Shown: piece after piece, positions 1 through 64,000 of the stretch | Position numbering within the stretch: the first letter of the stretch is position 1 | Layout of the letters: each line of letters starts with the position of its first letter | NCBI GenBank assembly: GCA_000342265.1 | Contig: CP004348.1 | Coordinates: 930,001 to 994,000 of the forward strand | Origin: a beta proteobacterium CB | GTDB lineage: Bacteria; Pseudomonadota; Gammaproteobacteria; Burkholderiales; Burkholderiaceae | Length of the DNA: 64,000 nucleotides | Reading direction: 5' to 3' | Program-made: the position numbers and the translations under genes | The notes under the pieces: model-generated | What the model was told of the DNA's origin: nothing | The model's database searches: none | What the model saw: only the letters and a program-made list of their open reading frames with translations

Positions 1-374
1 CATCGCCCTCAATCTTCACACAGGGAATGACAGGTAGCCAATTGCCGATTGCGATTGCGCATGGTGAAGGCTTTGCTAATTTTAGTCAGCAGGGTAATTT
101 AGAAGTGCTTCAGAATCAGGGATTGACCGCTTTACGCTTTGTGGATCACCAAGGCAACCCAACGGAAACCTACCCAATGAATCCGAACGGCTCGCCTGGT
201 GGCTTGACTGGTGTCACGACCCCCGATGGTCGTTTCACGGTCATGATGCCGCATCCTGAACGCGTATTCAGGGCTGTGCAAATGAGCTGGGCTCCAAAGC
301 AATGGTTAGATACGCCTGATGGAGCTAGTCCGTGGATGCGTTTATTCCGCAACGCTAGAGTCTGGGCAAAATAA
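1..374 (+). CDS. purL: Phosphoribosylformylglycinamidine synthase, C-terminal end (partial)
   Basis: The reading frame enters from the left edge (first full codon at 3) and ends with TAA at 372-374, so only about the last 124 residues are present. They form the end of the class I glutamine amidotransferase domain of PurL, which supplies ammonia for making FGAM in purine synthesis. Visible marks are [16 protein letters not shown] at the start and the PHPE motif (about 249-260) that carries the His and Glu of the Cys-His-Glu triad. The nucleophilic Cys and the synthetase domains lie outside the window. The next gene starts 3 bp after the stop. Confidence 0.93.
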
Positions 375-377
375 TTC

Positions 378-1154
378 ATGTCAGATGTATCCATGGCTAT
401 GGAGCCGGTCACATTTTCTGAGAGTGGTGGAGTACGTTATCTGCACTTTGGTAGTGAGTTAATTCAAGGCGCAATGCGCATCCGTGACCCGGATGAAATT
501 TACCTTGAGTACAACCAACAGATGATGGCTTGGCTACTTTTTTTGGAGACTAAGCCCGGCATGCGTATTGCCCAACTTGGTTTGGGTACTGGTGCTCTGA
601 CAAAGTTCGCGCACCGTTACTGCCCTGCAGTCAAAACCACAGTTGTTGAGCTAAATCCTACTGTAATCGTTTCTGCTCGGAGTATGTTTTTCACGCCTGA
701 CGATGATCGTCGTCTAGAAACTTTGCAAACAGATGCCAAGACTTTTGTTCAAAATACAAAATATCAGAATCACTTTGATGCGGTTCAAGTTGATCTTTAT
801 GATGCCATTTGTGATGGACCGGCAGCCAGCTCTTTAGACTTCTACAAGGGTTGTTTCGACATTCTGAAATCCCCTGGTGTATTAACGGTCAACTTGTTTT
901 CTCGCCACAAGAGTTTTGACGTTAATCTGAATAATATATGCGAAGCGTTTGATAATCGGGTTCTGCTATTTCCAGAGTCACACGATTGCAATGTAGTAGC
1001 CATTGCATTCAAAGGTCCTCAGCTAGACGTGGAGTGGAAAGAGGTCTCTAAGCGCGCTAAGTTGCTGATGGAAAAAACCGGATTGCCAACCAATACCTGG
1101 GTATCAGGCTTAAACCGAGAAAACGCCCATCAAGAAAATAAATTGTTCATCTAA
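378..1154 (+). CDS. Spermidine synthase-like methyltransferase-fold protein
   Basis: A 258-residue protein with a Rossmann fold of the spermidine synthase/methyltransferase type. Residues about 62-75 (MRIAQLGLGTGAL) form the nucleotide or dcSAM loop, VVELNP (about 89-94) is the acidic strand end, and DAVQVDLYDA (about 135-144) matches the catalytic-loop region of SpeE-like proteins. It starts 3 bp after purL, so the two are probably cotranscribed. The family includes many members without proven polyamine activity, and no speD is nearby, so the substrate is unknown. It converges on acnB across a shared hairpin terminator. Confidence 0.8.
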   Translation: MSDVSMAMEPVTFSESGGVRYLHFGSELIQGAMRIRDPDEIYLEYNQQMMAWLLFLETKPGMRIAQLGLGTGALTKFAHRYCPAVKTTVVELNPTVIVSARSMFFTPDDDRRLETLQTDAKTFVQNTKYQNHFDAVQVDLYDAICDGPAASSLDFYKGCFDILKSPGVLTVNLFSRHKSFDVNLNNICEAFDNRVLLFPESHDCNVVAIAFKGPQLDVEWKEVSKRAKLLMEKTGLPTNTWVSGLNRENAHQENKLFI

Positions 1155-1180
1155 ATGCTCAGATAAAAAAATAACAAGAA

Positions 1181-1208
1181 AAAAGGCGATCAACTGATCG
1201 CCTTTTTT
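1181..1208. terminator. Bidirectional intrinsic terminator
   Basis: A perfect stem (AAGGCGATCA paired with TGATCGCCTT) with a two-base loop is flanked by A-rich sequence on the left and T-rich sequence on the right. It can therefore stop transcription from the methyltransferase-like gene on the plus strand and from acnB on the minus strand. Confidence 0.85.
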
Positions 1209-1238
1209 ACTGCCCCGAGTATCAGGGCGCATCGCTGC

Positions 1239-3824
1239 TTAGACTGTCACGGTGTCAGCAACATCGCTGAATGACTTAATCTTGTCAAAGTTCATGTACT
1301 TATAAACTTCACCAGCTTTTGCATTTAATGACTCAACTTGTTCGAAGTATTCCTGTGGTGTAGGCAAGCGACCCAAGAGTGCTGCAACCGCTGAAAGCTC
1401 AGCAGAGGCAAGGTACACGCGGGTATCAATACCTAAACGATTCGGGAAGTTACGTGTCGAAGTGGATACTGCAGTTGAACCTTTGCGGATCTGCGCTTGG
1501 TTACCCATACAGAGTGAGCAACCTGGAGTTTCCATGCGAGCACCTGTAGCACCCAGAATGCCGTAATAGCCTTCTTCGGTCAAAATCATCTGGTCCATCT
1601 TGGTTGGAGGGGCCACCCAGAGACGAGTAGGCATATCCTTTTTGCCTTGAAGAACCTGGCCAGCTGCACGGAAGTGTCCAATGTTGGTCATGCAAGAGCC
1701 GATAAATACTTCGTCGATCTTTTCACCAGAAACTTCAGACAAGAACTTCACATCATCTGGATCGTTAGGGCAGGCCAAGATCGGCTCTTTGATTTCGCTC
1801 ATGTCAATTTCAATAACTTCAGCGTAGTCAGCATCTGCGTCCGCTTTGAGTAAATCCGGTTTTGCGATCCAAGCTTCCATCGCCTTAATACGACGACCTA
1901 AAGTGCGCTTATCTTCATAACCGTTTGCAATCATCCACTTCATTAAAGTGATGTTAGAGCGCATGTATTCAATGATTGGCTCTTTGCTTAACTGAATCGC
2001 GCAACCCGCGGCTGAGCGTTCTGCAGAGGCGTCTGACAATTCAAATGCTTGTTCTACTTTAAGATCAGGCAAGCCTTCGATTTCTAAGATGCGGCCAGAG
2101 AAAATATTTTTCTTGCCTTGTTTCTCAACAGTCAGCAAACCTTTTTTAATCGCATACAAAGGAATTGCATTAACCATATCGCGCAAAGTGATACCAGGCT
2201 GCATTTTTCCTTTGAAGCGAACCAATACAGACTCAGGCATATCCAAAGGCATTACACCGGTGGCAGCAGCAAAAGCAACTAAACCGGAGCCAGCAGGGAA
2301 GGAGATGCCGATTGGGAAGCGGGTGTGACTATCGCCACCAGTACCGCAGGTATCGGGCAGGAGCAAGCGGTTTAACCAACTATGGATTACGCCATCGCCT
2401 GGACGCAATGCAACACCGCCGCGATTAGTCATAAATGCTGGTAACTCATGATGAGTGCGAATGTCCACTGGCTTTGGATAAGCAGAAGTGTGGCAGAAGG
2501 ATTGCATTACCAAGTCAGCAGAGAAGCCTAAGCAAGCCAAGTCTTTCAATTCATCGCGGGTCATTGGACCAGTGGTGTCTTGTGAGCCGACCGTAGTCAT
2601 GTGTGGTTCGCAATAGGTGTCTGGTCGAACGCCTTGACCCTCTGGCAGTCCACATGCGCGACCCACCATCTTCTGGGCCAAACTGAAACCTTTTTTATTA
2701 TCTGGCGGGCTAACTGGAATGCGGAATTCTGTAGAAGCTGGCAAACCAAGCGCTGCACGTGCTTTGGCTGTGAGGCCGCGACCGACGATCAAAGGAATGC
2801 GGCCACCTGCACGAACTTCATCCAAAATCACCGGTGACTTTAATGAAAAAGAGGCAATTTCTTTTCCGTTCTTAAATGCTTTGCCTTCGTATGGACGCAA
2901 TTCAATTTCATCACCCATATTCATATCGGAAACATCTAACTCAATTGGCAATGCGCCTGCATCTTCCATCGTGTTGAAGAAAATTGGGGCAATCTTTGTA
3001 CCCAAACAAACTCCACCAAAGCGCTTATTCGGAACGAAAGGAATATCTTGGCCGGTCCACCATAAGACGGAGTTCGTTGCAGATTTACGTGAAGAACCTG
3101 TTCCAACAACATCACCGACATAGGCAATTTGATTGCCTTTCTTCTGGAGGGCTTCAATTTGTTTCATTGGGCCGCGAACACCAGCCTCGTCAGGCTCGAT
3201 GCCGGGACGTGGATTTTTCAGCATGATGGTTGCGTGCAATGGAATATCTGGGCGACTCCACGCATCAGGGGCAGGCGAGAGATCGTCAGTATTGGTTTCG
3301 CCAGTAACTTTAAATACGGTGAGCTTCATGCTTTCTGGAACAGCAGGGCGGCTTGTGAACCACTCTGCATTAGCCCAGCTTTGCAGTACGCCTTTAGCTT
3401 CCGCGTTACCTTTTTCCGCCAGTTCCTGAACATCATGAAAGTAGTCGAACATTAATAAGGTTTTTTTCAATGCTGCTGCTGCAGTTGCAGCGCACTCAGC
3501 ATCTGATAACAATTCAACTAAAGGCTTAATGTTGTAGCCGCCCAGCATAGTACCCAAGAGCTCTGTTGCTTTGATGCGTGAAATCAAGGGACTTTTCTCA
3601 GTTCCCTTAGCAACGGCATCTAAAAACTCCGCCTTCACTTTGGCGGCTTCATCTACACCAGCAGGTACGCGATTGGTAATCAGTTCCACCAATTCCGCTT
3701 CTTTTCCCTTTGGGGGATTTTTGAGAAGGCCAACCAGCTCAGCTGTTTGATCTTTAGTTAGGGGGAGGGCTGGAATTCCAAGGGCGGCGCGTTCCGCAAC
3801 TTGGGCGTTATAGGCTTCTAGCAT
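1239..3824 (-). CDS. acnB: Aconitate hydratase B
   Basis: AcnB interconverts citrate and isocitrate in the TCA cycle, and the family can also handle 2-methylisocitrate. The start chosen gives 861 residues, close to the 865 of E. coli AcnB. The open frame runs further upstream to 3935, but the ATG at 3822-3824 begins [16 protein letters not shown], the usual family N-terminus, and has AGGAA five bases upstream. Iron-sulfur ligands are visible in [12 protein letters not shown] and [10 protein letters not shown] near the C-terminus. The order of domains (HEAT-like, swivel, domains 1-3) matches the B type. It is a single gene, divergent from pyrG across a 390-bp gap. Confidence 0.97.
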
Positions 3825-5876
<2,052 letters not shown>

Positions 5877-5885
5877 GAGATCGCA

Positions 5886-8071
<2,186 letters not shown>

Positions 8072-8091
8072 TAGATAATCACTTCTAATTT

Positions 8092-8418
8092 ATGCGTATC
8101 GTCATCTACTCTATGCTGTTATTGCTGATCGCAATACAGTACCCACTTTGGCTGGGTAAGGGTGGATGGCTTAAGGTTTACGAGATGGAGAAGCAATTAG
8201 AGTTACAGCAGGCTAAAAATAGTCTGCTTAGCTTACGTAATGCCAAGCTGACAGGCGATGTTAAGGATTTGAAAGAGGGTACTCGCGCAATTGAAGAGCG
8301 AGCTCGTGTTGAGCACGGCATGCTTAAAGAGGGCGAGTTCTTTGTACAAATTCTGCCAAACGAAAAGTCTGCCTCCAATGCTGCTGAAGGGGTAAAGCCA
8401 GTCACCACTAAGCAGTAA
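8092..8418 (+). CDS. ftsB: Cell division protein FtsB
   Basis: A 108-residue bitopic membrane protein: a short N-terminus, one membrane segment (about residues 3-20), then a coiled coil (about 28-75, leucine-rich with ELQQAKNSLLSLRNAKLTGDVKDLK). This is the FtsB/DivIC pattern, part of the FtsQLB complex that activates septal peptidoglycan synthesis. Its place right after eno is the usual proteobacterial location and supports the call. The C-terminal tail is longer than in E. coli FtsB. Confidence 0.92.
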   Translation: MRIVIYSMLLLLIAIQYPLWLGKGGWLKVYEMEKQLELQQAKNSLLSLRNAKLTGDVKDLKEGTRAIEERARVEHGMLKEGEFFVQILPNEKSASNAAEGVKPVTTKQ

Positions 8419-8431
8419 CTATTGCTTAGTG
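8406..8431. terminator. Hairpin between convergent ftsB and hslO
   Basis: A perfect 9-bp inverted repeat (CACTAAGCA / TGCTTAGTG) with an 8-base loop spans the stop codons of both convergent genes. There is no T-run, so it may work as a weak bidirectional or factor-assisted terminator or an mRNA 3' end stabiliser. Confidence 0.5.
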
Positions 8432-9391
8432 ACCGCTTGATGGAGGTCTAGTAGCATCTGCCAATAAATCTGTTTTAAAGACTTGCCTGCAATCTACCGC
8501 ATCGAAGCGATAGGCTTTGGCGCAAAAATCACACTCCGTTTCCACCGCTCCTTGTTCCGCAAGGATGCTTTCAACCTCCTGTTCACCTAGCATTCTAAGG
8601 ACATCTGCAACTTTGGCACGTGAACAACGGCAGCTGAAGCGAACAGGGCGTGGGGGGAAGCTGCGGACACCACTCTCTGCAGACTCCTCCAAAAAGAGAC
8701 GACGCAGGATAGTTTCTGGTGACAAGGTCAACAACTCTTCATTGGTAATAGTTTCGCCAAGCATCTGGATTCTGGTCCAGCCTTCAGCTGCCAGTTGTGG
8801 ATCAAGATGGGCATGGCCACCAGAATCTGGTAAGCGCTGTAAAAGCAAACCTCCTACATGGGTGTCGTTCGATGCCAACCAAATACGGGTATCTAATTGT
8901 TCTGAGTTCTGCATATACAAGGCGATTGCCTCTGCGGCACTGGTTACGGGCTTGATCACTGAACCGCGGTGCTCTTGGAGTGCCACAATGCCTTGGTAGG
9001 GTGCTTGCCCGGGCTGGCGATCGGCTGGGTCAAGAGTAATAACAAGGCGACCCGTATTATCTGCATCCAGCAATTCACCTAGGCTAGCATTAGGATCGAT
9101 GCTAGCGGCATCTACTGAAAGTTTTACCGTAGCACGCATGGTTAAATCGGACTTGCACTCCACTACGAGAAGTTGAATTGGGCCCTTGCTTTGAGCCTGA
9201 ATAATCAAGGTTCCATCAAATTTAAGGCTGGCGCTTAAGAGGGTGGCTGCACCCACAAAGTCGCCTAGGATTCGTCGGACTACAGGAGGGTCATTACGAC
9301 GCTCTAAAACTGCCTGCCAGGCGCTACTAATGGAAACAATTTCCCCGCGGACCGGGGCACCATCACACATAAATACAAGTAATTCGTTCAT
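8426..9391 (-). CDS. hslO: Redox-regulated chaperone Hsp33
   Basis: Hsp33 is a cytosolic holdase activated by oxidation. The C-terminal zinc centre is visible as FSCRCSR and, about 30 residues later, TECDFCAK, the CxC...CxxC redox switch. The N-terminal substrate domain (MNELLVFMCDGAPVRGEIVSI) fits the family. The open frame extends to a start at 9466, but that would overlap gltX; the ATG at 9389-9391 gives 321 residues and the usual N-terminus. It is divergent from gltX with about 70 bp between starts. Confidence 0.95.
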   Translation of the reverse strand: MNELLVFMCDGAPVRGEIVSISSAWQAVLERRNDPPVVRRILGDFVGAATLLSASLKFDGTLIIQAQSKGPIQLLVVECKSDLTMRATVKLSVDAASIDPNASLGELLDADNTGRLVITLDPADRQPGQAPYQGIVALQEHRGSVIKPVTSAAEAIALYMQNSEQLDTRIWLASNDTHVGGLLLQRLPDSGGHAHLDPQLAAEGWTRIQMLGETITNEELLTLSPETILRRLFLEESAESGVRSFPPRPVRFSCRCSRAKVADVLRMLGEQEVESILAEQGAVETECDFCAKAYRFDAVDCRQVFKTDLLADATRPPSSGH

Positions 9392-9459
9392 AGGTGAAAG
9401 TATCCACTTTTTTGTGAGATAGGGTGCTAAATCCTGAAATTCAAAGCCAACCTGAGATA

Positions 9460-10863
9460 ATGTCATTTATGCATATACGTACACGTTTCGCCCCCAGTCC
9501 AACGGGCTTTATTCACTTGGGCAACCTCCGTAGCGCTTTGTATCCATGGGCTTTTGCCCGGCATAACAAAGGCGACTTTATTTTGCGAATTGAAGACACT
9601 GATTTAGAGCGTTCCACGCAGGAAGCTGTCGATGTCATCATCGAGGGTATGGCATGGCTTGGCCTAGACTTAGATGAAGGCCCCATTTATCAAATGCAAC
9701 GCATTGATCGCTATCGCGAAGTTGTTAAGCAGATGCTAGATGCTGGCCTTGCTTACCCTTGCTATATGAGTGAAGAAGAACTCAATAAGCTGCGCGACCA
9801 ACAGATGGCCAATAAAGAAAAGCCGCGCTATAACGGTCAATGGAGACCAGAACCTGGCAAAACTTTGCCCGAAATCCCAGAAGGTGTTTTGCCGGTGATT
9901 CGCTTTAAGAACCCCATTGGTGGATCTGTTATCTGGGATGACGCAGTTAAAGGCAAAATTGAAATTAGTAACGATGAACTTGATGATTTAGTGATTGCCC
10001 GCCCTGATGGCACGCCTACTTATAACTTCTGTGTTGTAGTGGATGATCTGGACATGAATATCACCCATGTGATTCGTGGTGATGATCATGTGAATAACAC
10101 CCCTCGCCAAATTAACATCATGAAAGCGCTTGGTGGTACGCCGCCGGTATACGCCCATCTCCCAACAGTCCTAAATGACTCCGGTGAAAAAATGAGTAAG
10201 CGCAATGGAGCTATGAGTGTTCGTGATTACCAAAAAGCAGGGTACTTACCTGAAGCCATTTTGAATTACTTAGCCAGGCTTGGTTGGTCTCATGGTGATG
10301 CAGAGATTTTTACCAAAGAACAGTTTGTGAATTGGTTTGATCTAGATAGCCTTGGCAGATCTCCGGCACAGCACAATCCCGAGAAGCTTCTATGGCTAAA
10401 CCATCAATACATTCAGAATGCAGATTTAACTGCATTAGCAGAGGCGACTAAGCCATTTGCACATGAGCTGGGTATCGATACGGAAAATGGACCAGACTTT
10501 GTACAAGTGGTTGCACTTCTTAAAGACCGCGCGAACACACTGATTGAAATCGCAGAGGGTGCCAAGCTTTTTTATCTACCTGCGCCCACACATACCGCCG
10601 AACAAATCGCTGCAAATATCCCGCCTGAAATCATTCCAGCGTTGAAAGATTTGATCGAAGCATTTAAATCTGCAGAGCATACAAAAGCAGCTTATGGGGC
10701 AGCTTTTAAAGAAGTTTTGGCCAAGCATCAGATCAAAATGCCAGCCTTAGCAATGCCTGTTCGTTATGCCTTATTTGCCACAACGCAGACGCCAGCCATT
10801 GATTCTGTCTTGGTTGTATTGGGCAAGGATGAGGTTGTACAAAGGCTTTCCAAGGTCGTCTAA
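9460..10863 (+). CDS. gltX: Glutamyl-tRNA synthetase
   Basis: GltX charges tRNA-Glu. The class I marks are present: a HIGH variant in [11 protein letters not shown] close to the N-terminus and KMSKRNG in the middle, followed by the anticodon-binding helical domain. The frame is open from 9424, but the family N-terminus is near [14 protein letters not shown] codons at 9460 and 9469 both fit, with GAG at 9454 as the weak ribosome-binding site. The 9460 start gives 467 residues. A tRNA-Glu gene lies about 200 bp downstream in the same direction. Confidence 0.96.
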
Positions 10864-10871
10864 TCTAGAAT

Positions 10872-10901
10872 TTGCGTACTCCAGCAAAAATAGGATAAAA
10901 T
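10872..10901 (+). promoter_or_regulatory. Candidate promoter of the tRNA trio
   Basis: TTGCGT (10872-10877) and TAAAAT (10896-10901) with 18-bp spacing lie in the gap after gltX and 44 bases before tRNA-Ala. It is the best match in this gap, but it was judged by eye only. Confidence 0.4.
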
Positions 10902-10944
10902 CTTGGATTGTTTTGAGTGTCTTGTAGATTTTTAGTGAGATTAC

Positions 10945-11020
<76 letters not shown>

Positions 11021-11061
11021 AGCATTTACAATAGCAGCATGAGTTTTTTGTAGTAGTCCAG

Positions 11062-11137
11062 GTCCCCATCGTCTAGAGGCCTAGGACATCACCCTTTCAC
11101 GGTGAGTACGGGGGTTCGAATCCCCCTGGGGACGCCA
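11062..11137 (+). tRNA. tRNA-Glu (anticodon TTC)
   Basis: A 76-base cloverleaf with encoded CCA. The acceptor GTCCCCA pairs with TGGGGAC. The anticodon loop CTTTCAC between TCACC and GGTGA gives anticodon TTC. The T arm is GGGGG-TTCGAAT-CCCCC. It lies 41 bp after tRNA-Ala. Confidence 0.97.
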
Positions 11138-11192
11138 AATTTTTGGCTAGTTGTGAGTAGTAAGTAGTGACACAAGTAGCACTCGCTGTATT

Positions 11193-11269
11193 GGAGCGGT
11201 AGTTCAGTTGGTTAGAATATCGGCCTGTCACGCCGAGGGTCGCGGGTTCGAGTCCCGTCCGCTCCGCCA
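11193..11269 (+). tRNA. tRNA-Asp (anticodon GTC)
   Basis: A 77-base cloverleaf with encoded CCA. The acceptor GGAGCGG pairs with CCGCTCC. The anticodon stem-loop CGGCC-TGTCACG-CCG gives anticodon GTC, and the T arm is GCGGG-TTCGAGT-CCCGT. It is last in the trio, followed directly by a terminator. Confidence 0.96.
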
Positions 11270-11280
11270 AGTAAGTTTAA

Positions 11281-11306
11281 AAAGCCCCTGTATAAGGGGC
11301 TTTTTT
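11281..11306 (+). terminator. Intrinsic terminator after the tRNA trio
   Basis: The stem AAAGCCCC/GGGGCTTT with a 7-base loop is followed by a T-run. It ends the tRNA transcript 12 bp after tRNA-Asp and faces the convergent M48 protease gene. Confidence 0.88.
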
Positions 11307-11325
11307 CATTTCCACTAAATCTTTA

Positions 11326-12165
11326 TCAGAGTTTTTTGGTAGGCGGTGGTTTTGGTGCCACTTTGTACAGAGGCTCAACTGCTGGCATTAGCGCTGTTAA
11401 TTGTTCAATTCGGGTTTCACCAGAAGGGTGGGTGGATAAGAACTCTGGTGAACTATTACCTTTAGTCGCCTTCAACATTTTTTGCCAAACAGTGATTGCG
11501 CCCATTGGGTTATATCCCGCTCTTGCGGCCAACTCCAGCCCAATAGCATCAGCCTCAGTCTCATTTTCTCGCGAGTTGGGTAATACGATTGCGTATTGCG
11601 CCACTTGATTGGCAGCGCTCACTGCCGACCCGTAGGGGCCGGCTACAGCCATAGCAATATTAACCAGTACATTTTGTGCTGCAGCTTGGGAAACCCGCTC
11701 TCTGCCATGTTCTCTAAGTGCATGAGCAATCTCATGCCCCATGATTGCGGCGATCTCATCATCGGTTAGATTTAGCTGCTCAATAATCCCCGTGTAGAAA
11801 GTGATCTTTCCGCCAGGCGCACAAGTGGCATTCAGTGTTGGAGCATCAATGAGAGTTAACCGCCAATCCCATTGTCTAGTGTCGTCTCTAAATGCCTCAG
11901 TCTGCGGAATAAGTCTATTCGCAATCAGCTTCAGGCGCTCATAAGTGGGCCCAGATGTGACCAGTATATTTTTCTCTTTTGCTTTTTGATTCTGCTCGCT
12001 ATAGCTAACCGCAGAGAGACGGTTCACCTCTTCAGAAGAGGCCATCATGAATTGAGAGCGGTTTATACCTACTGCCCCTGGGCGAGTAGTGTTAGCACAA
12101 GCTGAGAGCAGGGTGACGAGTGCAAGGACCCCTAGTGTACGAATGCTCAAATGAGATCCCTGCAT
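11326..12165 (-). CDS. M48-family zinc metalloprotease, lipoprotein
   Basis: A 279-residue protein with a lipoprotein signal (LSAC, Cys at about 23), so it should be anchored in the outer or inner membrane facing the periplasm. The M48 zinc motif is HEIAHALREH (about residues 144-153), with the third ligand in ENETEADAIGLELAARAGYNP. These are features of the small periplasmic M48 proteases (LoiP/YggG or BepA-like) involved in envelope quality control. There is no TPR domain at the C-terminus, so it is closer to LoiP than to BepA. The next gene upstream on the strand codes for a periplasmic protein 22 bp away. Confidence 0.88.
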   Translation of the reverse strand: MQGSHLSIRTLGVLALVTLLSACANTTRPGAVGINRSQFMMASSEEVNRLSAVSYSEQNQKAKEKNILVTSGPTYERLKLIANRLIPQTEAFRDDTRQWDWRLTLIDAPTLNATCAPGGKITFYTGIIEQLNLTDDEIAAIMGHEIAHALREHGRERVSQAAAQNVLVNIAMAVAGPYGSAVSAANQVAQYAIVLPNSRENETEADAIGLELAARAGYNPMGAITVWQKMLKATKGNSSPEFLSTHPSGETRIEQLTALMPAVEPLYKVAPKPPPTKKL

Positions 12166-12187
12166 TTACAACGAGATACTTTTTATC

Positions 12188-12784
12188 TTACTTCTTCTTA
12201 GGCGTTGTAATGGATGCAGCCATCGCATCAAAATAAATTACCTTAACTTGTTCACCAACATTTACGTCAGCCAACAACTGAGGGTTTTTTACCGTCACTA
12301 CAGTAACCTTGCCACTTGGTCCTTTGACCGATACTAATTTTTTAGCACGATCGACATCAACAATGTCTGCAATGATGGTGGTAGTGTTGGTAATGGTGCG
12401 CGCTGGCTTTTCACCTGGCTTTGAAGCCACTTCAGATGAAGTTTCCACTTTGCTGCGAATACCATCGCTCTTAGTCTTGATGAGCTCAATTGCAACAGCA
12501 AGTTCATAGGTGACGCTCAGACGATCACCTTTTTTAATTTGATCGAAGTTCTTTATCTCAGGACCAGCAACAAATTTAGATTCACCTTCATTGTTTTTAA
12601 AGAAAATTGTGCGCGTTTTCTTATCAATCTTAGTAACTGTGCCTTCGTACAATTGGAAAATATTGTCAGTAACGGCTGCATCTACCACTACCGCATTCGC
12701 AGCGGGCGCTTGAGCCATTACCAGAGCTGGACCTGCCAACAAAGCCGCGGCTACGAGGGTAATTGGGGCGAATTTAATTTTCAT
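12188..12784 (-). CDS. Predicted periplasmic protein of unknown function
   Basis: A 198-residue protein with a clear Sec signal peptide (cleavage near VMAQA, residue about 25). The mature part holds two similar beta-rich segments: VTKIDKKTRTIFFKNNEGE (about 50-68) and IVDVDRAKKLVSVKGPSGK (about 141-159), each followed by a GD/GEQVKV-like strand, which suggests a duplicated small barrel domain. I do not recognise a named family. The start has AAGGA seven bases upstream. It is probably cotranscribed with the M48 protease gene downstream. Confidence 0.75.
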   Translation of the reverse strand: MKIKFAPITLVAAALLAGPALVMAQAPAANAVVVDAAVTDNIFQLYEGTVTKIDKKTRTIFFKNNEGESKFVAGPEIKNFDQIKKGDRLSVTYELAVAIELIKTKSDGIRSKVETSSEVASKPGEKPARTITNTTTIIADIVDVDRAKKLVSVKGPSGKVTVVTVKNPQLLADVNVGEQVKVIYFDAMAASITTPKKK

Positions 12785-12967
12785 AACTTTCCTTAATATT
12801 AAGTATTTCTGTAGTGATATTAGCGTATTTTCATGCCAAATTTCACTTAAAGTGCCAGCATATGCTTCCCACGGAAATTTATTAGCTTCTTTGATAACAT
12901 CAATTCTTTTGTATTGATTGAACTCAAAGGAACGAGATGCCCCGTTTTGCCGCCAACCTCACAATGC

Positions 12968-13453
12968 GAAAGCAATGCCTCTAGCTGAATGCGGGTAGCT
13001 AGGGGGTGGTTTTCATGACGTCGTGCCTGTATCAGAGACTTCCAAAAGCGCAGTAACTTGGGCAGGCGCGCTTGTTGCGCAAGGCTCTTAATGACGGCCT
13101 CATGCTTTGGGTAATAGCGAGGCGAACCCATTTGGGCGCAACTTTGCAAGTCAGAGACCCACCGTTGCATGGTGGCCAACAAAACTGAATAGCGCGCTTT
13201 TTGGGTCTTATCTGCCGCATCTAACCAATTAATTCTGGCGCCTTGTGACATCGACTGTAATAAGTAACGCGATGCTTGGATGGCAATGGTGAGCTCATCT
13301 TTTTCATCCTGATTATGGTGGGCAATTAAAGAGTCTAAAACTGCATATGGCGCCCCACCCTGCTCGTCATAAATGGATTCGATATCACCATCGCTCATTT
13401 TTAAGCCCGGCGTCTTGCTCAGCTCAGAGCGCAACCAATTTAACCCCGTAATA
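12968..13453 (-). pseudogene. Extra copy of the holB C-terminal coding segment
   Basis: These 486 bp appear identical, base for base by reading, to 17283-17768 inside holB, in the same orientation. They encode HolB residues about 211-372, that is the whole helical C-terminal collar domain without the AAA+ domain and zinc ribbon and without the last nine residues. By chance the frame stays open past both edges (a TTG-started frame 13563 to 12847), but its N-terminal part is antisense to yqiA and its tail is unrelated to HolB. It is best read as a gene fragment made by a recent partial duplication, not as a functional clamp-loader subunit. Confidence 0.85.
12968..13453. repeat. Direct repeat copy A (486 bp)
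   Basis: Matches copy B at 17283-17768 with a constant offset of 4,315 and no difference found. The outside flanks diverge at once: left A has ATGC where B has TTGA, right A has GGCA where B has CGAT. No terminal inverted repeats or target duplication typical of an insertion sequence are seen. Confidence 0.95.
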
Positions 13454-13508
13454 GGCACTAGAGAAAATGGCGAACTTTGAAATTGGGCAGAAGGGGTAAT
13501 ACGCTTTA

Positions 13509-14096
13509 ATGAAAACAACCCTACTAGTTTATCTTCACGGCTTTCGTTCATCTCCAAATTCAACTAAGGCGGTGATGACTGGCGAAGCGGTGAGGGCGCT
13601 TTCAACAACAGATAACAAATATGAATGGTATTGCCCGCAATTACTGGCATCACCAAGAGAAAGTATGGATATGGTAGTTCGGTATATCGATCAATCTCAG
13701 GCTGATCGTCTGGTAATTATTGGATCATCATTAGGCGGCTTTTATACCAACTATCTGGCTGAAAAATATCAATGTAAGGGTGTTGCACTAAATCCTGCTG
13801 TTTATGCAGCGAGAGAACTGGAGCCGCATGTTGGCATGATGACGGCATATGACAGCGAAGAACCATTTGACTTCAAGGCTGAATACATTGATGAACTGCG
13901 CGCATTGCAAGTGAAGTGCATCACCAATCCAGAGCGTTATTTTTTAATTGCAGCCAAGGGGGATGAACTTCTTGATTGGAAAGAAATGGTTACTTTTTAT
14001 TCTGGTGCCAAGCAATTAATTCTGGAGGGAAGTGATCATGGAATTGCTGACTACGCTGATCATCTTCCGGCAGTGATTGAATTTATCGAGCATTAA
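13509..14096 (+). CDS. YqiA-like esterase (alpha/beta hydrolase)
   Basis: A 195-residue protein of the UPF0227/YqiA family. It opens with LVYLHGFRSSP (oxyanion region), has the nucleophile elbow GSSLGG (about residues 74-79), an acidic residue in AAKGDELLDW and the catalytic His in EGSDHGI. The size and motifs match E. coli YqiA, an esterase on acyl-CoA-like or palmitoyl substrates. The gene lies just beside the extra holB fragment; its 5' region up to 13453 is only 55 bp, so the duplication may have changed its promoter. The DUF3108 gene overlaps its end. Confidence 0.88.
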   Translation: MKTTLLVYLHGFRSSPNSTKAVMTGEAVRALSTTDNKYEWYCPQLLASPRESMDMVVRYIDQSQADRLVIIGSSLGGFYTNYLAEKYQCKGVALNPAVYAARELEPHVGMMTAYDSEEPFDFKAEYIDELRALQVKCITNPERYFLIAAKGDELLDWKEMVTFYSGAKQLILEGSDHGIADYADHLPAVIEFIEH

Positions 14097-15105
14097 TGTT
14101 TTGATTGATTTCTTCGGCAATCTGATTCAAGTTGTTCGCAGAAAATCTCTGTGGATTCTGATTGCTGCAATTTTTCTATCTGTATCTGGTCACCTGATTT
14201 TGTTTTTTGGACTACCGTTTATTTCCTTCGGCAGCCCTCCACCTATTGCTGAAGATTTGATTATCAAAACAGAGCTTCGTGTAGAGCCCCCTAAAAAAAT
14301 TCAACTGACAAGCGCCCCAAAGAAAAAATCAGCACCAAAAAAATCCAACGCGGTTTCTTCCGATCCTTTGCTAGCTCAGGGCCAAGGAGAGCAGGGTGCA
14401 GTTGGTAATCAATCCGGTCAAGCCTTTCGCCTTCCCGAATCTGGCACCTACTATTTTGATGCTTATGTTGATGGACAGCTTTATCAAACAGCGCAGTTGG
14501 ACTGGATCACGGAAGGCAACAACTACCGCCTTTACATCAACATTCCTTACGCTGTAGTTGGCCCATTTGTCTTTGAATCGCGTGGCTCCGTTGATGCATA
14601 CGGAATAGCGCCATCGATTTACTGGACGCAACGTGGTACCAAGCCACCTCGTTATTCCAGATTTGACCGAGATCAGAGTGGGGCGGGCAAGATGCACTTC
14701 TCTGAAAAACCCGATTTCACGCCAGATTTATTACCGGGAACTCAGGATCGTTTTAGCCTCATGTTTCAATTTGCCTCCCTTTTAAATGGCAGCGACAAGA
14801 TTGATGAAGCAGGGGGCATTAGAGCGCTTCCTGTTGTTGACTACAACACCTTGGAAATGTGGCAGTTTAAAAGCTATGGTGAGACTGAATCGGAAGATAT
14901 TCCTAGCTTAGGTAAGTCGGTGAATCGTCGTTACGCCCTCATGCAACGTGAAAACGACCCATACAAGCGTCAAGTGGATATTTGGCTTGCTAGAGACCTC
15001 GACTGGCTGCCGGGTAGGATGCGATCCCTGGAGTCCAACGGACGCGTTTTAGAGCTGGTATTCAAGCAGAAAGCGCCAGTAGATCGAGCTAAGCTCATCA
15101 ATTGA
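14077..15105 (+). CDS. DUF3108 domain protein
   Basis: A protein of about 342 residues with an N-terminal membrane anchor (about residues 25-50), a lysine/proline-rich linker (PPKKIQLTSAPKKKSAPKK) and a C-terminal beta-rich DUF3108 domain (about 120-340), so most of it should lie in the periplasm. Function is unknown; family members are found in betaproteobacteria. No ATG fits the start: the first usable codon is TTG at 14077, overlapping yqiA by 20 bp, with another TTG at 14101. The overlap suggests translational coupling to yqiA. Confidence 0.75.
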   Translation: MNLSSINVLIDFFGNLIQVVRRKSLWILIAAIFLSVSGHLILFFGLPFISFGSPPPIAEDLIIKTELRVEPPKKIQLTSAPKKKSAPKKSNAVSSDPLLAQGQGEQGAVGNQSGQAFRLPESGTYYFDAYVDGQLYQTAQLDWITEGNNYRLYINIPYAVVGPFVFESRGSVDAYGIAPSIYWTQRGTKPPRYSRFDRDQSGAGKMHFSEKPDFTPDLLPGTQDRFSLMFQFASLLNGSDKIDEAGGIRALPVVDYNTLEMWQFKSYGETESEDIPSLGKSVNRRYALMQRENDPYKRQVDIWLARDLDWLPGRMRSLESNGRVLELVFKQKAPVDRAKLIN

Positions 15106-15133
15106 GCTCTAAAACATGAAATCAGGCGGTTTT

Positions 15134-15673
15134 TTAGAATCCAGACCCTGATTTTGGGCTTTGATTGGATCGACCCAGTAAGGCACCCATCATTGAATAA
15201 AGCGCTGCGCCAGACATTGAGACGGCAAAGATGCCTGTGAATGAAATGATGATTGGCAAGATTCTCCATTGCTCAGACAGGCTATAAGTACCAAATCCCA
15301 CGGTGGTATACATTTCACCAGCGAAATAGAAGGTCTGTGGATTGGTTGGAAACACCTGCAAAGCAACGCAGATATAAGTCCAAGCCACGATTTCCGCTAA
15401 ATGGCTGGCAATAATCAACAAAATTGCGATGAAATACGACAAGAAATTAGCTAAATAAACTCGTTTGTTTTCTAGCTTTTGATCTAACCAATGAAATGCA
15501 CCGGCAATCATTAGCACTGCAATCCCATGAAATGTCAGCATGAGACATGCCAGGAGCAAAACAAACCAAATCTGACTGCTGCCCATATCCGTATTGATCT
15601 CAGCAAACATGTTGCTGAAACTGGGCAGACTTTGAAAGCCGGGGAGTTTGCTTATGTGGTCAAGTATGTACAT
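15134..15673 (-). CDS. Potassium channel-like membrane protein
   Basis: A 179-residue protein with three clear hydrophobic segments (about 33-61, 73-105 and 137-163). The pore loop before the last segment carries TTVGFGTY (about 123-130), a variant of the K+ selectivity filter TVGYG with Phe for Tyr. This is the two-transmembrane ion-channel fold with one extra N-terminal helix. No RCK/TrkA-N or cyclic-nucleotide domain is present. Ion specificity is inferred from the filter only. It converges on the DUF3108 gene. Confidence 0.75.
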   Translation of the reverse strand: MYILDHISKLPGFQSLPSFSNMFAEINTDMGSSQIWFVLLLACLMLTFHGIAVLMIAGAFHWLDQKLENKRVYLANFLSYFIAILLIIASHLAEIVAWTYICVALQVFPTNPQTFYFAGEMYTTVGFGTYSLSEQWRILPIIISFTGIFAVSMSGAALYSMMGALLGRSNQSPKSGSGF

Positions 15674-15756
15674 GTAGCGCCTGTATCAAGCCATTTATTG
15701 ACTGTGATTTCTTATTTGACATAATAATGATTATACGCAATAAGCACTAATGTAAT
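15674..15756 (-). promoter_or_regulatory. Leader with candidate promoter for the channel gene
   Basis: On the minus strand a perfect TATAAT box lies at 15735-15730, about 57 bases before the channel start codon. No good -35 box is found at the usual distance. Confidence 0.3.
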
Positions 15757-16458
15757 TTATGTGGGAGACTTCTTCGGGCCACCTGGATATGGTTGCTTAT
15801 ACAGCTTCTGCCAGCGTGACATGAGTCCATCACGAATATCATCCTTGCCAAATAGCTGAGCCACATCAATTGCTGTATAGCCCTCATGATTACGCATACG
15901 TAAATCAGCACCGTTATCTAACAAGAATTTAATCAACTCATCATTCCCAGAACCAATTGCCATCATTAGAGGCGTTGTTTCGCTTGGGCTTAAGGCGTTA
16001 ATCATGGCGCCATTAGCTAATAAAAACTGAACGATCTGCAGGTGTCCATTGGTGGCCGCATAGTGAATGGGCGCCCAGCCAGATTTGTTAACGGCAGCCT
16101 TTTTGTCTAAAACCAAAGTCTTTACAAGTGAGAAATCACCATCAAATGCAGCCATCATTAGCGGATTTTCACCGCTTTTATTGGCTAGATTCACGTTGGT
16201 AGATGGGTTTTCAAGCAGTAAATTAGTTACTTTCGTTGATTTATCGCGAATAGCGACAATCAGCATGGGATTGCCTTTTGGATCTAGTGTGTTTGGCCCA
16301 ACACCCGACTTGATGAGTGACTGAACCTCTGAAACATCATCAAACTTCGCTGCCTTGGTGAAATCATCAACTTGACCAGCAGTTTGGGCTAAAACAAGGC
16401 TAGAAAAACATAATACGTAGGCACTTATAGCAAGATTTAATTTAAATGAATTTCTCAT
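15757..16458 (-). CDS. Ankyrin-repeat protein, exported
   Basis: A 233-residue protein with an N-terminal signal peptide (cleavage near LAQTAG) followed by about five ankyrin repeats, seen in repeating patterns such as GWAPIHYAATNGHLQIVQFLLANGA and TPLMMAIGSGNDELIKFLLDNGA (given in parts). It probably makes protein contacts in the periplasm; the partner is unknown. The start overlaps the tatD stop by 4 bp (ATGA), so it is cotranscribed with tatD. Confidence 0.87.
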   Translation of the reverse strand: MRNSFKLNLAISAYVLCFSSLVLAQTAGQVDDFTKAAKFDDVSEVQSLIKSGVGPNTLDPKGNPMLIVAIRDKSTKVTNLLLENPSTNVNLANKSGENPLMMAAFDGDFSLVKTLVLDKKAAVNKSGWAPIHYAATNGHLQIVQFLLANGAMINALSPSETTPLMMAIGSGNDELIKFLLDNGADLRMRNHEGYTAIDVAQLFGKDDIRDGLMSRWQKLYKQPYPGGPKKSPT

Positions 16459-17243
16459 GAAATCGTTCTATTTATATGAAAACATTGAAAAAAATTATTA
16501 GAAGTCTGCTCTGCCAGTAATTCAACAGGAACACCCTTCAGGTCGGCAACAAATTCACCTACCTTAGATACCCAAGCAGGTTCATTGGTCTTACCCCGAT
16601 AAGGAATTGGGGCTAGATACGGAGAATCCGTTTCAATGAGCATACGATCTAAAGGAACTTGTTTGCAGGTTTCTTGAAGGTCTTTGGCGCTCTTAAATGT
16701 CACAATCCCTGAAAATGAGATGTAAAAGCCCATTTCCATGGCCGCCTTGGCAACTTCAGTAGATTCTGTAAAGCAGTGCATCACCCCGCCAATTTGGTCG
16801 GCACCCTCCTCTTTCAAGATTCGAAGGGTATCAACTGAAGATGAGCGGGTGTGGATGATGAGGGGCTTTTTAGATGCAATAGCAGCTCGTATGTGAGTCC
16901 TAAATCGTTCTCTTTGCCATTCCATGGATTCATAGCTGCGATCACCCATACGATAGTAATCGAGCCCCGTTTCACCAATAGCGACGATTTTGGGATGTTT
17001 GGCCTCTTGAATTAAGAATTCAAAGCTAGGCTCCGGAGTCTCTTCGTAGTCAGGATGCACGCCAACAGAGGCATACAAATGGGCGTGATCCTCGGCAAGC
17101 TTTCTTACTTTAGGAAAGTCGGGGATATCTACCGAAACGCATAAAGCATGGCTGACCTTACAGGCAGCCATATTGGACAAAACCTCAGGAAGACGAGTTT
17201 GAAATTCAGGAAAATCGAGATGGCAATGTGAGTCTATAAACAT
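16455..17243 (-). CDS. TatD-family metal-dependent hydrolase
   Basis: A 262-residue TIM-barrel hydrolase. Metal-binding motifs are DSHCHLDF at residues 4-11, GETGLDYYR near 90, HTRS, HCFTES and ETDSPYLAP near 204-212. The family comprises Mg-dependent DNases/exonucleases, and this size and motif set fits the TatD/YcfH group. It lies 11 bp after holB, as ycfH does in many proteobacteria, which favours YcfH over TatD itself. Confidence 0.9.
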   Translation of the reverse strand: MFIDSHCHLDFPEFQTRLPEVLSNMAACKVSHALCVSVDIPDFPKVRKLAEDHAHLYASVGVHPDYEETPEPSFEFLIQEAKHPKIVAIGETGLDYYRMGDRSYESMEWQRERFRTHIRAAIASKKPLIIHTRSSSVDTLRILKEEGADQIGGVMHCFTESTEVAKAAMEMGFYISFSGIVTFKSAKDLQETCKQVPLDRMLIETDSPYLAPIPYRGKTNEPAWVSKVGEFVADLKGVPVELLAEQTSNNFFQCFHINRTIS

Positions 17244-17254
17244 GACTCACCATT

Positions 17255-18400
17255 TTAGTCTTCAAATACCTGCTGGTATTGAGAAAGCAATGCCTCTAGC
17301 TGAATGCGGGTAGCTAGGGGGTGGTTTTCATGACGTCGTGCCTGTATCAGAGACTTCCAAAAGCGCAGTAACTTGGGCAGGCGCGCTTGTTGCGCAAGGC
17401 TCTTAATGACGGCCTCATGCTTTGGGTAATAGCGAGGCGAACCCATTTGGGCGCAACTTTGCAAGTCAGAGACCCACCGTTGCATGGTGGCCAACAAAAC
17501 TGAATAGCGCGCTTTTTGGGTCTTATCTGCCGCATCTAACCAATTAATTCTGGCGCCTTGTGACATCGACTGTAATAAGTAACGCGATGCTTGGATGGCA
17601 ATGGTGAGCTCATCTTTTTCATCCTGATTATGGTGGGCAATTAAAGAGTCTAAAACTGCATATGGCGCCCCACCCTGCTCGTCATAAATGGATTCGATAT
17701 CACCATCGCTCATTTTTAAGCCCGGCGTCTTGCTCAGCTCAGAGCGCAACCAATTTAACCCCGTAATACGATCTGGTCGTGGTGCGGACAATAAACGGCA
17801 ACGCGAGCGAATTGTTGGCAACACTCGATCTAAGCGATCTGCCAGCAAGATAAAAATTGTATTTTTTGGCGGCTCTTCGAGAGACTTCAGCAATGTGTTT
17901 GCGGAGTCTGATCTCAGCATCTCCAATGGGTAAACCAAAATCACACGATTACCGCCGCGATGCGAGCCAATAGAGAGGCCTTCGATTGCACTACGAGCAT
18001 CTTCAATGGAAATACTTTTCTTTTCTTTTTTCTCGGGAGCGTCACCATCACCATCAGCTTGACTAGCCTTGGATTTTTTTGATGGCTCAGCGTCTGAATC
18101 AAAATCGCCGTGAGGCAGTAGCTTGCGATGCGTTTCAGGTACAAGTGCAATAAAGTCTGGGTGGTTACCAGAGCCAAACCACCGACAGGCTTCACATTGA
18201 TTGCAGGGCTTTGATCCGGTAAATGTTTCACACAGGAGTGCCTTGGCCAATTCAATGGAAAACTCAAACTTGCCAATCCCTGATTGACCATGAATCAAAA
18301 CTGCACTGGGAAATGCACTCAGATCTATGCCGTCCCAGATAGGCTTAAGCCATGGCGCAATATTCTTGTCTGACACTTGTGGAAACATCATGTCACTCAT
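17255..18400 (-). CDS. holB: DNA polymerase III delta' subunit
   Basis: HolB is the delta' subunit of the clamp loader. The 381 residues contain a degenerate P-loop (HGQSGIGKFEF, about 37-47), a zinc ribbon with four Cys (CETF...CNQCEACRW, about 57-73), an acidic insert (about 100-125, with DGDGDAPEKKEKK), the SRC sensor motif (IRSRCRLL) and the helical C-terminal domain. tmk lies 0 bp upstream and tatD follows, as in other proteobacteria. Residues about 211-372 are duplicated as an identical DNA segment 4.3 kb away, but this copy is complete and is taken as the working gene. Confidence 0.95.
   Translation of the reverse strand: MSDMMFPQVSDKNIAPWLKPIWDGIDLSAFPSAVLIHGQSGIGKFEFSIELAKALLCETFTGSKPCNQCEACRWFGSGNHPDFIALVPETHRKLLPHGDFDSDAEPSKKSKASQADGDGDAPEKKEKKSISIEDARSAIEGLSIGSHRGGNRVILVYPLEMLRSDSANTLLKSLEEPPKNTIFILLADRLDRVLPTIRSRCRLLSAPRPDRITGLNWLRSELSKTPGLKMSDGDIESIYDEQGGAPYAVLDSLIAHHNQDEKDELTIAIQASRYLLQSMSQGARINWLDAADKTQKARYSVLLATMQRWVSDLQSCAQMGSPRYYPKHEAVIKSLAQQARLPKLLRFWKSLIQARRHENHPLATRIQLEALLSQYQQVFED
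17283..17768. repeat. Direct repeat copy B (486 bp) inside holB
   Basis: This is the source copy: it is part of an intact gene and covers all but the last 28 bp of the C-terminal coding region. The partner is 12968-13453. Homologous recombination between the two would remove yqiA, the DUF3108 gene, the channel, the ankyrin gene and tatD. Confidence 0.95.
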
Positions 18401-19039
18401 TTAAAGATTGATCTTTAATGATTCGATCTCTTTCCAGATCGCTTCCGGGGTTTGAGTGGCATCAACCAAATAAAAGCGTTTTGGATCTTCCTTTGCTCTA
18501 CGCAGATATTCTTGACGAACTTTTTCAAAAAAATCTAAGTCCATCTTTTCAAATTTATCAGGCGCTCTTACCTTAGATCTTCTCGCTTCAGCAACTGATC
18601 CAGGCAGATCAAATAAAAATGTCAGATTGGGCTGAAGTAATGAACCGTCAGGACGACCTTGAACCCACTGCTCCAAACTATTTAACTTCTCCAAACTCAA
18701 GCCACGACCACCGCCTTGATAAGCAAAGCTAGCATCCGTGAAGCGATCGGAGATGACAATCTTCCCAGCTTTTAATGCTGGCTCTATTACTTGTGCAATA
18801 TGTTCGCGACGAGCAGCAAACATGAGTAATGCCTCGGTTTCTAAATTCATCGGGGCATCCAGCAATAAAGCGCGGAGCTGCTCGCCTAATTGCGTGCCAC
18901 CAGGCTCGCGAGTCATGACAACTTCACGATCAGGATGGTGCTGTTTGATTAAGTTACAGAAGGCTTCAATATGCGTGCTTTTGCCAGCACCATCAATACC
19001 CTCAAAACTAATGAAATAACCTGGAAATTGAGCTGTCAT
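18401..19039 (-). CDS. tmk: Thymidylate kinase
   Basis: Tmk phosphorylates dTMP to dTDP for DNA synthesis. The 212 residues show the P-loop [11 protein letters not shown] near the N-terminus, TREPGGT, the [17 protein letters not shown] lid-side motif and the [10 protein letters not shown] region. It is placed between mltG and holB, the usual order, with its stop directly abutting the holB start. Confidence 0.97.
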
Positions 19040-19047
19040 ATCGATTG

Positions 19048-20121
19048 CTAAAAATTTGTTTTAGAGGGAGTGGTACGTTTACGTTGAAATTGATCAACAG
19101 CACTTTCATGCTCTTTTAAAGTTTTGGAAAAGTGACTGCTGCCATCACCACGCGCTACAAAATACACCGCATCACTTTTTGCGGGATGAACCACCGCCTG
19201 AAGAGACTCTTTGCTTGGCATTGCTATAGGTGTTGGCGGTAAACCTTTGTGCATATAAGTATTGTAGGGACTGTCCTTGCGTAAATCTGTTTTTCTCAGA
19301 TTGCCGTCAAATTTCGGGCCAATGCCATAAATTACGGTTGGATCGGTTTGTAATGGCATCTTTAAATTGAGGCGGTTTACAAAGACCGCTGCAACCAGAG
19401 TTCTATCGCTAGAGCGACCAGTCTCCTTTTCGACTATTGAGCCCAAAATAAGCAACTCGTAAGGCGTTTTGATGGGAGATCTAGCATCCCTTTGCTCCCA
19501 GGCGCTTGCTAGCTGCTTTTGCATGGCCTGAGAAGCCCTGCGATAAATTGAAATGTCTGAGTCATCTGGATCAAATAGGTAGGTATCTGGATAAAAAAGG
19601 CCCTCATCGCCTGGGTAAGAAAGGCCGATAGTATTTAAGAGCTCCTTAGAGCTCATCCCTTTTGTCTGATGAATCAGTGCCGGGTGATTATCAATCAAGC
19701 CTCTAAGTTGCCATATAGTCATCCCAGGGATGATCGCCACGCTCTCACGAACCCGATCACCACGTGCAATTTGTAACAAAACTTTTCCCAAGCTGGCACG
19801 GGGCGCAAGCAAATAGGTGCCCGGTTTTAGCTTGGAGGCAACAAACAGTGCCCTTGCTGCAATCTGAACAGTTGCAATATTTGTAGATACACCTTGATCT
19901 GATAATTGTTTTGAAATCGAAGATAAGCCCGATTGAGGTGCGATCTTGACCTTGTAAGAAGCTCCCTCTGGGGTATTTGATATGGATGGCACTACGGGCC
20001 ATAAAAAAATTACCCCATATAGGATGGCAATCAGGGCAACCAGGCAAAGCGCATAGGGTTTCCATGTGCCACGATTTGAATGCTTTATAAAAAGAGTTCT
20101 TCTCTGAAATTTTCCGCTCAT
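19048..20121 (-). CDS. mltG: Endolytic murein transglycosylase MltG
   Basis: MltG cuts nascent glycan strands in the periplasm and so sets their length. The protein has a single membrane anchor (about 20 residues after the start, [19 protein letters not shown]), a LysM-like segment and the YceG catalytic region with [14 protein letters not shown], where the Glu is catalytic. The C-terminus has the [16 protein letters not shown] signature. Several starts are possible: the ATG at 20121 gives 357 residues; ATG at 20142 overlaps the ygfZ start codon on the other strand; the frame is open to 20175. The choice between 20121 and 20142 is uncertain. Confidence 0.93.
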
Positions 20122-20140
20122 CAGGCTATGATAAAAGCTC

Positions 20141-21148
20141 ATGACCCAAAGCCCAGAAAACACCCAAATGCCCACTACCAGCCTGAATTATGGATTTACC
20201 CCTCTACCTGATTGGGGCCTTATCCTGGTGGAGGGGGCCGATGCCGCCACCCTACTCCAAGGTCAATTGAGCAACTCTGTTATTAGCCTGAAGCGGACAG
20301 CCTGGGGCGAAATTGCATATGGACTAGATTCAGTTCGTTTGGTCGGCTACTGCAACCCCAAAGGACGACTTTTAGCTAGCGCTTGGCTGGGTTTATTCCC
20401 AGAATCGACTGATTCGGATGACCGTTTTGCACTCTTTATTTCCAAGGACATAGCAGCCAGCACTGCCAAGCGATTATCGATGTACGTGCTGCGCTCAAAA
20501 GTAAAAGTAGTGGATGCATCAAATGACTGGGAAGTTTTCGGCTCCTATCAAAATGCTGGAAGCGAAGAAACGATAGCCCCGCTAAAGGATTCCATCGGAT
20601 TGCGAATGCCAGATGTCTTGGATCAAGATCAATCCTTTCAACGAGCCCTTTTTGCTAAAAGAAAAACAGAGTCCGCCAATCCGTCAGTTGATCAGATCTC
20701 ACTCAGTCAGTGGAATTCCTTGGAGGTATTGAGCGCAATTCCACGCATCGTACTGGCAACCCAAGAGCAGTTTGTGCCACAAATGATTAACTTTGAATCC
20801 GTTTCGGGCGTGGATTTTAAGAAGGGTTGCTATCCAGGCCAGGAAATTGTTGCCAGGAGCCAATATCGTGGGGCAGTAAAGCGCAGGCTGCAACTCGCGC
20901 ATACAAGCTCTAGCGCATCTTCACTAGAGCTAGCCAAGCCTGGTGTGGAATTATTTCAAGTGGGTGATGCGAGTCAGCCATGCGGTATGGTGGTTCTTGC
21001 TGCTGCCAACCCCGTAAATTCAGATCGCATTGATCTTCAGCTTGAGTGTAAGTTGGATGCCCTTGAGGCAGGAGAAATTCATCTAGGTAACTGTGATGGC
21101 CCTGTGTTACAAATAGATCATCTGCCCTATCATTTATTAGAAATTTAA
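20141..21148 (+). CDS. ygfZ: YgfZ-like folate-binding protein
   Basis: A 335-residue protein of the YgfZ/GcvT family, which helps in maturation or repair of iron-sulfur enzymes in a folate-dependent way. The signature KGCYPGQEIVARSQYRG is present at about residues 226-242, including the conserved Cys. It starts divergently from mltG, the usual neighbour arrangement in betaproteobacteria, and the two 5' ends are extremely close (the alternative mltG ATG shares two bases with this ATG). Confidence 0.92.
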   Translation: MTQSPENTQMPTTSLNYGFTPLPDWGLILVEGADAATLLQGQLSNSVISLKRTAWGEIAYGLDSVRLVGYCNPKGRLLASAWLGLFPESTDSDDRFALFISKDIAASTAKRLSMYVLRSKVKVVDASNDWEVFGSYQNAGSEETIAPLKDSIGLRMPDVLDQDQSFQRALFAKRKTESANPSVDQISLSQWNSLEVLSAIPRIVLATQEQFVPQMINFESVSGVDFKKGCYPGQEIVARSQYRGAVKRRLQLAHTSSSASSLELAKPGVELFQVGDASQPCGMVVLAAANPVNSDRIDLQLECKLDALEAGEIHLGNCDGPVLQIDHLPYHLLEI

Positions 21149-21173
21149 TCTCAACCAATTAATCCATTTTGTT

Positions 21174-22031
21174 ATGTGCCTAATTCTCTTCGCCTGGAAA
21201 TCTCATCCAGATTACCCTTTGGTAGTCGCGGCGAATCGGGATGAGTTTTACGAGCGTGACACTGATCCTATGGGATGGTGGTCGGAGCACCCTCACCTAT
21301 TGGCCGGTAAGGATCGGGCTGATGTTTTGGGTAGCCCAGGAACCTGGCTTGGCTTTACTAAAACTGGCCGCTTTGCTGCACTGACTAATGTCAGATCGCC
21401 AAGCGAAAAAAATCCTGACTCAAGAACCCGTGGCGAGCTCAGCCTTCGCTATCTGACGGGGCACCACAAACCACATGCTTACATACAAGAAAATTCCAAG
21501 CGGTTCGAACAATACAACGGCTTTAATTTATTGATGGCGGATCTGAGTGATCCAGCGAATAGCGAAATGCACTGGGTGAGTAACCGCCTTATGATGGGTC
21601 AAAATATTCGCCCAAGAAAAGTGTTTCCTGAGCAAGCGCTCAACCCTGGAGTCTACGGTTTATCTAACGCCATGCTTGATACCCCGTGGCCTAAAGTCAA
21701 TCACCGAGTAGCTGCATTTGCTCAAACGCTAGCAATGGATAGTGGTCAGCTTAAAAATGCAGACCACTATTTACGCGTATTGGCTGACACGCATGAAGCC
21801 AGCCCTCAGGAGCTGCCTAACACTGGCGTGAACCCAGATTGGGAGAGAGCTCTATCAGCTGCATTCATTAAGACCCCCTCTTACGGGACGCGCTCGAGCA
21901 CTGTTTTGCGTGTTCGCAAAGATGGTCAATTTGAGATGGTGGAAAGACGCTTTGATGCTAACGGCACAGTGGGCCATGATGTCGTCACTGGGGAGTTGAG
22001 TGCCGCTTCAGGATCAAACCTTTCCGTCTAG
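21174..22031 (+). CDS. NRDE/TANGO2-family protein
   Basis: A 285-residue protein opening with MCLILFAW and the NRDE motif (VVAANRDEFYERDTDP, about residues 18-33), the marks of the NRDE/TANGO2 family. The Cys at position 2 resembles an N-terminal nucleophile. In eukaryotes the family has been tied to lipid and heme handling; the bacterial role is not settled. It lies 25 bp after ygfZ on the same strand and may be cotranscribed. Confidence 0.88.
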   Translation: MCLILFAWKSHPDYPLVVAANRDEFYERDTDPMGWWSEHPHLLAGKDRADVLGSPGTWLGFTKTGRFAALTNVRSPSEKNPDSRTRGELSLRYLTGHHKPHAYIQENSKRFEQYNGFNLLMADLSDPANSEMHWVSNRLMMGQNIRPRKVFPEQALNPGVYGLSNAMLDTPWPKVNHRVAAFAQTLAMDSGQLKNADHYLRVLADTHEASPQELPNTGVNPDWERALSAAFIKTPSYGTRSSTVLRVRKDGQFEMVERRFDANGTVGHDVVTGELSAASGSNLSV

Positions 22032-22050
22032 GCGCTCAACAAACGCTGCA

Positions 22051-22536
22051 TTATTTTTGCTGGCGTGAATCTTCGTTGATTACGCGTTCGCCGTTTGCAT
22101 TTTTAGCTGCCAGTCTCTTTATAAACTGAAACGTCCCTGTTGACATGCAGCAGATTTCACCTTGGTCGTTATAAAGCTTAGCCTCACAAAAAGCCATTGT
22201 TGCAGTACGTCGAACAGTATCTGCCTTTACGCGCAAGATGCCATTTGCAGCCTGCATAAAATTATTCTTCATTTCGACAGTCACTACGCTACGATCACTG
22301 GGATCGCTAGAGCGAGCGGCAACCGCCATGGCAACATCCATCAGGGTAAGCAATACACCGCCATGAGCTACATCCCAGGTATTGGTATGCTCGGGCTTGA
22401 GGGCTAGAAGTATTTCTCCTTTACCCATTTCAGCGCTGATAAGACGCACGCCAAGCAGCTTTAAAAAAGGAACATTAAGCTCTTCACCCAGATTGGCAAG
22501 CTGAGTTGCCGCATTCAGTTGTACTTTATTTGTCAT
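22051..22536 (-). CDS. PaaI-type hotdog thioesterase
   Basis: A 161-residue single hotdog-fold protein. The motif NTWDVAHGGVLLTLMDVAMAVA (about 51-72, given in part) with HGG and a following Asp is the active site pattern of PaaI/YdiI-like acyl-CoA thioesterases. TVEMKNNFMQAANG is the usual core strand. The natural substrate cannot be told from sequence. The gene is single, convergent with the NRDE gene and divergent from selO. Confidence 0.87.
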   Translation of the reverse strand: MTNKVQLNAATQLANLGEELNVPFLKLLGVRLISAEMGKGEILLALKPEHTNTWDVAHGGVLLTLMDVAMAVAARSSDPSDRSVVTVEMKNNFMQAANGILRVKADTVRRTATMAFCEAKLYNDQGEICCMSTGTFQFIKRLAAKNANGERVINEDSRQQK

Positions 22537-22590
22537 AGGGTCATTCTAGAGGCTTCTGCGACGCTTGTGAATTACCCATAGAATACAAAT

Positions 22591-24057
22591 ATGCCTTTTA
22601 CGCTTCGTGGCGACGATGTTTGCCAACCAACCCCACCTACCCCGTTACCCCATCCTTATTGGGTTGCGTTTTCACCATCTGTCGCCAAGCTATTGAATTT
22701 GGAGCTTGGAGATGATGGCTTACCCAAAGATCCTGAATGGCTAGAGGTATTGGCGGGAAATCAACTGAACGTGGGTGAGTTAATATTTTCTGATCCAATT
22801 TCTACGGCTTATAGCGGACATCAGTTTGGGTCATGGGCGGGGCAATTGGGTGATGGCCGTGCCATCCTGCTTGGCGATATCAATCAACTGGAGCTGCAAT
22901 TAAAAGGCGCTGGTAGAACGCACTACTCCAGAATGGGTGACGGCAGAGCGGTCTTAAGATCTTCTATTCGTGAGTTTCTGTGTAGTGAAGCCATGCATGC
23001 TCTTGGCCTACCCACCAGCCGAGCTCTTGCAGTAGTTGGATCAAAGCAAGCTGTGAGACGAGAAACGATAGAAACTGCAGCAGTATGCTCTCGTGTTGCT
23101 CCAAGCTTTATTCGTATTGGACACTTTGAACACTTTGCATCACTTCAGAATTTGACTCGCCTGCAAGAATTGGCAGACCTTTTGATTGCCAAATTCTATC
23201 CTGAGTGTGCATCCACAAAAGAGCCCTACTTAAACCTATTCAAAGAGATTAGCGCTCGCAATGCAAAATTAGTTGCTGGTTGGCAAGCTGTAGGCTTTTG
23301 TCATGGTGTTTTAAATAGTGACAACATCAGCGCCTTGGGCCTAACTATTGACTATGGCCCTTTCGGATTCTTAGATCAGTTTGAAATTGACCACATATGC
23401 AATCACAGTGATCATAGCGGCCGATATTCCTATCACCGTCAACCCCAAATAATGCACTGGAACATGGCCTGTCTAGCTAGCGCAATGCTTCCCTTATTGG
23501 AGTTAGAGCATTCTGCAGAAGAATCTCAAGCCCTGTTGCGCTCCGCCCTGGAAGAGTTTCCCATCATTTATGCGGCAGAATGGCAGCGGGCATTTCGATT
23601 AAAGCTGGGATTGCAATCCCAGCAAGATAGTGACATTTCACTGATTGAACGACTACTGCAAGCAATGCATGACTCAAAGGTAGATTTCACTAACTTCTTT
23701 CGCAGCCTCGGTAAGGTCAAAAAAGATTCTAAATCAGTGGAAATATCGCAAAGAGATGAATTTGTCGATCGCAAAAATATTGATCAATGGTTTGCCGACT
23801 ACTTGAATAGGCTGCAATCTGAAGCTTTGAGTGATGTAGACAGAAAAACTCTGATGGATAAAGTTAACCCCAAATACATTCTTAGAAATTATCTAGCTCA
23901 AACTGCCATTGAAAAAGCGCAACACGATGACTTCTCTGAAGTAGATGCCTTATTAACAATATTGAGTAATCCATTTGATGAGCAGATGGAATTTGATAGA
24001 TACTCAAAACCACCACCACTTGATATGCAGCGCGTTGCAGTTAGCTGCTCCTCATAA
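22591..24057 (+). CDS. selO: Protein adenylyltransferase SelO (YdiU)
   Basis: SelO is a pseudokinase-fold enzyme that transfers AMP to proteins and takes part in redox stress responses. The 488 residues align well with E. coli YdiU along the length: YSGHQFGSWAGQLGDGRA, the ATP-site LKGAGRTHYSRMGDGRAVLRS, HGVLNSDN and DYGPFGFLD. The protein ends in SCSS, the conserved C-terminal Cys motif that is selenocysteine in some eukaryotic members. msrB follows after 18 bp, a redox-repair neighbour that fits the role. Confidence 0.95.
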   Translation: MPFTLRGDDVCQPTPPTPLPHPYWVAFSPSVAKLLNLELGDDGLPKDPEWLEVLAGNQLNVGELIFSDPISTAYSGHQFGSWAGQLGDGRAILLGDINQLELQLKGAGRTHYSRMGDGRAVLRSSIREFLCSEAMHALGLPTSRALAVVGSKQAVRRETIETAAVCSRVAPSFIRIGHFEHFASLQNLTRLQELADLLIAKFYPECASTKEPYLNLFKEISARNAKLVAGWQAVGFCHGVLNSDNISALGLTIDYGPFGFLDQFEIDHICNHSDHSGRYSYHRQPQIMHWNMACLASAMLPLLELEHSAEESQALLRSALEEFPIIYAAEWQRAFRLKLGLQSQQDSDISLIERLLQAMHDSKVDFTNFFRSLGKVKKDSKSVEISQRDEFVDRKNIDQWFADYLNRLQSEALSDVDRKTLMDKVNPKYILRNYLAQTAIEKAQHDDFSEVDALLTILSNPFDEQMEFDRYSKPPPLDMQRVAVSCSS

Positions 24058-24075
24058 TCCAAGACCTTTAAGACC

Positions 24076-24489
24076 ATGACCAAAAAAACAGATCAAGAAT
24101 ATAAAAATACACTGAGCGATATTCAATATCGCGTTACGCGTGAGGCGGCAACAGAAAGGCCATTTTCTGGCGAGTTCTGGGATCACTGGACCGATGGACA
24201 GTATCGCTGCATATGCTGTGATACCCCTTTATTTGCATCATCCACAAAGTTTGATGCTGGATGCGGATGGCCAAGTTACAACGCCCCAAAAAACAATGAT
24301 GCAATTACCGAAATTCGGGATGTATCCCATGGAATGATTCGCACCGAAGTCCGCTGCACTCAGTGCGATGCACACTTGGGGCACGTATTTGAAGATGGTC
24401 CACAGCCTACCGGTCTGCGCTACTGCATCAACTCGGCATCTTTGAAATTTGAGCCATCTGAGAATGCCACCCCCGGTAAAGCAGAATAA
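24076..24489 (+). CDS. msrB: Peptide-methionine (R)-S-oxide reductase
   Basis: MsrB reduces the R form of methionine sulfoxide in proteins. The 137 residues carry two structural CxxC zinc motifs (CICC near residue 46 and CTQC near 95), the substrate site [16 protein letters not shown] and the catalytic Cys in RYCINSASL. It lies close behind selO, and yciB follows after 26 bp, so the four genes to bolA may form one unit. Confidence 0.97.
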
Positions 24490-24515
24490 TTCTCAAATAG
24501 CAGGATAATCACCGC

Positions 24516-25064
24516 ATGAAATTCCTATTCGACCTCTTCCCTATCATCCTCTTTTTTATTGCCTTTAAATTTGGTGATATCTACACTGCAACTATCGTCG
24601 CTATGGTTGCCACGATTGGACAAATTCTTTGGGTTTACTATCGTCATCGCAAAATTGATGCGATGCAATGGGTTAGCCTAGTCATGATTCTAGTTTTCGG
24701 TAGCTTGACTATTTTCTTGCACGATAAGACCTTTATTCAACTTAAACCAACCGCTTTGTATTGGCTATTTGCAGGCGCACTATTTATTAGTGCTCAGTTC
24801 TTTCAAAAGAACTGGATTCAGGTATTGATGGGTAAGCAGATTACGCTCAAAGAACGTAGCTCCAAATCAGTTTGGCATCAAGTGAATATGGCCTGGGCAT
24901 TATTCTTCTTTTTTATGGGTGCCCTCAATCTCTATATTGCCTTTGAGTTCTCTGAGGAAGCCTGGGTCAACTTTAAGCTATTTGGTAGCACCGGATTATT
25001 GGTTATTTTCGTGATTCTCCAGGGAATCTGGCTAAGTCGCCATATGGAGCACCCTACAGAATGA
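24516..25064 (+). CDS. yciB: Inner membrane protein YciB (septation protein A family)
   Basis: A 182-residue integral membrane protein with about five hydrophobic segments. MKFLFDLFPIILFFIAFKFG at the start and NWIQVLMGKQITL in the middle are typical of YciB/IspA, needed for normal septation and envelope integrity in enterobacteria and Shigella. It shares 4 bp with the following bolA-like gene, indicating translational coupling. Confidence 0.93.
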   Translation: MKFLFDLFPIILFFIAFKFGDIYTATIVAMVATIGQILWVYYRHRKIDAMQWVSLVMILVFGSLTIFLHDKTFIQLKPTALYWLFAGALFISAQFFQKNWIQVLMGKQITLKERSSKSVWHQVNMAWALFFFFMGALNLYIAFEFSEEAWVNFKLFGSTGLLVIFVILQGIWLSRHMEHPTE

Positions 25065-25345
25065 GCATCAATCAACAGAGAATTGCTCTCTTTGAAGCAG
25101 ATTTGAGGTCAGCATTTCGGGTGGATCAATTAAAGATCGAGGATGAAAGTCATCTCCATGCAGGCCATGCAGGCGCTGCCTCTGGTGGTGGGCACTTTAA
25201 ACTCACGATCGTAGCCCCAGAATTTGAGGGGATGAATAAGGTGGCGCGGCACAGAGCTATCTACGCCGCCCTAAATGAGCACTTTCCAGCAGCCATTCAT
25301 GCCCTGACTATTCTGGCATTCACCCCTAGTGAAAGCACTAATTAA
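25061..25345 (+). CDS. BolA-family protein
   Basis: A 94-residue protein with the BolA fold: DESHLHAGHAGA near residues 28-39, then GGHFKLTIVAPEF and RHRAIYAALNEHFPAAIHALTI. The His in the HLHAGH stretch and the C-terminal His are the ligands that BolA proteins use to bind a [2Fe-2S] cluster with a monothiol glutaredoxin. It starts inside the end of yciB (ATGA overlap), a common betaproteobacterial arrangement. The PPIase gene follows. Confidence 0.92.
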   Translation: MSINQQRIALFEADLRSAFRVDQLKIEDESHLHAGHAGAASGGGHFKLTIVAPEFEGMNKVARHRAIYAALNEHFPAAIHALTILAFTPSESTN

Positions 25346-25399
25346 GTCAGGATTGCTTTAAGATTCCCCTTTTACTCCCTATTTATTATTTTCTAGACT

Positions 25400-26194
25400 A
25401 TGTTGAACACACGCCGAATCTTTACCATTAGCGCTTGTAGCCTTGCACTCCTCTCATCAGCAGTACAAGCGCAAAATGCTGCCATCGTGAATGGCAAGCC
25501 AATCCCGAAAGCACAGCTAGATAAATTAATTCAAAAATCGAATCAGCCAGACAATCCTCAAGTTCGCGAGCAGGGAAGAGAAATGTTGGTCACACGCGAG
25601 CTCATTTTGCAAGAAGCCAATAATCGCGGTATCACCCAAAAGGAATCTGTTAAGGAGCAATTAGAACAGTCCAAGATGGGCGTGTTAATTGCTGCCGTGT
25701 TTGAGGATTTCGTTGAAAGAGAAGGCGTAAGTGAAGCTGAGTTGAAGGCTGCTTACGATCAAGTTAAAGGGCAATACACCGGCAAGGAATACCATGTTGA
25801 ACATATCCTGGTTGAAAAAGAAGCTGATGCCAAAGCGATTACCGCCCAAATTAAAGCTGGCGGCAACTTTGAACAGATAGCCAAAGAAAAGTCCAAGGAT
25901 CCTGGCTCCGCTCCTAATGGTGGTGATTTGGGTTGGGTAAGCGATAAGTCCCTCGTGCCAGAATTCTCGAAGGCCATGGTACAGCTTAAAAAAGGTCAAA
26001 TCACTGACAAGCCGGTAAAAACCCAGTACGGTTGGCATATCATCAAATTGGATGATGTACGTGATGTCAAGGCTCCCAGCATGGATGAAATTAAAGATCA
26101 GTTAAAGCAGATGATTACAGCCGATCAGAATTGGCAAAAGGCAAAATTCTCTGAGCTAATGCAAAAGCTTCGTGCCAAAGCAAAGATCCAATAA
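25400..26194 (+). CDS. Periplasmic parvulin-type peptidyl-prolyl isomerase
   Basis: A 264-residue protein with a Sec signal peptide (cleavage near VQAQNA, about 24), a SurA-like N-terminal helical domain and one parvulin domain (about 128-222). The parvulin marks are EYHVEHILVE, FEQIAKEKSKDPGSAPNGGDLGW and TQYGWHIIKLD. It likely assists folding of outer membrane or periplasmic proteins. Only one parvulin domain is present, so it is not a full SurA. A terminator follows. Confidence 0.92.
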   Translation: MLNTRRIFTISACSLALLSSAVQAQNAAIVNGKPIPKAQLDKLIQKSNQPDNPQVREQGREMLVTRELILQEANNRGITQKESVKEQLEQSKMGVLIAAVFEDFVEREGVSEAELKAAYDQVKGQYTGKEYHVEHILVEKEADAKAITAQIKAGGNFEQIAKEKSKDPGSAPNGGDLGWVSDKSLVPEFSKAMVQLKKGQITDKPVKTQYGWHIIKLDDVRDVKAPSMDEIKDQLKQMITADQNWQKAKFSELMQKLRAKAKIQ

Positions 26195-26214
26195 GCTCAG
26201 GCCTTACTACCCTC

Positions 26215-26243
26215 AAAACCCAGACTAAGCCCTGGGTTTTTTC
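26215..26243 (+). terminator. Intrinsic terminator after the PPIase gene
   Basis: The stem AAAACCCAG/CTGGGTTTT with an 8-base loop runs into a T-stretch, 20 bp after the PPIase stop. Confidence 0.85.
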
Positions 26244-26283
26244 TTGCCCAACGAGAAACTTGGTTTCCCTTTATATTTGAACG

Positions 26284-26670
26284 ATGATGATCTTACATAC
26301 TATGCTTAGAGTCGGTAATATGACTCGCTCGATTGATTTCTATACCAAAGTTTTAGGAATGAACTTGCTTCGCACTACTGAACGCCCAGAGCAAAAATAC
26401 TCACTCGCATTTGTAGGCTTTGGGAAAGGAAATTCTGACGGACAGTCTGAGATTGAGCTCACCTTTAATTATGGTGTTGATAGCTATGACTTAGGTAATG
26501 CCTACGGACACATCGCTATCAGTGTTTCTGATGCTTACGCCGCTTGTGAAAAAATCAAAGCTGCCGGCGGAAATGTTACTCGGGAAGCCGGTCCGGTAAT
26601 GGGTGGCGATACTGTAATTGCTTTTGTTACCGACCCCGACGGTTACAAAATTGAGTTAATTCAGCACTAA
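26284..26670 (+). CDS. gloA: Lactoylglutathione lyase (glyoxalase I)
   Basis: GloA turns the methylglyoxal-glutathione adduct into S-lactoylglutathione. The 128 residues align with E. coli Glo[24 protein letters not shown] at the start (metal His at 5, given in part), a metal Glu in SEIELTFN, a His in GHIAISV and the last Glu in KIELIQH. This two-His two-Glu set is complete. The ATG at 26284 reproduces the E. coli N-terminus. The GNAT gene follows after 12 bp. Confidence 0.96.
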
Positions 26671-26682
26671 TTCTCCTGCTAG

Positions 26683-27855
26683 TTGAATCAGGGCGCCATC
26701 CAACTTCGGGTCATTGAGAGCATTTCACAAATTGCTGAAAGCGATTGGAATGCCCTCCTCCCCCCTGATGCCAACCCTTTTGTAACGCACGCATTTCTAA
26801 GTGCACTAGAAAAAACTGGATGCGTAGGAGGCAATACCGGCTGGCAGGTGGTACACTTACTCGCTGAGGACTCTCAATCCAATCTATTGGGCGCAGTACC
26901 ACTCTATCTTAAACAGCACTCCTATGGTGAGTTTGTATTTGATTGGGCGTGGGCGCAGGCGTATGAACAGAATCATATGCCTTACTACCCAAAGGCATTA
27001 TCTGCAATCCCCTTTACCCCAGTTCGTGGACCTAGATTACTTGTATCGCCAAAAGTTGAAAAAGGGGGCATACAAGAAATCTTAGCCTCAGGCTTAAAAA
27101 CACTAGTGAGTCAAAATAGCCTGTCCTCTGCCCATGTGCTTTTCCCGGAAAACGATGAACTGGGGGCGCTCAAAAAGCAAGGGTTCATGATGCGCGACTC
27201 AGTGCAGTTTCATTGGTATAACGCGGGATATTCAGGTTTTGAGGAATTCCTTGCTGCATTGACGATGAAGCGCCGCAAGAATATTCGGCGAGAGCGTGCT
27301 GCCGTTGCCAAGCACCAAATTAGCTATCGTCATATTCCTGGAGTAATCGCTACGAAAGAAGACTGGGCTTTCTTCTATCGCTGTTATGAAAACACTTATA
27401 TCGAACATCGCTCTTCTCCTTACTTAACAGAGGAATGTATTCAATTACTTGGTAGTGATATGCCTGAGAATTTACATCTGATTATTGCCACTCAAGCTGA
27501 GAAGCCGATTGCCTCATCTCTACTAGTAGTCGATCAATTGAATTCAAAAGCCTACGGTCGTTACTGGGGTGCAGTCGAGCACATTCCCTGCCTACATTTT
27601 GAGTTAGCTTATTACCAGGCGATTGAGTATTGCATCCAAGAAGGTATTGAGGTATTTGAAGGAGGAGCTCAGGGTGAGCACAAGATGGCTCGGGGATTTT
27701 TACCAACCACCCTACAGTCTGCGCATTGGATTGCAGATGACGGCTTTTCTAATGCAGTAAAGCGGTTCTTGGAGCGTGAGCGTGAAGGCATGGCAGCTTA
27801 TGTCGATGAGCTCGAGCAACACATTCCCCTGAAATCGACTAAAGTACTGCCATGA
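26683..27855 (+). CDS. GNAT/FemAB-like acyltransferase (COG3146 type)
   Basis: A 390-residue protein with two GNAT-like halves. The C-terminal part shows FEGGAQGEHKMARGFLPTTLQSAHWI (about 325-350, given whole only by position), a well-conserved block of the peptidogalycan biosynthesis/recognition family. The N-terminal part has WNALLPPDANPFVTHAFLSALE. It probably transfers an acyl or aminoacyl group, but the substrate is not known. The start is TTG at 26683, no ATG being available before conserved residues. The stop overlaps the DUF1289 start (ATGA). Confidence 0.85.
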   Translation: MNQGAIQLRVIESISQIAESDWNALLPPDANPFVTHAFLSALEKTGCVGGNTGWQVVHLLAEDSQSNLLGAVPLYLKQHSYGEFVFDWAWAQAYEQNHMPYYPKALSAIPFTPVRGPRLLVSPKVEKGGIQEILASGLKTLVSQNSLSSAHVLFPENDELGALKKQGFMMRDSVQFHWYNAGYSGFEEFLAALTMKRRKNIRRERAAVAKHQISYRHIPGVIATKEDWAFFYRCYENTYIEHRSSPYLTEECIQLLGSDMPENLHLIIATQAEKPIASSLLVVDQLNSKAYGRYWGAVEHIPCLHFELAYYQAIEYCIQEGIEVFEGGAQGEHKMARGFLPTTLQSAHWIADDGFSNAVKRFLEREREGMAAYVDELEQHIPLKSTKVLP

Positions 27856-28109
27856 CTTCTTCCACAAATAACTCACCAGAACAAGCCGGGGCCAATTCTT
27901 TAGCGGTTGGTGATGATGCCTCTGACTCCCCTTGCATTGGAGTCTGCACCACCCTCTATGACGAAATCTGTCAGGGCTGTGGTCGTACCCTAGGCGAAGT
28001 CAGTAATTGGGTATTTTTTAGTCAGGAAGAAAAGGATTTGGTGTGGAAACGCATCCGTGCCGATGGCACTGCAATGCGATTCCAACGTCAAGCGAAAGAG
28101 AATACCTAG
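27852..28109 (+). CDS. DUF1289 small Cys-rich protein
   Basis: An 85-residue protein with the DUF1289 pattern SPCIGVC (about 26-32) and [14 protein letters not shown] (about 40-53). The four Cys suggest a metal or iron-sulfur site. Function is unknown. It overlaps the GNAT gene by 4 bp and, at its other end, overlaps the stop of the ABC-F gene on the opposite strand by 4 bp. Confidence 0.88.
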
Positions 28110-29713
28110 CCAGCTAATGCTTGGCTACGCAAATACTCTTCGTAGGTTCCTGAGTAATCTACTACCGTGCCGTCCATCTTCACTTCCAGGATGCGATTGG
28201 CTAAGGCAGATACAAATTCACGGTCATGCGAAACAAAGATTAAAGTACCTTCGAATTTTTCAAGCGCAATCTGCAAACTCTCAATAGATTCCATGTCCAT
28301 GTGATTGGTTGGCTCGTCCATTGCTAGGACGTTGTATTTTTGAAGCATCAATTTGCCCCAAATCATTCTCCCCTTCTCACCACCAGACAGCACTTTGACA
28401 GACTTGCCAATATCATCGCCTGAGAACAACAGGCGGCCTAATGTGCCACGAATGACCTGGTCATCGTCGCCTGTATTGCGCCAGTTATTCATCCAATCCA
28501 TAAGTAATTCGTCTTTTGCGAACATCTCAGTATTGTCTTGAGGCATCACACCCACATTGGCGTTTTCTGCCCATTTCACATCACCGCTATCAGCAGCAAT
28601 TCCTTCAAAGCGTTTGCTCAAGATCGTTTTTAGTAATGTTGTCTTGCCTGCGCCATTTTGCCCAATGATGGCAATCTTTTCACCGGCACGCACACCTAGC
28701 TTAAAGTTTTTGAAGATGGTGCGGTCATAGGCTTTAGTCAACGCATTGCACTCAACGGCCATGTTGTGCAGTTTTTTCTCAGCATCAAAACGGATAAATG
28801 GGTTCTGGCGCGAAGAAGGTTTTACTTCAACAATCTCAATCTTCTCCAGCTGTCTTTGACGTGAAGTAGCCTGACGTGCCTTTGATGCATTGGCTGAAAA
28901 TCGAGCCACGAAAGCGGCTAATTCGGCAATTTTTTCTTTGGCTTTAACGTTATTGCTCAGTTGTTGTGATCTTGCCTGAACGGATGCCAGCATGTAGGAA
29001 TCATAATTTCCTGGGTACACCTTGAGTGTTCCATAGTCCATATCAGCCATATGCGTACAAACTTCATTGAGGAAGTGGCGATCATGGGAGATGATGACAA
29101 TCGTGCTCTTAATTTGATTCAGAATATCTTCCAGCCAATGAATGGAATGGATATCCAAGTTATTGGTTGGCTCATCCAGCAACAACACATCTGGATCAGA
29201 GAACAAGGCTTGAGCTAGCAATACGCGCAACTTCCAACCAGGGGCTACATTACTCATAGGGCCATTGTGTTGCTCAATAGGAATACCGATACCTAACAAC
29301 AACTCCCCTGCTTTTGCTTCTGCGGTGTAGCCGCCATACTCGGCATACTTACCTTCGAGCTCAGCAGCCTTCATATAATCTTCGTCAGTGGCATCTGGGT
29401 TGGCATAGATGGCATCGCGCTCCGCTGCAGCCTTCCACATCTCCTCGTGACCCATCATCACCACATCCAGGACGCGAACATCTTCATACGCAAACTGGTC
29501 TTGGCGTAACTTACCCAAACGAATGCCTGGGTCTAAGCTCACATTACCGCTGGTGGGCTCTAACTCGCCCCCCAAAATCTTCATGAAGGTGGATTTACCA
29601 CAGCCGTTAGCGCCAATCAGGCCGTAGCGATTGCCGCCGCCAAACTTAACGGAGATGTTTTCAAACAGGGGTTTTGCCCCAAACTGCATGGTGATATTAG
29701 ATGCGGACAGCAC
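28106..29713 (-). CDS. ybiT: ABC-F ATPase, YbiT type
   Basis: A soluble protein with two ATPase domains and no membrane part, of the ABC-F family that acts on ribosomes. Walker A motifs are GANGCGKST and [18 protein letters not shown] and AMDEPTNH are the Walker B regions. [20 protein letters not shown] (near the start) is nearly the E. coli YbiT N-terminus. The frame is open to an ATG at 29770, but the GTG at 29713 gives 535 residues and matches YbiT exactly in length at the N-terminus. Start choice is therefore by family, not by ribosome-binding site. Confidence 0.9.
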
Positions 29714-29814
29714 GGATGTGTTTTTACTTTCTGATAGGTCAATTCGAGGGTGCGGATGCAGGTTATGCATCAAAGACCGTTATTTTAACGGCTAGCGCTC
29801 AAAAAAGCCGTAAA

Positions 29815-30525
29815 TTAGACTTTCAGCTTAAATGGGGTGAAATCCGTATGAATATCAAAATGATCTTGATTTTCCTTGCGCTTCAGAAAACCGACTACCG
29901 CGTAGGTTAAAGGGGTTGCTAGCACCTCCCAGGCGGTCTTGAGTACATATTGAGAGATGGCAACAGCTAGAACCTCATTTAAAGGCCACAGACCGTAAAA
30001 AGCCAGCATATAGAACAAAGATGAATCAACCAACTCCCCGCTTGCTGTAGAGCCGATAGTACGCATCCATAAGTAGCGACCTTGGGTCAAAACCTTCATT
30101 TTGGCCAAGGTATAGCTATTTACGAAACTACCGCACCAAAAGGCAGTCATAGAGGCAAGAGCGACGCGCCATGAATTACCAAAAACCGTCTCCATGCCCT
30201 GCTGATAATTGGCCATATAGGATCCAGGGGCTACTGGCAGGGCGATGACCAATTGAGCCATGATTGCCGCAAAGGCAAGAGCTGCAAAACCTGCCCACAC
30301 AGCCCGTCGGTCATAAGCGTAGCCATAGACCTCAGTTAATATGTCGCCAAAAAAATAGGCGATTGGGAAAAAGAGGATCCCAGCCCCAAAAGTCACATTA
30401 CCAAAATAAGGCATGTCTAAAGTCGCAGCCTTACCGGCGCCAATAAAGTTGGAGCACAGCAGAACGACGACAAAACCTGTCAATATCAAGTCGTAGTAGC
30501 GGTGGTGGCGTCTAGGTGAGTCCAT
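29815..30525 (-). CDS. Queuosine precursor transporter (YhhQ family)
   Basis: A 236-residue membrane protein with about six segments. VVVLLCSNFIGAGKA, FPIAYFFGDILTEVYGY and WCGSFVNSYTLAKMKV are family marks of the VUT/YhhQ transporters, which take up preQ0/preQ1 for queuosine. The ATG at 30525 is chosen over the TTG one codon upstream. The gene is single and divergent from gcdH. Confidence 0.9.
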   Translation of the reverse strand: MDSPRRHHRYYDLILTGFVVVLLCSNFIGAGKAATLDMPYFGNVTFGAGILFFPIAYFFGDILTEVYGYAYDRRAVWAGFAALAFAAIMAQLVIALPVAPGSYMANYQQGMETVFGNSWRVALASMTAFWCGSFVNSYTLAKMKVLTQGRYLWMRTIGSTASGELVDSSLFYMLAFYGLWPLNEVLAVAISQYVLKTAWEVLATPLTYAVVGFLKRKENQDHFDIHTDFTPFKLKV

Positions 30526-30619
30526 CAATCAAGAAAAAATGGATAATATAAAGAGAATATCTGTATTCCTAAAATTTCACAGAACGCATATTAAAACCTA
30601 AATAGGACGACCAAGAACC

Positions 30620-31798
30620 ATGAGTAAAGCTAGTTTTAATTGGGCAGACCCCCTACTTCTCGACACACAACTGACTGAAGATGAGCGTATGGTGCGTGAT
30701 GCTGCCGCTGAATATGCTCAAGGTCGTTTAATGCCGCGTATTCATGATGCCTATCGCAATGAAACCACTGATCCAGCAATCTTTCGCGAGATGGGTGAAC
30801 TAGGTCTTTTAGGCATCACAATTCCTGAGGAATATGGTGGTGCGAATTTGAATTACGTTTCTTATGGATTAATTGCCCGCGAAATTGAACGCGTTGACTC
30901 TGGTTACCGCTCCATGATGAGCGTGCAATCCTCTTTAGTCATGGTGCCTATCAATGAATTTGGCAGCGAAGCACAAAAGCAAAAATACCTACCTAAGTTA
31001 GCTACTGGCGAATGGATTGGATGCTTCGGATTGACTGAACCAAACTTTGGCTCTGATGCTGGCGGCATGATTACCAGGGCAAAAAAAGTTCCAGGTGGAT
31101 TCTCCTTAACTGGCTCCAAGATGTGGATCTCCAACTCACCAATTGCAGATGTATTTGTTGTTTGGGCCAAAAACGATGAAGGCTTAATCAGAGGCTTCAT
31201 CCTAGAAAAAGGCATGAAGGGTCTATCTGCACCAAAGATCAGCGGCAAGATGGGTCTACGCGCCTCCATTACTGGTGAAATCGTGATGGATGATGTATTT
31301 GTCCCGGCTGAAAATGAATTCCCAGAAATTACTGGTCTAAAGGGTCCGTTCACCTGCTTAAATTCAGCGCGTTACGGCATCGCTTGGGGCACACTTGGCG
31401 CTGCCGAGTGGTGCTGGTATGCAGCACGTCAATACACTATGGATCGCAAGCAATTTGATCGCCCTCTTGCAGCCAATCAGTTAATTCAGAAAAAGCTCGC
31501 GGATATGCAAACAGAAATTACACTTGCACTTCAAGGCTGTTTACGCTTAGGTCGCATGAAAGATGAAGGTATCGCCGCACCTGAAATTACCTCCATGATG
31601 AAGCGTAACTCTTGCGGAAAATCATTGGATGTCGCCCGTTTAGCCAGAGACATGCATGGTGGAAACGGCATCTCAGATGAGTACGGTGTAGTACGTCACA
31701 TGCTTAACCTAGAGGTTGTGAATACTTATGAGGGTACGCATGATATTCACGCCCTCATTCTGGGTCGCGCACAAACTGGAATTCAAGCCTTCAGTTAA
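30620..31798 (+). CDS. gcdH: Glutaryl-CoA dehydrogenase
   Basis: GcdH oxidises and decarboxylates glutaryl-CoA to crotonyl-CoA in lysine and tryptophan breakdown. The 392 residues show the acyl-CoA dehydrogenase fold. [16 protein letters not shown] (FAD/substrate region), [18 protein letters not shown] and the catalytic Glu in [17 protein letters not shown] near 370 match the glutaryl type. It has no adjacent CoA transferase in this window. Its 3' end overlaps the selU 3' end by 8 bp on the other strand. Confidence 0.93.
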
Positions 31799-32816
31799 CA
31801 GAAACCTTAGTGATGAGGTCTTTTGCTGCTTTTGCAAAAGCTTCATCACTATCACTCTCGAGTTGCACAAAATGATCTTCGCGATAACTCGGAAAGTTGC
31901 GAACGATTGAAGATTGATAGGATGGGTCATAGTGCACCACCAATAGTTCCTCTACCAAGCCAGCAAAGTCACCAGCATCAATCTCCTGATGCCACTTTTC
32001 AATTTGCACTTTGCCATATCGCGATGTCAATAGACTAAGTTTTTCTTTAAAGCTTTCCGGGTTTGATAGGAAATGTTCATATTCGCGCAATAACCAAGAA
32101 ACACGTGTATTGGTGCTGGAGCGCAGCTCAATGCATTTGCTTTCACGAATGCGATTCATCAAGGGATCCGGAATATGTAGACCCCCAACCTTTTTACTTT
32201 CAGACTCAACAAAAACTATCTTTGAGGAATCGAGTGCATTAAACGCATTCCATAAATTAGTCTCAAAGCCTTTTTGAGAAGGCTGCTCAATATTGGGCTC
32301 ATTGCCAAGTACCGATCCACGGTGGATAGCCAACCCCTCAAGATCCAGAATTTGCTGACCAAGTGCACCAATCTCCTGAAGAATGCGAGTCTTACCACTC
32401 CCAGTCATGCCGGCAATCACTTGAAAAGAGAAATCTCTAGCCGCCTTATCCAGACCATCAATCACAACACGTCGAAATCCTTGATAGCCACTCTGCAGCT
32501 GCATGGCTTTCCAGCCAATGCGATTGAGAATATGAGTAAAGGCGCCACTACGCTCACCGCCACGCCAGCAATAAATTAAGGGGCGCCACTCTCGCGGAAA
32601 ATCACAAAGGGACTTTTCTAAATGATGGGCAATGTTTCTTGAGACATAGGCTGCGCCTAATTTTTTCGCAGCAAATGGCGACACCTGTTTATAGAGGGTG
32701 CCAATTTCGATGCGCTCTTCATTGCTCAGTACTGGTAGATTAATGGCGCCAGGAATGTGATCCAAAGCAAATTCAGCCGGTGATCTGACATCAATAATGG
32801 CATCAAACTCACCCAA
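31791..32816 (-). CDS. selU: tRNA 2-selenouridine synthase
   Basis: SelU (MnmH/YbbB) replaces sulfur with selenium in mnm5s2U34 of tRNAs, through a geranylated intermediate. The rhodanese domain carries the active Cys in [12 protein letters not shown] (about residue 84), and the P-loop domain has [10 protein letters not shown] (about 140). No ATG precedes the conserved IIDVRSP; TTG at 32816 is the first usual start, and the frame is open without stop to about 32886, so a rare start further upstream is possible. No selD, which makes selenophosphate, is in the window. Confidence 0.88.
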
Positions 32817-32982
32817 AGATGAAGCTAGCTTTTCAATGCTAAAAATGTATGGGTTACTAGATTGCAGACAATATCCTAGCGCTGCTTACTAATGACAGAA
32901 TGAAAAAACCGAAACGGCATATTCATTTGAGGATTAAAAATGCCCCCGGAGATCTCAATGCACATAAATACACACTGAATAA

Positions 32983-33327
32983 TCAACGGACCTGTAAAGC
33001 CATTTGATACAAATTAGTAGAGCGAGCACCTGAACGACAAAAAGCCAATATGGGACCAGGCATTGTTTTCAGTAAACGCGCCATCTCTACAACCTGATCC
33101 GGCGTAAATGCGCCTGGGATTACTGGCAAAAAAGCATAGTTCAAGCCAAGCGCTTCTGCCTGAGCTTGAATTTGCGCATTCGTTGGCTGATCAGGGCCGC
33201 CTTCAAAATCTGGGCGATTGTTGATTACGCTTTTATAGCCTTGTTTAACAATCTCGGCTAAGTGGCTAGGATCGATTTGACCCAATGTGCCGAATTGAGC
33301 AGAATGGCAAGAAATAGGAAGACTCAT
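32983..33327 (-). CDS. DUF442 (TIGR01244-type) sulfur transferase/phosphatase-like protein
   Basis: A 114-residue protein with a tyrosine-phosphatase/rhodanese-like loop FCRSGARSTN (about 94-103), where Cys is the likely nucleophile. SAQFGTLGQIDPSHLAEI at the start and VINNRPDFEG in the middle are typical of the beta-lactamase-hydrolase-like (BLH) N-terminal family, found with persulfide dioxygenases and sulfide quinone reductases. Here it is last in the sulfur cluster. A role in persulfide handling is inferred from that context. Confidence 0.82.
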   Translation of the reverse strand: MSLPISCHSAQFGTLGQIDPSHLAEIVKQGYKSVINNRPDFEGGPDQPTNAQIQAQAEALGLNYAFLPVIPGAFTPDQVVEMARLLKTMPGPILAFCRSGARSTNLYQMALQVR

Positions 33328-33382
33328 CTAAACCTCAAAAAATGGACTACGAATTTAAAAATGGAATTGCTAAGATTTTAAA

Positions 33383-33820
33383 TCACGCCGACTTTTTGTG
33401 GCCTGTAAAGAAACGATTGCAAAGCGCCATGCCAGCAAGCATAGCCAATACAAAGACCAAAGCCTTAAGATGACCGGCTCCGAGGGCTACGATTGCAGGG
33501 CCCGGGCAGAAACCAGCGATACCCCAGCCTGCTCCAAAAATAAGACTCCCAATGACGAGCGGCTTAGAAATATCTCTTCTAGTAGGAATATGGAGAGCGC
33601 CGCCAAAAAAGGCTTCAGCTCTTTTAGAGGCAAGATAAAAGCCACCGAGACCAACCAAAATTGCTCCACCCATCACAAACATTAAGGACGGATCCCAGTT
33701 GCCAGCCAGATCAAGGAAGTTGAGAATTTTTTGTGGATTGCTCATACCCGAAACAATCAGGCCCAGCCCGAACAAAACGCCGATCAAATATTGACTATAT
33801 AAATTAAAGTGTCTTCTCAT
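33383..33820 (-). CDS. YeeE/YedE-family membrane protein (DUF6691 half)
   Basis: A 145-residue membrane protein with four hydrophobic segments. GFCPGPAIVALGAG (about 105-118) carries the Cys typical of this half-size family. Together with the next gene it resembles the two-part YedE-type (PmpA/PmpB-like) transporters for sulfur compounds. It lies 3 bp after its partner on the minus strand, so they are almost surely made together. Confidence 0.88.
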   Translation of the reverse strand: MRRHFNLYSQYLIGVLFGLGLIVSGMSNPQKILNFLDLAGNWDPSLMFVMGGAILVGLGGFYLASKRAEAFFGGALHIPTRRDISKPLVIGSLIFGAGWGIAGFCPGPAIVALGAGHLKALVFVLAMLAGMALCNRFFTGHKKSA

Positions 33821-33823
33821 GAT

Positions 33824-34261
33824 TTATAGACCCAAAACATGGCGAATCACAAACACCACCAAAAATCCGGCGCTCATAAAAGAGATTGTGGCCACTAAAG
33901 ATCTTGGGGATAAGCGTGATAGACCACAGACACCATGACCGCTTGTGCAACCAGATCCATAGTTAGCACCGAAGCCCACTAATACTCCAGCAGCAATAAT
34001 GGCGATCCAATCAGCATCAATTACCGTTGTTGTTTGAAGACCAAGTAACAGGCTACCTACAAATGGTGCGCTTAATAAGCCCAACACAAGACTTAAGCGC
34101 CAAGCAATATCACCCTCTTTAGGGGAAAGCAAACCAGAAACAATTCCACTGATGCCAAGTATGCGGCCGTGCAGAATTACATATAAAGCAGCCGCAACGC
34201 CCAATAAGATTCCACCAAAAAAAGCGGGGCCTGGAGAAAAAGCTAGCCAATCGATCTGCAT
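33824..34261 (-). CDS. YeeE/YedE-family membrane protein (half-size)
   Basis: A 145-residue membrane protein with about four segments and the family motif GFGANYGSGCTSGHGVCGLSRLS (about 97-119; core SGCTSGHGVCG), with two Cys in the pore-like region. It pairs with the following half-size gene and lies 22 bp after the full-length YeeE gene. In other bacteria this family imports thiosulfate or other reduced sulfur species; that role is inferred here from the sox neighbours. Confidence 0.88.
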   Translation of the reverse strand: MQIDWLAFSPGPAFFGGILLGVAAALYVILHGRILGISGIVSGLLSPKEGDIAWRLSLVLGLLSAPFVGSLLLGLQTTTVIDADWIAIIAAGVLVGFGANYGSGCTSGHGVCGLSRLSPRSLVATISFMSAGFLVVFVIRHVLGL

Positions 34262-34283
34262 GATGTTCAGTCCACCTTAAATA

Positions 34284-35405
34284 TTAACTGCATGGATTTG
34301 GTGCGTTGCGCGTTTCCAAATATCGCAGTGCCAAGTACGCGCCAAAGATAAAACCTGGTAGAGCCAGTAACGATCCGATTGCCAGAGTGGAAATACCGCT
34401 CAAACCCTGACCGACGGTACAACCTAATGCTGTTACGCCACCGAACCCCATCAAAGATGCGCCAACCAAGTGATTAGCGGTGTCTTCAGTATTGCGGAAG
34501 CTTTCCCACCGAAATGACTTAGTAATCAGAGCTACGCAAGCGGATCCAGAGATCATTCCAACAACAGCAGCAATGCCAACAGTAATAACCTTAGAGGTGT
34601 CGCTATACAGCATCAACCATTCTAACGAAAATGCATACGGCGCCACAAATGAAAGACTCTCCATGCGACCAGAGTTAGTAACCAAGAAAACCTCTTCTAA
34701 AGTATTGGGATCCTCAGCAACAAAGCCTAAGTTACCTGATACAAACCATACTGCGCAGATAGCCAGGCCAACAAAAATTCCAGCAAATAAGTTTTCTGCA
34801 GTCCAAAAAGCCTTGTTTGCAAGGGCATATGCAATAAAGGCAAAGCCGACAATCAGGCCAAGGGCAAGATGCAGATTATTTCTGGCAATTCCAGTGATGG
34901 GACTCAAAATGCTTGGTAAATCTTGAGGAGTATTCAGCGCTATAAATACAGAGTCCAAAGTGTTGATGCGTATAACGCCCAGGAAGCCCTTCATGGTCAT
35001 GTAGGCAGTAAGCCCGAGAACAATGAACACAATGATGGACTTCAGATTACCACCACCAATACGAACCAGAGTTTTACTTCCACAGCCAGATGCAAGCACC
35101 ATACCAAAACCAAATAAGGTGCTGCCGACTATAGAAGAAAGCCACAAAAATTTACTACTGGTATACATGCTCTTCAAGGGATCTATTAGACCCAAATAAG
35201 ACATCAATGCGAATCCAACAATAGCAACGCCGATAGCAAGAAACCACTGCTTAAGACGACCCCAGCTAGACATAATAAAAATATCTGAAACAGCACCCAT
35301 ACTGCAAAAACCCGTTTTTTGCATTACAGCACCTAGCAAGAAAGTAATCGCGAAGGTAGAGAGTAAAACTGCTTTGCTAAGAGAGGAAATATCTACCGCA
35401 TCCAT
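34284..35405 (-). CDS. YeeE/YedE-family transporter, full length
   Basis: A 373-residue protein with about nine hydrophobic segments and three Cys-bearing motifs: GFCSMGAVSD near 30, SGCGSKTLVR near 105 and ALGCTVGQGLSG near 330. These repeat the half-protein motif and match the thiosulfate transporter TsuA/YeeE. The ATG at 35405 is chosen; the TTG at 35411 is two codons upstream. It is preceded by a small cytochrome c and followed by two half-size relatives, so the cluster holds three proteins of the family. Confidence 0.88.
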   Translation of the reverse strand: MDAVDISSLSKAVLLSTFAITFLLGAVMQKTGFCSMGAVSDIFIMSSWGRLKQWFLAIGVAIVGFALMSYLGLIDPLKSMYTSSKFLWLSSIVGSTLFGFGMVLASGCGSKTLVRIGGGNLKSIIVFIVLGLTAYMTMKGFLGVIRINTLDSVFIALNTPQDLPSILSPITGIARNNLHLALGLIVGFAFIAYALANKAFWTAENLFAGIFVGLAICAVWFVSGNLGFVAEDPNTLEEVFLVTNSGRMESLSFVAPYAFSLEWLMLYSDTSKVITVGIAAVVGMISGSACVALITKSFRWESFRNTEDTANHLVGASLMGFGGVTALGCTVGQGLSGISTLAIGSLLALPGFIFGAYLALRYLETRNAPNPCS

Positions 35406-35426
35406 AATCAAAATTCTTTACTGAAA

Positions 35427-35741
35427 TTATTTAAATTTATAAAACTGTTTATTAAGAAAGGCTGCAACATCTGCCTCATCCTCAGGAAAAAGATCAAGCC
35501 GCAGTTCTGTATTACACATAGCTACCATGGACTTTAAATTCTGGAGGTTTTTAACCTTGCTATCGCTACGCGTGTAGATCATGTCGCCATTACCAAAGCC
35601 AGATTTTTTGGCATGACAGGAATAGCATTTCTGCTGATCAATTTTTTTGCCATTTGCAAGGTCCGGTGTCGCGTAGGCGGACAAATGAAGTCCGAAAACA
35701 GCAAGCAGAGTGAGGCAAAGCCTAGATATTAGTAATTTCAT
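35427..35741 (-). CDS. Small periplasmic c-type cytochrome
   Basis: A 104-residue protein with a signal peptide (cleavage near AYATP, about 25) and one heme motif, CYSCH, at about 39-43. There is a further Cys in MVAMCNTELR. It probably passes electrons within the Sox pathway or from the neighbouring metallohydrolase, but no specific family is recognised. It lies 60 bp after the metallohydrolase gene. Confidence 0.85.
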   Translation of the reverse strand: MKLLISRLCLTLLAVFGLHLSAYATPDLANGKKIDQQKCYSCHAKKSGFGNGDMIYTRSDSKVKNLQNLKSMVAMCNTELRLDLFPEDEADVAAFLNKQFYKFK

Positions 35742-35801
35742 TTGAAATCAGTCATTTAGCCATGTAAACGACTATTTTAAAGCCCAGATGATAAATCTGC
35801 C

Positions 35802-36770
35802 TTATTCCGCCTGAATTGAGAGGTAGACGTTATAGGCATTCATCCGGTTTGCAGCCCTAAACAGGGGCATTCCTTCGTATTCTGACCAATCTGCCTGCTG
35901 ATAGGCCTCCTCAAAGGGATCCATATTTACAGCTGATTTCGTCATAGATTCACGTAAATACCTCAAATATTCTCGTGTAAAACGGATATCTTCAGTGGGA
36001 TTAACTGAGTGAGCGCCATGACCAGGAATCACAATGCTGGGATTGAGCAACTGAATTTCATCCAAAGCTTGCAACCAACCCTTACTGTCAGCGTTACCAA
36101 CAAAAGGAATGCGGCCACGGAATACCAAGTCCCCAGCAAAAAGCACCTTCTCAGAAGGAACGTAAATAATGAGGTCTTCAGGTGCGTGAGCGGGGCCTAC
36201 CCTTCCAATCTTAAATTCAATACCACCAACTCTGAGTGTATAGGCTTGATCTATCCATATATCAGCACCCATTAATGTTGTCGAGTTATTGACCCAGGGC
36301 GCAAAGTCGATTCGCGAAGCAATTAGTCGCTGTTTAGCAGTTTCAGAAGAGATGTAGCTTCTACCCTCACCTTGGGCATAAATTTTTGCTCCAATTTTCT
36401 TAAACTCTTGAAGCCCGTAGACATGATCCGCATGGTAATGAGTAACAATAACTGCAACTACTTTCTGAGGGGTGATTTTTTTAATTTCAGCAATAAGCTT
36501 CTTTGCGAGAACAGGAGATCCTAAAGCATCAACTACCACCACACCTTTCGGCGTAACAATAAAACCGGCATTGGAAATAAAGTTTTGATTCTTACTGCTA
36601 CCCATTTCAGCAAAGCCCTGCACGAAATAAGTGTGAGGCGCTACCTGGATAGGCTTTAAGAGTAAGCCGTCTGATGCATTAACTGAGGATGTAAGAATCA
36701 GTAACGAGAAACTACTAAGGAGGATCGCCCTCAATACATAAGAGAACTTCTCAAAAACCATCAGGAACAT
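35802..36770 (-). CDS. SoxH-like metallo-beta-lactamase-fold hydrolase, exported
   Basis: A 322-residue protein with an N-terminal signal or membrane segment (about 12-32) and the metallo-beta-lactamase fold. Metal ligands are HYHADH (about 110-115), the His in GPAHAPEDL, the Asp in FAGDLVF and the His in IPGHGAHS. Such proteins are called SoxH in sox clusters and quinoprotein-relay hydrolases elsewhere; the reaction is not settled. The start lies 3 bp after the DsrE-like gene. A second in-frame ATG lies three codons later. Confidence 0.85.
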   Translation of the reverse strand: MFLMVFEKFSYVLRAILLSSFSLLILTSSVNASDGLLLKPIQVAPHTYFVQGFAEMGSSKNQNFISNAGFIVTPKGVVVVDALGSPVLAKKLIAEIKKITPQKVVAVIVTHYHADHVYGLQEFKKIGAKIYAQGEGRSYISSETAKQRLIASRIDFAPWVNNSTTLMGADIWIDQAYTLRVGGIEFKIGRVGPAHAPEDLIIYVPSEKVLFAGDLVFRGRIPFVGNADSKGWLQALDEIQLLNPSIVIPGHGAHSVNPTEDIRFTREYLRYLRESMTKSAVNMDPFEEAYQQADWSEYEGMPLFRAANRMNAYNVYLSIQAE

Positions 36771-36773
36771 AAC

Positions 36774-37199
36774 TTAAGGCTTAATGTAAGCAAAGTGATT
36801 TTGATACTGAAGGTCAGCAACTCGAACAACTCCAGATGGAGTGAAGTCAGTATCCAGAATGAACTGATCTTTTTTAAGATTACGGTTCTTTAATGTAATT
36901 TCGCAAACCTCAAAACGAACGCCACGGGACTTCAATGCACCCACTAGAGGGGCATATTCAATTCCATTCTTTTTATCTTTTGCGCCCTCCATCATGATAT
37001 CCACACCGTTAGCATGAGTAACAACAATGATTTTGGTTTGCGGTGATACATCCAGATGGTTTCGAATGTTACGCAAGCCTTTAATCCCTTGAGTCTCAGC
37101 ATCATCAATGTGATACACGACTTCGGTAGGTCCAGCAGCATAGGCGCCCAGACCAAATAAAGCAAAAGAAACTACAAGGCACTGAATTAATTTTTTCAT
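36774..37199 (-). CDS. Periplasmic DsrE-like protein
   Basis: A 141-residue protein with a Sec signal peptide (cleavage near AYAAG) and a DsrE/DsrF-like fold: VVYHIDDAETQGIKGLRNIRNHL and KIIVVTHANGVDIMMEGA (given as parts). A single Cys in RFEVCEITL lies at the position where DsrE proteins bind persulfide sulfur. It lies directly after soxB, and is probably a sulfur carrier of the thiosulfate pathway. Confidence 0.85.
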   Translation of the reverse strand: MKKLIQCLVVSFALFGLGAYAAGPTEVVYHIDDAETQGIKGLRNIRNHLDVSPQTKIIVVTHANGVDIMMEGAKDKKNGIEYAPLVGALKSRGVRFEVCEITLKNRNLKKDQFILDTDFTPSGVVRVADLQYQNHFAYIKP

Positions 37200-37221
37200 T
37201 ATTGATCTCTAGTAAAAAGAA

Positions 37222-38952
37222 TTAGAGTGAAACCATTCCAGGATTAGCTTTTACGCCTTTAATGATTGGCTCATTGAGCTTGACCGCTTTAACCACCTTC
37301 ACGTCACGCAAATGGCGCTCGATCACATCCCAAATTGGCTCTCCGCCGGCATTCTTCGCCTCCTCACTAACCGGAGCCCAGCCAGCAACTTTATAAGTCT
37401 TGCTTGGATCGATATCTTTGCCATTGAGACGCATATCACTAATACGCTTACCAGCAGATGCCGCTGGATCGATCGTATATTGCATGCCGCCTACACGAAC
37501 CATGTCGCCACCCTGCTGATAATACGGATCCGGGTTAAATAAATTATCAGCCACATCCTCAAGAATAGTCTTGATAGTTTCACCAGTCATGTTGGTAACC
37601 GTAGTGTATGGGTAGGTGATTGCGGTTTGATCTAATAAGTTTTCACGGGTGATCGCTTGACCTGGAAGCAGGCTCGTACCCCAGCGGAAACCTGGAGAAA
37701 ATGCAATCTCCGCATTCTTCTGAGCCATCAGGCCATCTAAAATTAATTGATCGAAGCTGCCATTGAAATTACCGCGACGATACAAAAGACTGTCTGTAGT
37801 AGCCAATTTTTCATTCAACTTAGCCTCATATGGCGCCCGAACTTTTGCGATGAGTTTATTCATAGCAGGATCAGCCGCAATCATATTAGAGAAGATTGGG
37901 AAAAGTTTGTAACGGAAATCTACCGGCTTGCCACCTTTCACATCAAAATCAAGCACACCCAGGAATTTGCTATTGGACCCTGCGTTGGTGACTAAAGTCA
38001 CGCCACCAGAATTCTTCACCTTAACTGGAATAGGTACTCCATCATGGGTATGGCCGCCCATGATGGCATCAAGACCAGTAACACGTGATGCCATTTTTAA
38101 ATCAACGTCCATACCATTATGAGAAAGTAATACAACTACTTTTGCACCTTTGGCCTTCACTTCATTAATTGTCTTTTGAAGATTTTCTTCTTGGATTCCA
38201 AATGTCCAATCTGGCGTGAAGTAACGTGGGTTGGCAATTGGCGTATACGGGAAGGCTTGACCAATGATGGCTACTTGAATCCCGTTCTGCACTTTCATAA
38301 CATAGGGATTAAATACGGAGTCGCCAAAGTCTGCTGTCTTGATGTTTTGAGCAACAAAAGAAACCTTGCCCTTGAAGTCGCCGTTCACAATCTCCATGAC
38401 ACGTTTCTCACCGAGAGTCATCTCCCAATGAGGAGTCATCACATCAACCCCCAAGAGCAGCGCCGCATCAACCATATCCTGACCGTTGGTCCAGAGCGCG
38501 GTTCCTGATCCCTGCCAAGTATCACCACCATCCAATAACAATGCGCCTGGACGACTGGATTTGATTTGCTTAATCAAAGTCGCCATATGGGCAAAGCCGC
38601 CCATCTTGCCGTAATTTTGTGCTGCAGCTACGTAATCTAAGTAGGTGAATGCATGGGCATCGCGCGTGCCCGGCTTAATGCCATTAGCCTTTAAGAAATA
38701 TTCGCCCACTAAGTGAGGCGTTTTGCCCTCTTGAGCGCCAATACCCAAATTAACGTTTGGCTCACGAAAATAGATTGGCAAAAGCTGTGCATGGCAGTCG
38801 GTAAAGTGCAGGAAATGAACATTACCAAACTTTGGTAAATCATAGAATTTTTGCGCTGTAGTTTGCGCATTAGCAAAATTGGATTGCAAACTCATACCAC
38901 CCGCAGAGGCAATTGCCAATGCTTGCAAGAATTCACGACGATTTAATGACAT
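37222..38952 (-). CDS. soxB: Thiosulfohydrolase SoxB
   Basis: SoxB hydrolyses the sulfone group from the SoxY-bound intermediate, releasing sulfate in the periplasm. The 576 residues begin with a Tat-type signal (NRREFLQALAIASAGG). Metal-site motifs of the 5'-nucleotidase-like fold are HFTDCHAQL, LDGGDTWQGSGTAL, SHNGMDVDL and GGHTHDG. The C-terminal domain has YPYTTVTNMTGE. It follows soxX across a hairpin terminator, and its ribosome-binding site (AAGGAAA) begins just after the T-run. Confidence 0.97.
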   Translation of the reverse strand: MSLNRREFLQALAIASAGGMSLQSNFANAQTTAQKFYDLPKFGNVHFLHFTDCHAQLLPIYFREPNVNLGIGAQEGKTPHLVGEYFLKANGIKPGTRDAHAFTYLDYVAAAQNYGKMGGFAHMATLIKQIKSSRPGALLLDGGDTWQGSGTALWTNGQDMVDAALLLGVDVMTPHWEMTLGEKRVMEIVNGDFKGKVSFVAQNIKTADFGDSVFNPYVMKVQNGIQVAIIGQAFPYTPIANPRYFTPDWTFGIQEENLQKTINEVKAKGAKVVVLLSHNGMDVDLKMASRVTGLDAIMGGHTHDGVPIPVKVKNSGGVTLVTNAGSNSKFLGVLDFDVKGGKPVDFRYKLFPIFSNMIAADPAMNKLIAKVRAPYEAKLNEKLATTDSLLYRRGNFNGSFDQLILDGLMAQKNAEIAFSPGFRWGTSLLPGQAITRENLLDQTAITYPYTTVTNMTGETIKTILEDVADNLFNPDPYYQQGGDMVRVGGMQYTIDPAASAGKRISDMRLNGKDIDPSKTYKVAGWAPVSEEAKNAGGEPIWDVIERHLRDVKVVKAVKLNEPIIKGVKANPGMVSL

Positions 38953-38963
38953 AGTATTTCCTT

Positions 38964-38991
38964 AAAAAAACAGGCCTTTCGGCCCGTTTTT
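38964..38991 (-). terminator. Hairpin terminator between soxX and soxB
   Basis: On the minus strand the RNA reads AAAACGGGCC-GAAA-GGCCUGUUUU followed by more U. The stem is complete if one G-U pair is allowed, with a stable GAAA tetraloop. On the plus strand the same position would be an A-C mismatch, so the terminator is built for the sox direction. It sits 7 bp after the soxX stop and 12 bp before the soxB start, so it should reduce read-through to soxB. Confidence 0.8.
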
Positions 38992-38997
38992 AATCTG

Positions 38998-39645
38998 TTA
39001 TTTATTTACAGGGGATTCTGGGTCAAGCAGTAAAGCCATGACATCCTGAATTTGCTGTTCGTTCAGTAATTTGAAATGGGCAAAGCGAGGCATATTGCTG
39101 CATGCGTTGTACGCCTTCGAATTATTAATACGATTCCAGGTATACGTTACAACCTCTTTGGAGTAGCCACGCATTTTTCCATATCCAGTCAATGATGGGC
39201 CAATGTTTCCATAAGAAATCTCTTTGGGGTCAATTTGATGGCAGTTATAGCAACCACCGCCAATTACTGTATCCGCCTTATCAGACCAGGTTGCGCCACG
39301 ACCGCTTTGGGCAATCTTCTCGCCATTCTTCCAGTCGCCGATGTACTTGCCATCAGAAGGCTGCTGAATAGAATCCATATTGATCTTTTGGATTTTTTCA
39401 CGCATCGCTTCACCCTGTTTGCTATTGGCAAACTGCGGATCTGAGCAGAACTTTTGCGTCGCATCTTGATCGATTCGATCGAGACCAGCAATCCCTTGAG
39501 CTCTGAAGCTATCTTGAATCATCTTGTTGAATTTTGGATCATTCTTTTGCTGCGCTAGCGCTGGCGCTGAAGCTAAACCTGCAGCAAAAATAAATCCTGA
39601 AATAGCTAAGAGTTGTTTTAAGTGTGTAATTTTCATATTCGTCAT
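38998..39645 (-). CDS. soxX: Cytochrome c SoxX
   Basis: SoxX is the small heme subunit of the SoxAX complex that couples thiosulfate to the SoxY cysteine. The 215 residues have a signal peptide (cleavage near ALAQQK), the heme motif GGCYNCHQ (about 131-138) and a likely Met ligand in NMPRFAH. An extra N-terminal region of about 100 residues before the heme motif is found in the longer SoxX type. ATG codons at 39645 and 39636 are both possible. Confidence 0.95.
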   Translation of the reverse strand: MTNMKITHLKQLLAISGFIFAAGLASAPALAQQKNDPKFNKMIQDSFRAQGIAGLDRIDQDATQKFCSDPQFANSKQGEAMREKIQKINMDSIQQPSDGKYIGDWKNGEKIAQSGRGATWSDKADTVIGGGCYNCHQIDPKEISYGNIGPSLTGYGKMRGYSKEVVTYTWNRINNSKAYNACSNMPRFAHFKLLNEQQIQDVMALLLDPESPVNK

Positions 39646-39655
39646 CTCTTATCCA

Positions 39656-40471
39656 TTAACGCTTTAAGCCTGGTGTTTCAACTGTGCCGCCATTGGCCGT
39701 CTTAGCCATGTACATAGACAGAGCTATCGTGACATCGGAACCATAAATTGGGAATGGGAAACGCTGTTGGCGGAAACAGTCGTTTAGACGCTGCTGCATT
39801 GTCCAAAATTGACCGCTAGATACGCGATATGCTGGCCAATACCCCCAACCTAAGGCAGCTCCTTTTTGGTCGGTAATGTTTGGTAAATCCTGTAAGCGAA
39901 TGCGCTTGCCGTTTTCCGCATGGCAAGATGCACAAGAAAAGTCCATCGGACCGCCCTGGAAGAAGAAGGCGCGCTTACCAAGGTCATACATCTCTTTTTC
40001 TTTAGGATGCGCAGTACTTACCTTGATCTTGTCGCCCTTTGACTGAGTTACAACATAGGCAACAATTGCCTCCATATCCTTCTTAGGGCCTTTTTGGAAT
40101 GGAGCATCAATCATCTCTTGAGGATCGCGACCTTGCAATACTTGCATACAGGTCATCAAACGCGATTCGAGATCTTGAACTTTGTTCGTGTCTTTAAAGT
40201 AGCGTGGCAACTGTGCTGCAGCGCCCTTTACAACGCCTGGCCCTAAACCTAAATTACATTTTTCAAGCGTGGCGTTTTTAGGTCCAGCTGGTTTTTTCCA
40301 CAAATCTTCACCCGCCGCCTCATAGAGCTCAGAAGGGTTACCATCCGCAATCATCTCTCGATATTTGGCAATATCGTCTGTAGCACTCTTTTGTGCTGAC
40401 ACCGAAGATGTCATTGTTAATAAAGTTGCCACTAAACCAGTAGCTAACCCTATGGTCAATTTACGCTGCAT
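39656..40471 (-). CDS. soxA: Cytochrome c SoxA
   Basis: SoxA holds the active site of SoxAX. The 271 residues have a signal peptide, a single heme motif CASCH (about 179-183), and the likely catalytic Cys in LNDCFRQQRFPFPIYGSD (about 232). In the N-terminal domain two Cys (LEKCNLGLG and LMTCMQVL) replace the first heme by a probable disulfide, so this is the monoheme SoxA type. It is 10 bp upstream of soxX, as expected for two subunits. Confidence 0.96.
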   Translation of the reverse strand: MQRKLTIGLATGLVATLLTMTSSVSAQKSATDDIAKYREMIADGNPSELYEAAGEDLWKKPAGPKNATLEKCNLGLGPGVVKGAAAQLPRYFKDTNKVQDLESRLMTCMQVLQGRDPQEMIDAPFQKGPKKDMEAIVAYVVTQSKGDKIKVSTAHPKEKEMYDLGKRAFFFQGGPMDFSCASCHAENGKRIRLQDLPNITDQKGAALGWGYWPAYRVSSGQFWTMQQRLNDCFRQQRFPFPIYGSDVTIALSMYMAKTANGGTVETPGLKR

Positions 40472-40519
40472 TTCCTACCCTTTCAAAGCCACGGAGGCGG
40501 TGAAGATTTATTGAAGCAA

Positions 40520-40828
40520 TTAAGAAGCGGTTGCTTCGTCAGTGCGTTTGTCGCCCTTGCTATCGTTCCAAGTTACAACAATCTTGTCGCCCTTGGCACC
40601 TTTGTACTTAAAGTTCAAGAATGGATCCTTGGAAACTGCCGGACCAAATTGACCATTAAATACATCTTTGCCATTGGCTTTTACATTGATGGTGCTAATG
40701 AACCAAGCTGGAATTGTTTTACCAGAAGCGTCTTTACGCTGTCCAGACTCCATATCGTGTTTCATCAAAATTTTTACGTCTACAGTACCGCCGTTTTCAG
40801 CAGCTCTTACGCGCATTGGATCAGCCAT
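40520..40828 (-). CDS. soxZ: Sulfur-oxidation protein SoxZ
   Basis: SoxZ pairs with SoxY to form the carrier of the thiosulfate pathway. The 102 residues have the small beta-sandwich pattern with KILMKHDMESGQRKD and FNGQFGPAVSKDPFLNFKYKGAKGDK (given in part), and no signal peptide, so it is exported together with SoxY. It lies 54 bp after soxY. Confidence 0.96.
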   Translation of the reverse strand: MADPMRVRAAENGGTVDVKILMKHDMESGQRKDASGKTIPAWFISTINVKANGKDVFNGQFGPAVSKDPFLNFKYKGAKGDKIVVTWNDSKGDKRTDEATAS

Positions 40829-40882
40829 TTTGGTTCCTCTTTTATTCTATATATGAATTGTGTCTATCGATATGCTTCGGGA

Positions 40883-41335
40883 TTAACCGCCGCAACCACC
40901 AAGCGTTACTTTGACTTCTTTGACAGTCATCAGCCACTTGCCATCAGCCTTTACCAAGCCATACACATTGGATGTTTGACCCATTTTGATACGAGTTGTA
41001 ACGAAAGAGTCAGTGCCCGCAGGGATAAAGAATTGAGCTGCAAGTGAGCTTGGATTTTTTTCAACCAAGATTGCCATCTGCTCTGCTTTTAGTGTGGTGG
41101 TAATTCCAACAGGAACAACCGCACCATTTTCAGCGATATCAGGGGCATTTAACGTTACTGCAGATGATTTATCTGGGCTACCAGCACCCATAATCTTGAA
41201 TACATCATCGATACCTTTGCCTTCAAAAGCGGCTTTATTCCACTCTTGAGCTTGAGCAGTACTAATAAGGCCTGCGGAAGCCATCAAGCCAAAAACTGCT
41301 GAATACTTCATCAAACTGCGTCGCTGCTGATTCAT
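40883..41335 (-). CDS. soxY: Sulfur carrier protein SoxY
   Basis: SoxY carries the sulfur intermediates on a Cys near its C-terminus. The 150 residues end in TLGGCGG, the swinging-arm motif with the carrier Cys. The N-terminus has a Tat-type signal (QQRRSLMKYSAVFG), which explains export of the folded SoxYZ pair. The ATG at 41335 is chosen because AAGGAG lies seven bases upstream; the frame is open to 41368. Confidence 0.97.
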   Translation of the reverse strand: MNQQRRSLMKYSAVFGLMASAGLISTAQAQEWNKAAFEGKGIDDVFKIMGAGSPDKSSAVTLNAPDIAENGAVVPVGITTTLKAEQMAILVEKNPSSLAAQFFIPAGTDSFVTTRIKMGQTSNVYGLVKADGKWLMTVKEVKVTLGGCGG

Positions 41336-41419
41336 AAAAACTCCTTTATTAATCTTTACTTCTCTCAATTTATTGCTTATTTTGCATTAAAACACCATGG
41401 TTACTACCTAATTAGCAAT

Positions 41420-42499
41420 TTATTTACCGCCAGAAAGCATCCAAACCACCAAAGTCTTGCGATCATCGTCCGAAAGTTGAGCTTGCGGAGGCATTGGAAT
41501 CGATCCCCAAACCCCTGCGCCACCGTTCTTGACTTTAGCCATGAGCCTATCAACAGCTCCACTCTGGCCCTCATACTTTTTGGCAATGTCCGCAATAGAT
41601 GGGCCAACCAACTTAGCATTCGGAGCGTGACAAGCGGAGCAGTTCTCATTTTTAAAGAGTGCTGCTGGGCCTTTTGCAGCAGAAGTATGGGTATCAGCTG
41701 CATGGGCCAAGCCCTCCCCAGAAGCTCCAGGCAATTGCTTGATTGGAGGTTTGCTTGTGTCTGCACCCCGATAAGGGCCGTACATGCGATTTTGCTCAGC
41801 AATATTCTCATGTGCATTACGAGCAAAATCTGGCAGTGTTGAGCCAATTTGCACAAATGGCACGCAGTTATGCATACAAGCATTGCCGTTCACATCCGGT
41901 TTACCGCTCACACTCCAGAAGCCATGCTTGGTTGTCATTCCGTTTCGATTAGGCATTTTGACCTCAGCAATATTTTTATCGCTCAGCACAAAATCATCCG
42001 GAACAATTTCACCGAGACTCAAAATAAATGCAACCAATGCATAGGTATCATCAGGCGTCAGAGATCTAGGAGCATTCCAGGGCATCGCGCGGTAGATGTA
42101 ATCCCACAAGGTAGAAACCGTTGGAACCTTCATTAAGGTTGTTCTTTGCGGTTGCTTCATATCTTTTAATGAAGCAACACGACCTGTCTTCACATCATCT
42201 TTGGTAGTGCCACCAGCAATAGGGGTAAAGATTTCATTTGATTCGCCAAAGGTGCCGTGACAACTTGCGCACTTAGCCTCCCAAATGACTTGCCCCTTTT
42301 CAACTGAGCCAGATCCTTTTGGCAGTCCCTTAAAGTCAGGGCGAACATCAATATCCCAAGCAGCAACTTCTGCAGGTGTGGCCGCTCTACCAATACCTGG
42401 GAACTTGGCAGAACCTGATTGCGCCAAAGCTGCTTGCGCAGTAATTGCGATGAGCGCAGCAAATCCTAGGCTGATACTAAATTTATCCAACTTGAACAT
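41420..42499 (-). CDS. soxD: Cytochrome c SoxD (sulfur dehydrogenase subunit)
   Basis: SoxD is the diheme electron-accepting subunit of Sox(CD)2, which oxidises the SoxY-bound sulfane sulfur. The 359 residues have a signal peptide (cleavage near ALAQSG) and two heme motifs: CASCH (about 76-80) and CSACH (about 284-288). WDYIYRAMPWNAP and the domain between are typical of SoxD. Its start overlaps the soxC end by 17 bp. Confidence 0.95.
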   Translation of the reverse strand: MFKLDKFSISLGFAALIAITAQAALAQSGSAKFPGIGRAATPAEVAAWDIDVRPDFKGLPKGSGSVEKGQVIWEAKCASCHGTFGESNEIFTPIAGGTTKDDVKTGRVASLKDMKQPQRTTLMKVPTVSTLWDYIYRAMPWNAPRSLTPDDTYALVAFILSLGEIVPDDFVLSDKNIAEVKMPNRNGMTTKHGFWSVSGKPDVNGNACMHNCVPFVQIGSTLPDFARNAHENIAEQNRMYGPYRGADTSKPPIKQLPGASGEGLAHAADTHTSAAKGPAALFKNENCSACHAPNAKLVGPSIADIAKKYEGQSGAVDRLMAKVKNGGAGVWGSIPMPPQAQLSDDDRKTLVVWMLSGGK

Positions 42500-43883
42500 T
42501 GCTCACCTCGCCGTTTGAATCCAATTTCCATGACTGAATTGCATTGTTGTGATAGATGGAACGAGTTCCGCGTACATCACGTAACTTTTTAATATTTGGC
42601 TGAATATAGCCAGTGTCATCCATCGCACGCGATTGCAGAATTGCAGGAGATCCGTCCCAGACCCAATCGATATTAAAACGCGTAATCGACTTCGTAAGCA
42701 CTGGAGTTTCAAGGCGAGCTGTGCGCCAGTTATTTCCACCATCGAAAGAGACATCTACGCGCGTAATTTTTCCGCGACCTGACCAAGCCATTCCGCTCAC
42801 GTTATAGAAGCCTTTATCAAGCAACTGCTGACCACCTGAAGGTGTTGTGATTACTGATTTACATTCTTGTATTGATGCGTATTGACGATGGTCGCCATTA
42901 GGCATGAGCTCAATATAGTGAACCGCTTCGTCTTTGGCATTCCAAGGCATGTCACCCACCTCTAATCGACGCAGCCATTTAACCCAGCTAACGCCTTGAA
43001 CGCCTGGAACAACTAAGCGCAATGGGAAACCATTTTCAGGACGCAACATCTCGCCATTCATTGCCCAAGCAACAATCGTGTCATTTAAGCAACTCTCGAG
43101 ATTGATGGTACGAGTCATGCCCGAGCCATCACCGCCTTCGGCCAGCATGAACTTCCCCTTTTTGAGATCGGCGCCACACTCCTCAAGTAATACCTTTAAT
43201 GGCACACCGGTGAACTCGCAGCAAGAAAGCATGCCGTGGGTGTACTGAACTGTCGGAACAGCAACGTTACCCCACTCCAAACCAGTGTTAGCACCACACT
43301 CAATGAAGTGGGTGCGAGAAACTGATGGCAACCTCATCAAATCATTCATTGTGAACACACGCGGGTTTTTCACTAAGCCATTTACCATCAAGCGATGTGT
43401 TTCTGGGTTGATGTTGTACCAACCTTGATGATGGCGCTCAAAATGCAAACCATTAGGAGTAATGGTTCCGAACAAACCCTGTAGAGGCGTGAAGGCAACC
43501 GAGGCAGCTGATACGCGAGTTAAACCAGGGGACTCGCGTCGAATGAGATTGGATTCATAAATGGAAGGAACGCCATATGGCATGGTGGCCACATTCTTAC
43601 CCAGGGTAGTCTGCCATTCCTGTTTTTCAAGAATCGCAGGATCACCTTCACTCGCTGCCATAACTAGTGGAGCCGTTAGACCTGCTGTCGCGCCACCTAG
43701 AGCAGACATAAAGCCCTTACGTAAAAACCCGCGACGGTTTTCATCCAAGCCATAGGCATTAATGTCTGCGATAAGATTCTGAGAAATGAAATGCTCAGGT
43801 GCCTTGACGAGACGCGCCTGATTAGCTGGCTTTTCGATAGCGCTTATGTCCTGCGCACTAATCTCTATTTGTTTTTTGGTCAT
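42483..43883 (-). CDS. soxC: Sulfane dehydrogenase molybdenum subunit SoxC
   Basis: SoxC is the molybdenum-cofactor subunit of Sox(CD)2. The chosen ATG at 43883 gives 466 residues; the frame is open to 43937 across unconserved codons. A Tat signal (ENRRGFLRKGFMSALGG, about 46-62) lies after a long N-terminal extension. The sulfite-oxidase-type fold has the Mo-binding Cys in THFIECGANTG, and the C-terminal dimer domain has FDGGNNWRTARLE. It follows the regulator gene by 34 bp, so both may be on one transcript. Confidence 0.96.
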   Translation of the reverse strand: MTKKQIEISAQDISAIEKPANQARLVKAPEHFISQNLIADINAYGLDENRRGFLRKGFMSALGGATAGLTAPLVMAASEGDPAILEKQEWQTTLGKNVATMPYGVPSIYESNLIRRESPGLTRVSAASVAFTPLQGLFGTITPNGLHFERHHQGWYNINPETHRLMVNGLVKNPRVFTMNDLMRLPSVSRTHFIECGANTGLEWGNVAVPTVQYTHGMLSCCEFTGVPLKVLLEECGADLKKGKFMLAEGGDGSGMTRTINLESCLNDTIVAWAMNGEMLRPENGFPLRLVVPGVQGVSWVKWLRRLEVGDMPWNAKDEAVHYIELMPNGDHRQYASIQECKSVITTPSGGQQLLDKGFYNVSGMAWSGRGKITRVDVSFDGGNNWRTARLETPVLTKSITRFNIDWVWDGSPAILQSRAMDDTGYIQPNIKKLRDVRGTRSIYHNNAIQSWKLDSNGEVSNVQVG

Positions 43884-43917
43884 GTGATCTCTGCTTTGAT
43901 AAATAGATGCTTCAAAA

Positions 43918-44259
43918 TTAATGCAAACTCTCAGCAATCTTGGCGCATACCGTTTGACACATTTCTACAGTTGCGTTGTCTGCGATGGAGTAAAAAACAG
44001 CTGTTCCATTTTTGCGCCTAAGCAAAATGCCTGCCTTATGGAGTGCTGCAAGGTGGCGCGAAACGTTTGCTTGGCTCGAGCCGCATAACTCAACGACCTC
44101 AGAAACAGACTTTTCACCGCTACACACCGCATACATAATGCGCAGGCGTGAAGGCTCTGAAAGAACGCTGAAATATTCAGCAACATGGACAAAGACCTTT
44201 TCCATTGCTTTTGGAGAAAGATCTTTGGTGGCTTTTTTAACTTTTATTTTGTTATTCAC
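43918..44259 (-). CDS. ArsR-family regulator of the sox cluster
   Basis: A 113-residue winged-helix protein starting at GTG 44259. The DNA-recognition helix is SSQANVSRHLAALHKAGIL (about 61-79), preceded by the ArsR core LSEPSRLRIMYAV. Four Cys are present (about 46, 59, 101, 105). One in the first part and one in the last helix is the arrangement seen in persulfide sensors SqrR/BigR and in SoxR of thiosulfate oxidisers, so sulfur-responsive repression is likely but inferred. The frame is open to an ATG at 44310, but that start would read through the palindrome at 44270-44295. Confidence 0.85.
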   Translation of the reverse strand: MNNKIKVKKATKDLSPKAMEKVFVHVAEYFSVLSEPSRLRIMYAVCSGEKSVSEVVELCGSSQANVSRHLAALHKAGILLRRKNGTAVFYSIADNATVEMCQTVCAKIAESLH

Positions 44260-44269
44260 TGACTCTAGG

Positions 44270-44295
44270 AATATATGCGTATACGTGCATATATT
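44270..44295. promoter_or_regulatory. Palindromic candidate operator of the ArsR regulator
   Basis: A perfect 9-bp inverted repeat, AATATATGC and GCATATATT, separated by 8 bases (GTATACGT). It lies 11 bp before the regulator start and 67 bp before modB. The 26-bp size and AT-rich arms with an 8-bp centre fit an ArsR-family dimer site. Binding here could control both the regulator-sox transcript and modBC. Confidence 0.7.
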
Positions 44296-44362
44296 GGACA
44301 CCGAAGACATGGGTAGTTATATAGTGGGATACCCTAGCCCACAATGGCAATACAATCAAAAA

Positions 44363-45013
44363 ATGGATATTGATGCAATTCTGCTGTCTTTAAAGCTCGC
44401 TTTTTGGACCATGGCTCTGATACTGCCATTTGGGATATGGGTAGCGCATAAGCTGATTAAGCTAAACAGAAGCCGCCCCTGGATTGAGGCTGCACTAGCC
44501 CTCCCCTTGGTGCTCCCACCCACGGTTTTAGGCTATTACTTTCTAGTTTCATTTGGAAACAAGAGCATCTTCGGAATACCCCTTGTATTTTCGTTTACGG
44601 GCATTTTGCTAGCCTCGCTGATTGTGAACATCCCATTTGCTATTCAACCAATTCAGAGAGCCTTTGAGGCTATAAATCCTGAAATTCGTGAGGCTGCCCA
44701 AGTGAGCGGCCTGAGCAATTGGCAAATCTTTCGCCTAATCGAGTTGCCACTATCTTGGCGAGGTATTACGGGTGCAGCCGCCCTCACTTTTGCCCACACC
44801 CTTGGGGAATTCGGCGTCGTCCTCATGGTTGGCGGCGCTATACCAGGAGAGACAAAAACAGCCTCAATTGCTATCTATGACAAGGTTCAGAGCTTTGATA
44901 CCGCAGGTGCTGGCGCTATAGCGCTCGTGCTGCTAGGGACATCACTCATATGCATAGCACTTTCATATGGAATATTTGGTGGTAACCCAAATCGACGCAG
45001 AGGCCTGACTTAA
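44363..45013 (+). CDS. modB: Molybdate ABC transporter permease ModB
   Basis: A 216-residue permease with about five hydrophobic segments. ALPLVLPPTVLGYYFLV and the EAA loop (REAAQVSGLSNWQIFRLIELPLSWRG) are typical of ModB and set it apart from CysT/CysW. The frame is open far upstream, through the antisense of the regulator; ATG at 44363 gives the family N-terminus, and ATG at 44309 is the other possible start. modC starts at the modB stop. No modA (binding protein) follows. Molybdenum is needed by the neighbour SoxC. Confidence 0.88.
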   Translation: MDIDAILLSLKLAFWTMALILPFGIWVAHKLIKLNRSRPWIEAALALPLVLPPTVLGYYFLVSFGNKSIFGIPLVFSFTGILLASLIVNIPFAIQPIQRAFEAINPEIREAAQVSGLSNWQIFRLIELPLSWRGITGAAALTFAHTLGEFGVVLMVGGAIPGETKTASIAIYDKVQSFDTAGAGAIALVLLGTSLICIALSYGIFGGNPNRRRGLT

Positions 45014-46122
45014 TGTTGAAGGTCAAAATTAACCAGATCAACCCAAGCCCACTGCAAATTAGCCTGGAATGCGCACCTGGCGAGCTCCATGCTTTAGTTG
45101 GACCATCTGGAAGTGGTAAAACTACGGCCCTTAGAACTATTGCTGGCCTAAACAAAACAGCCAGCGGAAAAATTGAATGCAACGGCGAGATCTGGCTTGA
45201 GACTAATAATCTTGGCAGCATAGTCCGTCAACTTTCACCCGCAGAACGCTCTTGTGGCTTCTTATTTCAGCAGTACGCCCTCTTCCCACATCTCAGCGCT
45301 GTCGATAATGTAGCAATCCCATTACAAAATTCCACTCTCAGCAAATCAGACCGCAAGAGAATCAGCATGAATTTGCTGGAGCGCATGGGTATCGATAATC
45401 TTTCCGAGCGCATGCCCCATGAGCTCTCTGGCGGACAGCAGCAACGTGTCGCTCTTGCAAGAGCGTTGGCTAGGCAACCAAAAATCTTGCTTCTGGATGA
45501 GCCATTTTCAGCGATTGATGCGCCAACACGCCAAGGCTTATACAAAACATTAGCAGAGCTTCGTACCGACTTAAATATTCCAATGATTTTGGTGACGCAT
45601 GATTTACGTGAGGCAGATTTGTTGGCCGACCGCATCACCGTCATAGACCAAGGCATTAGTTTGCAGACCGCCTCTCCACAAGTTCTTTTCCAAAAACCCA
45701 GAAACTCGCGTGTTGCAGAATTAGTTGGTATCAACAATATGTTTCATGGGGTCTTCGATGCTGGCAGCCTGAGCTGGGACGGCTACGAAAAGATCTTCTC
45801 TGTTACCGATAAAGGGAAGATTCCTCCAAAAGCCCGTGTTGCCTGGGTTATCCCCCAAAGTGGCTTAAGTATTCATAGCGCCCCAAGTGGCATCAGTGTG
45901 CCAGCGCAAGTTGAAAAGATGAGTAGCCTTGGCCAAATAGCAGTTATTCAATTGAGAATTCTGGGTAGTGAAAACACCATTGAATGGGAGGCCTCCTCAG
46001 CTGAAGTAAAACGGCTGAGCATGGTGGTTGGCAGTGAAATGCATATTGAGCTTGATGGCCATCAGATTCACATCATGCCTTTGCGACCAATCAATGATCC
46101 ACGGCGGTTTATTGAGCATTAG
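45013..46122 (+). CDS. modC: Molybdate ABC transporter ATP-binding protein ModC
   Basis: A 369-residue ABC ATPase: Walker A GPSGSGKTT (about 34-42), signature LSGGQQQRVALARALA (about 137-152), Walker B ILLLDEPFSA and the H-loop VTHDLREA. The C-terminal part (about 285-350) resembles the TOBE/molybdate-binding domain of ModC. The ATG overlaps the modB stop by one base. With the missing modA, the substrate call leans on ModB similarity and the SoxC neighbour. Confidence 0.88.
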   Translation: MLKVKINQINPSPLQISLECAPGELHALVGPSGSGKTTALRTIAGLNKTASGKIECNGEIWLETNNLGSIVRQLSPAERSCGFLFQQYALFPHLSAVDNVAIPLQNSTLSKSDRKRISMNLLERMGIDNLSERMPHELSGGQQQRVALARALARQPKILLLDEPFSAIDAPTRQGLYKTLAELRTDLNIPMILVTHDLREADLLADRITVIDQGISLQTASPQVLFQKPRNSRVAELVGINNMFHGVFDAGSLSWDGYEKIFSVTDKGKIPPKARVAWVIPQSGLSIHSAPSGISVPAQVEKMSSLGQIAVIQLRILGSENTIEWEASSAEVKRLSMVVGSEMHIELDGHQIHIMPLRPINDPRRFIEH

Positions 46123-46135
46123 TAATCTGGGTATT

Positions 46136-46167
46136 TGATATTGAGTGCATAGAAAACCCCAATATCA
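46136..46167. repeat. Inverted repeat after modC
   Basis: TGATATTG (46136-46143) and CAATATCA (46160-46167) are perfect 8-bp arms with a 16-base spacer, 14 bp after the modC stop. There is no T-run, so terminator function is doubtful; it could be a weak hairpin or a protein site upstream of the HiPIP gene. Confidence 0.45.
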
Positions 46168-46230
46168 CAGGCAGCCTTGCCTTAAAGTTGGGTACTGCTG
46201 AATACCTTAGCTGCTAAAAATATCATCTGA

Positions 46231-46250
46231 TTGAATATGCTAAGATTCAA
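46231..46250. promoter_or_regulatory. Inverted repeat upstream of the HiPIP gene
   Basis: TTGAAT-8-ATTCAA lies 38 bp before the HiPIP start. Arm length is only 6 bp, so it may be chance, but the 8-bp spacing equals that of the palindrome near the ArsR gene. Confidence 0.35.
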
Positions 46251-46288
46251 AAAATTAATTTTCACCCCACCCAACAACTGGAGTCGCA

Positions 46289-46597
46289 ATGAAGAATAGT
46301 CGTCGTCAATTTATGATTTTGTCTGCCGCTGGTGCTTGTACATTAGCCCTGAACGGTAAGGTTCAAGCTCAAGCAATGGTTTCTGAAACCGATCCACAAG
46401 CCGCTGCTTTGGGTTACAAAGCGGTCGCTACAACAGTCGATAAAGCAAAATACGCAAAATATGCAGCTGGGCAAGAGTGCGATAACTGCGCGCTTTATCA
46501 GGCTAAAGGCTCTGCCACCGCAGGAGGTTGTTCTTTATTTGGAACAAAGCAAGTAGCAGCTAAGGGCTGGTGCTCTGCTTACGCTAAAAAAGCTTAA
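46289..46597 (+). CDS. High-potential iron-sulfur protein
   Basis: A 102-residue exported protein with a Tat signal (NSRRQFMILSAAGACTL). The mature part has the HiPIP Cys pattern: CDNC (about 64-67), a Cys in GGCSLF (about 80) and one in KGWCSAY (about 94), binding a [4Fe-4S] cluster. It is a periplasmic electron carrier and may take electrons from Sox proteins. It has its own ribosome-binding site (GGAG) and a strong terminator, so it is expressed alone or with modBC. Confidence 0.93.
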   Translation: MKNSRRQFMILSAAGACTLALNGKVQAQAMVSETDPQAAALGYKAVATTVDKAKYAKYAAGQECDNCALYQAKGSATAGGCSLFGTKQVAAKGWCSAYAKKA

Positions 46598-46624
46598 TGT
46601 GCTTCGGCATTATTACTGCACAAC

Positions 46625-46650
46625 AAAAAGCTGCTTCGGCAGCTTTTTTT
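46625..46650 (+). terminator. Intrinsic terminator after the HiPIP gene
   Basis: AAAAGCTGC-TTCG-GCAGCTTTTTTT: a 9-bp stem with a UUCG tetraloop and a T-run, 27 bp after the HiPIP stop. The A-run on the other side lets it also serve the convergent methyltransferase gene. Confidence 0.9.
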
Positions 46651-46663
46651 ACACCCAAAAATT

Positions 46664-47287
46664 TTAATTAGGTTTTTTAGCAACCATGCCAAGCAAAGCG
46701 GACATACCAGTATGTCTAGCACCCTCAGATAATTCTTTTTCGTAGCACTGAAGATCTAAAATTTCAAATTCATGACCCAGTTCACGAATCATTTCTTCTG
46801 TGTAGAGATGCTCTATCAGCGATGGACCACCCGTTTTATATTCCAATTGCTTGGGCGTGTAGCCCTGAAGAATAAATAGGCCCCCTGGTTTCAAAGCACG
46901 ATGTACTTGCTTGAAAATCCTAGCTCGCATCTCGGGATCGGCGAATTGAATAAATATCCCGACTACTGAATCATAAGTATTGGGCAGCCAATCAAAACCA
47001 TCTGTGTCACAGAGGCTATATTGAATGTTGACCTGGTTTTCAAGGGCAAACTGCTTGGCTTTAGCAAGCGCAATATCTGACACATCAAAACCTGTAACGC
47101 ACATACCTTGCTTGGCAAGCCAAACACCATTGCGCCCTTCGCCATCAGCAATACAAAGAACAGAGGAATTGGACTTTAGATACTGAGATACCTGCTCAAC
47201 AAGATATTCATTTGGCGCTTTACCAAAGATGAACTCTTCTTTATTGAATCGCTCATTCCAGAACTGAGTAGCATCTGTAAAACTCAT
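46664..47287 (-). CDS. SAM-dependent methyltransferase
   Basis: A 207-residue class I methyltransferase. Motif I is VLCIADGEGRNGVWLAKQG (about 43-61, with DGEGRN in place of the usual GxGxG), motif II VTGFDVSD, and motif post-I DSVVGIFIQFADPEMR. This resembles tellurite-resistance/thiopurine-type methyltransferases (TehB-like). The substrate is unknown. It is last in the long minus-strand run and 34 bp after metZ. Confidence 0.82.
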   Translation of the reverse strand: MSFTDATQFWNERFNKEEFIFGKAPNEYLVEQVSQYLKSNSSVLCIADGEGRNGVWLAKQGMCVTGFDVSDIALAKAKQFALENQVNIQYSLCDTDGFDWLPNTYDSVVGIFIQFADPEMRARIFKQVHRALKPGGLFILQGYTPKQLEYKTGGPSLIEHLYTEEMIRELGHEFEILDLQCYEKELSEGARHTGMSALLGMVAKKPN

Positions 47288-47321
47288 TGATTACCCAGTC
47301 TTGAATTCATCAATTCCACAA

Positions 47322-48530
47322 TTACTTCTTTAAGCCACCGATAAGATCATTTTTCAGATCAACAATATTCTCAAGGCCAACAGCAATTCGAACAAGGCCG
47401 TCAGTAATGCCAGCAGCTTTACGGACCTCAGGGCTAACGCGACAGTGTGTGGTGCTTGCAGGATGGGTAATCGTTGTGCGAGTGTCGCCCAAATTTGCAG
47501 TAATTGAGCAAAGCTTGGTCTGGTTAATCAGTTTGAACGCAGCCTTCTTGCCACCCTTTAGGGTGAAGGATAAGATAGCTCCACCCGCTTTTTGCTGACG
47601 TTTAGCAAGCACATGCTGAGGGTGAGATTTCAGCCCAGGATGGTAAACACGCTCAACTCCCGGCTGTTTTTCTAACCATTGTGCAATTTCTAATGCATTT
47701 TGACTCTGTTGCTTCATGCGCAACTCTAAAGTCTCTAAGCCTTTTAAGAAGACCCAAGCATTAAATGCTGAGAGTGTTGGGCCAGCAGTTCGTACATAGG
47801 GAAATACTTTGCCCATAATGAAATCATTGCTACCGACAATGGCGCCCCCAACTACACGACCTTGACCATCCAAATATTTAGTTGCCGAATGAATTACTAC
47901 ATCAGCACCCAATGAAAGAGGTCTTTGCAGGGCCGGTGTGCAGAAGCAGTTATCTACCGCGAAGAGTGCGTTCGCTTTTTTTGCCACTTTAGAGATGGCC
48001 TTGATATCTGCAATTTCCGTCAAAGGATTAGAAGGCGTTTCCAAATAAAACAATTTGGTGTTTTCCTGGACAGCATCTTGCCAAGCCTTGGTATCCGACA
48101 AATCCACATAAGTGGTTGTGATTCCAAAGCGCCCCAAAATATTGCTAAACAATTGGATGGTTGCACCAAAAACAGAACGAGAGCAGACCACATGGTCGCC
48201 CGCCTGGAGGTGGGACATTGCCATAGTCAAAATAGCCGCCATACCGGATGAAGTTGCAATACAAGCTTCCCCACCCTCTAATGCAGCCAATCGATCCTGG
48301 AACATGCTGACGGTGGGATTGGTAAAGCGGGAATAAATAAAGCCTTGGTCTGCATGGGCAAAACCATCGGCAGCTAATTCTGCGCTATCGAAACAAAAGC
48401 TGGAGGTAAGGAACATCGCCTCTGAATGCTCTTGGTATTCCGAGGTACGACGAGTGCCAGCGCGAACCGCTAGGGTTTCAAGCGCAAGTTTTGAGAAATC
48501 AGGTTTTTTGCGGGTAGTTTTGCTCTTCAT
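47322..48530 (-). CDS. metZ: O-succinylhomoserine sulfhydrylase
   Basis: MetZ makes homocysteine from O-succinylhomoserine and sulfide for methionine synthesis. The 402 residues show the Cys/Met-metabolism PLP fold, with the PLP Lys in HSATKYLDGQGRVVGGAI (about 208) and YSRFTNPT near the N-terminus. The ETPSNPL motif is present. The sulfide-using type is favoured over cystathionine synthase by placement after purF, which is usual for metZ in betaproteobacteria and pseudomonads. Confidence 0.92.
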   Translation of the reverse strand: MKSKTTRKKPDFSKLALETLAVRAGTRRTSEYQEHSEAMFLTSSFCFDSAELAADGFAHADQGFIYSRFTNPTVSMFQDRLAALEGGEACIATSSGMAAILTMAMSHLQAGDHVVCSRSVFGATIQLFSNILGRFGITTTYVDLSDTKAWQDAVQENTKLFYLETPSNPLTEIADIKAISKVAKKANALFAVDNCFCTPALQRPLSLGADVVIHSATKYLDGQGRVVGGAIVGSNDFIMGKVFPYVRTAGPTLSAFNAWVFLKGLETLELRMKQQSQNALEIAQWLEKQPGVERVYHPGLKSHPQHVLAKRQQKAGGAILSFTLKGGKKAAFKLINQTKLCSITANLGDTRTTITHPASTTHCRVSPEVRKAAGITDGLVRIAVGLENIVDLKNDLIGGLKK

Positions 48531-48599
48531 ACCGCTATTTTGACACCGAATTGCAGAATTGCCTCAGACAGTGACGCCTGAGGAATTCCATCGTTGTTT

Positions 48600-50138
48600 T
48601 TAGTCTTCGGTTGCCAAGTGCAAGTGAAGTTGTGAGCGGGCAAAGTCGCTGGAGTCACGCTGACGGTCAGCCTTCGCCTCCGAGGTATTACGAGCAGCCT
48701 CTAAAGCATCCAAGTAGGATTCATTGATATCACCAGTAATGTAGTGGCCATCAAAGCAAGATGCCTCAAAGTGCTGAATATTGGGATTGATGTCTTTGAC
48801 AGCTTGCTTCATGTCTTCGACGCTTTGGTAGATTAATTGGTCTGCGCCAATCATCTTATTAATCTCTTCATCCGTCCGACCATACGCAACTAACTCACTA
48901 CGCGTTGGCATATCAATACCGTAGACATTCGGAAAACGAACAGGAGGCGCAGCAGAGGCAAAGATCACCTTCTTAGCACCTGACTCACGTGCCATCTGCA
49001 CAATCTCAAATGAGGTGGTGCCACGAACAATAGAATCGTCAACGATCAATACCGTTTTATCTTTGAACTCAATACGCATGGCGTTGAGTTTCTGGCGAAC
49101 AGATTTCTTGCGAACCGCCTGACCAGGCATGATGAAGGTGCGGCCGATATAGCGATTCTTAAAGAAACCTTCTCGATAATCCACGCCCAAGCGTTTAGCA
49201 ACCTGCATTGCTGCTGGACGACTTGAGTCAGGAATCGGCATAACGACATCAATCTCACCCGGAATTGTTTCTTTACGAATCTTCTCCGCGAGATAGTCAC
49301 CCATGCGCATACGTACGTTATAAACAGTTACACCATCAATAGTGGAATCTGGGCGAGCCATGTAAACATATTCAAAAATACAAGGCGTGAGAACTGCATC
49401 GGCAACACATTGGCGTGAAGAGAAATTTCCATCTAAATCAATATAAATCGCCTCACCAGGATTGACGTCGCGTACAAAAGTAAAACCAAGGCCATCAAGC
49501 GCAACCGACTCAGAGGCAATCATCCACTCTGGGCCCTTTGGCGTATCAATACGGCCAATGCACAAAGGACGAATCCCGAAAGGATCGCGGAATGCCAATA
49601 AGCCATAGCCAGCGATTAAAGAAACCACGGCATAGGAACCTTTGACGCGCTGAGTTACTTGAGTAACCGCGTTAAACATAGCGCCTTCATCTAATGCAGC
49701 ACTGTTGGTTTCTTTTTGAAGCTCATCAGCCAATACATTCAACAACACTTCAGTATCTGAACTAGTATTGATATGACGACGATCACGATAAGCCATCTCT
49801 ACACGCAGACTGGCCGCATTAGTGAGATTGCCGTTATGAGCCAGAATAATTCCATAAGGAGCGCTGACATAGAACGGTTGCGCCTCCTCTTCACTACTAG
49901 CGGAACCTGCAGTTGGGTAGCGCACTTGGCCGATGCCAGCATTACCCAAAAGGCTACGCATATTGCGCGTCCTAAATACATCTCGCACCAGTCCGTTAGC
50001 TTTATGCATGGTGAATGAATTGCCATTCATCGTAGCCATACCAGCAGCGTCTTGACCGCGATGTTGCAAGAGCAACAGCGCGTCATATATGAGCTGATTA
50101 ACTGGGGAGTGGGAAACTGTTCCAACGACGCCGCACAT
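48600..50138 (-). CDS. purF: Amidophosphoribosyltransferase
   Basis: PurF makes phosphoribosylamine from PRPP and glutamine, the first step of purine synthesis. The 512 residues begin MCGVVG, with the nucleophile Cys at 2 and no propeptide, the E. coli-like type. The PRPP motif VLIVDDSIVRGTTS is at about 364-377. It is 4 bp after cvpA and upstream of metZ, the common cvpA-purF-metZ order. Confidence 0.97.
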   Translation of the reverse strand: MCGVVGTVSHSPVNQLIYDALLLLQHRGQDAAGMATMNGNSFTMHKANGLVRDVFRTRNMRSLLGNAGIGQVRYPTAGSASSEEEAQPFYVSAPYGIILAHNGNLTNAASLRVEMAYRDRRHINTSSDTEVLLNVLADELQKETNSAALDEGAMFNAVTQVTQRVKGSYAVVSLIAGYGLLAFRDPFGIRPLCIGRIDTPKGPEWMIASESVALDGLGFTFVRDVNPGEAIYIDLDGNFSSRQCVADAVLTPCIFEYVYMARPDSTIDGVTVYNVRMRMGDYLAEKIRKETIPGEIDVVMPIPDSSRPAAMQVAKRLGVDYREGFFKNRYIGRTFIMPGQAVRKKSVRQKLNAMRIEFKDKTVLIVDDSIVRGTTSFEIVQMARESGAKKVIFASAAPPVRFPNVYGIDMPTRSELVAYGRTDEEINKMIGADQLIYQSVEDMKQAVKDINPNIQHFEASCFDGHYITGDINESYLDALEAARNTSEAKADRQRDSSDFARSQLHLHLATED

Positions 50139-50142
50139 AAGC

Positions 50143-50709
50143 CTAGATCCCTATTGTTAATGAAGGTGTAACGGTGGGTGTAATTTTAGGCATTGCATCA
50201 CCTAATTGTTTTGCCCAATCAGCTGGTAACCAGCCTTTAATTAAACTGGTTGCCATATCGATCGCTGGTCGGGTGATTGCTTTTTGCCAAGCCACACTTT
50301 GAGGTATCGGGGTCAAGGCGGCCAATGTAGCCATCACAACCACGACAACACCGCCACGCGCTAAGCCGAATACAAGACCAAGAAAGCGGTCTGTCATGCT
50401 TAATCCTGCAGACAAAATAATTTTTTGAATCACATTCCCAACTAAGCCACAGACAATCAAAGTCAGAATAAACAGAATGAGGAAGCTCACACCCAAACTC
50501 AAAAGCTCATCCATATGAAAAGTGGATAACCACTCCACAGAGAGATAGTTTGTGTAGTGATATGCAACCCAGGCTGCGACGAACCAAGAGGCAAGCGCCA
50601 ACACTTCTTTAAATAAGCCCCGAGAAATCCCCACCAATGCAGAAACCAACAGCACTACTAGGGTGAAGTAATCCACCGTAGTTAATTTCAGGGTGGATAA
50701 GTACTCCAT
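50143..50709 (-). CDS. cvpA: CvpA-family membrane protein
   Basis: A 188-residue protein with four hydrophobic segments; FTLVVLLVSALVGISRGLFKEVLAL near the start and GLVFGLARGGVVVVV near the C-terminus are family marks (given as parts). CvpA is needed for colicin V production in E. coli and for envelope stress tolerance in others. Its ATG overlaps the stop of the SPOR gene by one base (TAATG) and purF follows after 4 bp. Confidence 0.95.
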   Translation of the reverse strand: MEYLSTLKLTTVDYFTLVVLLVSALVGISRGLFKEVLALASWFVAAWVAYHYTNYLSVEWLSTFHMDELLSLGVSFLILFILTLIVCGLVGNVIQKIILSAGLSMTDRFLGLVFGLARGGVVVVVMATLAALTPIPQSVAWQKAITRPAIDMATSLIKGWLPADWAKQLGDAMPKITPTVTPSLTIGI

Positions 50710-51503
50710 TAAGGCGCTCCAACCTCAACCAGCCTTGGAGAAAGACCCATAGCTTTGACTTTTTTCTCAGCAGCCTCAGCCGCATCCTTGTCAGCAAATG
50801 GTCCCGCCCTCAATACATAAAGCTTTGTACCGTCAGTTCCAGTTTTATTAAGTACGTAGTTAGGGATCTTTTGATCCTTCATCTTGGCAATCCAGCCCTT
50901 AGCACGATCTTCCGAAGCAAATGCACCAATCTGGATGACGTACTTACCAGGGCCAGCCTTTTTAGGAAGCTCTTCCACTTTTGGCTTGATATTGGCATTT
51001 GGAGTCGCAACTACCTCTTCACCAGCAGCTAGACCTATTGAGTTCACTTTAGGGGTCACAGCTGTGGGTTTAGTTTCAGGCTTTAGATCAGGCGTTGCTG
51101 CAGAAACAACTTCTTTCGCTTGAGCAATTTCCTTATCTTTTGCGGGCGCTTGAATAATTTCTGATGGTTTAGCCTTTTCATCAATAGCTGGCATTGCAGC
51201 ATTGGGCGCAGGCAGGCTAGTAACAATATTGACCGCAATATCGTTGTTCACGGACTTGGGTTTGGTATCTAGGATACGGGGTAGGCCAACTACTGCAATT
51301 AACACTAAAACAGCTGCGCCAATCAGTCGATGGCGGGCACGCTGTTGCTCTGGATCTTCAGTAAGGGCAAGCTCTTCATTTTCTTGAGCACGCTGAAAAC
51401 TGCGGGGGGCTAATTTATTGACGGTACGGCGAGACCTTGCTGAACCTCGATCAAGGTCTTCAGTCTCAGAGTTTCGCTTAAAAAGCTTCGGTAAACGAAT
51501 CAT
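50709..51503 (-). CDS. SPOR-domain protein (DedD-like)
   Basis: A 264-residue bitopic membrane protein: an N-terminal cytoplasmic stretch rich in charge, a membrane segment (about 61-78, LIGAAVLVLIAVVGLPRIL), a long Pro/Ala/Lys linker and a C-terminal SPOR domain (about 183-262, KYVIQIGAFASEDRAKGW). SPOR domains bind denuded peptidoglycan at septa. The folC-SPOR-cvpA-purF order parallels folC-dedD-cvpA-purF in E. coli, so this is a DedD counterpart. Confidence 0.9.
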   Translation of the reverse strand: MIRLPKLFKRNSETEDLDRGSARSRRTVNKLAPRSFQRAQENEELALTEDPEQQRARHRLIGAAVLVLIAVVGLPRILDTKPKSVNNDIAVNIVTSLPAPNAAMPAIDEKAKPSEIIQAPAKDKEIAQAKEVVSAATPDLKPETKPTAVTPKVNSIGLAAGEEVVATPNANIKPKVEELPKKAGPGKYVIQIGAFASEDRAKGWIAKMKDQKIPNYVLNKTGTDGTKLYVLRAGPFADKDAAEAAEKKVKAMGLSPRLVEVGAP

Positions 51504-51506
51504 GGA

Positions 51507-52832
51507 TCAATGCGCCTGGTTATTTCGATATGCCATTACGCCGGCAACGGTATAGAAGGATCCGAAGATCACAATTCTATCACCCTCACCTGCCTTAGAA
51601 AGCGCTTTTTGATACGCTGCAGCAGGATCGGGGAAGCACTCGATACCGCCATCTTCCCCATTCTTAAGCGCTACACCTAGCCCCTGTAGCTTCTCGGATA
51701 GGGCTGAAGCGCTAGCGGCACGTGGTGTCGGCAAATCTGTGCAAAACCAGAAGTCCACACTGTTTAGCAAAGGCTTAATCACACCAGCAATATCTTTATC
51801 CGCCATCGCACCAAAAATGGCATAGGTATAAGGGTGATAGCCCATCCTATCGAGGCCCTGCCCCAAGGTGGCAGCTGCATGTGGATTATGGGCAACATCC
51901 AAAACTACAGTTGGTTGACCTGGAAGAACTTGGAAACGACCAGGCAGTTCTACTAAGGCAAATCCATTTCGAATATCCTGGGCGCTGACCGGAAGGCGAA
52001 GATGCAGGGCCATCAAAGCAGCAATCACAGCAGAAGCATTGAGGATTTGGTTGGCGCCTCGCAAAGCTGGATAACCAAGACCACTAAAACGTTTTTGACG
52101 CCCTGCCCAACCCCACTGCTGTTTATCTCCTTGAAAATTGTAATCACGACCCTGAAGCCATAAATCACAACCAAGTTTTCCAGCGTAATCGATCAAGGAT
52201 TGAGGGGGTACGGGATCACCGCAGACTGCAATAGCACCTGGACGGAAAATGCCAGCCTTTTCGAGACCAATAAGTTCACGCGTACCACCCAAAAAATCAG
52301 CGTGGTCAATATCAATACTGGTGACAATTGCGCAATCAGCATCAACAATATTTACAGCGTCTAAACGACCGCCCATGCCAACCTCAAGAACCACGGCATC
52401 TAAATTCGCCTTGGAAAATAAATGCATGATTGCCAAGGTGGTGAATTCAAAATAGGTCAAAGTTGGTGCATCAACCAAACTGACGCGAGCTCTCTCGACA
52501 GCGGCAAAATGTTCCAGCAATAGATCATCTTTTACCTCTTCACCGTTGACGCGGGCACGCTCATTAAAGACCAGCAAATGAGGCGACATATGGCAACCAA
52601 CTTTGTAGCCAGATGCCAGCAAAATACTTTCAAGATAGGCACATGTAGAACCCTTGCCATTGGTGCCAGCAATAGTAATAACAGGACAATCAAAATGGAG
52701 ACCTAGTGCCCCCTTAACTCGATTGATGCGATCAAGACCCATGTCGATGCCGACTGGGTGAGCAGTTTCGAGGTGACTAAGCCAGGCCGTTAGGCTAGTA
52801 AATAGAATGGGGGGTTGGTGTGCAGAACTCAA
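51507..52832 (-). CDS. folC: Dihydrofolate synthase/folylpolyglutamate synthase
   Basis: FolC adds glutamate to dihydropteroate and to folates. The 441 residues show the Mur-ligase-type P-loop TIAGTNGKGSTCAYLES (about 55-71), VDHADFLGGTRELIGLEKAG (as IDIDHADFLG) and HNPHAAATLGQGL in the C-terminal domain. The start is TTG at 52832, 5 bp after accD; no ATG occurs before conserved SLTAWLSHLE. It lies in the accD-folC-dedD-cvpA-purF order of E. coli. Confidence 0.94.
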   Translation of the reverse strand: MSSAHQPPILFTSLTAWLSHLETAHPVGIDMGLDRINRVKGALGLHFDCPVITIAGTNGKGSTCAYLESILLASGYKVGCHMSPHLLVFNERARVNGEEVKDDLLLEHFAAVERARVSLVDAPTLTYFEFTTLAIMHLFSKANLDAVVLEVGMGGRLDAVNIVDADCAIVTSIDIDHADFLGGTRELIGLEKAGIFRPGAIAVCGDPVPPQSLIDYAGKLGCDLWLQGRDYNFQGDKQQWGWAGRQKRFSGLGYPALRGANQILNASAVIAALMALHLRLPVSAQDIRNGFALVELPGRFQVLPGQPTVVLDVAHNPHAAATLGQGLDRMGYHPYTYAIFGAMADKDIAGVIKPLLNSVDFWFCTDLPTPRAASASALSEKLQGLGVALKNGEDGGIECFPDPAAAYQKALSKAGEGDRIVIFGSFYTVAGVMAYRNNQAH

Positions 52833-52837
52833 GCGCT

Positions 52838-53725
52838 TTATACAGCCGCGCTACCCGCAATCGCAGGCTCAGGAAGCTGCTGGAGCAATGCCAAGAGACG
52901 CGCGATTTCACCACGCATTTGGCGACGATCCACGATCATGTCAATGCCACCCTTTTGCATTAAGAACTCAGAACGCTGAAAGCCTTCTGGTAATTTTTCA
53001 CGTACGGTTTGCTCAATGACGCGTGGACCTGCAAAACCAATCAATGCTTTAGGCTCAGCCATTACTACATCACCCATAAAAGCGAAGCTGGCAGAAATAC
53101 CGCCCATAGTTGGATCGGTTAAGACGCTGATGTAGGGCAAACCTTTTTTAGCAAGCAAAGTCAACATCGAGTTGGTCTTAGCCATCTGAAATAAGGAAAG
53201 TAAACTTTCTTGCATACGCGCACCACCAGTAGCAGTCACGCAGATAAAAGCACATTTCTTTGCAATCGCTTCTTGCACACCTCGAGCAAAACGCTCACCA
53301 ACAACCGAACCCATTGAGCCGCCCATATACTGAAATTCGAAGCAAGCAGCTACAACTGGAATGCTTTCAATTTTGCCGCCAAGAACAATCAAGGCCTCAG
53401 ACTCACCTGAGGCATCACTAGCTTCTTTAAGACGATCTGGATACTTTTTGGAGTCTCTAAATTTCAGCGGATCGATTGGATAAATGTCTGCGCCAATCTC
53501 ATAGCGTCCTTTTGGATCTAAAAGACTATCAAGACGCTGACGAGCGCCAATGCGCATGTGGTGACTACACTTTGGGCAAACCGATAGATTAGCCTCTATA
53601 TCCGTGCTGTAAAGCACGGTTTCGCAGCTGGGGCACTTAACCCAGAGTCCTTCAGGAACAGATTTGCGATTCGCAGGATCCGTATGTTGGATTTGTGGGG
53701 GTAGTAATTTATCGATCCAGCTCAT
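52838..53725 (-). CDS. accD: Acetyl-CoA carboxylase carboxyltransferase beta subunit
   Basis: AccD is the zinc-bearing half of the carboxyltransferase that makes malonyl-CoA for fatty acids. The 295 residues have the N-terminal zinc ribbon (CPSC near 34 and CPKC near 53) and the crotonase-type core with [20 protein letters not shown] and [12 protein letters not shown]. It lies 22 bp after trpA. Confidence 0.98.
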
Positions 53726-53747
53726 CAGTTTTTAACTATCCAGTGCA

Positions 53748-54545
53748 TTAACTATCTAAAGCGACGCGAATTTCACGTATGAAGGTTTCGAGTGATTGTA
53801 CCGCTTGGCCAGGGGCAGAATCCTCCAAAAGTCGAATAATTCGACTGCCAATCACTACTGCATCTGCGGTTTTTGATACTGCACGGGCACTTTCGGCATC
53901 ATTGATACCAAAACCTACCGCAATTGGAATGGCGGTGGCTTCACGGATTTTGGGAATAATACTAGCCACATCCTGAGTATTGAGGTGGGATGCTCCAGTT
54001 ACACCACGCATGGACACGTAATATATATAACCAGAAGCTATTTTGGCAGCATCCTTTATGCGATCTAGTGATGAAGTTGGGGCTAGTAGGAAAATTGGGT
54101 CGACACCAGCCAGCTTCATGCGAGCAGCGAAGTCCTCGCACTCTTCTGGAGGGTAATCCACCACAAGAACACCATCAACACCGGCAGCTTTAGCCTCCGT
54201 TGCGAATCGATCTGCACCCATCTGCTCCACTGGATTAGCGTAACCCATCAAGACGACTGGCGTGTTGGAGTCTAGCTTTCGAAACTCCTTAACCATGTCC
54301 AAGCAACCATGCAAAGTAACGCCTTGAGTGAGCGCCCTTTCAGAGGAGCGCTGAATTACAGGGCCATCCGCCATCGGATCAGAAAAGGGAACGCCGAGCT
54401 CAATAACGTTAGCTCCACCACGAACTAATGCATGCATTAATTCAGCTGTGAGCTTTGGATCAGGATCGCCCGCGGTAATAAAAGGAATTAGTCCTTTTTT
54501 TCCAGAAGCTTTGAGTTCATTAAAGAGTGCGGTAATTTTTGACAT
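53748..54545 (-). CDS. trpA: Tryptophan synthase alpha subunit
   Basis: TrpA cleaves indole-3-glycerol phosphate to indole, which passes to TrpB. The 265 residues show the catalytic Glu and Asp in [14 protein letters not shown] (about 48-61) and [10 protein letters not shown] (loop 6, phosphate side). It follows trpB by 48 bp. Confidence 0.98.
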
Positions 54546-54593
54546 GGAAATTCGTGTTTATTATTTTTATAGATGTTCGTGATGGGCTTTGAA

Positions 54594-55787
54594 TTAACCT
54601 TCAGAGCCAGTAGCTTGCGCAACGGTATGCATATCTTTATCACCGCGACCAGACAAGTTCACCAAGATTGTTTTATCTTTCGAAAGTGTTGGCGCTAATT
54701 TACATGCGTACGCAATTGCGTGTGAAGACTCTAAGGCAGGAATAATGCCCTCGATACGGCAGCAATCATGAAAAGCTTTCAAGGCCTCTTCATCCGTCAC
54801 CGCAACATAATCAGCACGACCCGAATCTTTTAGCCACGCATGCTCAGGGCCAACACCTGGATAGTCCATACCTGCTGAAACGGAATGGGTTTCAGAAATC
54901 TGACCATTTTCATCCTGCAATAAATAGGTACGGTTACCGTGCAGTACACCCGGCTTGCCAACGCAAAGTGCGGCAGAGTGAAGGCCACTATTTAAGCCAT
55001 GACCCGCAGCCTCAACGCCAACCAATTTCACTTCTGGATAATCTATATATGGATAAAAGATGCCCATTGCATTGGAACCACCGCCAACGCATGCCATTAC
55101 ATAGTCAGGTTGACGCCCAGTCATTTCAGGCATCTGTACTTTGCACTCTTCGCCGATCACACTCTGAAAATCCCGAACCATCATCGGATAAGGATGTGGG
55201 CCAGCAACAGTGCCAATAATGTAAAAGGTATCCTCTACGTTCGTCACCCAATCTCGCATCGCTTCATTCAGCGCATCTTTGAGAGTCTTCGTACCAGATT
55301 CAACGGGCACCACTTTTGCGCCAAGTAATTTCATGCGAAATACGTTTTGGGCTTGACGCGCCACGTCAACAGAACCTTGATAGACAGTGCAATCCAAACC
55401 AAAGCGCGCACAAATAGTTGCGGTTGCAACGCCATGCTGCCCCGCTCCAGTTTCAGCAATGATTCTTGGCTTACCCATGCGCTTGGCCAGCATCGCTTGA
55501 CCAATCACGTTATTAATTTTGTGAGCGCCAGTATGATTTAAATCTTCACGCTTGAGATAAATCTGCGCACCGCCTAGCATCTCACTCCAACGCTTAGCGT
55601 GATACACAGGTGATGGGCGACCAACAAAGTGCTTAAGCTCGTAATGAAATTCTTCTAAAAACTCGGGATCGTATTGATATTTTGCATACGCCGCTTTAAG
55701 TTCATCCAAAGCGAACATGAGTGTCTCGGAAACAAATACGCCACCGTAAGGACCGAAGTGTCCTCGTGCATCTGGCTTATCGTACAT
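54594..55787 (-). CDS. trpB: Tryptophan synthase beta subunit
   Basis: TrpB joins indole and serine to make tryptophan. The 397 residues show the PLP Lys in [10 protein letters not shown] (about 88), AETGAGQHG (about 110-118) and the phosphate-binding VGGGSNAMG. The N-terminus [16 protein letters not shown] is the TrpB1 type. It lies between trpF and trpA in the usual order for betaproteobacteria; trpC, trpD and trpE are elsewhere. Confidence 0.98.
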
Positions 55788-55819
55788 AAATACCTCTTTT
55801 GATTAGTTGCAGCAAATAA

Positions 55820-56494
55820 TTAGGATGATGAGCTTGCGTCTGCCGCTCGCACCGCCTCGATAAACTGCCTCATCAAGACGTGATCTTTTACACCCTTACT
55901 GATTTCTACGCCACTTGAGACGTCAACCGCGCAAGGATGAAGGCAAGCAATGGCTTCGCCCACGTTGTGAACGTTCAATCCACCACTCAAAACGACCTGA
56001 GGCGCGTTTGCGCTTATCCATGTTTGTGGAATTCCTGACCAATCAAAAGGAACGCCTCCTCCACCGTAACCCTCAACGAGAGCGTCGAGCAAAAAGGCAT
56101 TTGCTTGTCTATATTGTAGGGAAAAATCATCAAACGCGAAGCCGGCCCCAATGCGTGCAGCCTTCATCCAAGGCTGCTCCGCAGCTAGGCGCTCACACTC
56201 CTCAGGGGACTCATCCCCATGAAACTGCCATAAGGTGATAGTGGTAGCTGCCCTAATAGCCTCAAACTCAGCATCTGTGGCGTTCACGACCAAGCCGACG
56301 GCATCAACCCCCGCCGGGAGCCTAGAAATCAATGCAGCGGCAATATTGGGGGTAACGGCTCTCGGACTTGGCGGATAGAACACAAAACCAACTGCATCTA
56401 CCCCAGCAGCAACGGCAGCATCCACATCGGCGGGCGTCTTGAGGCCACAGATTTTGACCCTAGTACGGCCAGGAGAGTTGGTAAGTAAGCCCAT
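55820..56494 (-). CDS. trpF: Phosphoribosylanthranilate isomerase
   Basis: TrpF isomerises phosphoribosylanthranilate in tryptophan synthesis. The 224 residues show the catalytic Cys in VKICGLKTPADV (about 16), FVFYPPSPRAV and the catalytic Asp in FLLDALVEGYGG. The phosphate site is VLSGGLNVHNV and VDVSSGVE. trpB lies 32 bp downstream. Confidence 0.97.
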   Translation of the reverse strand: MGLLTNSPGRTRVKICGLKTPADVDAAVAAGVDAVGFVFYPPSPRAVTPNIAAALISRLPAGVDAVGLVVNATDAEFEAIRAATTITLWQFHGDESPEECERLAAEQPWMKAARIGAGFAFDDFSLQYRQANAFLLDALVEGYGGGGVPFDWSGIPQTWISANAPQVVLSGGLNVHNVGEAIACLHPCAVDVSSGVEISKGVKDHVLMRQFIEAVRAADASSSS

Positions 56495-56532
56495 AAAGGA
56501 AATGATAAGGCCTTAAGCAAATAAAGACCTAC

Positions 56533-57360
56533 TTAGGCGTAAACCGCCTTAGGCAACCACGAATTAGCCAGACAAGGACTGGGAATCTGAAACTCATCTG
56601 GATAGGCAATTTGAGCCAAATAGAGACCAGCCGGAGAAAACGTTGGTGCAGCAACACTGCGGTCTTTTGCTGCCAGAACTTCTGCCATCCAACCTGCTTT
56701 TTGCTTGCCAACGCCAATTTGGATAAAACTGCCAACTAGATTTCGCACCATGTGATGTAAGAAGGCATTGCCTTTGATCTTGAAATACAGCCATGGCTCA
56801 CTCGAGAATATCTCAATGGAATACATCGTCTTCACGGGGGTCTTACTTTGACACTCTGAAGAGCGGAATGAGGTGAAATCATGCTCACCAATCAAACATT
56901 CGGCAGCAACCCTCATGGCATCTACATCAAACCAGCGATCAGTTGGGAGCATGACATAACCAGCGCGATTGGCTGCCATGGGGGAGCGACATGGGCCAGC
57001 ATGCAATGCATAAATATAAGTGCGCTCATGAGCAGAATAACGGGCGCTAAATTCATCGGGAACTACCTGAGCCCAATTCACTACTATCGATTCAGGCAAG
57101 AATGTATTCACCCCCCTTACCCAAGACCAATTTTCACGTTCAACCTCAACATCAAAGTGAACAACCTGCCCCAAAGCATGAACGCCCGTATCGGTTCTGC
57201 CTGCTGTAATGACGCGAATAGGATTCGCTTTAGCTGCCTCAACCCCTACAAATAACGCGATTGCCTTTTCCAATTCATCTTGAATAGTGATTTGATCGAC
57301 TTGTGATTGCCATCCAGAATAGGGGCTGCCATCATACTGAAGGCCTAAGGCGATACGCAT
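56533..57360 (-). CDS. truA: tRNA pseudouridine(38-40) synthase
   Basis: TruA makes pseudouridine at positions 38-40 of tRNAs. The 275 residues show the catalytic Asp in [17 protein letters not shown] (about 55), the start [14 protein letters not shown] and [11 protein letters not shown] near 200. It lies 8 bp after fimV and 38 bp before trpF, an order found widely in gamma- and betaproteobacteria. Confidence 0.97.
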
Positions 57361-57368
57361 AGCAAGAG

Positions 57369-58754
57369 TCAGTTATTGCGGTGTAACAACTCAGCCAATA
57401 AACCCTGAGCTTCTATCATGATTGCGGGATCTATAGATCCACCAATCTGAACAATTTCCTGAAGAGATTTTTGGGCAGCAGAAAAATCTTCAATGGTGAT
57501 ATAAGCACGCGCAAGATTCAACTTAACCCGAAGAGCATCGGCAAGCGGGTTTAACTCAGCAACCGGGGGTTGAGTATTTTTTTTAGCAGGAGTTAAATCT
57601 AGATCAATGCCAGCAAAAAGGGCCTTGGCGCGATCTGGCATTGCGCCAAGAGATGAAAGAGGCGCCTTAGTGACAGCAGCATCTTTAGGAATGCTGTTTG
57701 AAAAATTGGGCCCCTCAGAACGACGAGCATTTTTTGCAAGCAACCATAGAAGCAAGCCTGTCAGACCCATCAAAACTAAGGCAAATATTGCTGGAGCAAA
57801 ACCTCCCAAGCCAAAAGATCCATCATTTTTAGCAGATTCTGAGGACTTACCTTTAGCTTGATCAAGCAAACGCTGTAAGTCAGCAATATTCTTCTCAAGC
57901 TCGGCTACGCGCACTCGAGTTTGCTCAAGTGCTTTTTCTTGGGCGACTAGATCTTCTGTGTAGCGGCGCTCTTCAGCATTACCTTCAGCACTTGATCCGA
58001 TTTTGAGGCGATCTTTGGGTACGGGCTCTACACCACGCTTTGTGCTATTTGTAGTTAAAGCCCCACTCTTTGCTTCACGCTCAGCTAGCCACTGAGCATT
58101 TGACTCGGCAACAAACTGTTGAGCCTCTGCTGGACTAATAGAGCGGAGTAAAGCTTGATTGGGTTGATTTAGCTCTGCACCGGCCTCGAGACGGTTAATA
58201 CTACCGCTTGCAAATGCATCGGGATTAGCCCTGAACAATGCCATCATCGTTTGATCTAGCGATGCACCCTGTAACTGAGGGGCTAATTGGGCTGCAATTT
58301 CCGATAAGGTTTGACCAGGTCTTACCAAAATCTTCTGAGCATCTCCAAGTAGCAATGTGTAGGCTTTAGCAAGGCTTCCTGCAGACCAATTGAGTGTTAC
58401 CAAGACATCCAAGAATGGATCATCAGTCATAGGTACGGATTCAACCGTCTCCACTAAGACCATTAATTGCTCTTGTTGATTGCGATAAATCATCGCTTGG
58501 GGATTTAGTGAGAGTATCTTTTGGGATATCCCCAAACGATCGTAGGCAGTCTTGCTGGCGATGCTGACATTCAGACTTGAAATAGCTGACTGTTCGTCCG
58601 CCCCAACTCGAATTGGAAACTCTACTTTGAGAGGTTCGCCGGACCTAGAAAGCAGTTTTGGTGAGCCAAGAGAAATGGCTCCTGCCGTACATGACCAACC
58701 TAGCCAAACTAAGCACAGCGCTCGTGCAAACTGAATTTGGCCGAATCTGAGCAT
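57369..58754 (-). CDS. FimV-like peptidoglycan-binding hub protein (short form)
   Basis: A 461-residue protein with a signal peptide (cleavage near TAGAIS), the FimV N-terminal beta domain (about 28-130: [20 protein letters not shown]), a LysM-like segment (about 140-195: [14 protein letters not shown]), a coiled coil (about 255-300), one membrane segment (about 317-336) and a C-terminal TPR-like part ending in [12 protein letters not shown]. FimV in pseudomonads organises the cell pole and type IV pili and is about twice as long; the acidic repeats are missing here. The asd-fimV-truA order is typical. Its ATG overlaps the asd stop. Confidence 0.87.
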
Positions 58755-59911
58755 TAGCGCTCTAACAAGATGCGAAGCATGCGACGCAATGGCTCAGCAG
58801 CACCCCACAAGAGTTGATCGCCTACTGTAAAAGCACCAAGGTACTCAGGACCCATCGCCATTTTGTGTAGGCGGCCAATAGGAACCGACAATGTGCCACT
58901 GATTGCTGCTGGAGACAGTTCGCGCTCTGTAGTCTCACGATCATTTGGAATCACTTTGACCCATTGATTATCGTTAGCCAAGATTGCTTCGATCTCTTTC
59001 AATGGAATATCTTTTTTTAGTTTGACGGTCAAGCCTTGTGAGTGACAACGCATAGCGCCAACACGAACACACAAACCATCAATTGGAATGCTTCCAGGCG
59101 TTCTAAATGCAGGTCGACCCAAGATCTTATTAAACTCGGCACCGCCCTTCCACTCCTCTTTGGTTTGACCATTCTCAACTGGTACGTCAATCCATGGGAT
59201 TAAGCTACCAGCCAAAGGCGTATTGCGGAAGTTCTTCTTCGGAAAATCAGGTGAACGTAGAGTCTCCGTAATTTTTCGATCAATATCTAAGATCCAAGAT
59301 GAAGGATCCGCCAATTCAGTTGCTACGCTGTCGCGCAATGCGCCCATTTGCAATAACAACTCACGCATATTTTGCGCACCTGCACCAGAGGCTGCTTGAT
59401 AAGTCATGGCGCTAATCCACTCAACCATGTCAGCCTTAACCAAGCCGCCCATAGCCATCATCATCAAACTGACCGTACAGTTACTACCAATCCAATTTTT
59501 TCCGCCAGCAGCCAATGCCTTATCAATTACAGGGCGATTTACTGGGTCCAAAATTAAGACTGCATCGTCCTTCATACGTAATGCACTAGCAGCATCAATC
59601 CAATGACCTTGCCAACCAGCAGCACGCAACTGAGGAAAAATCTCATTGGTGTAATCACCGCCTTGGCAAGTCAAAATAATGTCGCAACGAGCAAGTGCTT
59701 TGATGTCATTGGCATTCAACAAAGTGTTTTCACTTTTACTTACCTTCTGACCATTCAGGAGCGGCACTTCACCACCAGCCTGGCTCGTACTAAAAAATAG
59801 TGGCTCGATGAGATCAAAATCTTTTTCAGCCAGCATTCTCTCCATAAGAACGCTACCAACCATACCGCGCCAGCCAACTAAGCCTACTAATGGTGTTTTT
59901 GTATTTGACAT
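58754..59911 (-). CDS. asd: Aspartate-semialdehyde dehydrogenase
   Basis: Asd reduces aspartyl phosphate to the semialdehyde for lysine, methionine, threonine and peptidoglycan diaminopimelate. The 385 residues show the NADP loop [18 protein letters not shown], the catalytic Cys in [10 protein letters not shown] (about 138) and the His in [13 protein letters not shown] (about 283). It is the longer gammaproteobacterial-type Asd. leuB lies 40 bp upstream. Confidence 0.97.
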
Positions 59912-59951
59912 GATGAATGATCTATTGAATGTATTTATTTAAGGTGGTGCG

Positions 59952-61025
59952 TTATTTTGAAAGAGCTGCTACTACAGCATCACCCATTTCAATGGTAGAA
60001 ACTTTTTTGGTGCCTTCAGTGTAGATGTCAGTTGTACGCAAGCCTTGTGATAAGACCTTTTGTACTGCCGCTTCGATACGATCAGCTTCGGCTGGCATGC
60101 CCAAGGAATAACGCAACATCATCGCAGCAGACAGAATGGTTGCCAATGGATTGGCGATGCCCTTACCAGCGATATCTGGAGCCGATCCATGGCTTGGCTC
60201 ATACAAGCCTTTGTTGTTTTTATCCAAGGAGGCTGAAGGTAGCATACCAATAGAGCCTGTCAGCATCGAAGCTTCATCGGACAGAATGTCGCCAAACAAG
60301 TTGCCGGTAACAACAACATCGAATGCTTTTGGCGCCTTGACTAATTGCATTGCTGCGTTATCCACGTACATGTGTGACAACTCAACATCAGGATATTCCT
60401 TACCAACACGAATCATGACATCACGCCAAAGCTGTGATGTCTCAAGAACATTTGCCTTATCGACGCTGCAAACTTTTTTGCCACGCTTACGTGCTGCTTC
60501 GAAAGCAACGCGGCCAATGCGCTCTACTTCTGGCTCGCTGTAATGCATCATGTCGTAGCCTTCGCGTGCACCCTTAAACAAGGGAAGCTCAGAGGAACGA
60601 ATGCCACGCGGCTGTCCAAAGTAGATATCGCCGTTGAGTTCGCGAATAATCAAAATATCGAGACCGCTAACAATTTCTGGCTTAAGACTAGATGCGGAAG
60701 TTAATTCGTCGTAGCAAATAGCAGGCCTGAAATTGGCAAATAATTCCAAATGTTTGCGCAATCCCAAGATAGCCTGCTCAGGACGGAGTTCGCGAGCCAA
60801 GCTGTCATATTTCCAATCACCTACAGCGCCAAACAAAATAGCATCCGCTTTCTTGGCCAGTTCTAATGTTGCGGGTGGCAATGGATGACCAGCCACATCA
60901 TAAGCAGCACCGCCAACAGGAGCTGTCTCAAGGTCGAATTGAGGGCCAAGCGCGTTTAATACCTTAACGGCTTCAGCAACGATTTCCGGACCGATACCAT
61001 CGCCCGGTAGGACTGCAATTTTCAT
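59952..61025 (-). CDS. leuB: 3-isopropylmalate dehydrogenase
   Basis: LeuB oxidises 3-isopropylmalate in leucine synthesis. The 357 residues show the start [14 protein letters not shown], the substrate loop [13 protein letters not shown], the catalytic region [17 protein letters not shown] (Lys) and [19 protein letters not shown]. It lies 23 bp after leuD. Confidence 0.98.
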
Positions 61026-61048
61026 GAAAGGCCTTTAACTGGATAAAA

Positions 61049-61696
61049 CTACGGCAGTTGTGTCGCAAGCCAAGGCATCTTGAGGATACGCTCAGCTTCA
61101 TAAGCCTTGATTTTATCTGCATGTTGCAGAGTTAAGCCAATGTCGTCCAGGCCATTCAGGAGGCAATGCTTTCTGAACGGAGCTACATCGAAGCTATAGG
61201 CAGTGCCGACGGGGGTAATGACTTGCTGGGCTTCCAGGTCAATAGTCAGTTGATAGCCGGTAAAAGCCAGCGTTTCATTAAATAAATGGTCAACCTGTAG
61301 CTCGGTAAGAACAATCGGCAAAAGTCCATTTTTAAAGCAATTGTTGTAGAAAATATCGGCAAAGCTCGGGGCAATCACAGCTCTAAAGCCGTACTGATCC
61401 AATGCCCATGGCGCATGCTCTCGGGAGCTGCCACAACCAAAATTCTTGCGTGCCAGCAAAATACCCGCATCTTTATAACGCGGCTGGTTTAAAACAAAAT
61501 CAGGGTTAACCGGGCGACTGCTGCAATCCTGGCCAGGCTCACCATGGTCTAGATAGCGCCACTCGTCAAATAAATTCTGACCAAAGCCAGTTTTCTTAAT
61601 TGATTTTAAGAATTGCTTTGGGATGATGGCATCGGTATCGACATTCTCGCGATTAAGCGGCGCAACCAAGCCTTTGTATACCGTAAATTTTTCCAT
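61049..61696 (-). CDS. leuD: 3-isopropylmalate dehydratase small subunit
   Basis: LeuD pairs with LeuC to isomerise isopropylmalate. The 215 residues show [14 protein letters not shown] (about 86-99) and [17 protein letters not shown] near the start. It lies 30 bp after the small lipoprotein gene, which separates it from leuC. Confidence 0.98.
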
Positions 61697-61726
61697 AATG
61701 ATCTTCGCTAAATATTGACTGTGCGC

Positions 61727-61939
61727 TTACTTCACCGGCGTCACAACAACATCTTTACCTTTAGTTTGGGATTGATTGCCACTATTGGTATTCGTAGAGT
61801 TACCACCCATAGAGTTACCCATGGTTTGCATATCCTTGCCGAGACCTTCCATCATGTTGCTGCAAGCAGAAAGAAAAATTCCCGCAACAGCAACGATGGT
61901 TAATTTTTTAATCATTGTGAAAGAAGACCATTTAATCAC
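61727..61939 (-). CDS. Small entericidin-like lipoprotein in the leu operon
   Basis: A 70-residue protein with a lipobox (FLSACSN). After the Cys come GLGKDMQTMGNSMGG and a Ser/Asn/Thr-rich tail. The short helix resembles entericidin-type lipoproteins, but the tail is longer than usual. GTG at 61939 is chosen because AAGGA lies five bases upstream; the ATG at 61915 (62 residues) has the more typical signal peptide but no ribosome-binding site. It sits between leuC (9 bp away) and leuD, so it is expressed with leucine synthesis genes; a link to leucine is not expected. Confidence 0.8.
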   Translation of the reverse strand: MIKWSSFTMIKKLTIVAVAGIFLSACSNMMEGLGKDMQTMGNSMGGNSTNTNSGNQSQTKGKDVVVTPVK

Positions 61940-61948
61940 TGTATTTCC

Positions 61949-63358
61949 TTAAGAAATCTTACGAACATCAACAAAGTGGCCCTCAATCGCAGCAGCAGCT
62001 GCCATTGCTGGACTTACTAAATGCGTTCTACCGCCGTTACCTTGGCGACCTTCAAAATTACGATTAGAAGTTGAGGCGCAACGCTCACCTGGCTCTAGGC
62101 GATCGGCATTCATCGCTAAACACATTGAACAACCTGGCTCGCGCCACTCAAAGCCTGCAGCTTTAAACACCCGGTCTAAACCCTCTCGTTCAGCCTGAGC
62201 TTTTACTAGACCAGACCCAGGAACAACCAAGGCTAATTTCACATTAGTAGCTACTTTTTTTCCTAAGCGATCAACTACCTTGGCAGCAGCACGAATATCC
62301 TCAATGCGACTGTTGGTGCAAGATCCAATGAAAACTTTATCAATCGAAATATTACTTAATGGTGTGTTTGGAACAAGTCCCATGTACTCAAGTGCACGCT
62401 CCATTGCAGAGCGTTTATTCGCATCACGCTCTTTTTCAGGATCAGGAACGCGGTCGCTGATTGCCAAAACCATTTCTGGTGATGTACCCCAAGTTACTTG
62501 AGGGGCAATCTCTTCGGCACGCAACTCCACTACAGCATCAAACTTGGCATCTACATCAGAATGTAGAGTGCGCCAGTATTGCAAAGCATGACGCAAGGCC
62601 TCACCTTTAGGTGCGTAGGGTCTGCCCTGAATATATTCAATAGTAGTTTCATCAACTGCAACAAGTCCAGCGCGCGCACCCGCCTCAATTGCCATGTTAC
62701 AGAGGGTCATGCGACCTTCCATAGACAGATTGCGAATAGCTTCACCCGCAAACTCAATGGTGTACCCAGTTCCGCCTGCAGTACCAATTTTACCAATCAC
62801 GGCAAGAACAATATCTTTCGCAGTTGATCCTGGTTGAAGGCGTCCATCAACCTTAACCAGCATGTTCTTACTCTTTTTCATGAGCAAGGTTTGTGTAGCC
62901 AATACATGCTCCACTTCCGATGTGCCAATACCAAATGCCAATGCACCAAAGGCACCATGGGTACTTGTATGCGAATCACCGCAGACCACCGTCATGCCTG
63001 GCAAGGTTGCACCCTGCTCCGGCCCAATGACATGAACAATACCCTGGCGGGTATCGTTCATCTTGTACTGAGTAATACCAAAAGCATCGCAGTTTTGATC
63101 CAGCGTATCTACTTGTAACTTAGATATCGGATCTGTAATGCCCTCAGAACGATCCGTGGTTGGAACGTTGTGATCAGAAACGGCCAAATTGGCAGAAATA
63201 CGCCAAACTGGACGACCGGCTAAGTTCAACCCCTCAAAAGCTTGAGGACTTGTCACCTCATGCAATAACTGACGATCTATATAAATCGTGGCCGTGCCAT
63301 CTTGTTCAGAGTAGACGACATGGTCATCCCACAATTTGTCGTAAAGCGTGCGTGACAT
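61949..63358 (-). CDS. leuC: 3-isopropylmalate dehydratase large subunit
   Basis: LeuC is the iron-sulfur subunit of isopropylmalate isomerase. The 469 residues show Cys ligands in [13 protein letters not shown] (about 347) and GCSMCLAMN (about 407 and 410), and [14 protein letters not shown]. It is 18 bp after gltA and starts the leu gene run. Confidence 0.98.
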
Positions 63359-63376
63359 GTAAATCCTCTAATACTT

Positions 63377-64000
63377 TTATTTGCGTAGAGAAATGTTAGG
63401 AACCTTGCGAGAAGTTTCGCCAACATACAACTGACGTGGACGACCAATCTTGTACTCAGGATCAGTAATCATTTCTTCCCATTGAGCAATCCAACCTACT
63501 GTTCTTGCTAAGGCAAAAATACAGGTAAACATTTCTGTTGGGACGCCTAATGCGCGCTGAACAATTCCGGAGTAGAAATCAACGTTTGGATAGAGCTTAC
63601 GGCTCACGAAATACTCATCTTCAAGAGCAATTTTCTCAAGAGTCATGGCCAACTTGAACAAAGGATCATTTTCAAGACCCATCTCTTTCAGCACTTCATG
63701 ACATGTCTCACGCATTAACTTCGCACGTGGATCGAAATTTTTGTAAACGCGATGGCCAAAGCCCATCAGACGAACGCTGGAGTTCTTGTCTTTGACTTGG
63801 GCAATAAAGTCACCAATCGTATCCACGCCACCGTTAGCTTGGATCTCATTCAACATCTGCAAGCAAGCTTCATTGGCACCGCCGTGAGCAGGACCCCATA
63901 GACAAGCGATACCTGCAGAAATGGCAGCAAATGGATTAGTGCCAGATGAGCCGCACAAGCGTACTGTTGATGTAGAAGCATTCTGCTCATGGTCAGCATG
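63377..64000 (-). CDS. gltA: Citrate synthase, C-terminal part (partial)
   Basis: The frame is open to the right edge, so the N-terminus lies outside. About 207 residues are seen, starting [14 protein letters not shown]. The conserved His in [17 protein letters not shown] and the Asp/Arg region in [18 protein letters not shown] are catalytic or substrate sites of type II (GltA, allosteric-type) citrate synthase. Its product citrate is the substrate of AcnB at the other end of the window. Confidence 0.96.

Follow-up and report, generated by a model that had tools for sequence, protein, structure and literature searches.

An exact partial copy of holB stands in place of hyi and glxR beside a candidate dif site in beta proteobacterium CB

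Introduction

Tandem duplications with non-homologous joints, later trimmed by deletion, are known in enteric bacteria from laboratory selections. A second class of event, double illegitimate recombination, has reportedly been described in the natural transformation of Acinetobacter baylyi, and one of its forms is said to require no microhomology. Two dif sites present in direct repeat would be expected to be excised by XerCD. At the replication terminus itself, the available portion of a report on Lactobacillus delbrueckii ssp. bulgaricus describes large inverted repeats, which its authors inferred to be a rescue after failed termination or damage (PMC5345009). In Escherichia coli, fork fusion increases recombination between tandem repeats, according to the accessible part of that study (PMC12809603), and the tus and rtp fork traps are confined to four clades, as stated in the accessible part of another (PMC6549158). 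Literature titles and abstract openings yielded no short direct repeat flanking dif.

Here, we describe a 486-bp direct repeat with a dif-like site between its copies, located in a 64,000-nucleotide stretch of the chromosome of beta proteobacterium CB (contig CP004348.1, positions 930,001 to 994,000; called the window, with coordinates counted from its first base). The second copy is a partial holB gene that would be puzzling on its own and that relatives explain as a substitution at the terminus. The copy is real and is not an insertion; it is most likely a fairly recent terminus rearrangement, one without a function of its own.

Results

The repeat is exact and ends abruptly

The intact holB gene, which encodes the delta′ subunit of DNA polymerase III (381 aa), occupies 17255–18400 on the minus strand. 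It matches PF13177 at 129.6 bits (cut-off 27), it scores 293.9 bits against NF005408, under that profile's cut-off of 483, and it aligns at full length with its relatives. Its segment 17283–17768 recurs on the same strand at 12968–13453, as a piece of the C-terminal coding part that ends before the final codons and the stop codon. The two copies are directly oriented and separated by 3829 bp. A base-by-base comparison upheld the preliminary description in two respects: the copies agree at 486 of 486 positions, with 0 differences, and their flanks diverge at once, the match extending by not one further base to the left or to the right. The next-longest exact direct repeat in the 64-kb window is 16 bp, and compared with this runner-up the identity is far beyond chance. 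Across the genome (one contig, 2,045,720 bases), there are exactly two copies of the segment.

The copy replaces most of hyi and glxR

The window was compared with 12 relatives' loci, taken from a search of 186 genomes of the genus Polynucleobacter. In 11 of the 12, the window aligns up to 12966–12967 and then again from 13448–13459, and the right-hand alignment continues via yqiA to holB. Locus L034 has an additional alignment gap near 15.5 kb. The twelfth locus, L043, is more divergent, with the same gene content and order as far as it extends. Between the two edges, the 11 relatives carry 1610–1694 bp containing two genes, which we named in locus L033 as hyi (hydroxypyruvate isomerase; TIGR03234, 387 bits, cut-off 353.45) and glxR (tartronate semialdehyde reductase; TIGR01505, 409.7 bits, cut-off 340.75). 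According to the same 11 alignments, the window retains 31 bp of hyi, from its start codon up to the joint (12937–12967, plus strand), and the last 14 codons and TAA of glxR, still in frame, from the right joint onwards (13454–13499, plus strand). The net change with respect to L033 is a loss of 1130 bp.

Because the relatives' flanks enclose 1.6–1.7 kb of hyi–glxR at the same edges, to within a few bp, the holB piece is a replacement and not an insertion. The preliminary description had reported a second copy of holB; there are indeed two copies, but the second is not a plain extra one, as it substitutes for hyi and glxR. A plain duplication is likewise not borne out by the wider comparison, where 30 of 33 relatives' loci keep hyi and/or glxR in whole or in part. 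The absence of a transposase and of a target-site repeat, recorded earlier, agrees with our finding no repeat at the edges. Insertion of a transposon or insertion sequence was rejected on the loss of 1.6 kb of target and the missing edge repeat, and a mobile element was ruled out by the lack of any match for 12785–13512 among phage or plasmid collections.

The same comparison bears on whether the structure is an assembly or consensus artifact. Exact identity is compatible with a misplaced stretch of sequence, but such an error must also have deleted hyi–glxR, and the assembly is a single contig (99.97% complete) in which the searches described below detected neither an intact hyi nor a glxR match over its cut-off. 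For this reason, and with the retained glxR end in frame, we judge an artifact to be very improbable.

Both joints are nearly blunt

Joint microhomology was judged with the relatives standing in for the ancestor. The left joint reads ...CTCACAATGC/GAAAGCAATG...; from there, holB continues leftwards as ...GGTATTGA and the relatives' hyi rightwards as TATTCAAC or similar, with 0 shared bases. The right joint reads ...CCGTAATA/GGCACTAG..., where holB continues as CGATCTGG and the relatives' glxR enters from ...GTTAA or similar, with at most 1 shared base. The several shared bases that characterize microhomology-mediated joining are therefore absent (0 bp on the left, ≤1 bp on the right). The sequence CAATGC, shared near the left joint, was discarded as a candidate as it is not located at the joint. 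The 22-base left joint has no match in named genomes, a set from which the window's own record was possibly excluded. A profile search for Ku (PF02735) found no match in the genome, with B. subtilis matched among 14 control genomes, and classical bacterial NHEJ is therefore unlikely.

The preliminary description had proposed template switching at a microhomology, GTAATACG, which it placed at 13496–13503 and 17763–17770. Both positions are correct. However, 42 bp of glxR (13454–13495) separate the right joint from the first base of GTAATACG, which lies further to the right and so is not the crossover; template switching is still among the possible mechanisms, only not at this sequence.

Near-blunt joints would also be produced by natural transformation, if a 486-bp holB fragment of the strain's own DNA were taken up and joined at both ends into hyi–glxR by double illegitimate recombination with deletion of 1.6 kb, and the genome has a ComEC protein (96.9 bits, cut-off 36.5) that would suit this route. 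A transforming donor could come from anywhere, yet the source lies 3.8 kb away and in direct orientation. A random genomic source would be this near with a chance of 0.4%, and direct orientation contributes a further factor of two. This proximity favors a local event over the capture of a random fragment, and we consider transformation unlikely.

Transcription and reading frames at the copy

In relatives, hyi, glxR and yqiA are arranged head to tail (in L033, 9 bases separate glxR from yqiA), and the holB piece is consequently expected to be read through in the antisense direction. The gene for a yqiA-like esterase (UPF0227; PF05728, 136.3 bits) lies at 13509–14096 on the plus strand, following hyi–glxR in relatives and here placed behind the antisense-holB stretch. 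A 15-codon leader frame ends at 12984, another 524 bases precede yqiA, and within these 524 bases no stop-free plus-strand frame is longer than 52 codons. Transcripts of the former hyi–glxR–yqiA arrangement would carry 486 bases antisense to holB, which could lower yqiA expression.

The head-to-tail arrangement and the short plus-strand frames would also fit a functional copy, in which the old hyi promoter makes a 486-base RNA antisense to the holB mRNA and lowers the level of delta′. Against such a role, two weak tests gave no promoter-like match on the plus strand in 12780–13600 and one terminator-like match on that strand at 12978–13005, just within the copy. In addition, the copy is seen in one genome only, and it is difficult to imagine what a cell would gain from having less of an essential clamp-loader subunit. 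Regulation by an antisense RNA is thus extremely doubtful, and no function is indicated for the copy.

On the minus strand, a 238-aa open reading frame runs through the copy at 12847–13563. It was examined as a new fusion gene and rejected, since it finds only holB relatives: among its 560 database matches, the best 120 all span 68–69% of its length and cover the holB part only. We do not think that this chance chimera is a gene. The left neighbor of the copy, at 12188–12784 on the minus strand, encodes a 198-aa protein without a Pfam or NCBIfam match whose synteny is kept in most fetched loci. The protein looks secreted, and 18 plasmid records, mostly from Burkholderiales, carry distant homologues.

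The copies flank a dif-like site

At 15714–15741 on the minus strand, between both copies, lies a 28-bp dif-like XerC/XerD site, ATTGCGTATAATCATTATTATGTCAAAT, which the preliminary description had overlooked together with the replacement of hyi–glxR. It has 5 mismatches to the proteobacterial dif consensus, and its core has a single match in the genome (2.05 Mb) when up to 3 mismatches are allowed. The XerD arm, TTATGTCAAAT, is common to this site and two betaproteobacterial dif sites given in the accessible part of PMC2731167. Of 34 loci, the window's own among them, 32 keep the core amid diverged flanks, and L053 (a short locus) and L063 are without it; in an overlapping set of named loci, 49 of 58 keep it. 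Several of the nine named loci without the core are short or distant, and two, L117 and L118, are not distant and are not both short. Where it is present, the 25-bp core of this putative Polynucleobacter dif hardly varies. As read from the sequence, the site is flanked by a potassium-channel-like gene and an ankyrin-repeat-like gene. Because a TATAAT motif lies inside the site, upstream of the potassium-channel-like gene, part of the conservation could reflect a promoter.

The composition of the window changes around the same place. Its cumulative GC skew, computed over the window, climbs to a plateau at about 11.4–18 kb and then drops, so that the sign switches inside the window; dnaA is found at base 88 of the genome. 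The KOPS-like motif GGGNAGGG occurs to the left of the site once on the plus strand and 0 times on the minus strand, and to the right 0 times on the plus strand and four times on the minus strand. The genome encodes XerD (349.6 bits, cut-off 329.6) and a second XerD-related protein whose score, 246.5 bits, is under the cut-off. We take 15714–15741 as the likely dif, or terminus, site of this chromosome.

A local rearrangement could rebuild the structure

We consider it probable that a non-homologous rearrangement, local to the replication terminus, left this structure as its scar, either by tandem duplication and deletion or by an equivalent single event. In the two-step path, a 4315-bp unit that spans dif (13454–17768) would be duplicated in tandem, as over-replicated or broken ends are joined where two forks meet, and this would create a joint between holB 17768 and glxR 13454. 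A deletion reaching from base 31 of hyi to position 17283 in the first copy's holB would then take away the rest of hyi–glxR and most of the first unit with its dif, and leave 486 bp. In the single event, replication would jump from hyi to holB, copy 486 bp and jump back into glxR, by template switching between converging forks; the two joints would be identical to those of the two-step path. With L033 as a stand-in for the ancestor, the two-step model rebuilds the window base for base with a deletion of 5445 bp, which is no test of the model, because the reconstruction succeeds for any direct local copy.

A route by way of a duplication is not the most economical, as mutation-accumulation lines of E. 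coli seldom gain tandem duplications: the accessible part of one report gives 0 in 67 wild-type lines and 1 in 37 mutS lines, with 14 and 39 deletions, respectively, in the same lines (PMC10292909). The full-duplication intermediate was absent from all genomes examined (58 named loci and 33 other loci). A direct repeat of at least 24 bp was present in one of the 58 named loci, where it is a run of N, and none above 29 bp was present in the 33 other relatives' loci.

The centers of the duplicated unit and of the dif-like site are 117 bp apart, which has a chance of about 5% given that dif is inside the unit. This arrangement allows a more specific account: the copies would preserve, like a fossil, a natural case of over-replication where forks fused. 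Overrunning forks would have produced a unit roughly symmetric about dif, which survived only through the deletion of one dif. Survival would have required this loss because XerCD would excise direct duplications holding dif. We regard this account as possible and, on balance, doubtful. The position of dif was noticed after the fact, which counts against an explanation by the terminus, and the loss of hyi–glxR does not need a terminus, because a second hyi locus 73 kb away has lost the pair too.

The genome has lost hyi–glxR twice

This second locus, to the left, contains gcl followed by hyi, the latter with its attached glxR end at 7724–8299 of locus L045 (equal to 869723–870298 of contig C1 of the genome, G000). 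Here, hyi breaks off near residue 182 and runs into the final ~29 bp of a glxR end; residues 1–186 were matched at 869723–870280, and the frame of this fragment is still open. It is a separate deletion of the hyi–glxR pair in the same genome. The gcl gene is intact. When the genome was searched with hyi and TIGR01505, hyi was not found intact and glxR did not reach the cut-off, the one weaker TIGR01505 match having a value of 1.9e-69. In the absence of intact hyi and glxR, the product of Gcl would have no dedicated reductase or isomerase.

The two hyi starts have 31 bp in common (12937–12967 and L045 7724–7754), as do the two glxR ends (13470–13500 and L045 8269–8299). As recombination sites, these stretches were rejected, since relatives show them to be gene ends; their identity is taken to reflect exchange between the loci. 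When the second hyi (L045 7724–8268) is compared with L033, L035, L046 and L047, it looks mosaic between the two locus types, with L1-like sequence at both ends and L2-like stretches within the middle. This suggests gene conversion between the two hyi loci.

In the wider genus, 33 relatives' loci were compared (12 + 1 + 20), 14 of which were selected for an odd-looking hyi or glxR, so that the counts apply to this selected set. Both genes form one unbroken alignment each in 17 of the 33 (including L070, with a stop in hyi); hyi or glxR is split in five; five are without hyi, one is without glxR and five have neither or remnants only. The hyi–glxR pair is thus lost repeatedly in the genus. Loci with hyi and/or glxR lost or frameshifted beside dif are L034, L038, L053, L055–L066 and L074.

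The holB gene was matched in 159 of the 186 genus genomes, about 15 of which have more than one holB piece, and among the matches listed, a second near-identical copy was found only in G000. Genome G182 has a partial second holB match at the end of contig C2 and the start of C9, probably overlapping contig ends. To date, the holB scar is a solitary case.

The age of the copy

The preliminary description had argued that identity forces a choice between a very recent duplication, gene conversion and an artifact. This choice does not follow: 0 differences in 486 bp have a 95% upper bound of 0.61% divergence, so that neither gene conversion nor an artifact is needed, and 0.61% may still represent a long time. 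Relatives give no closer date, because the 186 genomes include no strain-level relative and the nearest holB among them is 84% identical. The intact gcl and the still-open hyi fragment at the second locus fit recent losses.

An older copy might have been held identical by gene conversion with holB 4.3 kb away. Repeats in fork-fusion zones recombine more often, according to the accessible part of PMC12809603, and the apparent mosaic of locus types in the second hyi is a sign of conversion in this lineage. But no decay is yet visible in gcl, in the hyi fragment or at the glxR end, as expected if the losses were recent, and we find an old, homogenized copy decidedly unlikely.

Discussion

The class of event that we describe is ordinary and its place is informative; the position of dif is the interesting side, and the mechanism is what we infer. 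For the organism, hyi–glxR has been lost at both loci with remnants left behind and gcl intact, which predicts a testable defect in glyoxylate use. If the account centered on dif were true, similar scars could be counted in closed genomes, and their number would estimate the natural frequency of terminus duplication by fork fusion and could show whether XerCD filters duplications that hold dif. In that case, the remaining 486-bp direct repeats around dif would also serve, in this strain, as a natural reporter for instability of the terminus.

Each of the described systems shares part of this structure. As with the terminus repeats of L. bulgaricus, DNA around dif is duplicated; in the available portion of that report (PMC5345009), the repeats are 38–76 kb long and inverted and dif is duplicated, whereas in the window the repeat is 486 bp long and direct, dif is single and two genes are lost.

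The trimmed duplications of enteric bacteria resemble the locus in having two non-homologous joints and in being direct and local. Unlike them, the present case is inferred from one natural genome, and its unit spans dif. Double illegitimate recombination in A. baylyi similarly inserts a short segment with loss of recipient DNA, but the source here lies 3.8 kb away and is neither foreign nor random. Finally, the hyper-recombination at fork fusion in E. coli shares with this locus a zone of fork convergence and recombination at direct repeats; as far as the accessible part of that study goes (PMC12809603), it was observed with reporter constructs and mutants, whereas the window holds a natural scar.
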